DNA of 32,798 nucleotides. It comes from Planctomycetota bacterium (GTDB lineage: Bacteria; Planctomycetota; Planctomycetia; Gemmatales; Gemmataceae). Below, one piece after another: positions 1 to 32,798 of this stretch (position 1 is the first letter of the stretch; the number at the start of each line of letters is the position of its first letter). A program made the position numbers and the translations under genes. The notes under the pieces were generated by a model. It searched no databases, was not told the DNA's origin, and worked only from the letters and a program-made list of their open reading frames with translations. The stretch is taken from assembly GCA_016873095.1 (NCBI GenBank), contig VGYC01000072.1, positions 1-32,798 of the forward strand. Direction: 5' to 3'.

Positions 1-207
1 ATTCTGAAAAAAACTGCAACCGCGGGCTTATTCTTACGAAGTCGAGAGTTCTGCGGGGGAAGAGATTTTTGCCCCTTGGTGAGAACCGAAAAAAGACTGG
101 CTCGTCGTACATCGCAACGGGCTCCGTCACCGGTGGACTGCCCTTTGTTGTTGCCACGCTCAAGATTAGAATGATTCCTGCCTTTCCAGCGACCGCGGAG
201 GAGTTTC
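1..207. other. Intergenic region upstream of RND permease
   Basis: I see no gene in these bases. The reading frame that opens at 69 runs out of frame into the permease gene, has no supporting ribosome site and encodes low-quality sequence. The segment from about 140 to 207 is the likely promoter and leader of the permease gene. Confidence 0.6.
145..172 (+). promoter_or_regulatory. Possible promoter of the RND efflux operon
   Basis: TTGTTG (145-150) and TAGAAT (167-172) are separated by 16 bases. The -10 matches the sigma-70 consensus at five of six positions, but the -35 is poor. A start near 179 would give a leader of about 30 bases before the ATG at 208. Confidence 0.25.
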
Positions 208-3200
208 ATGAATCCAGTTGTCTTTGCCATGCGGCATCCGATCACGACGTTGATGCTGGTCGTGGCTCTTGTCAGCGGCGGCACGCTGGCAACGTCGGAA
301 ATGCAGAAGGATATCTTCCCGTCGCTGAACACGCCGCGCATCTACGTCTTCCTGCAGTTCGGCGGCATGACCCCTTCGCAGATGGAAGGACTGGTCGTCA
401 ACCAGTTCGAGTTGCTGTTCCAGTATGTCGATGGCGTTTCCGAGATCGAGTCGCGCTGCATCCAGCAGGTGGCGCTACTGAAGATGTCGTTCTATCCCGG
501 CATCGACATGGGGCAGGCGATGGGCCAGGTGGTGGCAATGGCCAACCGGGCGATGTCGCTCATGCCGCCGGGAACCTTGCCGCCGATGGTCATGCGCCTG
601 GATGCCGGTAGCGTGCCGGTCGGCTACCTGGTGATGGAGGCCAAGACCACGCCGCTGGGCATGGTCGCCGACTATGCCCAGAACGTCGTCCGCCCGGCGG
701 TGCAGCAAAACGTGCCGGGTACGGTCGCGGTTTCTCCCTTCGGCCCGAACGTGCGCTCCATCCTCGTCAACTGCGATCCGGTCAAGCTCGAGGCATATAA
801 CCTGACGCCGCTGGACGTGACCAAGGCGCTCATGTCCGGCAATGCCGTCATCCCCGGCGGCAACCTGTACGTCAAGGACACGATGCCGATGGTCACCACC
901 AACGCGCTGGTGACCGACATCCAGGACATCGCCAAGGTGCCGCTGCGTCTGGGGGAGAACGTCTACATCCGCGACGTGGCCACGGTGCAGAATGCCACGG
1001 ACATCGACTATGGCTACGCGCTGGTTGGCGGCAAGAAGTCGGTCTATCTGCCGATCATCAAGAAGAGCACGGCATCGACATTGACGGTCGTGGCCGACAT
1101 CCGCAAGTCCATGCCGCTGTTTCGCAGCGTGGTTCCGCCGGACGTGACGGTGAACTTCGAGTTCGACGAATCGCCAGTGGTGCTGGCCGCGGTGGAGAGC
1201 GTGGCCAGCGAGGGCTTGATCGGCGCCACGCTCGTCGGCCTCACCATCCTGTTGTTCCTGCGCGATTGGCGTAGCGTGATCGTTGTGGTGGCCAACATCC
1301 CGCTGGCTTTGCTCGGCTCGCTCTTCGGGCTGTGGGTGACAGGCAACACCATCAACATCATGTCGCTCGGCGGACTGGCGCTGGCCATCGGCATCCTGGT
1401 TGACGAAGCGACGGTAACCATCGAGAACGTGCATGCGCAGATGGCGGACACCGACAACGTGGCCACGGCCGCCCTGCGGGCCAACAACGTCACGGCAGTG
1501 CCGCGCCTCCTCGCCTTGCTGTGCATCCTGTCCGTGTTCATACCGGCGTTCATCATGAAGGACCCGCTGCGCTCGCTGTTCATGCCGCTCACGCTGGGCG
1601 TCGGTTTTGCCATGATCTCATCGTACCTGCTGTCCAGCACGCTGGTGCCGATCCTGTGCGTCTACCTGCTCAAGCACATGGGGGAAGCCAAGGAGTCCTT
1701 CTTCGACAAGATTCGCGGCAGCTTCCAGGGCGTGGTGGCGCACATCGTTCACCTTCGCGGCCTGACCGTGCCGATCTACCTGGCGGTGTGCGGGCTGATC
1801 ATCTGGCTGGTCGGTCTGCAACTGGGGCGGGAGATTTTCCCGCAGGTGGATTCGGGCGAGTTCGTGCTGCGCTTCCGGCCACCGCTCGGTTCAAACTTCA
1901 ACCTCACGCGCGAGATGGCCGTCAAGTGCCGCGACGTGATCGAGCAAGAGGCCAAGCCCGAAAACATCGAGTTCACGATGGGCTTCGCCGGGCAGGTGGC
2001 GCCGAACTTCGGCATGAACAACATGGTGCTGTTCATGCGCGGTCCGGACGACGGCCAGCTGCGTGTCGCCCTGCGCGAAGGCAGCGGCATCCGCCTCGCC
2101 GAGTTTCGCGAGCGTCTGCGCAAGGCCTTGCCCGAGCGCGTCGTCCCCTGGCTGGCCAAGCGTCTCGAACTGGGCGGCCTGACCAGCACAGAGGCGCACC
2201 GGCAGGCCAAGATGGCCACGTTCCGCTTTGAACCCGGCGACATCGTCACCAAGGTCATGAGCTTCGGCTCGCTCACGCCGATTTCCGTCCGCGTCATCGG
2301 CACGGATCTCGAAAAGGTTCGCCTCCACGCCCGCAGGGTCGTCGAGCAGATGAAGCGCATCCCGTTCCTCCGCGACATCGAATACGAGCAGATGATGGAC
2401 TATCCGACCGTGCAGGTGGACATCGACCGCGAGAAGGCGGGCCTGAGCGGCATCAGCGTCAAGGGAGTGGGCGATCCGATCATCGAGACGACCTCGTCGA
2501 GCCGGTTCATCGCCCTCAACTACTGGACGGATCAGAAGACCGGCTTCGATTACCAGGTGGAAGTGCTGGTGCCGCCCAAGTACATGACGACCGTGGCCGA
2601 ACTGGAAACGGTACCGGTGGCGTCGGTGAATCCGCTCGTCAACCTGATGGTGCGTGACGTTGCCGCGGTCCGCCCGACGCGGATTCCGGGTGAGATCGAC
2701 CGTGCGGCATCGCTGCGTTTTCTCAGCATCAACGCCAATGTGGAGGGGGAGGATTTCGGGCGTGCCTCCGACCAGGTGCAGCGTGCCATCGACGCCGTGG
2801 ACAAGGAGAGGCCGCGCGGCGTGCGCGTCGTGCCCATGGGACAGCTGCCGCCGATGAATGAGATGTTCCAGGCGCTCGGCATCGGCCTGGGCGTGGCGGT
2901 GTTCGTCATCCTGGTGCTGCTGACGGCGTACTTCCAGTCGCCGCGGCTGGCGCTGATTTCGATCGGCGCCGTTCCGGGCGTCATCGCCGGCATCGTCGTC
3001 ATGCTCTATCTCACCAACACGACCTTGAACATCGAGTCGTTCATGGGCTCGATCATGTGCCTGGGCGTGTCGGTGTCGAACTCGGTAATGCTGGTGACGT
3101 TCATGAACGAGCACTGGAAGGAGGGCAAGACCTCTGTAGACGCCGCCATCGTCGGCGCCGGCGAGCGCTTGCGGCCGATCTTGATGACGGCGACCGCGAT

Positions 3201-3492
3201 GGTCATCGGCATGGTGCCGATGGCGCTGGCCCTGGAGCGCGGCAGCCAGATGGAGGCGCCGCTGGGCCGCGCCGTCATCGGCGGGCTGCTCATGTCCACC
3301 GCCGCCACGTTGCTGATCGTGCCGGCCATGTTTGCGATGATCCTCGGCTCCCGGGTGGCCCGTTCGCCCTCCATCTATCCAGGTGACAAGGACAGCGCCC
3401 ATTACGATCCCGACTACGCCCGCACCGACGAGGTCGTGCCGCTGGACAGAGATCCAGCCGAGCCGGCCGGTCCGGGGTCGGGCAAACAGTGA
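208..3492 (+). CDS. Efflux RND transporter permease subunit (AcrB/HAE1/CzcA superfamily)
   Basis: Inner-membrane proton-driven pump of 1094 residues, close to the usual 1000-1100 for the family. The N-terminus opens with the typical cytoplasmic stub and first membrane helix (HPITTLMLVVALVSGG). A large periplasmic loop, a block of helices (about residues 335-480), a second loop and a final helix block (about 895-1060) follow in family order. The TM4 motif GILVDEATVTIENV places acidic residues D399/E400 where AcrB has its proton-relay Asp pair. In TM10 the AcrB lysine is replaced in the sequence GVSVSNSVMLV, as in many non-AcrB RND clades. The start is fixed by a strong GGAGGAG just upstream. 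The gene is followed 37 bases later by the adaptor, so the two are probably co-transcribed. The substrate cannot be told from sequence; drug, solvent and metal are all open. Confidence 0.93.
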   Translation: MNPVVFAMRHPITTLMLVVALVSGGTLATSEMQKDIFPSLNTPRIYVFLQFGGMTPSQMEGLVVNQFELLFQYVDGVSEIESRCIQQVALLKMSFYPGIDMGQAMGQVVAMANRAMSLMPPGTLPPMVMRLDAGSVPVGYLVMEAKTTPLGMVADYAQNVVRPAVQQNVPGTVAVSPFGPNVRSILVNCDPVKLEAYNLTPLDVTKALMSGNAVIPGGNLYVKDTMPMVTTNALVTDIQDIAKVPLRLGENVYIRDVATVQNATDIDYGYALVGGKKSVYLPIIKKSTASTLTVVADIRKSMPLFRSVVPPDVTVNFEFDESPVVLAAVESVASEGLIGATLVGLTILLFLRDWRSVIVVVANIPLALLGSLFGLWVTGNTINIMSLGGLALAIGILVDEATVTIENVHAQMADTDNVATAALRANNVTAVPRLLALLCILSVFIPAFIMKDPLRSLFMPLTLGVGFAMISSYLLSSTLVPILCVYLLKHMGEAKESFFDKIRGSFQGVVAHIVHLRGLTVPIYLAVCGLIIWLVGLQLGREIFPQVDSGEFVLRFRPPLGSNFNLTREMAVKCRDVIEQEAKPENIEFTMGFAGQVAPNFGMNNMVLFMRGPDDGQLRVALREGSGIRLAEFRERLRKALPERVVPWLAKRLELGGLTSTEAHRQAKMATFRFEPGDIVTKVMSFGSLTPISVRVIGTDLEKVRLHARRVVEQMKRIPFLRDIEYEQMMDYPTVQVDIDREKAGLSGISVKGVGDPIIETTSSSRFIALNYWTDQKTGFDYQVEVLVPPKYMTTVAELETVPVASVNPLVNLMVRDVAAVRPTRIPGEIDRAASLRFLSINANVEGEDFGRASDQVQRAIDAVDKERPRGVRVVPMGQLPPMNEMFQALGIGLGVAVFVILVLLTAYFQSPRLALISIGAVPGVIAGIVVMLYLTNTTLNIESFMGSIMCLGVSVSNSVMLVTFMNEHWKEGKTSVDAAIVGAGERLRPILMTATAMVIGMVPMALALERGSQMEAPLGRAVIGGLLMSTAATLLIVPAMFAMILGSRVARSPSIYPGDKDSAHYDPDYARTDEVVPLDRDPAEPAGPGSGKQ

Positions 3493-3529
3493 TCGATTTC
3501 GGTCACCATGCCCACGACAGAGGAGACAG

Positions 3530-4993
3530 ATGAGCCACATTCTTGAAGCCACTGGTCGCCGCAAAGTATTGATTGTCGTGCTGACGCTGGCGGCCGTGCT
3601 GGTGGGGGCCTACCTGATCCGCGGCGCCTTGCGCAGCCAGCTTTCAGGCGCGACCAGGCGCGACAGCCGCGATGTTTCGGATGCGCCGACGGTCAAGATC
3701 ATCCACCCGCAGCGCCGCAACATCGCGCGCGTCGTCGGTCAGCCGAGCTTCGTCGTCGCTTACGAGCGCACCTCCGTTTATCCGAAAATGACGGCCTACA
3801 TCGAAAAGTGGATCGTCGACATCGGCGACAAGGTCAAGAAGGGAGACGTGCTCGCCACGCTGTTCGTGCCGGAACTGGTGGAGGAGTTCAAGACCAAGAA
3901 GGCAACGGTGATACTCGACAAGGAGAAGATCGACCTGGCCCTCAAGGCGGTGAAGGTGGCGGAGGCGGACGTGAAGGCGGCCGAGGCACGTCTGGCCGAG
4001 GCCCGGGCGACGTTGGGGCAATACCAGGCCCAGGTCGGCCGCTGGGACAGCCAGGTAAAGCGGCTCAAGCGCGAGGTGGAACGCGGCGTCGTCGATCCGC
4101 AGATCCTGCTCGAATCGGAAAACCAGTGGAAAGCCAGCACGGCGGCGATGGAGGCGGCCAAGGCCGCCATTCTCAAGGCCGAGGCGGAAGTCCTGTCCAG
4201 GAAGGCCGCCGACGCCAAGGATCAGACGGCTGTTCACGTCGCGCGGGCCAATCTTGCCGTTGCCGAGAGTGAAGTGAAGCGACTGGAAGCGCTGGTTGGT
4301 TACCTCACGCTGACGGCGCCGTTTGACGGCGTGATCGTGGCGCGCAATGCCAATACCGGCGACTTCGTCCTGCCGGCCACCGGCGACCCGACGGCCATGC
4401 GCCGCGCGCCCGATCTGTCGCCAAGTGGCTCGGCCGCCCCCATCTACGTGGTGGACCGCGTCGATGTCGTCCGCGTCTTCGTCGATGTCCCCGAGTGGGA
4501 TGCCAACTTCGTGCGCAAGGGATCCAAGGCCAGCGTGCTGGTCCGCAGCTATCGCGACCAGCCGATTCCGGCCAGTGTGATACGCACCTCCTGGGCCCTG
4601 AACGTCAAGAGCCGCACTCTTCGCGCCGAAATTGATCTGACCAACACCGACTCGCAGATCTTGCCCGGCGCTTATGCCTACAGCAAGGTACACATCCAGC
4701 GACCCGGCGTCTGGTCGATCCCCATGACTGCGCTCACCTACAGCGGCGACAAGACGTTCTACTGGAGTTACAAGGACGGCGTGGCCAACCGCATGGAAGT
4801 CCAGACGGGCATCAACGACGGCCAGTACATCGAGATCACCAACCGCCGGCTCCCCACATCGTCAAGCGGCGACGACGACGGCTGGACACCCATCGACGGC
4901 AGCGAATCGGTCATCACCGCCGAGGACCTCGGCATTCTCGCCGAAGGCGCCGCGGTAAGGCTGGACGATGGCAAGGAACCGGCCACGAAGTGA
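3530..4993 (+). CDS. RND efflux periplasmic adaptor subunit (membrane fusion protein, HlyD/AcrA type)
   Basis: Adaptor of 487 residues that bridges the RND pump to an outer-membrane channel. I chose the ATG at 3530 over upstream in-frame starts because AGGAG (3521-3525) lies at the right distance and the upstream codons overlap the permease end. An N-terminal hydrophobic segment (KVLIVVLTLAAVLVGAYLI) acts as anchor or signal. The first lipoyl half (YIEKWIVDIGDKVKKGDVLATL) is followed by a long Ala/Glu/Lys-rich coiled-coil hairpin, then the second lipoyl half (LTLTAPFDGVIVARN), beta-barrel and membrane-proximal parts. This order is diagnostic for the family. No outer-membrane factor follows directly; two lie about 6 kb downstream beyond the kinase/sigma module. 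Confidence 0.93.
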   Translation: MSHILEATGRRKVLIVVLTLAAVLVGAYLIRGALRSQLSGATRRDSRDVSDAPTVKIIHPQRRNIARVVGQPSFVVAYERTSVYPKMTAYIEKWIVDIGDKVKKGDVLATLFVPELVEEFKTKKATVILDKEKIDLALKAVKVAEADVKAAEARLAEARATLGQYQAQVGRWDSQVKRLKREVERGVVDPQILLESENQWKASTAAMEAAKAAILKAEAEVLSRKAADAKDQTAVHVARANLAVAESEVKRLEALVGYLTLTAPFDGVIVARNANTGDFVLPATGDPTAMRRAPDLSPSGSAAPIYVVDRVDVVRVFVDVPEWDANFVRKGSKASVLVRSYRDQPIPASVIRTSWALNVKSRTLRAEIDLTNTDSQILPGAYAYSKVHIQRPGVWSIPMTALTYSGDKTFYWSYKDGVANRMEVQTGINDGQYIEITNRRLPTSSSGDDDGWTPIDGSESVITAEDLGILAEGAAVRLDDGKEPATK

Positions 4994-5012
4994 AGATGGA
5001 TCATCGGGATTT

Positions 5013-5084
5013 CTTCCTTCCTTGCGTGGTAGTGCCAGACAGACGAGGTTCGCGCGCCGCCTGACGGCGCGCTGGCGGGTTTCA
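5013..5084 (+). repeat. GC-rich repeat element, copy A
   Basis: Two blocks recur upstream of the outer-membrane factor gene. Block 1 (5013-5038) matches 10941-10966 at 22 of 26 positions. Block 2 (5041-5084) matches 11046-11091 at 38 of 44 aligned positions plus a two-base gap. Here the blocks are nearly contiguous; in copy B they are 79 bases apart. Both copies have the same orientation. Block 2 contains the hairpin at 5052-5072. Confidence 0.55.
5052..5072. terminator. Perfect GC hairpin between convergent genes, possible bidirectional terminator
   Basis: GCGCGCCG (5052-5059), a five-base loop CCTGA, then CGGCGCGC (5065-5072) make a perfect 8-bp all-GC stem. It lies between the 3' end of the adaptor gene (+) and the 3' end of the broken sensor gene (-), where a terminator is expected. 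No T tract follows on either strand, so termination is only inferred. The hairpin is also part of a repeat. Confidence 0.4.
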
Positions 5085-6789
5085 TTCGCGCACCGATACG
5101 CGGCCAGGTTTGACGGCGCGAAACAGTTGTCGCGACACGCGCAAGCCACTCTTGAGCAAGACCCACAGGATGAGCCCGGCGACGACGACACCCACAGCCC
5201 AGAACCAGATGAGATACCAGCCCGACCAGGAGTAGTAATCTTCCGGGGCCATCGGCTCGCGGTCGAAACGAAACGAGATCAATGCCAGCGCCACGGCGAT
5301 GACGACCGAGAGCGCGAACAAGAGGGCGAGTCGTCGCCAGCGTCCCGTGAGCGCGAGGTAAACCAACCAGCCGACGAAGAAAACAACCGCCGTTAGCGGG
5401 ATGAGCCGGCGCGGATTGTCCAACGAGGAAGCGCCAAAGACCGGAGCCCACGGCAATGGCCGCGGCCAGCCGATCTCATCCTGCTGCGCGTAGGCGAGCG
5501 GCTCCGGTTTCGGCGGCAGGTAGGCGCCGGTCGGCGTCGTTGGCCAAGTCTGCCGGCTCACCGTGTTCCACTGGCCCTGGTTATGCCATTCGCCCACAAG
5601 CTGCGGCAATCCTCGAGCGTCCCTGGTCGGCAGCACGCGGACAGCGTTGGGATTGCCGGGCACCTCGCTGCGCCAGCGCGGCTTGCCGGTGGCGGCGTCC
5701 AGGCCGTAGACCTCGCGATCGTTGCGCACGGCCAGCGCGTTTCCTTTGCTGGCAAACAGATCGACAATGGCACCGGTGTGCGAGCGCGGCAACTTCCATT
5801 TCCACAGGTAGCTGCCGTCTCCCCGGACGGCGCAGAGCTGATCGTGCGTGAAGAACAGCAATTCCTCCTTGCCGTCGCCGTCGAGGTCGAAAGCCGCCCA
5901 GTGGCGGGACGGATAGTAGAGGTCCTTGACTGGAATCCGTGTCCGCACCTGCCCCTTGCCATCCAGGACAACGATGCGCCCCTCACTGCGGCCCAGAGGT
6001 TCTATCTCCTTGAGTGGTCCTTCGTAGGCAAAGCAGACGGATTTGCGTCCCTTGCCGTCAAGGTCAGCGACCAGTGGAAAGAGCAGCTCGTCACGGCCCG
6101 CATTGCCGGTCCAGGTCCAACGGGTCTTGCCGTCGCGGCCGTCGATGGCTGCAATTTCATGAATCGTCTGGAACGCCCCCATCCGCGCCTCTTGCTTTGC
6201 GCGGTAGATGATCACTTCCGGGAAGCCGTCGCCATCGAGATCGCCCACCAGTGGCGGAATGACTGGTCGAATCGATTCGTGCGGCACGCCCTTCGTCCAT
6301 AACGGCTTGCCGTCGCGGCCGTCGTAGGCGCGCAGCTCGACCGGCACGGCCCAGGGATTGTCGCGGTCGATCTTCGTCGGCACCCACAGCACCACGTCCG
6401 GTACGCCGTCGCCGTTGAGGTCATGCAGCATTTGTTGCCCCGCGAAACGCCGCGGGATGAAACTGCCCTCCTTGAAAGGGATTCTCCAAAGCAATTCGCC
6501 GTCGCGCCCGGAGAATGCGCCGAGATGGTAATAATTGTTTTCCCAGATCGTGTGCAAGACCTCGACGACGCCGTCGCCGTTGAGGTCGGCGCACCATTCC
6601 AGGCATGGATAGTCGAAATCGACGCCACGACCGCCGCGATGGTGCGCGCTTCCCAGGGAGGAGGCATTGGGTTTGCTCTGCCTTAGTCGCGCGCCATCCT
6701 TGCCGGAGTAGGCGGCGACGTAAAAGCCGGTACCCGCTTGCGTGTCAGGATTGCCATGGGTGCCTTCCAGGCGAACCACGTCCGGGATG
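5082..6789 (-). pseudogene. FG-GAP/VCBS sensor remnant, C-terminal fragment (frame-shifted from upstream part)
   Basis: This is the last part of a former kinase-sensor protein. Coding resumes here in a new frame at the sequence read as IPDVVRLEGTHGNPDTQAG, directly after a one-base insertion. Five FG-GAP-type calcium-loop motifs are readable (for example DLNGDGVVEVLH, DLNGDGVPDVVL, DLDGDGFPEVII, DLDGDGKEELLF), four of them canonical. They suggest a beta-propeller. Three hydrophobic helices near the C-terminus (VVFFVGWLVYLAL, LALLFALSVVIAVALALI, WFWAVGVVVAGLILWVLL) would anchor the end in the membrane. The natural stop is at 5082. The open frame continues upstream to 6962, but those extra residues are out-of-frame noise. 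Removing the single extra base makes 5082-10053 exactly 1657 codons. Confidence 0.72.
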
Positions 6790-7953
6790 CCCGTCGCCGT
6801 TGAGATCGCCGTGCGGCAACGGCGGCGACAGCTTGATATCGTGCGACATCCAAATGCGAACGTTGGCCTGCCACAGGTTGCGGTCACCACGGCCGGAACG
6901 GGCGAGCAGGGTAGGCGGCGGCATCTGCAACGACAGGAAATCCACGACACCATCGCCGTCAAAGTCCTGCATCGCTTGCCAGCGGTCCAGCGCCCGGAAA
7001 GGCTCCGGCGACTTGCCGGGGATTACCAGGCAGCGCGCCGCTCCCTGCGGCGAAATGGTGTAGGCCAGGTCGAGGATGCCGTCGCCATTGAAGTCGGCCA
7101 CGATGGAATCGCTCACCTCCGGCAGCGTGTGCAACAGTTTGCCCGTGCCTCCGGAAAGTACGTACGTGATCGGCTGCCCGCCCTGGCGGATGGAGGTGAT
7201 GAGCATCGGCCAACCGTCCGGGCCGGGATGCCACCAGCGCAAGGGCGCCGGCGGATCATGTCCGAAGCCCGGTTGCGTCCACCGCCACAGGACTCGGCCA
7301 TCGTTTCCCGATAGGGCCGCCACGTGCAGCTTGGCGTCGCCGCGATCCGGTGACACCGCCGTCCAGGCGGCGAAGACGTCCTTCCAGCCGTCGCCGTCCA
7401 GATCGGGACCGGTGATGATCCTGATTTCAACGGGAAAGCCGATCTGCACAAACCGCCAGCGACGTTGCCAGCGAACTTCACCGGTGGCGCCATCGCGGAC
7501 CTGCACGCCGGCGGACAGGCCGCTCGAATAGCGGTCGGTCGGCAGGTGCAAGACCTGGGACGGCAGGATAACCTCCGGCTTGCCGTCACCGTGCAGGTCC
7601 GCCACCGATAGCCAATCGCGCTCCGGGCTATTGTGCTCGCGCTCCTGGAGGAATTCGACTTGCCAGCGGATTTGTCGCGCTGTCAGGGACAGCACTCTCA
7701 GCTCCACGATCGGCTCATTTTCCTTGCGACGCTGGAGCAACGCCACGAACCGGCCGTCGCCGTCCACATCGGCGAAGCGCGGCGGGTGCAACGGCATGAA
7801 GCCCAGATCGAGGGCCGGCCAGGCGTCCTTGCCGTTCTTGAGATCGAGTCCGACGAGCTTTTTTCCAGCGGCGAACATGACCACCGCTTGCCCCTGGAGT
7901 TGAATGACCTCGGGCTGGCAGGCGAGGTTTCGGTTATGGCCGGTGCCATCATG
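6745..7953 (-). pseudogene. FG-GAP/VCBS sensor remnant, middle fragment
   Basis: This stretch continues in the same frame as the kinase after an in-frame TAA at 7954-7956. The codons directly beyond the TAA read sensibly (HDGTGHNRNLACQPEVIQ, then VVMFAAGKKLVGLDLKNG), so coding sequence spans the stop. Five complete calcium-loop motifs are seen (DVDGDGRFVALL, DLHGDGKPEVIL, DLDGDGWKDVFA, DFNGDGILDLAY, DFDGDGVVDFLS). A sixth, DLNGDG, is interrupted by the frameshift at 6790-6792. There the plus strand has CCC where CC would restore the frame. The residues between the lesion and the stop at 6745 are out of frame. An internal ATG at 7884 could start a 379-residue product, but I see no good ribosome site. 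Confidence 0.7.
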
Positions 7954-8610
7954 TTACAGCCAATCCATGCCGAGCTGTCGTTTCCACGGCGATTTGCCGG
8001 TTCGACCGGAGATCGCCTCCACCCACGTGCGCCGTTGCGCATTCACGAAGAGAGTGATGAGGTCGGGCGTGCCGTCGCCGTCCACGTCGGCAACGGCCGG
8101 CCTGTCGATGGTATCCGCGTTTTCCAGAGGCCGCTCCTTGTCCCGCTCGCCGTAGCCGGAGCTGAACCACCACAGCGGCCGGCCATCCTTGCCGGAAACC
8201 GCCAGCAGCGCGGGTAGCAGGTTGACGTAAACCGCCCCGGCGGGAAAGATCAAGTCGCCGACGCCGTCCTTGTCGAGATCGGGGGCCGGTTGCAGCAGCC
8301 GGCCGAAGTGGCCTTTGAAGCCACCGGTGCGTTGAATCCACTCCCACTCCTTCGCATCCCGGCCCGCCGGCAGCTTTTTCTCGTCCAGGGCGAATGGACC
8401 AGGCCAGGCCGGTTGCCCCGTCGCGCCATGCAAACGCCGCAGCGAGTTGTGCGTGATGACCATCAAGTCGGTGCGGCCGCCCAAATCCAGCGGCAGGTGC
8501 GTCTCTTCCGGCTTGCGCTCCAGCGGCGGGAACAGCCAGTCATGACTCAGCCGCACGGGATAGGAACGCTGATCCCCCTTGGCCACGTCCAGCGGCCACG
8601 ATTCACTCAA
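7954..8610 (-). pseudogene. FG-GAP/VCBS sensor remnant, N-terminal fragment (after kinase stop)
   Basis: A 218-codon segment lies in the kinase frame, between the TGA that ends the kinase (8614-8616) and the TAA at 7954-7956. Across the TGA the protein reads RLSAS-stop-LLSESWPLDVA, which looks like one continuous sentence with a glycine codon GGA changed to TGA. A TTG two codons after the TGA could serve as a restart. Visible repeats are LDLGGRTDLMVI, DLDKDGVGDLIF and DVDGDGTPDLITLF, the start of the beta-propeller sensor. It has no signal peptide of its own and depends on the kinase transmembrane helix for export, which supports its being a detached domain and not an independent gene. Confidence 0.68.
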
Positions 8611-8613
8611 TAG

Positions 8614-10053
8614 TCACGAGGCGGACAGCCGTAGCTGATACGCCCCGGCCCGCAGCGCCACCGGCTTCGTGGTCGGCACCGTGAACGCAGGCACGACGAG
8701 CTTGTCATTGGCATCGATGATTTCGGCGACGAGGTTAGGCCCGTCCGTGGTCAACACGACCCGGCCAAGTTGCGCCTCGCGATACCAGTCGAGAAGCGTC
8801 GATCCGCCGATGAGGAGCGTTGCCGCCACGCCGGCGGCGACGGCGGACAGCGCCACGCTACGGCGATGATGGCGCAGCCAGCGACCTGCCCGCTCCAGGT
8901 AGCCGGGGCGACGCGCCGAGATCGGGCGATTCTCCAGATACGCCTGCAAGTCATCGGCAAGGTCCTTAGCGCTGGCGTAGCGTTTTTCCGGCTCCTTGGC
9001 GAGGCACTTGAGGACGATGGTTTCGAGATCGCGCGACAGCGAAGGATTGACGAGTCGCGGCGCGGCCGGCTCGGAGGACAAGACTTGCAGGAGCGTGTCC
9101 ATCGGCGTGGCGGCGCGGAAGGGAGGCCGTCCCGTGACCAGCTCGTACAGCACGGCCCCCAGCGAATAGACGTCGCTAGCGGGACCGAGCTTGCCGCGAT
9201 CAGCCGATGCCTGTTCCGGCGGCATGTAGCTGGGCGTGCCGACGGCGGCTCCGGTCTGAGTGTGAAACGCGGGAGCCGACGCCCCCGGCTCGCCAGCGAG
9301 TTGCTTGGCGAGACCAAAGTCCGTGACACGCGGCTGGTCGAATTTGTCGATGAGCACGTTGGATGGCTTGAGGTCGCGGTGCAGCGTGCCTTGCTGATGC
9401 GCGTAGTGGATTGCCTCGGCACATAGCTTGACGTAGCGGGCCGCTTCGTGGGGCGGCAACGGCGAGTCGCGGACCATGTCGGTCAGGTTTCGCCCCTCGA
9501 CGTAATCCATCGAGAAGTAATGTTGCCCGTCGTGCTCGCCGACCTCGTGAATGGCGACGATGTTGGCATGTTGCAGGTTGGCGGCCGTGCGCGCCTCCGC
9601 CTGGAAGCGCTGCACCTCCTGGGCGCTGGCCAGCTGACCCGCCAGGATCATCTTCAGGGCAACGATGCGATTGAGGCTGACCTGCCGGGCGCAGAAGACC
9701 ACGCCCATGCCGCCGCGAGCGATCTCGGATAGCAATTCGTAATCGCCGAAGTAGCCGACCCGGCTGCCGGCAGAAGGCATCTTGTCGCCTGGCGCGATAG
9801 TGGACAGTTCCGCCGGCGCGGCTTCGGCGCGCGGGCCAATGGTCGCTTGCGGGTCGGCGGCAGCGGCCAGCTCGCGGATGGGTTCCGCGAACTTCGCCGT
9901 GCGATCGTGATCGGCGAAGAAGGCCCGCAGTTCGTCAGCGAACTCCGGCTGACTTGCCAGCAGCGCGTCGCGATCGGGGAATTGACCGGCGTCCACCGCC
10001 TTCAGGTAGTCGGCAATGGTGACGTCCACGCAGTGCTCACGATCATCGTCCAT
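8614..10053 (-). CDS. Serine/threonine protein kinase, truncated before its FG-GAP sensor
   Basis: A 479-residue Hanks-type kinase with all catalytic elements. The glycine loop is GGMGVVF (G114-F120), the ATP lysine is K134 in VALK, the paired acid is probably E153, the catalytic loop is HRDLKPSN (D227) and the metal-binding motif is DFG (D245). The activation-segment end reads GTPSYMPPEQA. Residues 1-100 hold a sigma/kinase-linked N-terminal segment (TIADYLKAVDAGQFPDRDALL). A single transmembrane helix spans about 399-422, followed by a short extracytoplasmic beta-domain ending at RLSAS. The start ATG has GGGAGAT upstream. It lies 170 bases downstream of the sigma gene, the standard planctomycete arrangement. 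The TGA removes the presumed sensor, so the kinase may be catalytically active but deaf, or the whole gene may be decaying. Confidence 0.88.
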   Translation of the reverse strand: MDDDREHCVDVTIADYLKAVDAGQFPDRDALLASQPEFADELRAFFADHDRTAKFAEPIRELAAAADPQATIGPRAEAAPAELSTIAPGDKMPSAGSRVGYFGDYELLSEIARGGMGVVFCARQVSLNRIVALKMILAGQLASAQEVQRFQAEARTAANLQHANIVAIHEVGEHDGQHYFSMDYVEGRNLTDMVRDSPLPPHEAARYVKLCAEAIHYAHQQGTLHRDLKPSNVLIDKFDQPRVTDFGLAKQLAGEPGASAPAFHTQTGAAVGTPSYMPPEQASADRGKLGPASDVYSLGAVLYELVTGRPPFRAATPMDTLLQVLSSEPAAPRLVNPSLSRDLETIVLKCLAKEPEKRYASAKDLADDLQAYLENRPISARRPGYLERAGRWLRHHRRSVALSAVAAGVAATLLIGGSTLLDWYREAQLGRVVLTTDGPNLVAEIIDANDKLVVPAFTVPTTKPVALRAGAYQLRLSAS

Positions 10054-10223
10054 AGATATCTCCCTGGGCCTGTCCGACGGAGCTCAGGCGTTGTGGCTTG
10101 TCATCCGCCACTTGCTGCGCTCGAAGGGACAAGCTGGCGCTGCATGTGGGGCGATGTCCTGTCCGCTTTCGCTGGCGCTTCGAGCTCAGACTTCCGGCGC
10201 TGGAGGTCCTGATCGCCAGCTCT

Positions 10224-10784
10224 TCAGAGTTCTTCAATCAGCGTGTCGCGCAGGTGTTTCAAGCCGCGTTTCAACAGGCCCGCCACCGCCGTCACGCTTT
10301 TGTCCATGTGGGCGGCGATCTTGGCCACACACCAGCCCTGGCAGTAGCGCAACTCCACCGCTTCGCGCTGGGCATCGGGCAGCTGGCCGAGCGCCTCCGC
10401 CAGCCGGATCGCTTGCTCGGCGCGTGCGGCCTGCTGGCTGGGGGACGATTGCTCGGCCGCCAGCCATGCCTGGATGCGGAGCGAGGAATCCGCGATGGCT
10501 GCGTCCAGCGAGCGTTCCCGGCCCAATTCGCGCTTGGCCCGGCCGAAGGTGCGAAGCGCGTCAGCCAGCGTCCCGGCAAGCAGCTTGCGCAGCCAGGCGG
10601 CGCGGGTTGCCTCGTCCTGTCCGCGATACTGATCGCGTTGTCGGTGCGCTTGCAGTAGCGTCTGCTGCACGATATCGGAAGCGTCGAGCTTGCCCTGAAG
10701 CTGCCGGCCCAGGTGGAGACGCGCCAGCATCAGCAAGTAATGCCGGAAGCGCTCGAGGTCCGCGCCGTCCGTCGCATGGCTCAT
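10224..10784 (-). CDS. ECF-like RNA polymerase sigma factor (planctomycete kinase-linked type)
   Basis: A 186-residue sigma-70-family protein. Region 2 covers about residues 10-80 (RFRHYLLMLARLHLG, then LDASDIVQQTLLQAH, which matches the conserved ASDxVQ motif of planctomycete ECF groups). Region 4 covers about 125-182, with a helix-turn-helix in QGWCVAKIAAHMDKSVTAVAG. I chose the ATG at 10784 because GGAG lies six bases upstream; the frame is open 30 codons further but reads as non-protein. The sigma gene and the kinase follow each other on the minus strand, so the kinase may regulate this sigma or its targets. With the sensor broken, the input to this pathway may be lost. Confidence 0.88.
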   Translation of the reverse strand: MSHATDGADLERFRHYLLMLARLHLGRQLQGKLDASDIVQQTLLQAHRQRDQYRGQDEATRAAWLRKLLAGTLADALRTFGRAKRELGRERSLDAAIADSSLRIQAWLAAEQSSPSQQAARAEQAIRLAEALGQLPDAQREAVELRYCQGWCVAKIAAHMDKSVTAVAGLLKRGLKHLRDTLIEEL

Positions 10785-11112
10785 GGCTTCTCCACAAGAG
10801 ATATGGTCGTCAAGAAAAGGAATAGCGGGCGCGCGAAAATGATCAAGACACCTGTCACGCCAGCAGGTTGGCAATGGCTTCAGTCAGTTACCGGATCCGT
10901 GCCCTCGTACCGACCCAGCCTGACAAGCCTTTGTGATTCTCTTCCTGACTTGCCTGGTCGTGCCAGCTTGACGGCAAATCGTCCTTGTTCGCCATTGACA
11001 GGAAGGCGCGGGTCGGGTACTGACGCCGGCCAATTAGCAGACAACAGATGAGGTCCGCGCACTGCGCCTGCCGGCGCGCTGCCGGGCTTCACCAACATGC
11101 AAGGAAGGAATC
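10785..11112. other. Divergent intergenic region between sigma gene and outer-membrane factor gene
   Basis: This is 328 bases without a supported gene. It must hold the promoter of the sigma/kinase module (-) and probably one for the outer-membrane factors (+). I could not find a convincing -35/-10 pair for either. It contains repeat copy B, split into two blocks. The open frames here lack ribosome sites and protein-like composition. Confidence 0.5.
10941..11091 (+). repeat. GC-rich repeat element, copy B (split)
   Basis: Block 1 at 10941-10966 and block 2 at 11046-11091 correspond to the adjacent blocks of copy A at 5013-5084, in the same orientation. The 79 bases between the blocks here replace 2 bases in copy A. 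The two copies lie on either side of the sigma/kinase module. Confidence 0.5.
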
Positions 11113-12798
11113 GTGCGAGTCGCGCCGTTCATGTGCGTGCCGGCATTGTGCTTATCGTGCGCAGTGGGGCTTTTGTGGTGGGAAGACGTGCCGCGCGGTC
11201 ATGCCGAGCCGCCGGAGCGCAGCGCAGCGCCGCAGCCGTTACGCGCGGTCCTGGAAGGTCCGTTGCTGGCCGCCCCCGGGCAAGCACCCGGCGGCGACGA
11301 TGCTCTGCCGCCGCCCCGGGAGATGCCGGCGACCTCTCAGGGAGCCGACGCCCTGGCGTCTCCACAGCCGGAGACCAGCGACCGGCCAATGCCGATCAAC
11401 CTGGCAGCGGCACTGAAGCTGGCCGATGCCCGGCCACTAATCGTGGTTGCCGCCCAGGCCAGCGTCTGGGTCGCCGAGGCCCAGCTCACGCGTGCCAGGT
11501 TCCTCTGGGTGCCGACGCTCGAGTTCTCCAGCGCCTATGTCCGGCACGACGGCTACGGCCCGGACTTCAATCTCGGCATCAACACGCTGGAGCGTCCTCT
11601 GAACCAAAACGTCAATTTTCTCTACTCCGGCTTCGGGCTCATCAACACCACGGTGGAGACCACCGAGATGGTCTTCCAGCCCCTGGTGAAGCGGCAGGTG
11701 CTGAACTCGCGGAAATGGGATATCCAGAGCGCCAAGAACGACGCATTGCTGCAGACGGCGAGTGCCTACTTCGGCGTGCATGAATGGCGCGGGCGCTATG
11801 CCGGCGCGCTGGACGTGGTCGCCAAGGGCAACAAGCTCGTCGAGCGCATCGAGGTGCTGAGCACGGACCTTGTTCCCAAGGCCGAGGTGGATCGGGCCAA
11901 GCGTTTGCTGGCCACGCTGGAACAAAAGGCAGCCTCGACGCGCGAAGCGTGGCGGGTCAACAGTGCCGACTTGACGCAGGTTCTTCGCCTCGATCCGCGC
12001 GTGATCATCGTTCCGCTGGAGCGCGACCATCTGCAGATCACCCTGATCGAGACTTCCCGGCCGCTCGATGAACTGATGCCGATCGCGCTGTTCAATCGCC
12101 CGGAACTGGCGTCGCAGAAGGCGCTGGTCGAGGCGGCGGTGGCGCGAATCCGCCGGGAAAAGCTGCGGCCGCTGCTGCCGACTCTCTTTCTCAACGGCTT
12201 TCAGACGCCCGGCGAGAAGATCCAGTTCGGCGCCATGGGCATCGGCCCCGGCGCGAACATGGACCTGTGGAGCCTGCGCCAGGATATCACGCCGCAGCTA
12301 TCGATCGCGGCCGAGAGCATGGGACTGGGCAACCTCGCGCGCATCAAGGAGAAGCGCGGCGAGCAATCGCAGGCCATCGTCGAGTTGCTCAAGATCCAGG
12401 ACCGGATTTCCGCCGATCTGACGCGCACCCAAGCACGCCTGCAGTCGGCGGCCGTCCGCGTCGTGCAAGCCGAGCGCGGCTTGCGCGAAGGGCTTACCAC
12501 CTACGACAAAAACTACGAAGGCCTCAAGCAGACATCGCGTTTCGGCAACGTGCTGGTGCCGGTCTATCGGCCGCAAGAGGCCGTCGCTGCCCTCGAGCAC
12601 CTGAGCCGGGCCTACGATGAGTATTTCAGCTCAGTCGCCGATTACAATCGGGCGCAATTCCAGATGTTCCACGCCCTGGGCTACCCGGCGGGCGAACTGG
12701 CATACCAGTACCCGGCCGGCGATGCCGTGCCTGTGGACACGGAGCGGCCCAGCTACTTGCCGCCGACCGGCGTGGGACCGCCGCCAGCCACGCGCTGA
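11113..12798 (+). CDS. TolC-family outer-membrane efflux protein, paralogue 1
   Basis: A 561-residue protein starting at GTG, with AAGGAAGGA directly upstream. A hydrophobic signal peptide ends near GHA (about residues 1-32), and a Pro/Ala-rich linker follows. The mature part starts with PINLAAALKLADARPLIVVAAQA, the classic first helix of outer-membrane factors. Long amphipathic helices follow, with two internal half-repeats (AKNDALLQTASAYFGVHEW and a second helical set near SADLTRTQARLQSAAVRVVQAERGL). This is the likely exit duct for the RND pump at 208-4993, although the kinase/sigma module lies between. It is followed 39 bases later by a close paralogue. Confidence 0.9.
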   Translation: MRVAPFMCVPALCLSCAVGLLWWEDVPRGHAEPPERSAAPQPLRAVLEGPLLAAPGQAPGGDDALPPPREMPATSQGADALASPQPETSDRPMPINLAAALKLADARPLIVVAAQASVWVAEAQLTRARFLWVPTLEFSSAYVRHDGYGPDFNLGINTLERPLNQNVNFLYSGFGLINTTVETTEMVFQPLVKRQVLNSRKWDIQSAKNDALLQTASAYFGVHEWRGRYAGALDVVAKGNKLVERIEVLSTDLVPKAEVDRAKRLLATLEQKAASTREAWRVNSADLTQVLRLDPRVIIVPLERDHLQITLIETSRPLDELMPIALFNRPELASQKALVEAAVARIRREKLRPLLPTLFLNGFQTPGEKIQFGAMGIGPGANMDLWSLRQDITPQLSIAAESMGLGNLARIKEKRGEQSQAIVELLKIQDRISADLTRTQARLQSAAVRVVQAERGLREGLTTYDKNYEGLKQTSRFGNVLVPVYRPQEAVAALEHLSRAYDEYFSSVADYNRAQFQMFHALGYPAGELAYQYPAGDAVPVDTERPSYLPPTGVGPPPATR

Positions 12799-12837
12799 AA
12801 CCGAGGGGCGTCTCGAGAAGACAAGGCAAGGTAGGCA

Positions 12838-14562
12838 ATGCCGCGATTGGGCCGGTTGCTGATTCTCGTCGCGAGCCCATTGTGGGCTTGCGCCGAGGCA
12901 CGGCCGTGCCGCGCCCAGTCGTCGGTCGGGTCGCCACGCGCCGGCGTTCTGGCCGCGCCCACGGAGTCGCCGCCAGCCGGAGTGCAAGACGAGCCGCTGG
13001 GCGCGCCGCGCTTGCTATCGTCCGACCCTCCGGCCGCGTCCCTCAAGCCCGCGCCGCTCGAGTCGAGCGATCTGCCCTTACCGATCAACCTGGCGGCAGC
13101 GCTGCGGCTGGCGGATGCGCGGCCTCTGCTGGTGGCGGCAGCCCAAGCCAGCGCCTGGGTGGCCGAGGCCCAGCTCGAGCGCGCCAAGGTCATCTGGGTT
13201 CCCACGCTCAATCTCGGCGCTGCCTATGTGCGGCACGACGGCTTTGGCCCGGATTTCAACCGGGGCCTGAACCCACCGTTGGAAGGCCAGAAGATCCCGT
13301 TGAACCAAAACGTGAACTGGCTGTACGTTGGCGGCGGCTTGCTGCAGTCGGCCTACGGCCCCGCGAACCTCGTCACCGATACGAACTCCGCGCCGGTGAC
13401 CATGCGGCGGCCGCCAAACATGACCGCCGACATGATCTTCCAGCCCCTGGCAGCCCGACAAGTCCTCGACTCCCGCAAGTGGGACATTCAGACGGCCAAG
13501 AACGACGTTCTGCTGCAAACTGCTCAGGCCTACTTCCGTGTTCACGAATTCCGTGGAAGGTACGCGGGCGCTCTCGACGCCGTCGCCAAGGCACGCATCG
13601 CGGTCAAGCGCATCGATGATATGAGCAAGGATCTGGTGCCGAGGGCCGAGGTCGATCGTGCTCGCCGCTTGCAAGCCATGCTGGAACAAAAGGCGGCTGC
13701 GGCGCGCGAAGCCTGGCGCGTCAGCAGTGCCGATCTGACCGAGATACTCAGGCTCGATCCTCGTGTCGTCGTCGTCCCGCTCGAGCAGGATCATCTGCAG
13801 ATCACGTTGATCGATCCCTCGCGGCCGGTGCATGAACTTACGCTGATTGCCCTGACGAGCCGTCCCGAGCTGGCGTCGCAGAAAGCACTGATCCGGGCCG
13901 CCGAGGAACGGATCCGTCGTGAAAAGTGGCGTCCGCTTTTGCCCAATTTCTTTCTCAACGGCTTCGAGAGCCCCGGCATGAGAATCCAGGCCGGCGCGCT
14001 CGGCACGGGGCGTGGTTCGGCCATGAACCTGTGGAGCTGGCGCAACGACATCACCCCGTCGATCGAATGGCAAATCGAGCAGTTCGGGGCGGGCAACCTG
14101 GCGCGAGTCAAGGAGCAACGCGGGGAACAGTCGCGCGCCATCGAGACACTGCTGCAGATACAGGACGCCGTGGCCGCCGACGTCACGCGCAGCCAGGCGC
14201 ATCTCCAGTCGGCGGCGGTCCGGTCCGTCCAGGCCGAGCGCGAATTGCGCGAGGCCCTGGTCACCTTTGAGAAAAACCTGCAGGGCCTGGGACAAACGCA
14301 GCGATTCGGCAACGTGCTGCACCTCGTATATCGGCCACAAGAAGTCGTCGCCGCGCTCGAGCATTTGCAGCGATCTTATGATGAGTACTTCAGCACAGTT
14401 GCCGATTACAACCGGGCTCAATTCGAGATCTTTCACGCACTCGGCTATCCCGCCGACGAGGTCGCCATGATCCATTCCGCCGGCGACCCGGCGCCGGTGA
14501 ACACCGAGCGGCCCGCCTTTCTTCCTCAGGTCGGCGTCGGCCCGCCGCCAGCCACGCGCTGA
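12838..14562 (+). CDS. TolC-family outer-membrane efflux protein, paralogue 2
   Basis: A 574-residue protein with ATG start and AAGGTAGG upstream. It is a tandem paralogue of the preceding gene. Both share PINLAAAL.LADARPL, WVPTL, YVRHDG.GPDFN, the PLNQNVN motif and the C-terminal GVGPPPATR. It differs by an insertion of roughly 30 residues after the PLNQNVNWLYVGGG segment (about residues 166-195, SAYGPANLVTDTNSAPVTMR). In the TolC fold this region lies in the outer-membrane barrel part or a loop exposed to the outside. The N-terminus is a signal peptide ending near CRA. Having two channel variants suggests alternative exits for one or more pumps. Which pump each serves cannot be read from the sequence. 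Confidence 0.9.
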   Translation: MPRLGRLLILVASPLWACAEARPCRAQSSVGSPRAGVLAAPTESPPAGVQDEPLGAPRLLSSDPPAASLKPAPLESSDLPLPINLAAALRLADARPLLVAAAQASAWVAEAQLERAKVIWVPTLNLGAAYVRHDGFGPDFNRGLNPPLEGQKIPLNQNVNWLYVGGGLLQSAYGPANLVTDTNSAPVTMRRPPNMTADMIFQPLAARQVLDSRKWDIQTAKNDVLLQTAQAYFRVHEFRGRYAGALDAVAKARIAVKRIDDMSKDLVPRAEVDRARRLQAMLEQKAAAAREAWRVSSADLTEILRLDPRVVVVPLEQDHLQITLIDPSRPVHELTLIALTSRPELASQKALIRAAEERIRREKWRPLLPNFFLNGFESPGMRIQAGALGTGRGSAMNLWSWRNDITPSIEWQIEQFGAGNLARVKEQRGEQSRAIETLLQIQDAVAADVTRSQAHLQSAAVRSVQAERELREALVTFEKNLQGLGQTQRFGNVLHLVYRPQEVVAALEHLQRSYDEYFSTVADYNRAQFEIFHALGYPADEVAMIHSAGDPAPVNTERPAFLPQVGVGPPPATR

Positions 14563-14621
14563 CAGCGGCTCGGGGCGCGATAGACTGGCGAGCAACGAAA
14601 CGGCAACTACCTGGAGACATC

Positions 14622-15431
14622 ATGAACCTCGACCTGGCAGGACGGGCCGCCATGATCATCGGCGGCGCGCGCGGCATTGGCCGGGCCATCGCTGTCGCTT
14701 TTGCGGACGAGAGGGCCAACGTCGCCGTCATCGATCTCGCAGCGGAAGTGGCCGACGTCGCGACCGAGATCGGCAGGCGCTGCGGCGTGCAGACGCTGTC
14801 GCTGTGCGACAACGTCGCCAACTTTGCGGCCATGCAGCGCGCGGCGAGCGTGTGCCGGGAACGGTTCGGACGGATCGACCACGTCGTCTTCGCTGTGGGT
14901 GTCGGGTCGGGGAAGTACGGGTTTCCGTTCTGGAATCTCGAGCCGGCCGATTGGGGCCGCGTGCTGGAGATCAACGTCCTGGGCGCGGTCCATGTCGCCC
15001 ACGCCTTTGCCCCCTATATGGTTGAGGCCCGAGCGGGGACGATGCTTTTCCTGTCGTCGATCGCCGGGCAGATCGGCTCGCAGACCGATCCGCCCTACAG
15101 CGCGGCCAAGGCGGCGCTCATAAACTTCGCCCAGTGTGCGGCCAAGGATCTCGCTCCGCACAATGTGCGTGTCAACACGCTCTGTCCCGGGATGGTGAAG
15201 ACGGCGCTCAACCAATCGGTCTGGGAAGCGTGGCAGCGGCAGCAGCCCGAAGACCAGCGGCGGTCCTACGAAGACTGGGCGGGTGACAAGGTGCGCCGAC
15301 TCGTGCCGCTGGGCCGCTGGCAGGATGCCGAGGATATCGCCGCCATGGCGGTCGTCCTGGCGTCGTCGCAGGCCAAGAACATCACCGGGCAGACGATCAA
15401 CGTCGATGGCGGGTTCGTCATGCACTGGTGA
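14622..15431 (+). CDS. Short-chain dehydrogenase/reductase (SDR) family oxidoreductase
   Basis: A 269-residue classical SDR, the usual length. The Rossmann motif GGARGIG (G14-G20) binds NAD(P). An acidic D near the end of beta-2 (VAVIDLA) favours NAD. The catalytic Tyr and Lys are Y159 and K163 in YSAAK, with the Ser in LSSIAG before them. The C-terminus has the family NITGQTINVDGG. The start ATG has GGAGA upstream. It lies 59 bases after the outer-membrane factor gene and may be co-transcribed. The substrate is unknown. The stop codon falls within a 16-base tandem repeat. Confidence 0.88.
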   Translation: MNLDLAGRAAMIIGGARGIGRAIAVAFADERANVAVIDLAAEVADVATEIGRRCGVQTLSLCDNVANFAAMQRAASVCRERFGRIDHVVFAVGVGSGKYGFPFWNLEPADWGRVLEINVLGAVHVAHAFAPYMVEARAGTMLFLSSIAGQIGSQTDPPYSAAKAALINFAQCAAKDLAPHNVRVNTLCPGMVKTALNQSVWEAWQRQQPEDQRRSYEDWAGDKVRRLVPLGRWQDAEDIAAMAVVLASSQAKNITGQTINVDGGFVMHW

Positions 15432-15466
15432 GGTCATGCACGGGTGAGGTCATGCGTTCGTGAGGC
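15419..15466 (+). repeat. 16-bp tandem repeat, about three copies
   Basis: Copies lie at 15419-15434, 15435-15450 (one mismatch to the first) and 15451-15466 (diverged, five mismatches to the second). The first copy contains the last codons and stop of the SDR gene (ATGCACTGGTGA). The third runs up to the -35 of the next promoter. Confidence 0.8.
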
Positions 15467-15494
15467 TGACAATGAAGCGCGGGCCAGGTATATT
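15466..15494 (+). promoter_or_regulatory. Sigma-70-like promoter of the hybrid histidine kinase gene
   Basis: CTGACA (15466-15471) and TATATT (15489-15494) are exactly 17 bases apart, each one mismatch from consensus. The predicted start is near 15501, giving a leader of about 39 bases to the ATG at 15540. It argues against the GTG at 15444 as the start codon of the kinase. Confidence 0.55.
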
Positions 15495-15539
15495 ACAAGC
15501 CTGGGACATGTCCTTCGCTCGGCTGAACGGAAAGCACGC

Positions 15540-18191
15540 ATGGGTTGGGCGCGGCGCAGCTGGATTCGGGGCCTGGCCGGCGGATGTCTTGCCGCCGGGC
15601 TGTTCGCCGTTCATCTGGGGCTGCGTGACAATGCTGGACTGGAAGGCATTGCCAACAACTGGGATCAGGTAGTGCTGGGTGGCGTCGCCGGCCTGACGGT
15701 GGCGCTGATCGTGTCGGCGCTGGATCGCTGGCGGCTTGTGCGGGCGGCGCGGCAGCTAGCCGGCCATCTGGAGCGATCCGCGAAGACGCCGTCGCGGCAG
15801 CCCGCTCTCGACAATCCCGATCCCGAGATGATGATCGTGCTCGGACCGCTCGAAGCGATGCTTTCCGCCTATCGCATGTCGCTTGCCGACCGTGTCTCGC
15901 TGGAAGAACGCGTGGAATCGCTTCGCAGCCTGCTGGGCAAGGTCGAGTCGGAAAAGGGGCTGCGGCTGACGGTGCGCGGCGGCGGCTCCAGCCGCAACAT
16001 GGTCGGCCGGCTCACCGCCAACTTGCACTGGCTGACCGCGACGCCGGCGCTGCAGGGCTTTCTTCACGCCTCGGCCGAGGACCTCAATGCCCGGCCGTTT
16101 CTGGACCTAGTGCATGCCCAGGATCGTGAACGCGTGAACGTAGTCTTTGCCGAGGCCGCCGATGCGGGCGAATCGCACAACGTCGTGCTGCGCATGTTGC
16201 CGCGCGGCCAGGCAGGCATGGCGCCCGAGGAACTGATGCGGCACGTGAGCATGGATGTCCTCACGCGCTACGCCGACGAGGGCAGCATCCTTCATTTTCG
16301 CTGCTTTTTCGAGGACGTCACCGAGCGTGCCCGCGCCGAGAAGGAGTTGCGGCGCCGCACCACCGAGTTGTCGCAGACCAATGAGCAACTGCGGCAGATC
16401 AACCAGGATCTCGAGCGCCTGAAAGAGAGCTACCGCGATCTGTATCATCATGCCCCGGTGATGTACTTCAGTCTCGATGCCCGCGGACATTTCGTCACGT
16501 TCAATGACACGATGCTGGCCGTCCTCGGCTACGAGCGCGATGATCTGTACCGTCATCCGTATGTGCGTCTGCTGCCGGGTGCCCAGCGCAAGGAATGGGA
16601 CGCCGGGCACGCCCATGGCGACGGCCTGCCGCCGGCACACGCGCTGAGCCGCGAAGGAGAGGTCGAAACGCGCTGGGTCAAGAAGGACGGCAGCGTCATC
16701 GACGTGTGGATTCGCTCGGTGCCAGTGCGTGACGCCGACGGACAGTTCGTGCGTTCGCGCAGCGCCGCCATGGACGTCACCGAGCGCAATCGCCTGAGCA
16801 ACGAACTGCGCGCACGCGGTGATCAGCTGGAACGCGCCAACATCGAGCTGCGACAGATCAATCGCGAGCTGGAAGAGTTCACATCCGTCGTCTCGCATGA
16901 TCTCAAGGAACCGCTGCGGACCCTGCAGGCGTTCAGCAACTTCCTGGCCGAGGATTTTTCCGGGCAGCTCGGACCGGACGGCTTCCAGTACATCAACCAT
17001 CTCGTGCAGGCGAGCAAGCGGCTGGGCACGCTGATCGACGACCTGCTGTCGATGAGTTCCGCCGGCCGTATCACGCATGACTTGCAGACTGTAGACCTGA
17101 ACGACATTGTCGCGACGGTGCGCCGCGACCTGGCGGACATGATCCAGCGCAAGAACGCGCACTTGATTGTCGAGGGAGCCTTGCCCGCCATCGTCGGCGA
17201 CCCGCAACGGATCACGCAACTGCTCTCCAACATGGTGGGGAACGCGCTCAAGTACAATGCCAGCGTGAATCCGGAGGTGACGATCGGCCAGGGACCTGGC
17301 TGTCCGCCGCCGGCCCTGGTCGGCCGCGGTCCATACTTTTCCGGGGAGCAGCCGCCGGCCTGGACACGGTTTCCGCAAGCGACTCTGTACGTTCGCGACA
17401 ATGGCATCGGCATCGACCCGCGCTACCACGAACAGATCTTCGGCATCTTTCGCCGCCTGCACAAGTCGGAGGAATATGAGGGGACCGGGGCGGGGCTGGC
17501 GATTTGCAAGAAGATCGTCGAGGGGCACGCCGGACGTATCTGGATCGAGTCGCAACCAGGGCAGGGTGCCACCTTCTACTTCACGTTGCCGGCCGCTCCG
17601 TTGCCGGCCGCTCCGTTGCCGGCCGCTCCGTTGCCGGGCGCCCCGCCGCAGGCGCGCCGGCGGGCGCCGACGCCCCCGACGCGTCCCGCCCTGCCGCCCG
17701 CGGAACATGACACGCCGTTGCCGGCCGCTCAGGACACCATGGACCGACGCGATGCGAGCCGGCCATCGGAGCCGTTCGAGCACGCTGAACAATCGATGCC
17801 GCCTGCGCGGACCATCCTGCTCGTCGAGGACATGCCCGAGATCGGTGTGATCGTGCGCCGAATCAGCGAACGCGCCGGCTACCACGTGCAGTGGCTGGCC
17901 ACCGCGGAGGAAGCCTGGGAAGTGTTACAGGCGCAGCGTCCGGCTCTGGTGCTGCTTGACATGCATCTGTCCGGGATGAGCGGCGGTGAGTTATGTCGCA
18001 AGCTGCGCGCGCTGCCGGACTTTGCCAGCATTCCCATCGCCCTATTCACTCATGGCATCGTGGAAGAGCAAGAGGCCCGCGAGGTCGGCGCCGACCGCGT
18101 CCTCTCCAAGGAATTGCTCGTGCGCCCGGACGACTGGCTGGCAGCCTTGGCGGAGGCGATTGAGTGCCATGCGAGTCTGGCGAGGATGTGA
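15540..18191 (+). CDS. Membrane PAS-domain hybrid sensor histidine kinase/response regulator
   Basis: An 883-residue protein from the ATG at 15540. The frame is open back to a GTG at 15444, but a promoter lies between. Two membrane helices (about 12-30 and 46-66) are followed by a coiled segment, a PAS-like domain (about 150-260) and a coiled linker rich in Arg/Gln/Glu. A second PAS domain starts near 298 (LYHHAPVMYFSLDARGHF). HisKA follows with phosphoacceptor H453 in VSHDLKEPL, then HATPase with N568 in the N box, DNGIGI and GTGAGLAICKKIVE. A Pro/Ala linker with 5-residue repeats precedes the receiver, which has phosphoacceptor D807 in LLDMHLSG and the conserved Thr and Lys in ALFTH and LSKELL. 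The layout resembles phytochrome-type kinases, but without a chromophore domain. A CX5R phosphatase-like gene follows 30 bases later. Confidence 0.88.
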   Translation: MGWARRSWIRGLAGGCLAAGLFAVHLGLRDNAGLEGIANNWDQVVLGGVAGLTVALIVSALDRWRLVRAARQLAGHLERSAKTPSRQPALDNPDPEMMIVLGPLEAMLSAYRMSLADRVSLEERVESLRSLLGKVESEKGLRLTVRGGGSSRNMVGRLTANLHWLTATPALQGFLHASAEDLNARPFLDLVHAQDRERVNVVFAEAADAGESHNVVLRMLPRGQAGMAPEELMRHVSMDVLTRYADEGSILHFRCFFEDVTERARAEKELRRRTTELSQTNEQLRQINQDLERLKESYRDLYHHAPVMYFSLDARGHFVTFNDTMLAVLGYERDDLYRHPYVRLLPGAQRKEWDAGHAHGDGLPPAHALSREGEVETRWVKKDGSVIDVWIRSVPVRDADGQFVRSRSAAMDVTERNRLSNELRARGDQLERANIELRQINRELEEFTSVVSHDLKEPLRTLQAFSNFLAEDFSGQLGPDGFQYINHLVQASKRLGTLIDDLLSMSSAGRITHDLQTVDLNDIVATVRRDLADMIQRKNAHLIVEGALPAIVGDPQRITQLLSNMVGNALKYNASVNPEVTIGQGPGCPPPALVGRGPYFSGEQPPAWTRFPQATLYVRDNGIGIDPRYHEQIFGIFRRLHKSEEYEGTGAGLAICKKIVEGHAGRIWIESQPGQGATFYFTLPAAPLPAAPLPAAPLPGAPPQARRRAPTPPTRPALPPAEHDTPLPAAQDTMDRRDASRPSEPFEHAEQSMPPARTILLVEDMPEIGVIVRRISERAGYHVQWLATAEEAWEVLQAQRPALVLLDMHLSGMSGGELCRKLRALPDFASIPIALFTHGIVEEQEAREVGADRVLSKELLVRPDDWLAALAEAIECHASLARM
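17586..17645 (+). repeat. 15-bp tandem repeat inside the kinase-receiver linker
   Basis: The unit TTGCCGGCCGCTCCG occurs three times exactly (17586-17630). A fourth diverged copy covers 17631-17645, and an isolated near-copy lies at 17718-17732. It encodes the flexible LPAAP repeat between the histidine kinase and receiver domains and is probably variable in length between strains. Confidence 0.9.
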
Positions 18192-18221
18192 TCCAAACAT
18201 GGCGCATCTCAAGGACCTGCC

Positions 18222-18656
18222 ATGCGTCAAATCATTGACCGTCAACTCTGGATTGGCAATGCGGCGGATTTGCGTGATCCGCGTCGTGTACTTGCTGCAG
18301 GCGTGACGGCCGTTGTGGACCTGGCGGCCAATGAGCCGCCCACCACTTTCCCGCGCGAGTTGATTCAACTGCGCTTTCCGCTGGCCGACGGCAGCATGAA
18401 TCCGGAGTGGCTATTGAAGTTGGCTGTCGATTCGGTCGCCGCGCTGATCCGCGCGAAAATAGCGACCATGATCTGCTGCAGTTGCGGGATGAATCGTTCT
18501 CTGTGCATCCTTGCCGGGGCCATCGCTCTGGCGGACAACAGGTCTTTCGCTGAGGCGCTGCGGGAGCTGGCAACTTCAGGGGCAGCCGATGTCTCGCCGG
18601 GGATGGCGTCCCAGGTTCAAGCAATGGTTACGTCGCGCGCAGTAGATTACGAATAG
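18222..18656 (+). CDS. Small dual-specificity/tyrosine-phosphatase-like protein
   Basis: A 144-residue protein. The N-terminus (IDRQLWIGNAADLRD) matches the opening of DSP-type phosphatases, which often begin IxxxLxxGxxxD. The P-loop is C86-S-C-G-M-N-R92-S, a full CX5R motif. The residue before the nucleophile is Cys instead of the usual His. A general acid Asp may be in FPLADGS. The ATG at 18222 has AAGGAC upstream. It follows the hybrid histidine kinase by 30 bases and is probably co-transcribed, so it may act on signalling phosphoproteins or on small phosphorylated molecules. The His-to-Cys change could alter the pKa of the nucleophile. The family assignment is reasonable, but activity and substrate are unknown. 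Confidence 0.7.
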   Translation: MRQIIDRQLWIGNAADLRDPRRVLAAGVTAVVDLAANEPPTTFPRELIQLRFPLADGSMNPEWLLKLAVDSVAALIRAKIATMICCSCGMNRSLCILAGAIALADNRSFAEALRELATSGAADVSPGMASQVQAMVTSRAVDYE

Positions 18657-18900
18657 CGTCAAGTCATTCTGCAAGACGAAGAGCCGTCATCCAGCTCACA
18701 ACTCGAACAGTGATTGCAACTGTCGTTATCAAGTGATAACTTCTATTGGCGTGTTGTGCCATTATTCATGTCGCAGAAAATCACCGAGCGTCGCTGGAAA
18801 AGCTGATGTGGCGAAAGCGAATCTCGTCATATGTCATTTTTCTGGCAATGGCCGCGTTAGCTTGTGCCTTGTGACGCTTTGGTCCAGTCACGAAGCACGC
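18657..18900. other. Intergenic region between convergent genes, with a short palindrome
   Basis: No gene is supported here. The segment is more AT-rich than its neighbours. It contains the 16-base palindrome GTTATCAAGTGATAAC (18725-18740, 7-bp arms). Two transcripts end here from opposite sides, but there is no clear hairpin with a T tract. Confidence 0.5.
18725..18740. repeat. Perfect 7-bp inverted repeat
   Basis: GTTATCA-AG-TGATAAC. It is AT-rich in a GC-rich setting. With both flanking genes pointing inward, it is more likely a weak transcript end or a chance palindrome than an operator. Confidence 0.4.
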
Positions 18901-20535
18901 CTACATCGCGCGTCTCAGCAGCAGCAATGTCAAATCGTCTTGCAGCGATGATGAGCCGGTGTACAACTCGACGGCCATGCGGATGCGTTCGGCGGCGACG
19001 TCGAGTGTGGTACCCTGGCGAACGCCGCTGATCACCTGGCAAAGGCGGTCGCGGCCAAAGAGCTTGCCGTCTTCCGCGCGTGACTCGGTGATGCCGTCGG
19101 TATACAGCACCAGCGCTTCGCCGGGGGCCAGAATGACCTGCGTATCGGAGAGTTCCAGGTTGCCTTCGGTGGCGCCGAGAAGTTGGCCGGTCGGCATCGC
19201 CACCTCCTGCACCGAGCCGTCGCGACGCTGCAAGAGCGGACGAGGGTGACCACCACTGGCAATCCAGGTCTCGCCGGTGCGTGGATCAAAGATGCCGTGC
19301 AACATGGTCACGAACAGGTCCGTCTGGTTATCGCGAGCCAGGGCGGAGTTGAGGCGTGTGAGCGTATCGGTTGGCGAGGACGAGTCGCGGGCCAGGTGCC
19401 GGGCCAGGGCGTGGGCGGCCACCATGAAGAGCGCTGCCGACATGCCCTTGCCGGACACGTCGCCCACGAAGAACGCCAGCCGGCCGTCGTCCAGCGGAAA
19501 GAAATCGTACAGATCGCCCGAGACTTCACGTGCCGGATAGATGATGGCGAACAGGTCGTAACCGCCGCCTGCCAGTGGCGTGAAATTGCTGGGCAGGAAG
19601 GACTGCTGGATCTCGCGTGCCATGGCCAGCTCCTTGCGGAGCTGGGCTTGTTGCAGTCGCTCTTCCTGGACGGCAAGGTTTTCCAGCACCATGGCCGCCT
19701 GCATGCCGACCGTGGTCAGCAGATGTAAATCGTCGGCGGAGAAAGGGTCCTCGAAGCGGGCGCCGGCGAGTTGCAAGGCGCCGAGGCGGCGGCCGCCGTG
19801 GCCAATCATCGGCACGCACAGCAGCGTACGCATGTCCACCCGTTCGAGCGTCGAGCTACCGGAAAAACGCTCATCGCTCTGCACGTCTTCGCTGAGGATG
19901 CCGACGCCCTCTTCGAGTGCCTTGCGGACGATGGTGCGGCTGATGGGGAAATCAACCGACGCACCCTTGGTGCGCGTGCGCACGCCTTCAACGATGAACT
20001 TGCCTTGCTCGCAGAGCACGGCCACGCCACGATCGGCCCGCGGAAACAGCTCGAGAATGTGCTCCAGCAGTTGCCCGAACAGCGACGGCTTATCGACGGC
20101 CCCGCTCAGGTGCCGCGACAGTTCGAGCACGACCTGAAGCCGCTGCCCGGACTGAAGTTGATTGAGGTCGAGGTTGGCAGTATCCGCGCTGATCTGCTGA
20201 CGAATCCGGTGCTCGCTATCAACCAGCGAGGGACCGGGGGCTGCCTGCTCCAGCATGAGGACGTAATCGACGATGCGAATCTTGTCGCGCTCGCCGATGA
20301 CCGTGATGCCCGCGATGCGCTGGCCATTGACGATGACGCCGTTGCGGCTGCCAAGATCTTCGATGAAGTACTGACCGTCGTGGCACGAGACGCGCGCATG
20401 CCGCCGGCTGACAAGCTTGGAAGGGAGAGAAATGTCAACGTCCGGATCGCGGCCGATCACCGCCGGCAGTTGCTCCAGCGGAAAGCGCCGCCCAGCCTGC
20501 TCGCGTGGACCATCGCGGACGATCATCGTGGCCAT
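18901..20535 (-). CDS. FHA-GAF-PP2C (SpoIIE/RsbU-type) serine/threonine phosphatase
   Basis: A 544-residue cytosolic signalling protein. The FHA domain (about 24-94) has its phosphothreonine-binding residues: R29 in IGRD, S43 and H46 in SRRH, N65 in GSRNG. The GAF domain (about 132-290) has the segment RTLLCVPMIG. A short coiled helix with MAREIQQSFLP, typical of RsbU-type phosphatases, leads into the PP2C/SpoIIE domain. Its metal ligands are intact: SGDLYD, VGDVSGKG, LYTDGITES, and DDLTLLLL at the end. It would dephosphorylate an anti-sigma antagonist or another Ser/Thr phosphoprotein, with FHA docking to a kinase-phosphorylated partner. It lies 57 bases downstream of the hydrolase gene on the same strand. 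The sequence read as GGCATAAGATG is a weak ribosome site at the ATG. Confidence 0.9.
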   Translation of the reverse strand: MATMIVRDGPREQAGRRFPLEQLPAVIGRDPDVDISLPSKLVSRRHARVSCHDGQYFIEDLGSRNGVIVNGQRIAGITVIGERDKIRIVDYVLMLEQAAPGPSLVDSEHRIRQQISADTANLDLNQLQSGQRLQVVLELSRHLSGAVDKPSLFGQLLEHILELFPRADRGVAVLCEQGKFIVEGVRTRTKGASVDFPISRTIVRKALEEGVGILSEDVQSDERFSGSSTLERVDMRTLLCVPMIGHGGRRLGALQLAGARFEDPFSADDLHLLTTVGMQAAMVLENLAVQEERLQQAQLRKELAMAREIQQSFLPSNFTPLAGGGYDLFAIIYPAREVSGDLYDFFPLDDGRLAFFVGDVSGKGMSAALFMVAAHALARHLARDSSSPTDTLTRLNSALARDNQTDLFVTMLHGIFDPRTGETWIASGGHPRPLLQRRDGSVQEVAMPTGQLLGATEGNLELSDTQVILAPGEALVLYTDGITESRAEDGKLFGRDRLCQVISGVRQGTTLDVAAERIRMAVELYTGSSSLQDDLTLLLLRRAM

Positions 20536-20592
20536 GGGGACATCTTATGCCTTCGGGATAGGCAGCGCCAAGCGCGGATCGCTGAGAAGGAC

Positions 20593-21504
20593 TCATGTGA
20601 TCGCCAGCGCGGGCGTCAGCGTCCTGGCCAGGAAGTCGAGGATCAGCCGGCGATAGTGGTCGCCGCCAATCTCGATGACGTCGTCGTGGCCGGCGCCGGG
20701 GATGATGCGCAGCTCGCGCGGCTCGGCACAGAGAGAATGAAGACGGGCAACGTCCTCCGGCGGCGCGTGCGGATCGTCGCTGCCGGTCAGAAAAAGAACG
20801 GGAGCCGGATTCAGATCATGGACGTGCAGCGCCGGGGCCAGATTGGGCAGGCGCAAGCCAAGCCGCCTCTCGGTGACCCAGATGACCCCGCCGCGAAAAC
20901 GGCTGAACCATGCCGGGTAATCGACGCCAACGCGATTGCGAAAAGCCGATTCCAGATCGTGATAGACGCTTTCCAGAATGACCGCTTGGCATCCGCGGAC
21001 GTGCCGGGCGGCGAAGCACAGCGCGGCCCCGCCCATGGATACGCCCAGGACAGCATGGGGTTGCTCGGGCCAGCGCTGGCGGACAAAGTCGAGCACGGCC
21101 TGGACGTCGCGGCTTTCGTGATAGCCGAAACTGGTCCAGCGGCCGCCGCTCTCGCCGTGCCCACGATGGTCGAAAGCGACGCAACGATAACCCGCCTCGA
21201 GCAGGAAGGCCATGCGCGACAGCATGCGACCGCGATTGCCACGCAGTCCATGAAAGAGCACGACGGTCGCTCGCGCCGTCGGCGGCGAGGCGGCCCAGCC
21301 GGCGAGGCGGACGCCGTCCGCCGTTTGACACTCCACACTTTCCCAGGTCCAATCGGGAAGGTCCGGACTGACTCGATCCGGAGAGGTCCGCGTCAGCCAG
21401 CGCGACACCGTGTAGGCCGTGAACAGATAGCCGATCCCGGACAGGGTGGCCAGCCACGTCCACAACTCGGTGAGCCAGGAAGACCGGCTCGAGGATTGGT
21501 TCAC
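20593..21504 (-). CDS. Membrane-anchored alpha/beta hydrolase (BEM46/FrsA-like)
   Basis: A 303-residue protein from the GTG at 21504, chosen because GGGGAGA lies eight bases upstream. The frame is open 56 codons further, but that stretch is Pro-rich and unlike protein. One N-terminal membrane helix (about 14-37) carries a soluble alpha/beta hydrolase domain. The oxyanion segment is LFHGLRGNRG, the nucleophile elbow GVSMGG (S156), an acid lies in TGSDDPH (D243/D244) and the catalytic His is H273 in GAGHDD. All triad members are present. The FDHRGHGES segment is typical of the family. The role is likely lipid or ester hydrolysis at the membrane; the substrate is unknown. It is followed by the FHA-GAF-PP2C gene. 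Confidence 0.87.
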   Translation of the reverse strand: MNQSSSRSSWLTELWTWLATLSGIGYLFTAYTVSRWLTRTSPDRVSPDLPDWTWESVECQTADGVRLAGWAASPPTARATVVLFHGLRGNRGRMLSRMAFLLEAGYRCVAFDHRGHGESGGRWTSFGYHESRDVQAVLDFVRQRWPEQPHAVLGVSMGGAALCFAARHVRGCQAVILESVYHDLESAFRNRVGVDYPAWFSRFRGGVIWVTERRLGLRLPNLAPALHVHDLNPAPVLFLTGSDDPHAPPEDVARLHSLCAEPRELRIIPGAGHDDVIEIGGDHYRRLILDFLARTLTPALAIT

Positions 21505-21548
21505 TGCAGTCTCCCCTGAGGCTGGTGCAGGATCGTCCTCACTGTTAA

Positions 21549-21554
21549 ATTGTA
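21549..21554 (-). promoter_or_regulatory. Candidate -10 box of the hydrolase gene
   Basis: TACAAT on the minus strand would start transcription near 21542, leaving a leader of about 38 bases to the GTG at 21504. No good -35 is visible. The same hexamer appears before the M48 protease gene and trpB. Confidence 0.35.
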
Positions 21555-21685
21555 TCGGCGCTGGTGAGTGAGAAACTGAAGGATTTGCGCAGCATACGGC
21601 AAAAAACACGATTCGCGGCGGGCGTTCGCGCGGCGCCGAAGCAGTGCCAGGCCGGGGCGGACACCCGGACATCTGGGACAGTGCG

Positions 21686-22678
21686 TCAGGCCAGGCCGTA
21701 GCTGCGGCGTTTGCGGCGTTGTGCCAGCGGCGGCAGCAATTGCGAGCCGAACCAGCCCCCGGCCCCGGTCAGGCAAACGAGTCCCCCGAGCATGAGTGAC
21801 ATCGTTTCGAAGCTTGACCTTGGATTGCCCAGGTTGACGCCGATCAGGACGACAGCAGCGGTCAGGCCGGCGACCAGTCCCTGCTTCAAGCCGTTGAAGG
21901 TGCAGGCGCCCGCCGCCGCCGCACCAATGAGTGTCACCAGCGCGGAGATTTCCCATTGCAGGAGCCAAGATTGCAAATGGGTCCTTACTTCCAGCGTGCC
22001 TTGCCCCATTTCGAGTATCCAGGCCATGATGCGCGGCGTCCACACCGAGCCGGCAACGATGAGGGTCATGCCCAGCATGACGCGCGGCCAGGAGATCGGT
22101 CCGGACCAGATCGGCATTGCCGGCGTCGGTATCTTGGCCTGTGCCTGAGTTGGGAAATTCGTGGTCTTGATGGCCGGCAGCGGCCGCCAGATCAATGCCC
22201 CCAAGAGCGCCCCGAGTGCTCCCAGCGCCGGGTTGAGCACAAGCGACGCGTATAGCTTCGACTCCGAATCGAGCGCGTAGCTCGTCATGGGAAAGACGAA
22301 GAATATCAGGGCATTCATGACGCCGAGCAAGCTGCCGAAGAGCCATGCTCGGTTCTGGCCCGCGCCGGCGACCGCGCCGCCGATCAGCAAACCCAGTCCT
22401 TGAAAAGCAAAGAGGCAGATCGCGCCGGCTGTCGTTTGCCATCCTTCGGCGTCGCCATCGCTGGCCATCAGTACGGCATTGACAAGTTGCTTGAGCCCGT
22501 GCGCCAGTCCCTGGGCGAGCAGCAAGCCGGCGAGTAGCCGGCCCCAGGGCGTCTGCTGCCACTGCCCCTGGCGGGCCGACAACTCCGCTTCGGTCCGGTA
22601 CTCGAGGCGAACCTTGCATGTGGGGCACTCCAGCGATTGCTCGAATCGACCGTTGCATGCCGGACAAACCATGGCCAT
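21686..22678 (-). CDS. Zinc-ribbon multi-pass membrane protein of unknown function
   Basis: A 330-residue protein. The N-terminus carries a two-knuckle zinc ribbon (CPAC at about 5-8 and CPTC at about 18-21), followed by about eight hydrophobic segments, including LAGLLLAQGLAHGL, AICLFAFQGLGLLIGGAVAG, WLFGSLLGVMNALIFFVF, LGALGALLGALIW, VMLGMTLIVAGSVW and ALVTLIGAAAAGA. It ends in a basic tail (QRRKRRSYGLA). I do not recognise a family with a known function. The combination of zinc ribbon and membrane helices is common in planctomycete hypothetical proteins. The start has GAGGA about nine bases upstream, and a second ATG two codons later is also possible. It is 181 bases upstream of the hydrolase gene and may be in a loose operon with it. 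Confidence 0.8.
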   Translation of the reverse strand: MAMVCPACNGRFEQSLECPTCKVRLEYRTEAELSARQGQWQQTPWGRLLAGLLLAQGLAHGLKQLVNAVLMASDGDAEGWQTTAGAICLFAFQGLGLLIGGAVAGAGQNRAWLFGSLLGVMNALIFFVFPMTSYALDSESKLYASLVLNPALGALGALLGALIWRPLPAIKTTNFPTQAQAKIPTPAMPIWSGPISWPRVMLGMTLIVAGSVWTPRIMAWILEMGQGTLEVRTHLQSWLLQWEISALVTLIGAAAAGACTFNGLKQGLVAGLTAAVVLIGVNLGNPRSSFETMSLMLGGLVCLTGAGGWFGSQLLPPLAQRRKRRSYGLA

Positions 22679-22739
22679 TTCTGAAATCCTCGATGGCGAT
22701 CGCGCTGGACGCAGTGCGGCAAGCGGCCAAGAAAAACGC

Positions 22740-22880
22740 TACGGACGCGCCATCGAAAATATAGGTTATTTCCGGCGCAAAGGGAAATACCAGGCAGGTT
22801 TAACCATTTTTGTCAACTTCGCGCCTGCCGATCGGCATAAAATGAGCACTGCTCAGAACTTCGGTATAATCATCACAACC
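22740..22880. promoter_or_regulatory. AT-rich divergent promoter region
   Basis: This lies between the zinc-ribbon gene (-) and glpK (+). On the plus strand TATAAT (22865-22870) would start transcription near 22877, 18 bases before the glpK ATG, without a clear -35. On the minus strand a perfect TTGACA lies at 22816-22811 and TATATT at 22763-22758, too far apart to pair with each other. A small palindrome GAGCACTGCTC lies at 22844-22854. Confidence 0.4.
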
Positions 22881-22894
22881 GGGCCAATGCATCC

Positions 22895-24385
22895 ATGCCG
22901 CGCTGCATCCTCGCCATTGATCAGGGCACAACCAGCACCCGGGCCAACGTGTATGACGTGGATGGCAACTGCATCGGCAGCGCTGGCAAGGAACTCACCC
23001 AGCACTTCCCACAGCCAGGCTGGGTCGAGCATGATGCGGACGAAATCTGGCAGGCAGTCGCCCAGCTAATCCCCGAAGCCTTGCGAAAGAGCGGCGTTGC
23101 CGCGACCGACATCGCCGGCATCGGCATCACCAACCAGCGCGAGACGGTCGTCCTCTGGGAGCGAACGACCAGCAGGCCGGTGGCACACGCCATCGTCTGG
23201 CAGGATCGCCGCACCGCCGACTTCTGCCGTGCGCGACATGCCGACGAGACCTGGCTGGCGGAACGAACCGGGCTGGTGCTCGATCCGTACTTTTCGGCGA
23301 CCAAGCTGCGCTGGCTGCTCGACAATGTCCCCGATGCGCGGCAGATGGCAGGGGCAGGCCGGCTGGCGGCGGGCACCATCGACTCCTGGCTGATCTGGAA
23401 GCTGACCGGAAGCAAGGCGCACGTCACGGATCGTTCCAACGCCTCGCGCACGTTGCTGCTCAATCTGCAAACGGCGGCGTGGGACGAGGAACTATGCCGT
23501 TACTTCGAGATTCCCGCCTCATTGCTGCCGGAGGTTCGGCCGAGCGTCAGCGACTTCGGCACTACCGCCGGCCTGGACTTTCTGCCAGGCGGTCTGCGGA
23601 TCGGCGGCGTGGCCGGCGACCAGCAGGCGGCGCTGTTTGGGCAGGGCGGCTTCGAACGCGGACTGGCCAAGTGCACTTACGGCACCGGGGCGTTCTTCTT
23701 GCAACATCTCGGCGACCAGGCGACTCACTCGAAACGTCGGCTGCTCACCAGCCTGGCCGCGACGACGGACGAGCGCTTGCAGTATGTACTTGAAGGGAGC
23801 GTGTTCGTCGCCGGCGCCGCGGTGCAATGGCTGCGCGACGGCCTGCAGGCGCTGTCCGCCTCCGCCGAGGTCGAAGACCTCGCCGCCGCGTCCGACCCAG
23901 AGCAGCCGATCCTGTTCGTCCCTGCCTTCGTGGGTCTTGGCGCTCCGTACTGGATTCCGGAAGCGCGCGGGGCGCTATTCGGCTTGACGCGCAACACGTC
24001 GCGCAAGGAATTCGGCCGGGCTGTGCTCGAGGGCGTGGCGCACCAGGTCGTCGATCTTATCGAGGCGGCCGGCCATGACACCGGCCAGCCGTTGCAGGCG
24101 CTGCGCGTGGACGGCGGCATGGCGGCCAACGCCTGGTTCTTGCAAACGCAGGCGGACCTGCTCGGCATGCCGGTGGTGACGGCCGCGTGCAGCGAGGCGA
24201 CTGCCCAGGGCGCCGCGTACCTGGCGGGCTTGCAGGCCGGGCTATGGAGCCTGGATAAGCTCAAGAAGCACACGCGCGACGGCCGCCGCTTCGAGCCGGA
24301 ACTGAGCGCCGCCGACCGCCGCCGCAAGCGTGCGAGCTGGACCCGTGCGGTTGCCGCCGTTTCGGAGTTCTATAGACCGAATTAG
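22895..24385 (+). CDS. glpK: Glycerol kinase
   Basis: A 496-residue FGGY-family kinase of the normal glycerol-kinase length. It phosphorylates glycerol to sn-glycerol 3-phosphate with ATP. The N-terminal phosphate loop is IDQGTTSTR (D9). The substrate-binding segment contains NQRETVVLWERTT and AIVWQDRRT. The second half has GVAGDQQAALFGQGG, CTYGTGAFFL and DGGMAANAWFLQTQADLLG, all glycerol-kinase signatures. The start ATG has no Shine-Dalgarno sequence; the predicted leader is only 18 bases. No glycerol facilitator or glycerol-3-phosphate dehydrogenase gene is adjacent, so it seems to be a single-gene unit. Confidence 0.96.
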   Translation: MPRCILAIDQGTTSTRANVYDVDGNCIGSAGKELTQHFPQPGWVEHDADEIWQAVAQLIPEALRKSGVAATDIAGIGITNQRETVVLWERTTSRPVAHAIVWQDRRTADFCRARHADETWLAERTGLVLDPYFSATKLRWLLDNVPDARQMAGAGRLAAGTIDSWLIWKLTGSKAHVTDRSNASRTLLLNLQTAAWDEELCRYFEIPASLLPEVRPSVSDFGTTAGLDFLPGGLRIGGVAGDQQAALFGQGGFERGLAKCTYGTGAFFLQHLGDQATHSKRRLLTSLAATTDERLQYVLEGSVFVAGAAVQWLRDGLQALSASAEVEDLAAASDPEQPILFVPAFVGLGAPYWIPEARGALFGLTRNTSRKEFGRAVLEGVAHQVVDLIEAAGHDTGQPLQALRVDGGMAANAWFLQTQADLLGMPVVTAACSEATAQGAAYLAGLQAGLWSLDKLKKHTRDGRRFEPELSAADRRRKRASWTRAVAAVSEFYRPN

Positions 24386-24420
24386 CGATTTTTTGATTGC
24401 AGCTCTCCCAACGCCATTGT

Positions 24421-24426
24421 TACAAT
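24421..24426 (+). promoter_or_regulatory. Candidate -10 box of the M48 protease gene
   Basis: TACAAT, with TTGCAG 18 bases upstream (24397-24402) as a weak -35. The start would be near 24433, giving a leader of about 70 bases. Confidence 0.3.
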
Positions 24427-24502
24427 CCCGGTTGCCGTCTGCGGTTGGCATTACCACGATGACTGAGAGCTAAGCCGCAAGCGGGTAACGAGAGGTCCCC
24501 CC

Positions 24503-26428
24503 ATGTCGCGTGTCATTCTCCTCGTCGTCGCATCGATCTTCTTTCTCGTCGTCGCACCGGCCAGAGCGGATGAGAAGGATGACAACAAGCTCTTTCAGCG
24601 CGTCATGCAGCGCTTGCTGAGCAGCGAGCTGGCGGACAAGGAGTATACGAGGAAGTTCTTCTGGCCGCCGCACTACTTCATCAAGCCGCAGTCGAAGAAC
24701 GAGGTGAACGCCTACGCGACGGCTCACAAGGAATTCGGCGCCACCGTGGATGCCAAGTCCGGCAAGATCAAGCCGGTCGTCATGGTCACGGAGGGCTTTC
24801 TTGCGAAGGTCGTCAAGGGCAACGAGGACGTGCTGGCGGCAGTGATGGGGCACGAACTGGCCCATCTCACGAAGGACCACGTCACGGGTCAGAAAGGGGC
24901 CACCGAGTTTCTGTTCCTGGCCTTTTCGCGCGAACATGAAATCGAAGCCGACCTGGCCGGCATGCGTTACGCCGTGGCCGCCGGCTATCCGTACCGTAAC
25001 GGCGTGGGCGGCATGGCCAAGGTCATGAAGTCCATGCCCGGCTACTCTTCCTTCGAGGGCCTGCACGCGTCGCATCCCTCCTGGGACGAACGGCTCGCAA
25101 TGCTGGATCGGCAGCAGTCCCAGCTCTGGACGTCGATGGCCTCGTTCCGTAACGGCAATTTCTTTCTGGAACTGGAGCAGTATCTGCCGGCGCAGCATTG
25201 CTTCAAGGCGGTCCTCAAGGAGTTTCCCGAATGCCACGAAGCGTGGGCCAACCTGGGTTACGTGCAGCTGATGCGTTACCTCGACGGCCTGGAGACGGAG
25301 GACCTGCGTCGTTACGACATCGGCCAGGTCGTGGTAGGCGGCTTCTACACGCGGCCGGCTTCGCTGGAAAGCAAGGTTCGCGGCATCGACGAGAAACTCT
25401 GGAAGGATGCGGTTCGCGCCCTTGACAAGGCCCTCAAGCTGCAGCCAAATCTGGTGCTGCCACGCGCTTGCCTGGGACTTGCCCACCTCGTTCACCCCGA
25501 AGGCAGGGACGTCAAAAAAGCCAAAAAGGCGTTCGCCGATGCGCTGGCCTGCCTGGACAAGGATGGCGAGTTGAAGAAAAACGCCCTGGCCCGCTCGAGC
25601 CTGCTTTTCAACGCCGCCGTGGTGGACCTGGCTGCCGGCGCGATTGCCGAGGCCGGCCAGAAGTTCAACCGCGCCGGCAAGGAGATGCAAGAAGTCGAAT
25701 ACCGCCCGTTGATGAACAGCCTGCAAGGCGCATTGGTCTACAACAAGGCACTCATCGATTCGCAAGCGACCGAGAAGGAGCATAAGGAACAGGCGCTGCA
25801 ACTCTTCAAGTACTATCTGATGCAGACGAGCCGCGACTCGGCATGGTGGCCGCTCGCCTACGAGCGCTACTCCCGGTTGGCAAAGGAATTGAAGGTCGAT
25901 GTGGTCGCGCCGGACAAGCTGATATCCAGCGCCATGCCGCGGATGATGCGCATGGTCGCATCGGTGTCCGTCGGCAAAGGGGCGATCACGCTTTCCGAGC
26001 CGATCCAGAGCACTGTCGAGCAGCTAGGCCGGGACGCGGGGGTTGCCATACCGCTGTACCCCGGGGCCAAGTTCATGCGCTGGCGCTTCGCGGCCCATGG
26101 CATCGATGTGCTGGCCAAGGAGAAGGTGCTGGCTATCTTTCTCACCGGATCCAGGTCGCCGGCGTTGCGGGTGCAGGAGATGGGCGCGGCCACCAAGACT
26201 CGCGATATCCGCGTCGGCATGCCGGAGACGGAATTGAAGGACATCCTCAAACAGCAACCCGTGGACAAGGCGCAACGCTTCATCGCTGACCCGCGCGCCG
26301 GCTATCACTTCTACCCGAGCCTGGGCCTCGCCGTCCGTTATCATGACAGCCGGGTGGCCGAGTTGGCCCTGGCCCAGATTCCGCGTCTCGCGTTCATGGA
26401 AAACACGGACAAGGCGAAAGACAAATAA
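24503..26428 (+). CDS. Secreted M48-family metalloprotease with TPR-like repeats
   Basis: A 641-residue protein with a clear signal peptide (about 1-22, cleavage after ARA). The zinc site is H117-E-L-A-H121, with the third ligand E146 in EHEIEADLAG, the M48 pattern seen in BepA and HtpX-like proteases. Helical repeats after about residue 220 (HCFKAVLKEFPECHEAWANLGYVQL; DAVRALDKALKLQPNLVLPRACLGLAHL) look like TPRs, as in BepA. The C-terminal part (about 500-641) is unassigned and holds DIRVGMPETELKDIL, which resembles a short SmpA/OmlA-like motif. The likely role is envelope protein quality control. The start ATG follows AGAGG. It stands alone between glpK and rpe. Confidence 0.88.
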   Translation: MSRVILLVVASIFFLVVAPARADEKDDNKLFQRVMQRLLSSELADKEYTRKFFWPPHYFIKPQSKNEVNAYATAHKEFGATVDAKSGKIKPVVMVTEGFLAKVVKGNEDVLAAVMGHELAHLTKDHVTGQKGATEFLFLAFSREHEIEADLAGMRYAVAAGYPYRNGVGGMAKVMKSMPGYSSFEGLHASHPSWDERLAMLDRQQSQLWTSMASFRNGNFFLELEQYLPAQHCFKAVLKEFPECHEAWANLGYVQLMRYLDGLETEDLRRYDIGQVVVGGFYTRPASLESKVRGIDEKLWKDAVRALDKALKLQPNLVLPRACLGLAHLVHPEGRDVKKAKKAFADALACLDKDGELKKNALARSSLLFNAAVVDLAAGAIAEAGQKFNRAGKEMQEVEYRPLMNSLQGALVYNKALIDSQATEKEHKEQALQLFKYYLMQTSRDSAWWPLAYERYSRLAKELKVDVVAPDKLISSAMPRMMRMVASVSVGKGAITLSEPIQSTVEQLGRDAGVAIPLYPGAKFMRWRFAAHGIDVLAKEKVLAIFLTGSRSPALRVQEMGAATKTRDIRVGMPETELKDILKQQPVDKAQRFIADPRAGYHFYPSLGLAVRYHDSRVAELALAQIPRLAFMENTDKAKDK

Positions 26429-26520
26429 CCTTCACGCGTGCCCGCAGGGCTGCCGGGACGGGTGGTTATCGTGCGTCGCACCCTGCGCCTTGCGGGGCGG
26501 CCCGGCCGTCAATCCGCTGG

Positions 26521-26538
26521 CTGCGCATGCCTGCGCAG
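26521..26538. terminator. GC hairpin between protease and epimerase genes
   Basis: CTGCGCA (26521-26527), loop TGCC, TGCGCAG (26532-26538): a perfect 7-bp stem. It lies 92 bases after the protease stop and 50 bases before rpe. There is no T tract, so its role as a terminator is uncertain. Confidence 0.3.
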
Positions 26539-26588
26539 AATATGCTAACGCGGTGGCGTTCACGTAGGGCTGCGTTGGCTCATATCCC

Positions 26589-27263
26589 ATGACGCAAGCG
26601 ACGAACAGAACCATCAAGCTGGCGCCGTCCATCCTGGCGGCCGACTTTTCCCGCCTGGGGGCGCAGGTGCAGGAGGCCGACCGGGCCGGCGCGGAGCGTA
26701 TCCACGTCGATGTGATGGACGGTCATTTCGTGCCGAACATCTCGATGGGCCCGCTGGTGTTGAAGGCCATTCGCCCGCTGACGAAGCTGCCGTTGGAAGT
26801 GCACTTGATGATCTCCGAGCCGGACCGTTATCTCGAAGATTTCGCCAGGGCCGGCGCGGATTCGCTGCTGGTCCACTACGAGGGCGACTTCCACCTGCAC
26901 CGGACCATCCATGCCATCAAGGACCTCGGCAAGAAATCGGGCGTCGTCATCAACCCCGCGACCGCGGCGTGCGTCATCGAGGAAATCGTTGCGGACGTGG
27001 ACCTGGTGCTGGTGATGACGGTGAACCCTGGATTCGGCGGTCAGAAGTTCATTCGCAACACGCTGGGCAAGATCGGCCGGGTGCGGGAGATGATCGACAA
27101 GATGAAGCCCGGCTGCGACCTGGAGGTGGACGGCGGCATCGACACGACATCGGCGCCGCTGGCGGTGAAGGCGGGCGCCGACGTGCTCGTGGCGGGTTCG
27201 TCGATCTTCCACGACCAGCGCGGCGTGGCGGCAGCGATGGCGGCGCTACGCGCGACATTCTAG
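26589..27263 (+). CDS. rpe: Ribulose-phosphate 3-epimerase
   Basis: A 224-residue TIM-barrel enzyme of standard length that interconverts ribulose 5-phosphate and xylulose 5-phosphate. Signature segments are [31 protein letters not shown] (metal-binding His and catalytic Asp), [17 protein letters not shown] and EVDGGI. The ATG is not preceded by a good ribosome site. It is the first gene of a run with gnd, zwf and a glucokinase-like gene, so it belongs to a pentose phosphate cluster. Confidence 0.96.
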
Positions 27264-27348
27264 GCGACGTTCGCGCTTGCAGTCTCCTGTCGATGACAGT
27301 AGCCACCGAGCGCGAAACGAAAACAATGACACAACCCTGGAGACACAT

Positions 27349-28362
27349 ATGCAACTGGGAATGATCGGTCTGGGGCGCATGGGCGCGAACATGGTTCGCC
27401 GGTTGATGAAGGGCGGCCACGAGTGCGTCGTTTACGATGTCAGCGCGGACGCGGTCAAGGCGCTCGCCAAGGAGGGGGCGGTCGGCGCCGCGTCGCTGGA
27501 TGAGTTCGTCAAGAAGCTTGCCAAGCCGAGGCCGGTGTGGATGATGGTGCCGGCCGCCATCGTCGATCGCATGATCGGCGACCTGGCCCCGCGCCTCGAA
27601 AAGGGCGATATTCTCATCGACGGCGGCAATTCGTACTACGTCGATGACATTCGCCGCGCCGGCGAGTTGAAGGCCAAGGGGCTGCATTACGTGGATGTCG
27701 GGACCAGCGGCGGCGTCTGGGGGCTGGAGCGCGGCTATTGCCACATGATCGGCGGCGAGAACGACGTGGTCAAGCGGCTCGACCCGATCTTCGCGACGCT
27801 GGCGCCGAGCATCGATTCGGCGCCGCGGACGCCGGGACGCGAGAAGGCGACCGGCACGGCAGAGCACGGCTACCTGCACTGCGGGCCGTCCGGGGCCGGA
27901 CACTTCGTCAAGATGGTGCACAACGGCATCGAGTACGGCATCATGGCCGCCTATGCCGAGGGGCTGAACATCCTCAAGCACGCCAACGTCGGCAAGAAGG
28001 AGCACGCCATCGATGCCGAGACGACGCCGCTGCGCAACCCGGAACATTATCAATATGACTTGAATCTGCCGGACATTGCCGAGGTGTGGAGGCGTGGCAG
28101 CGTGATCGCCTCCTGGCTCCTGGATTTGACGGCATCGGCGCTGGTCAAGGATCCGGAGCTGGCCAACTTTTCCGGGCGAGTGTCCGATTCCGGCGAAGGC
28201 CGCTGGACGCTGAAGGCCGCCATCGACGAGGCCGTCCCTGCGTCGGTGCTGAGCTGCGCGCTATACGATCGCTTCCTGTCGCGCGGCGAGGGCGATTTCT
28301 CCGACAAATTGTTGTCCGCCATGCGCTACGAGTTCGGCGGGCATCTGGAGAAGCATTCGTAG
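27349..28362 (+). CDS. gnd: 6-phosphogluconate dehydrogenase, decarboxylating, short type
   Basis: A 337-residue enzyme that oxidises 6-phosphogluconate to ribulose 5-phosphate and CO2. It belongs to the short form (about 300-340 residues), not the 470-residue E. coli type. The start ATG at 27349 has GGAG upstream; the frame is open 24 codons further back but without a ribosome site. The N-terminus has the dinucleotide fold [11 protein letters not shown]. The Asp in VVYDVS at the end of beta-2 favours NAD over NADP. The catalytic segment is [16 protein letters not shown], with Lys, His and Asn in the expected places. It lies 85 bases after rpe and 183 bases before zwf, with a large hairpin between. 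Confidence 0.94.
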
Positions 28363-28372
28363 ATCGAGAATT

Positions 28373-28453
28373 GGCGAGCTTGGAGCGTAAGCGACCGGAG
28401 TGATTGTCCTGCAAGGAGTTACGTCTTCCGGTCGCTTACGCTCCCGGCTCGCC
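28373..28453. repeat. Long intergenic palindrome (REP/MITE-like)
   Basis: The left arm (28373-28399) and right arm (28427-28453) are each 27 bases and pair at 25 positions, with a 27-base loop. The core GAGCGTAAGCGACCGGA is a sequence type I recognise from planctomycete intergenic repeats, though I cannot count its genome copies from here. It would form a very stable hairpin in the gnd-zwf transcript. Confidence 0.85.
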
Positions 28454-28482
28454 AGAAGCTGAAATCTAAGCAGCATTTTATG

Positions 28483-28536
28483 TCACGATGGTCACACCCA
28501 CCTTGACATGAAAAGCATTTGTGACACGAATCGTGA
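28483..28536. promoter_or_regulatory. Inverted repeat around a TTGACA upstream of zwf
   Basis: TCACGAT-G-GTCACA (28483-28496) is mirrored by TGTGAC-ACGA-ATCGTGA (28520-28536), with TTGACA (28503-28508) between them. The right half also contains the local palindrome CACGAATCGTG (28526-28536). The layout resembles operator half-sites flanking a -35, but there is no clear -10, so the promoter is unproven. The zwf ATG is at 28546. Confidence 0.35.
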
Positions 28537-28545
28537 GGCAGCACC

Positions 28546-29925
28546 ATGAGTCAACCGCAAGCCGATGCCCTGGTCTTTTTTGGGGCCACGGGCGACCTGG
28601 CGTACAAGAAGGTTTTTCCCGCGTTGCAGGCGATGATCAAGCGGGGTCGGCTACATGTGCCGGTCATCGGCGTGGCCAAGTCCAACTGGAACGCGGAGAA
28701 GTTGCGGGCCCGTGCTCGCGACAGCCTGGAGCAGCACGGCGGACTCGATCCGGACGCCTTCGCCCGGCTGTGCGAGCTGCTCAAGTACGTGGACGGCGAC
28801 TACAAGGATCTGGCCACTTTCACGACGTTGCGCAAGTTGCTGGGAGACGCCAAGTACCCGGTGCACTACCTGGCGATCCCGCCGATGGTGTTCGGCCTGG
28901 TGGTCGAGCAGCTCAAGAAATCGAGCTGTGCCAAGGGAGCGCGGATCGTCATCGAGAAGCCGTTTGGCCGGGATCTAGCGTCGGCGCTGGAACTAAACCG
29001 CACATTGCGGGCAGCGTTTGACGACTCCGCCATCTTCCGCATCGACCACTACCTGGGCAAGGAGCCCGTGCAAAACCTGCTGTTTTTCCGCTTTTCCAAT
29101 TCGTTTCTCGAGCCGATCTGGAACCGGCGCTACGTGGAAAGCGTGCAGATCACGATGGCGGAGAGCTTCGGTGTGCAGGGGCGCGGCAAGTTCTACGAGG
29201 AAGCCGGCGCCATCCGCGACGTGGTCCAGAACCATCTGCTGCAAGTGCTGTCGATGCTGACCATGGAGCCGCCCATCGGCAGTGATCCGGAAGCCGTCCG
29301 CGACGAGAAGGTCAAGATTCTCAAGGCGATCCCGGCTCCCGACCTGAACAGTGTCGTCCGCGGCCAGTTCCGCGGCTATCGCAAGGAAGAAGGCGTCAGT
29401 CCCAACTCGAAGGTCGAGACCTTCGCTGCGCTGCGCTTGCACATCAACTCCTGGCGCTGGCAGGGGGTGCCGTTCTACATCCGGGCCGGCAAATGCCTGC
29501 CGGTGACGTCCACCGAGGTGCTGGTCGAGATGCGGCAGATTCCCGAGATCTACATGCATCAGCCACCACCGAACTATTTCCGCTTCCGGCTCAACCCGGA
29601 GGTGTCCATCGCCATCGGCGCCCAGATCAAGACGCCCGGCGAAGAGATGATCGGCGACCGCGTCGAGTTGCTGCTCAGCCACAATCCCGGCGGCGACGAG
29701 ATGGACGCCTACGAGCGTCTGCTGGGCGATGCCATGAAAGGCGATCAATCGCTGTTCGCCCGCGAGGACCAGGTGGAAGCGGAATGGCGGATCGTCGATT
29801 CGCTCCTGGGCTCCGCCACGCCGCTCTATGAGTATGACCCGGGTACCTGGGGGCCGCGCGAATCCGACCGCCTCATCGCCCGCGACGGCGGCTGGCACAA
29901 CCCGGTGATCAGTCATCCGGAATAA
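28546..29925 (+). CDS. zwf: Glucose-6-phosphate 1-dehydrogenase
   Basis: A 459-residue enzyme that oxidises glucose 6-phosphate to 6-phosphogluconolactone. It is slightly shorter than the usual 490-510 residues. The N-terminal dinucleotide motif is [15 protein letters not shown] (usually GASGDLAKRK). The active-site signature RIDHYLGKE lies at 165-173, with EKPFGRDL before it. The C-terminal domain has IRAGKCLP and ends in YDPGTWGP. The ATG at 28546 has GAGG upstream. It lies 183 bases after gnd and 64 bases before the glucokinase-like gene. No 6-phosphogluconolactonase gene is found in this cluster. Confidence 0.96.
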
Positions 29926-29989
29926 AACTAGCAAGCACTCCTGATCCGTTGTACGCGGTCAACCCAACACCGGCTGGTAAGGCGACAAC

Positions 29990-30718
29990 ATGAAGAGAAT
30001 CCTGGTCATCGATATCGGCGGCACGCATGTCAAGGTGCTTGTCACGGGAGAAAACGCGCCGCGCAAGACGCCATCGGGACCGGACTTGACGGCGGAGGCC
30101 ATGGTGCAGGCGGTGCTGTCGATGACGGAGGACTGGCCGCACGATGTCATTTCGATCGGCTATCCCGGGCCAGTGTTGCGCGGCAAGCCGCGCGTCGAGC
30201 CGAGGAACCTGGGCACGGGCTGGGTCGGCTTCAACTACGAAACGGCACTCGGCAAGCCGACGCGCATCCTCAACGACGCGGCCATGCAAGCCCTCGGCAG
30301 CTATCAGGGGGGCAGGATGCTGTTCCTGGGCCTGGGGACCGGCCTGGGCTCGGCGCTCATCTACGACGGTGAACTGGAGCCGATGGAACTGGCGCATCTG
30401 GCTTACAAGAAAGGCAAGACGTTTGAGGACTACCTGGGCCTTCGCGGCCTGAAACGGCTCGGCAAGAAGAGCTGGCGTCGCGCCGTGGCCGACGTGGTCG
30501 AGCGCCTCATCGCCGCCTTCGAGGTGGACTACGTGGTTCTCGGGGGTGGTAACGTGGATCGCCTCAAAGAGCTGCCGCCAGGCTCGCGCCGCGGCGACAA
30601 CGCCAACGCCTTCGTGGGTGGCTTCCGCATGTGGGACGACAAATCGTCAAGTGACATTGGTTGTGAAGCCAAGGGCGCTGAACCTGCGCAGCCAGTGTCG
30701 GCCGAAGGTAGCGAATAG
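29990..30718 (+). CDS. ppgK: ROK-family glucokinase, polyphosphate-glucokinase-like
   Basis: A 242-residue ROK kinase that probably phosphorylates glucose, using polyphosphate and possibly ATP. The N-terminus has the phosphate motif VIDIGGTHVKV. The catalytic Asp lies in RILNDAAMQALGSY, the glycine-rich GLGTGLGSALI follows, and the segment ELAHLAYKKGKTFEDYLG resembles polyphosphate glucokinases (the zinc-binding CXCGXXGC of other ROK proteins is absent). TAAGG lies eight bases before the ATG. Its place directly after zwf fits glucose 6-phosphate supply to the pentose phosphate pathway. The phosphoryl donor cannot be read from sequence, so the symbol is tentative. Confidence 0.82.
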   Translation: MKRILVIDIGGTHVKVLVTGENAPRKTPSGPDLTAEAMVQAVLSMTEDWPHDVISIGYPGPVLRGKPRVEPRNLGTGWVGFNYETALGKPTRILNDAAMQALGSYQGGRMLFLGLGTGLGSALIYDGELEPMELAHLAYKKGKTFEDYLGLRGLKRLGKKSWRRAVADVVERLIAAFEVDYVVLGGGNVDRLKELPPGSRRGDNANAFVGGFRMWDDKSSSDIGCEAKGAEPAQPVSAEGSE

Positions 30719-30748
30719 AACCAGCAAACGCAAGCTCGGAGAAATGGC

Positions 30749-31240
30749 ATGGATCTGTTGTGGGCCCCATGGCGACTGGCGTACGTGGCCGCCGACAAAC
30801 CGCCGGCAGCCAATGATCCGTGCTTCATTTGCAAGTTTCTCGCCGAGGACCGCGACGAGCACAATCTCATCGTCGCGCGCACGCCCCTGAGCGTCGTGCT
30901 GCTCAACCGCTTCCCGTACAACAACGGCCATCTGCTGGTCGCACCGCGCGCCCACAAGAGCCATCTGGGCGATCTCCTGCCAGAGGAAATGCGCGAGACC
31001 ATGGAGGCCATGCAGCGGATGCTGCGCACCTTGGACGGCCTGATGCGGCCGGACGGCTACAACATCGGCTTGAACCAGGGCACTGCCGCCGGCGCCGGCC
31101 TGCCTGGCCATCTGCACTGGCACATCGTTCCGCGCTGGAACGGCGACACCAACTTCATGCCCATCCTCGGCGATACCAGGGTCATCGTCCAGTCGCTGGA
31201 CACCTTGCGAAAACTTCTGGTGGAAAGGGTGGCCGGTTAG
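30749..31240 (+). CDS. HIT-family nucleotide hydrolase/AP4A phosphorylase-like protein
   Basis: A 163-residue protein. The N-terminus (MDLLWAPWRLAYV) and the zinc-type DPCFICK are typical of the AP4A phosphorylase-like HIT group. RFPYNNGHLLVAP matches the HIT fold. The catalytic histidine triad is in GHLHWHIVPRWNGDTNF. It would hydrolyse or phosphorolyse dinucleoside polyphosphates or AMP-linked compounds. GGAG lies seven bases before the ATG, and the gene follows the glucokinase-like gene by 30 bases, so it is likely in the same transcript. Confidence 0.92.
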   Translation: MDLLWAPWRLAYVAADKPPAANDPCFICKFLAEDRDEHNLIVARTPLSVVLLNRFPYNNGHLLVAPRAHKSHLGDLLPEEMRETMEAMQRMLRTLDGLMRPDGYNIGLNQGTAAGAGLPGHLHWHIVPRWNGDTNFMPILGDTRVIVQSLDTLRKLLVERVAG

Positions 31241-31251
31241 CCCCTCGGTCG

Positions 31252-31282
31252 TTGACATTCGCGGCTCGCCGGGGCATACAAT
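31252..31282 (+). promoter_or_regulatory. Promoter of trpB, placing the start at the ATG
   Basis: A perfect TTGACA (31252-31257) and TACAAT (31277-31282) are 19 bases apart. Transcription would begin about seven bases after the -10, at 31289, which is the A of the trpB ATG. No Shine-Dalgarno sequence is present. Confidence 0.5.
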
Positions 31283-31288
31283 AGCTGC

Positions 31289-32488
31289 ATGCTCCGCACC
31301 ATTCCCGATAGCCATGGTCGCTTCGGTCCCTACGGGGGTCGCTACGTTCCCGAAACCCTGATGTTCGCCTTGCGGCAGTTGACGGAACACTATGAGAAGG
31401 CGCAGGACGACGCCGAGTTCCGCAAGCAGTTCGATTACTATCTGAGGCAGTACGTCGGCCGGCCGTCGCCGCTCTATTTCGCCGAAAGGCTTACCAAGGA
31501 AGCGGGCGGGGCACGCATCTTTCTCAAACGCGAGGATCTCAACCACACCGGGGCGCACAAGATCAACAACTGCATCGGGCAGGCGTTGCTCACACGGCGG
31601 ATGGGCAAGCTGCGCGTGATCGCCGAGACCGGGGCTGGACAGCACGGCGTGGCGACGGCCACGGCAGCCGCCCTCTTCAATCTCAAATGCCAGGTCTACA
31701 TGGGTGAGGAGGACGTGCGCCGGCAAAAGCTCAACGTCTTCAAGATGAAGGCGCTCGGCAGCGAGGTGATCGCCGTGTCCAGCGGCAGCCGCACTTTGCG
31801 CGACGCCATCAACGAAGCCATGCGCCACTGGATGGCGACCGTACAGGACACACATTACATCATCGGCAGCGTGGTCGGCCCGCATCCGTTTCCCGCCATG
31901 GTCCGCGACTTTCAGTCGGTCATCGGCCAGGAGACGCGAGAGCAATGCAGAGAGCAAGTCGGACGACTGCCGGACGTGGTGGTCGCCTGCGTCGGTGGCG
32001 GCAGCAACTCGGCTGGCATGTTCTTTCCATTCGTCGGTGATCAGAGCGTGGAGCTGGTGGGCGTGGAAGCCGGCGGCCGCAGCGCGAGGGGCGGGGATCA
32101 CGCAGCGACCTTGAGCCACGGCAAGCCCGGCGTCCTGCACGGCGCTTTCAGCTACGTCTTGCAAGGCGCCGACGGTCAAACCGCCGACGTTCATTCCGTC
32201 TCGGCCGGACTGGATTACCCCGGCGTCGGTCCTGAACACAGCTACTGGAAAGATAGTGGCCGCGTACAGTACACCAGCGTCGGCGACACCGAGGCTCTGG
32301 AAGGCTTTGCGCTGTGCAGCCGGCTGGAAGGCATTCTGCCCGCGCTGGAGACGGCCCACGCCGTTGTCGCCGGCATGCGTGTTGCCAAAAATCGCAGCCA
32401 CGAGGATGTTGTCGTCATTTGCTTTTCGGGGCGCGGCGATAAGGACTGCTTCGAGGTAGCCCGATTGCAAGGGCAGCAAATCGAATGA
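31289..32488 (+). CDS. trpB: Tryptophan synthase beta chain
   Basis: A 399-residue PLP enzyme that joins indole and serine to make tryptophan, of normal TrpB1 length. The N-terminus ([16 protein letters not shown]) is diagnostic. The PLP lysine is K91 in [23 protein letters not shown], the phosphate loop [10 protein letters not shown] and the C-terminal CFSGRGDKD are intact. The ATG at 31289 begins the natural N-terminus, and a promoter directly upstream implies a leaderless message. No trpA follows: the next gene is on the other strand, so trpA and the other tryptophan genes must lie elsewhere. Confidence 0.97.
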
Positions 32489-32540
32489 GCCGAAGACTGC
32501 ACCTGGATTGGCCGCGCCTTATCCTGAAAATGTGACATCC

Positions 32541-32578
32541 AGAAAGAAAAAGGCTTGCAACCGCGAAGTTGCAAGCCT
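32541..32578 (-). terminator. Intrinsic terminator of the Gly/Met-rich gene
   Basis: On the minus strand a perfect 11-bp stem, AGGCTTGCAAC and GTTGCAAGCCT (32578-32551, 6-base loop), is followed by a T-rich tail (32550-32541, reading TTTTCTTTCT). This is a classical rho-independent terminator, 35 bases after the stop of the minus-strand gene. For trpB on the plus strand the stem has no T tract after it. Confidence 0.85.
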
Positions 32579-32612
32579 CAATTCTGCACACAAGCATGAG
32601 CAGGAGAAAAGG

Positions 32613-32798
32613 TCAGATGCCGAATCGGCCGCGGCCGGTCATGCCCATCATGCCGAACTTGCCGCCCCCCATGCCCATCATGCCGCCGCCCATCATGCCC
32701 ATGCCGCCGCCCATGCCCATCATGCCCATGCCGCCGCCCATCATGCCCATTCCGCCACCCATCATCATGCCGCCACCCATCATCATGCCACCGCCCAT
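32613..32798 (-). CDS. Gly/Met-rich low-complexity protein, C-terminal part (partial)
   Basis: The gene runs off the window end; 61 residues are visible, of which 31 are Gly and 23 are Met. The pattern is GGG alternating with M, MM or MMM (units such as GGGMMM and GGGMGMM), ending in KFGMMGMTGRGRFGI. The stop is at 32613 and a strong terminator follows, so it is a real transcript and not a chance frame. The function is unknown. Methionine-rich repeats can bind copper(I), but no such claim is supported here. The N-terminus and any signal peptide are outside the window. Confidence 0.7.
   Translation of the reverse strand: MGGGMMMGGGMMMGGGMGMMGGGMGMMGMGGGMGMMGGGMMGMGGGKFGMMGMTGRGRFGI
32640..32798. 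repeat. Short degenerate tandem repeats coding for Gly/Met units
   Basis: Units such as CCGCCGCCCATCATGCCCAT recur with variable length. They form the Gly/Met coding stretch on the minus strand and are prone to copy-number change. The region continues beyond the window. Confidence 0.8.

Follow-up and report, generated by a model that had tools for sequence, protein, structure and literature searches.

Pairs of an ECF sigma factor and a membrane Ser/Thr kinase have been described in several bacteria, among them PknS-EcfK of Xanthomonas citri, PknT-EcfP of Vibrio parahaemolyticus and ECF43. PknS phosphorylates the sigma factor EcfK directly (PMC13147305). When deprived of its periplasmic domain, PknS is phosphorylated without a stimulus, whereas the full-length protein is not, and the versions without the periplasmic domain failed to complement (PMC13147305). 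Phosphorylation has also been proposed to regulate the planctomycete ECF59, ECF61, ECF62 and ECF217 (PMC13147305; PMC8999054). Furthermore, membrane kinases of planctomycetes can carry WD40 or TPR repeats in the periplasm (PMC11032199).

The locus described here lies in a 32,798-nucleotide stretch of a Gemmataceae assembly (GCA_016873095.1, contig VGYC01000072.1), hereafter the window. Like the known pairs, it places a membrane Hanks-type kinase gene beside an ECF sigma gene and connects the kinase to an extracytoplasmic domain across one membrane helix. It differs in that the sensor consists of an FG-GAP propeller and additional membrane helices at the C terminus, and in that the kinase is now without this sensor. 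The cytoplasmic Pkinase domain, membrane helix and long C-terminal repeats are shared with the WD40 and TPR kinases; here, however, the repeats are FG-GAP, and neither FG-GAP nor a propeller is mentioned in PMC11032199. Premature stops and a frame change set against intact relatives are also what recent nonsense and frameshift pseudogenes of bacteria display, though no accompanying missense erosion is visible in this case. We favor, with a probability of roughly two in three, the reading that a single gene of a familiar type of signaling pair was inactivated very recently, which would be an ordinary event.

Direct translation of the minus strand from 10053 to 5082 reveals one ancestral protein-coding gene. 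It starts with ATG at 10053, preceded by a Shine-Dalgarno-like GGGAG. The first open reading frame of 479 codons is closed by TGA at 8616-8614, beyond which the unchanged frame is open to TAA at 7956-7954 and then again to about 6790. At this point the coding signal shifts into the frame that terminates at 5082, and the C-terminal part is unbroken up to that stop. The span of 4972 nt equals 3 x 1657 + 1, in agreement with the first-pass annotation, which had calculated that one base less leaves exactly 1657 codons. A codon-usage HMM that can pass through in-frame stops or change frame against a penalty finds strong coding signal in all four segments (+98, +41, +73 and +96 nats), and GC3 is 77-81% across them. 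Pfam matches persist on either side of the breaks (Pkinase, FG-GAP_3 and PQQ_2). The features are listed in Table 1.

Table 1. Lesions, gene segments and neighboring sigma factor gene, in window coordinates
Feature	Position	Strand	Basis
Lesion 1, in-frame TGA	8614..8616	-	translation; alignment column
Lesion 2, in-frame TAA	7954..7956	-	translation; alignment (poorly conserved stretch)
Lesion 3, +1 frame change in GGG run	6790..6792	-	HMM call at 6792; within calcium-loop motif
Surviving ORF, 479 aa	8614..10053	-	Pfam PF00069 E 5.6e-51; HRDLKP and DFG; hydrophobicity
FG-GAP segment, lesion 1 to lesion 2	7957..8613	-	FG-GAP_3 E 3e-7
FG-GAP segment, lesion 2 to frame change	6793..7953	-	FG-GAP_3 E 1.6e-13
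C-terminal FG-GAP/PQQ-like part with three membrane helices	5082..6789	-	PQQ_2 E 2e-11; FG-GAP_3 E 7e-11; hydrophobicity
ECF sigma factor gene, directly upstream of kinase gene	10224..10874	-	Sigma70_r4_2 E 8.7e-12; Sigma70_r2 E 5e-5

The surviving frame encodes a complete kinase domain (residues 105-361) with the HRD and DFG motifs of a Hanks-type Ser/Thr kinase, a membrane anchor (residues ~398-416) and about 60 residues of a juxtamembrane domain; the sensor is missing from it. FG-GAP_3 scores above the Pfam cut-off in each of the three downstream pieces, and 13 FG-GAP-type calcium loops are present, eight up to the frame change and five after it, so that several repeats of a propeller are recognizable. 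By hydrophobicity, a membrane segment lies at residue ~398 and three more lie toward the C terminus. A further, weak stretch of hydrophobic residues at position 600 falls within an FG-GAP blade and probably does not form a membrane helix. The first-pass annotation had described a kinase with one transmembrane helix, about 13 FG-GAP loops and three C-terminal helices, and all of these elements were found. Its placement of a TGA at 8614-8616, a TAA at 7954-7956 and an extra base at 6790-6792 was likewise reproduced by translation and the HMM.

A profile of the juxtamembrane region, searched against 397 genomes of the class Planctomycetia, recovers 32 copies in 22 genomes. Most of the copies examined are single open frames of ~1430-2030 codons, and those bearing a kinase have ~1480-2030. 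The open homologues carry the membrane helix and the FG-GAP loops, and as a rule they also have two to five helices at the C terminus. Exceptions are a copy of 1212 codons without C-terminal helices (G003), copies at contig ends and the G027 relative (L038:5986-11242, minus strand), whose frame changes once, close to a run of six G, possibly through a sequencing error. Only the window copy has a stop inside the matched domain. We take the long frame to be the original state, because the kinase-bearing relatives within Planctomycetia are mostly single open frames of ~1480-2030 codons. The window gene is thus disrupted relative to intact homologues in the manner of a pseudogene. The search of its own genome assembly returned no second copy. 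Some copies lack the kinase; for example, G194 has a row of eight consecutive paralogues that comprise only the sensor part, with juxtamembrane domain, FG-GAP repeats and C-terminal helices (L170 and L171 on G194:C276, ~13-45 kb), and no ECF sigma gene was found in these two stretches.

The homologues align across the break sites. This alignment to planctomycete kinase-FG-GAP proteins, which the first-pass annotation had proposed as a check, together with the coding signal and the Pfam matches, bears out its claim of a single minus-strand protein. The calcium loop containing lesion 3 is read in one frame by the homologues. Programmed frameshifting at 6790-6792 was considered and rejected, because the homologues keep this conserved loop in one frame.

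The first-pass annotation preferred decay of the gene over random assembly error, and the two halves of that judgment fare differently. For the background, we sampled 60 stretches of 20 kb (1.2 Mb) from the same assembly. The in-frame-stop penalty of the HMM was relaxed until the two stops of the gene were recovered, and the background was counted at the same setting, yielding 23 frame changes and eight in-frame stops. Three of these stops resemble selenocysteine codons, at least two represent neighboring operon genes in one frame, and several of the frame changes are ordinary gene overlaps. The 28 non-selenocysteine lesions are therefore an upper bound that contains many false calls, and the background rate is at most one per ~43 kb. 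At most 0.12 lesions are expected per 5 kb, giving P ~2.4e-4 for three or more, a value to be read with the caveat that the gene was picked for looking broken and that the genome has more than 1600 stretches of such size. Across the window's remaining 24 kb of coding sequence the same HMM detects no lesion, in keeping with the earlier statement that the remaining genes are intact, and the chance that all three lesions of the window fall in one gene is P ~0.005. These figures argue against uniform error, the explanation already held to be the weaker one, but do not prove biology.

Decay in the sense of erosion, on the other hand, is not visible. We compared the copies at the columns that at least 85% of the other copies conserve. 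In its sensor part the window copy deviates from the family consensus at 2 of 84, the lowest count among 19 copies, and beyond the first stop 82/84 family-conserved residues survive; in its kinase part it deviates at 8 of 107, a value inside the range of the rest. Two neutral nonsense changes predict ~30-45 missense changes, or 2-3% of residues, with a wide interval. The sensor branch of the window copy is of ordinary length; this and the 2/84 count give no sign of relaxed constraint after inactivation, a comparison with low power for a recent event. No copy from the same species or genus occurs among 99 relatives or 95 family genomes, and the window's own protein has no match in the wider contig collection. 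Given the low missense count, the damage is therefore very recent, or part of it is consensus or strain-mixture error. We caution that multiple breaks in a gene need not mean erosion; it is the comparison with intact relatives that tells old decay from a recent or unreal event. We note that the kinase and sensor trees of the window gene (5082-10053) conflict, as though its kinase part had been swapped for another: in the kinase tree it clusters with G027, G366b and G187 (support 1.0), in the sensor tree with G366a and G189.

The most serious alternative holds that the organism has an intact gene and that consensus errors or strain mixing at the locus account for two or three of the lesions. 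The conservation of sensor residues past the stops is what such a gene would display, the assembly is fragmented (548 contigs), and the frame change amounts to a single base in a short run of G, within a motif that is repeated. Nevertheless, two of the lesions are substitutions to stop codons, and the G run that holds the third is only three bases long; the rarity of lesions elsewhere in the assembly and their concentration in this one gene, as calculated above, also speak against it. We regard an intact gene as possible and clearly less probable than inactivation; it too would be nothing out of the ordinary.

Two further alternatives would leave the protein, or its parts, in use. Fission into separate functional kinase and sensor proteins could draw on the complete kinase ORF and on two potential restarts, TTG 8610 and GTG 7884, of which GTG 7884 follows AGGGG. 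Neither restart has a signal peptide, TTG 8610 is without a ribosome site, and the propeller would still be cut by the frame change, which together make fission quite improbable. Reading of the first TGA as selenocysteine, with a protein longer than it appears, is the least credible of all. The assembly does encode SelB above the curated cut-off (G000:C81), and convincing in-frame TGA selenoprotein candidates, such as a deiodinase-like one, are present. The column of lesion 1, however, holds Gly in 15, Ser in two and Arg in one of 18 homologues and never Cys. Folding of the 62 nt that begin at the TGA is no more stable than that of shuffled sequence (z 0.09), a weak test in which a good candidate scores z 0.03, and the TAA and the frame change would be left unaccounted for.

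A conserved sigma-kinase pair with an FG-GAP propeller kinase emerges as a by-product of this analysis. Beyond the window, 15 of the 20 homologous loci retrieved have a homologue of the sigma gene next to the kinase gene, in most cases downstream of it but upstream in G366b, as in the window. With adjacency conserved across genomes, the ECF sigma factor is likely the partner of the kinase, and the FG-GAP-sensor subtype of the planctomycete kinase-sigma pair is conserved and apparently undescribed. The region 2.2 motif is D-[AP]-S-D in 13 of 16 sigma factors, including that of the window, and S-A-S-D in three. Its Ser stands where EcfP has its phosphorylated Thr (window 10224-10874; L036, L037, L152-L168) and is the presumed phosphorylation target. 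Membership in ECF43 was rejected, as the acidic residues are retained here, whereas ECF43 lacks those of DAED.

Under the favored reading of very recent inactivation, the gene would originally have encoded a membrane-bound Ser/Thr receptor kinase whose FG-GAP propeller served as extracytoplasmic sensor and whose partner was the adjacent ECF sigma factor. In the intact protein the propeller likely sensed something outside the cytoplasm and activated the kinase, which in turn would phosphorylate the neighboring sigma factor. The sensor part would then have been inactivated by two nonsense mutations together with a frameshift of one base. The cell would now make at most a 479-residue membrane-anchored kinase, deaf to the original signal, and the downstream sensor segments would yield no useful proteins, because the possible restarts lack a signal peptide. 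By analogy with sensorless PknS, which is phosphorylated but does not complement, the truncated kinase is more likely non-functional in signaling than a permanently active switch. That the truncation is instead a rewiring, in which the kinase freed from its sensor keeps the neighboring sigma factor on without a signal within this apparently undescribed FG-GAP-sensor subtype, is accordingly judged unlikely.

Finally, some TGA codons are probably translated as selenocysteine in this organism, though that of lesion 1 is not among them. The stronger Rfam matches, on inspection, contain no tRNA-Sec; ARAGORN calls them tRNA-Leu or tRNA-Ser, and one match at a contig edge, without an ARAGORN call, reads like tRNA-Ser. 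Two AhpC-like paralogues with an in-frame TGA in LCYV(TGA)KYNGEA (L091:3911-4474 and 4719-5306) are candidate selenoproteins, as is the deiodinase-like product of L096:18799-19875, which has the motif FGSFT(TGA)PPY and matches T4_deiodinase with E 3e-30.
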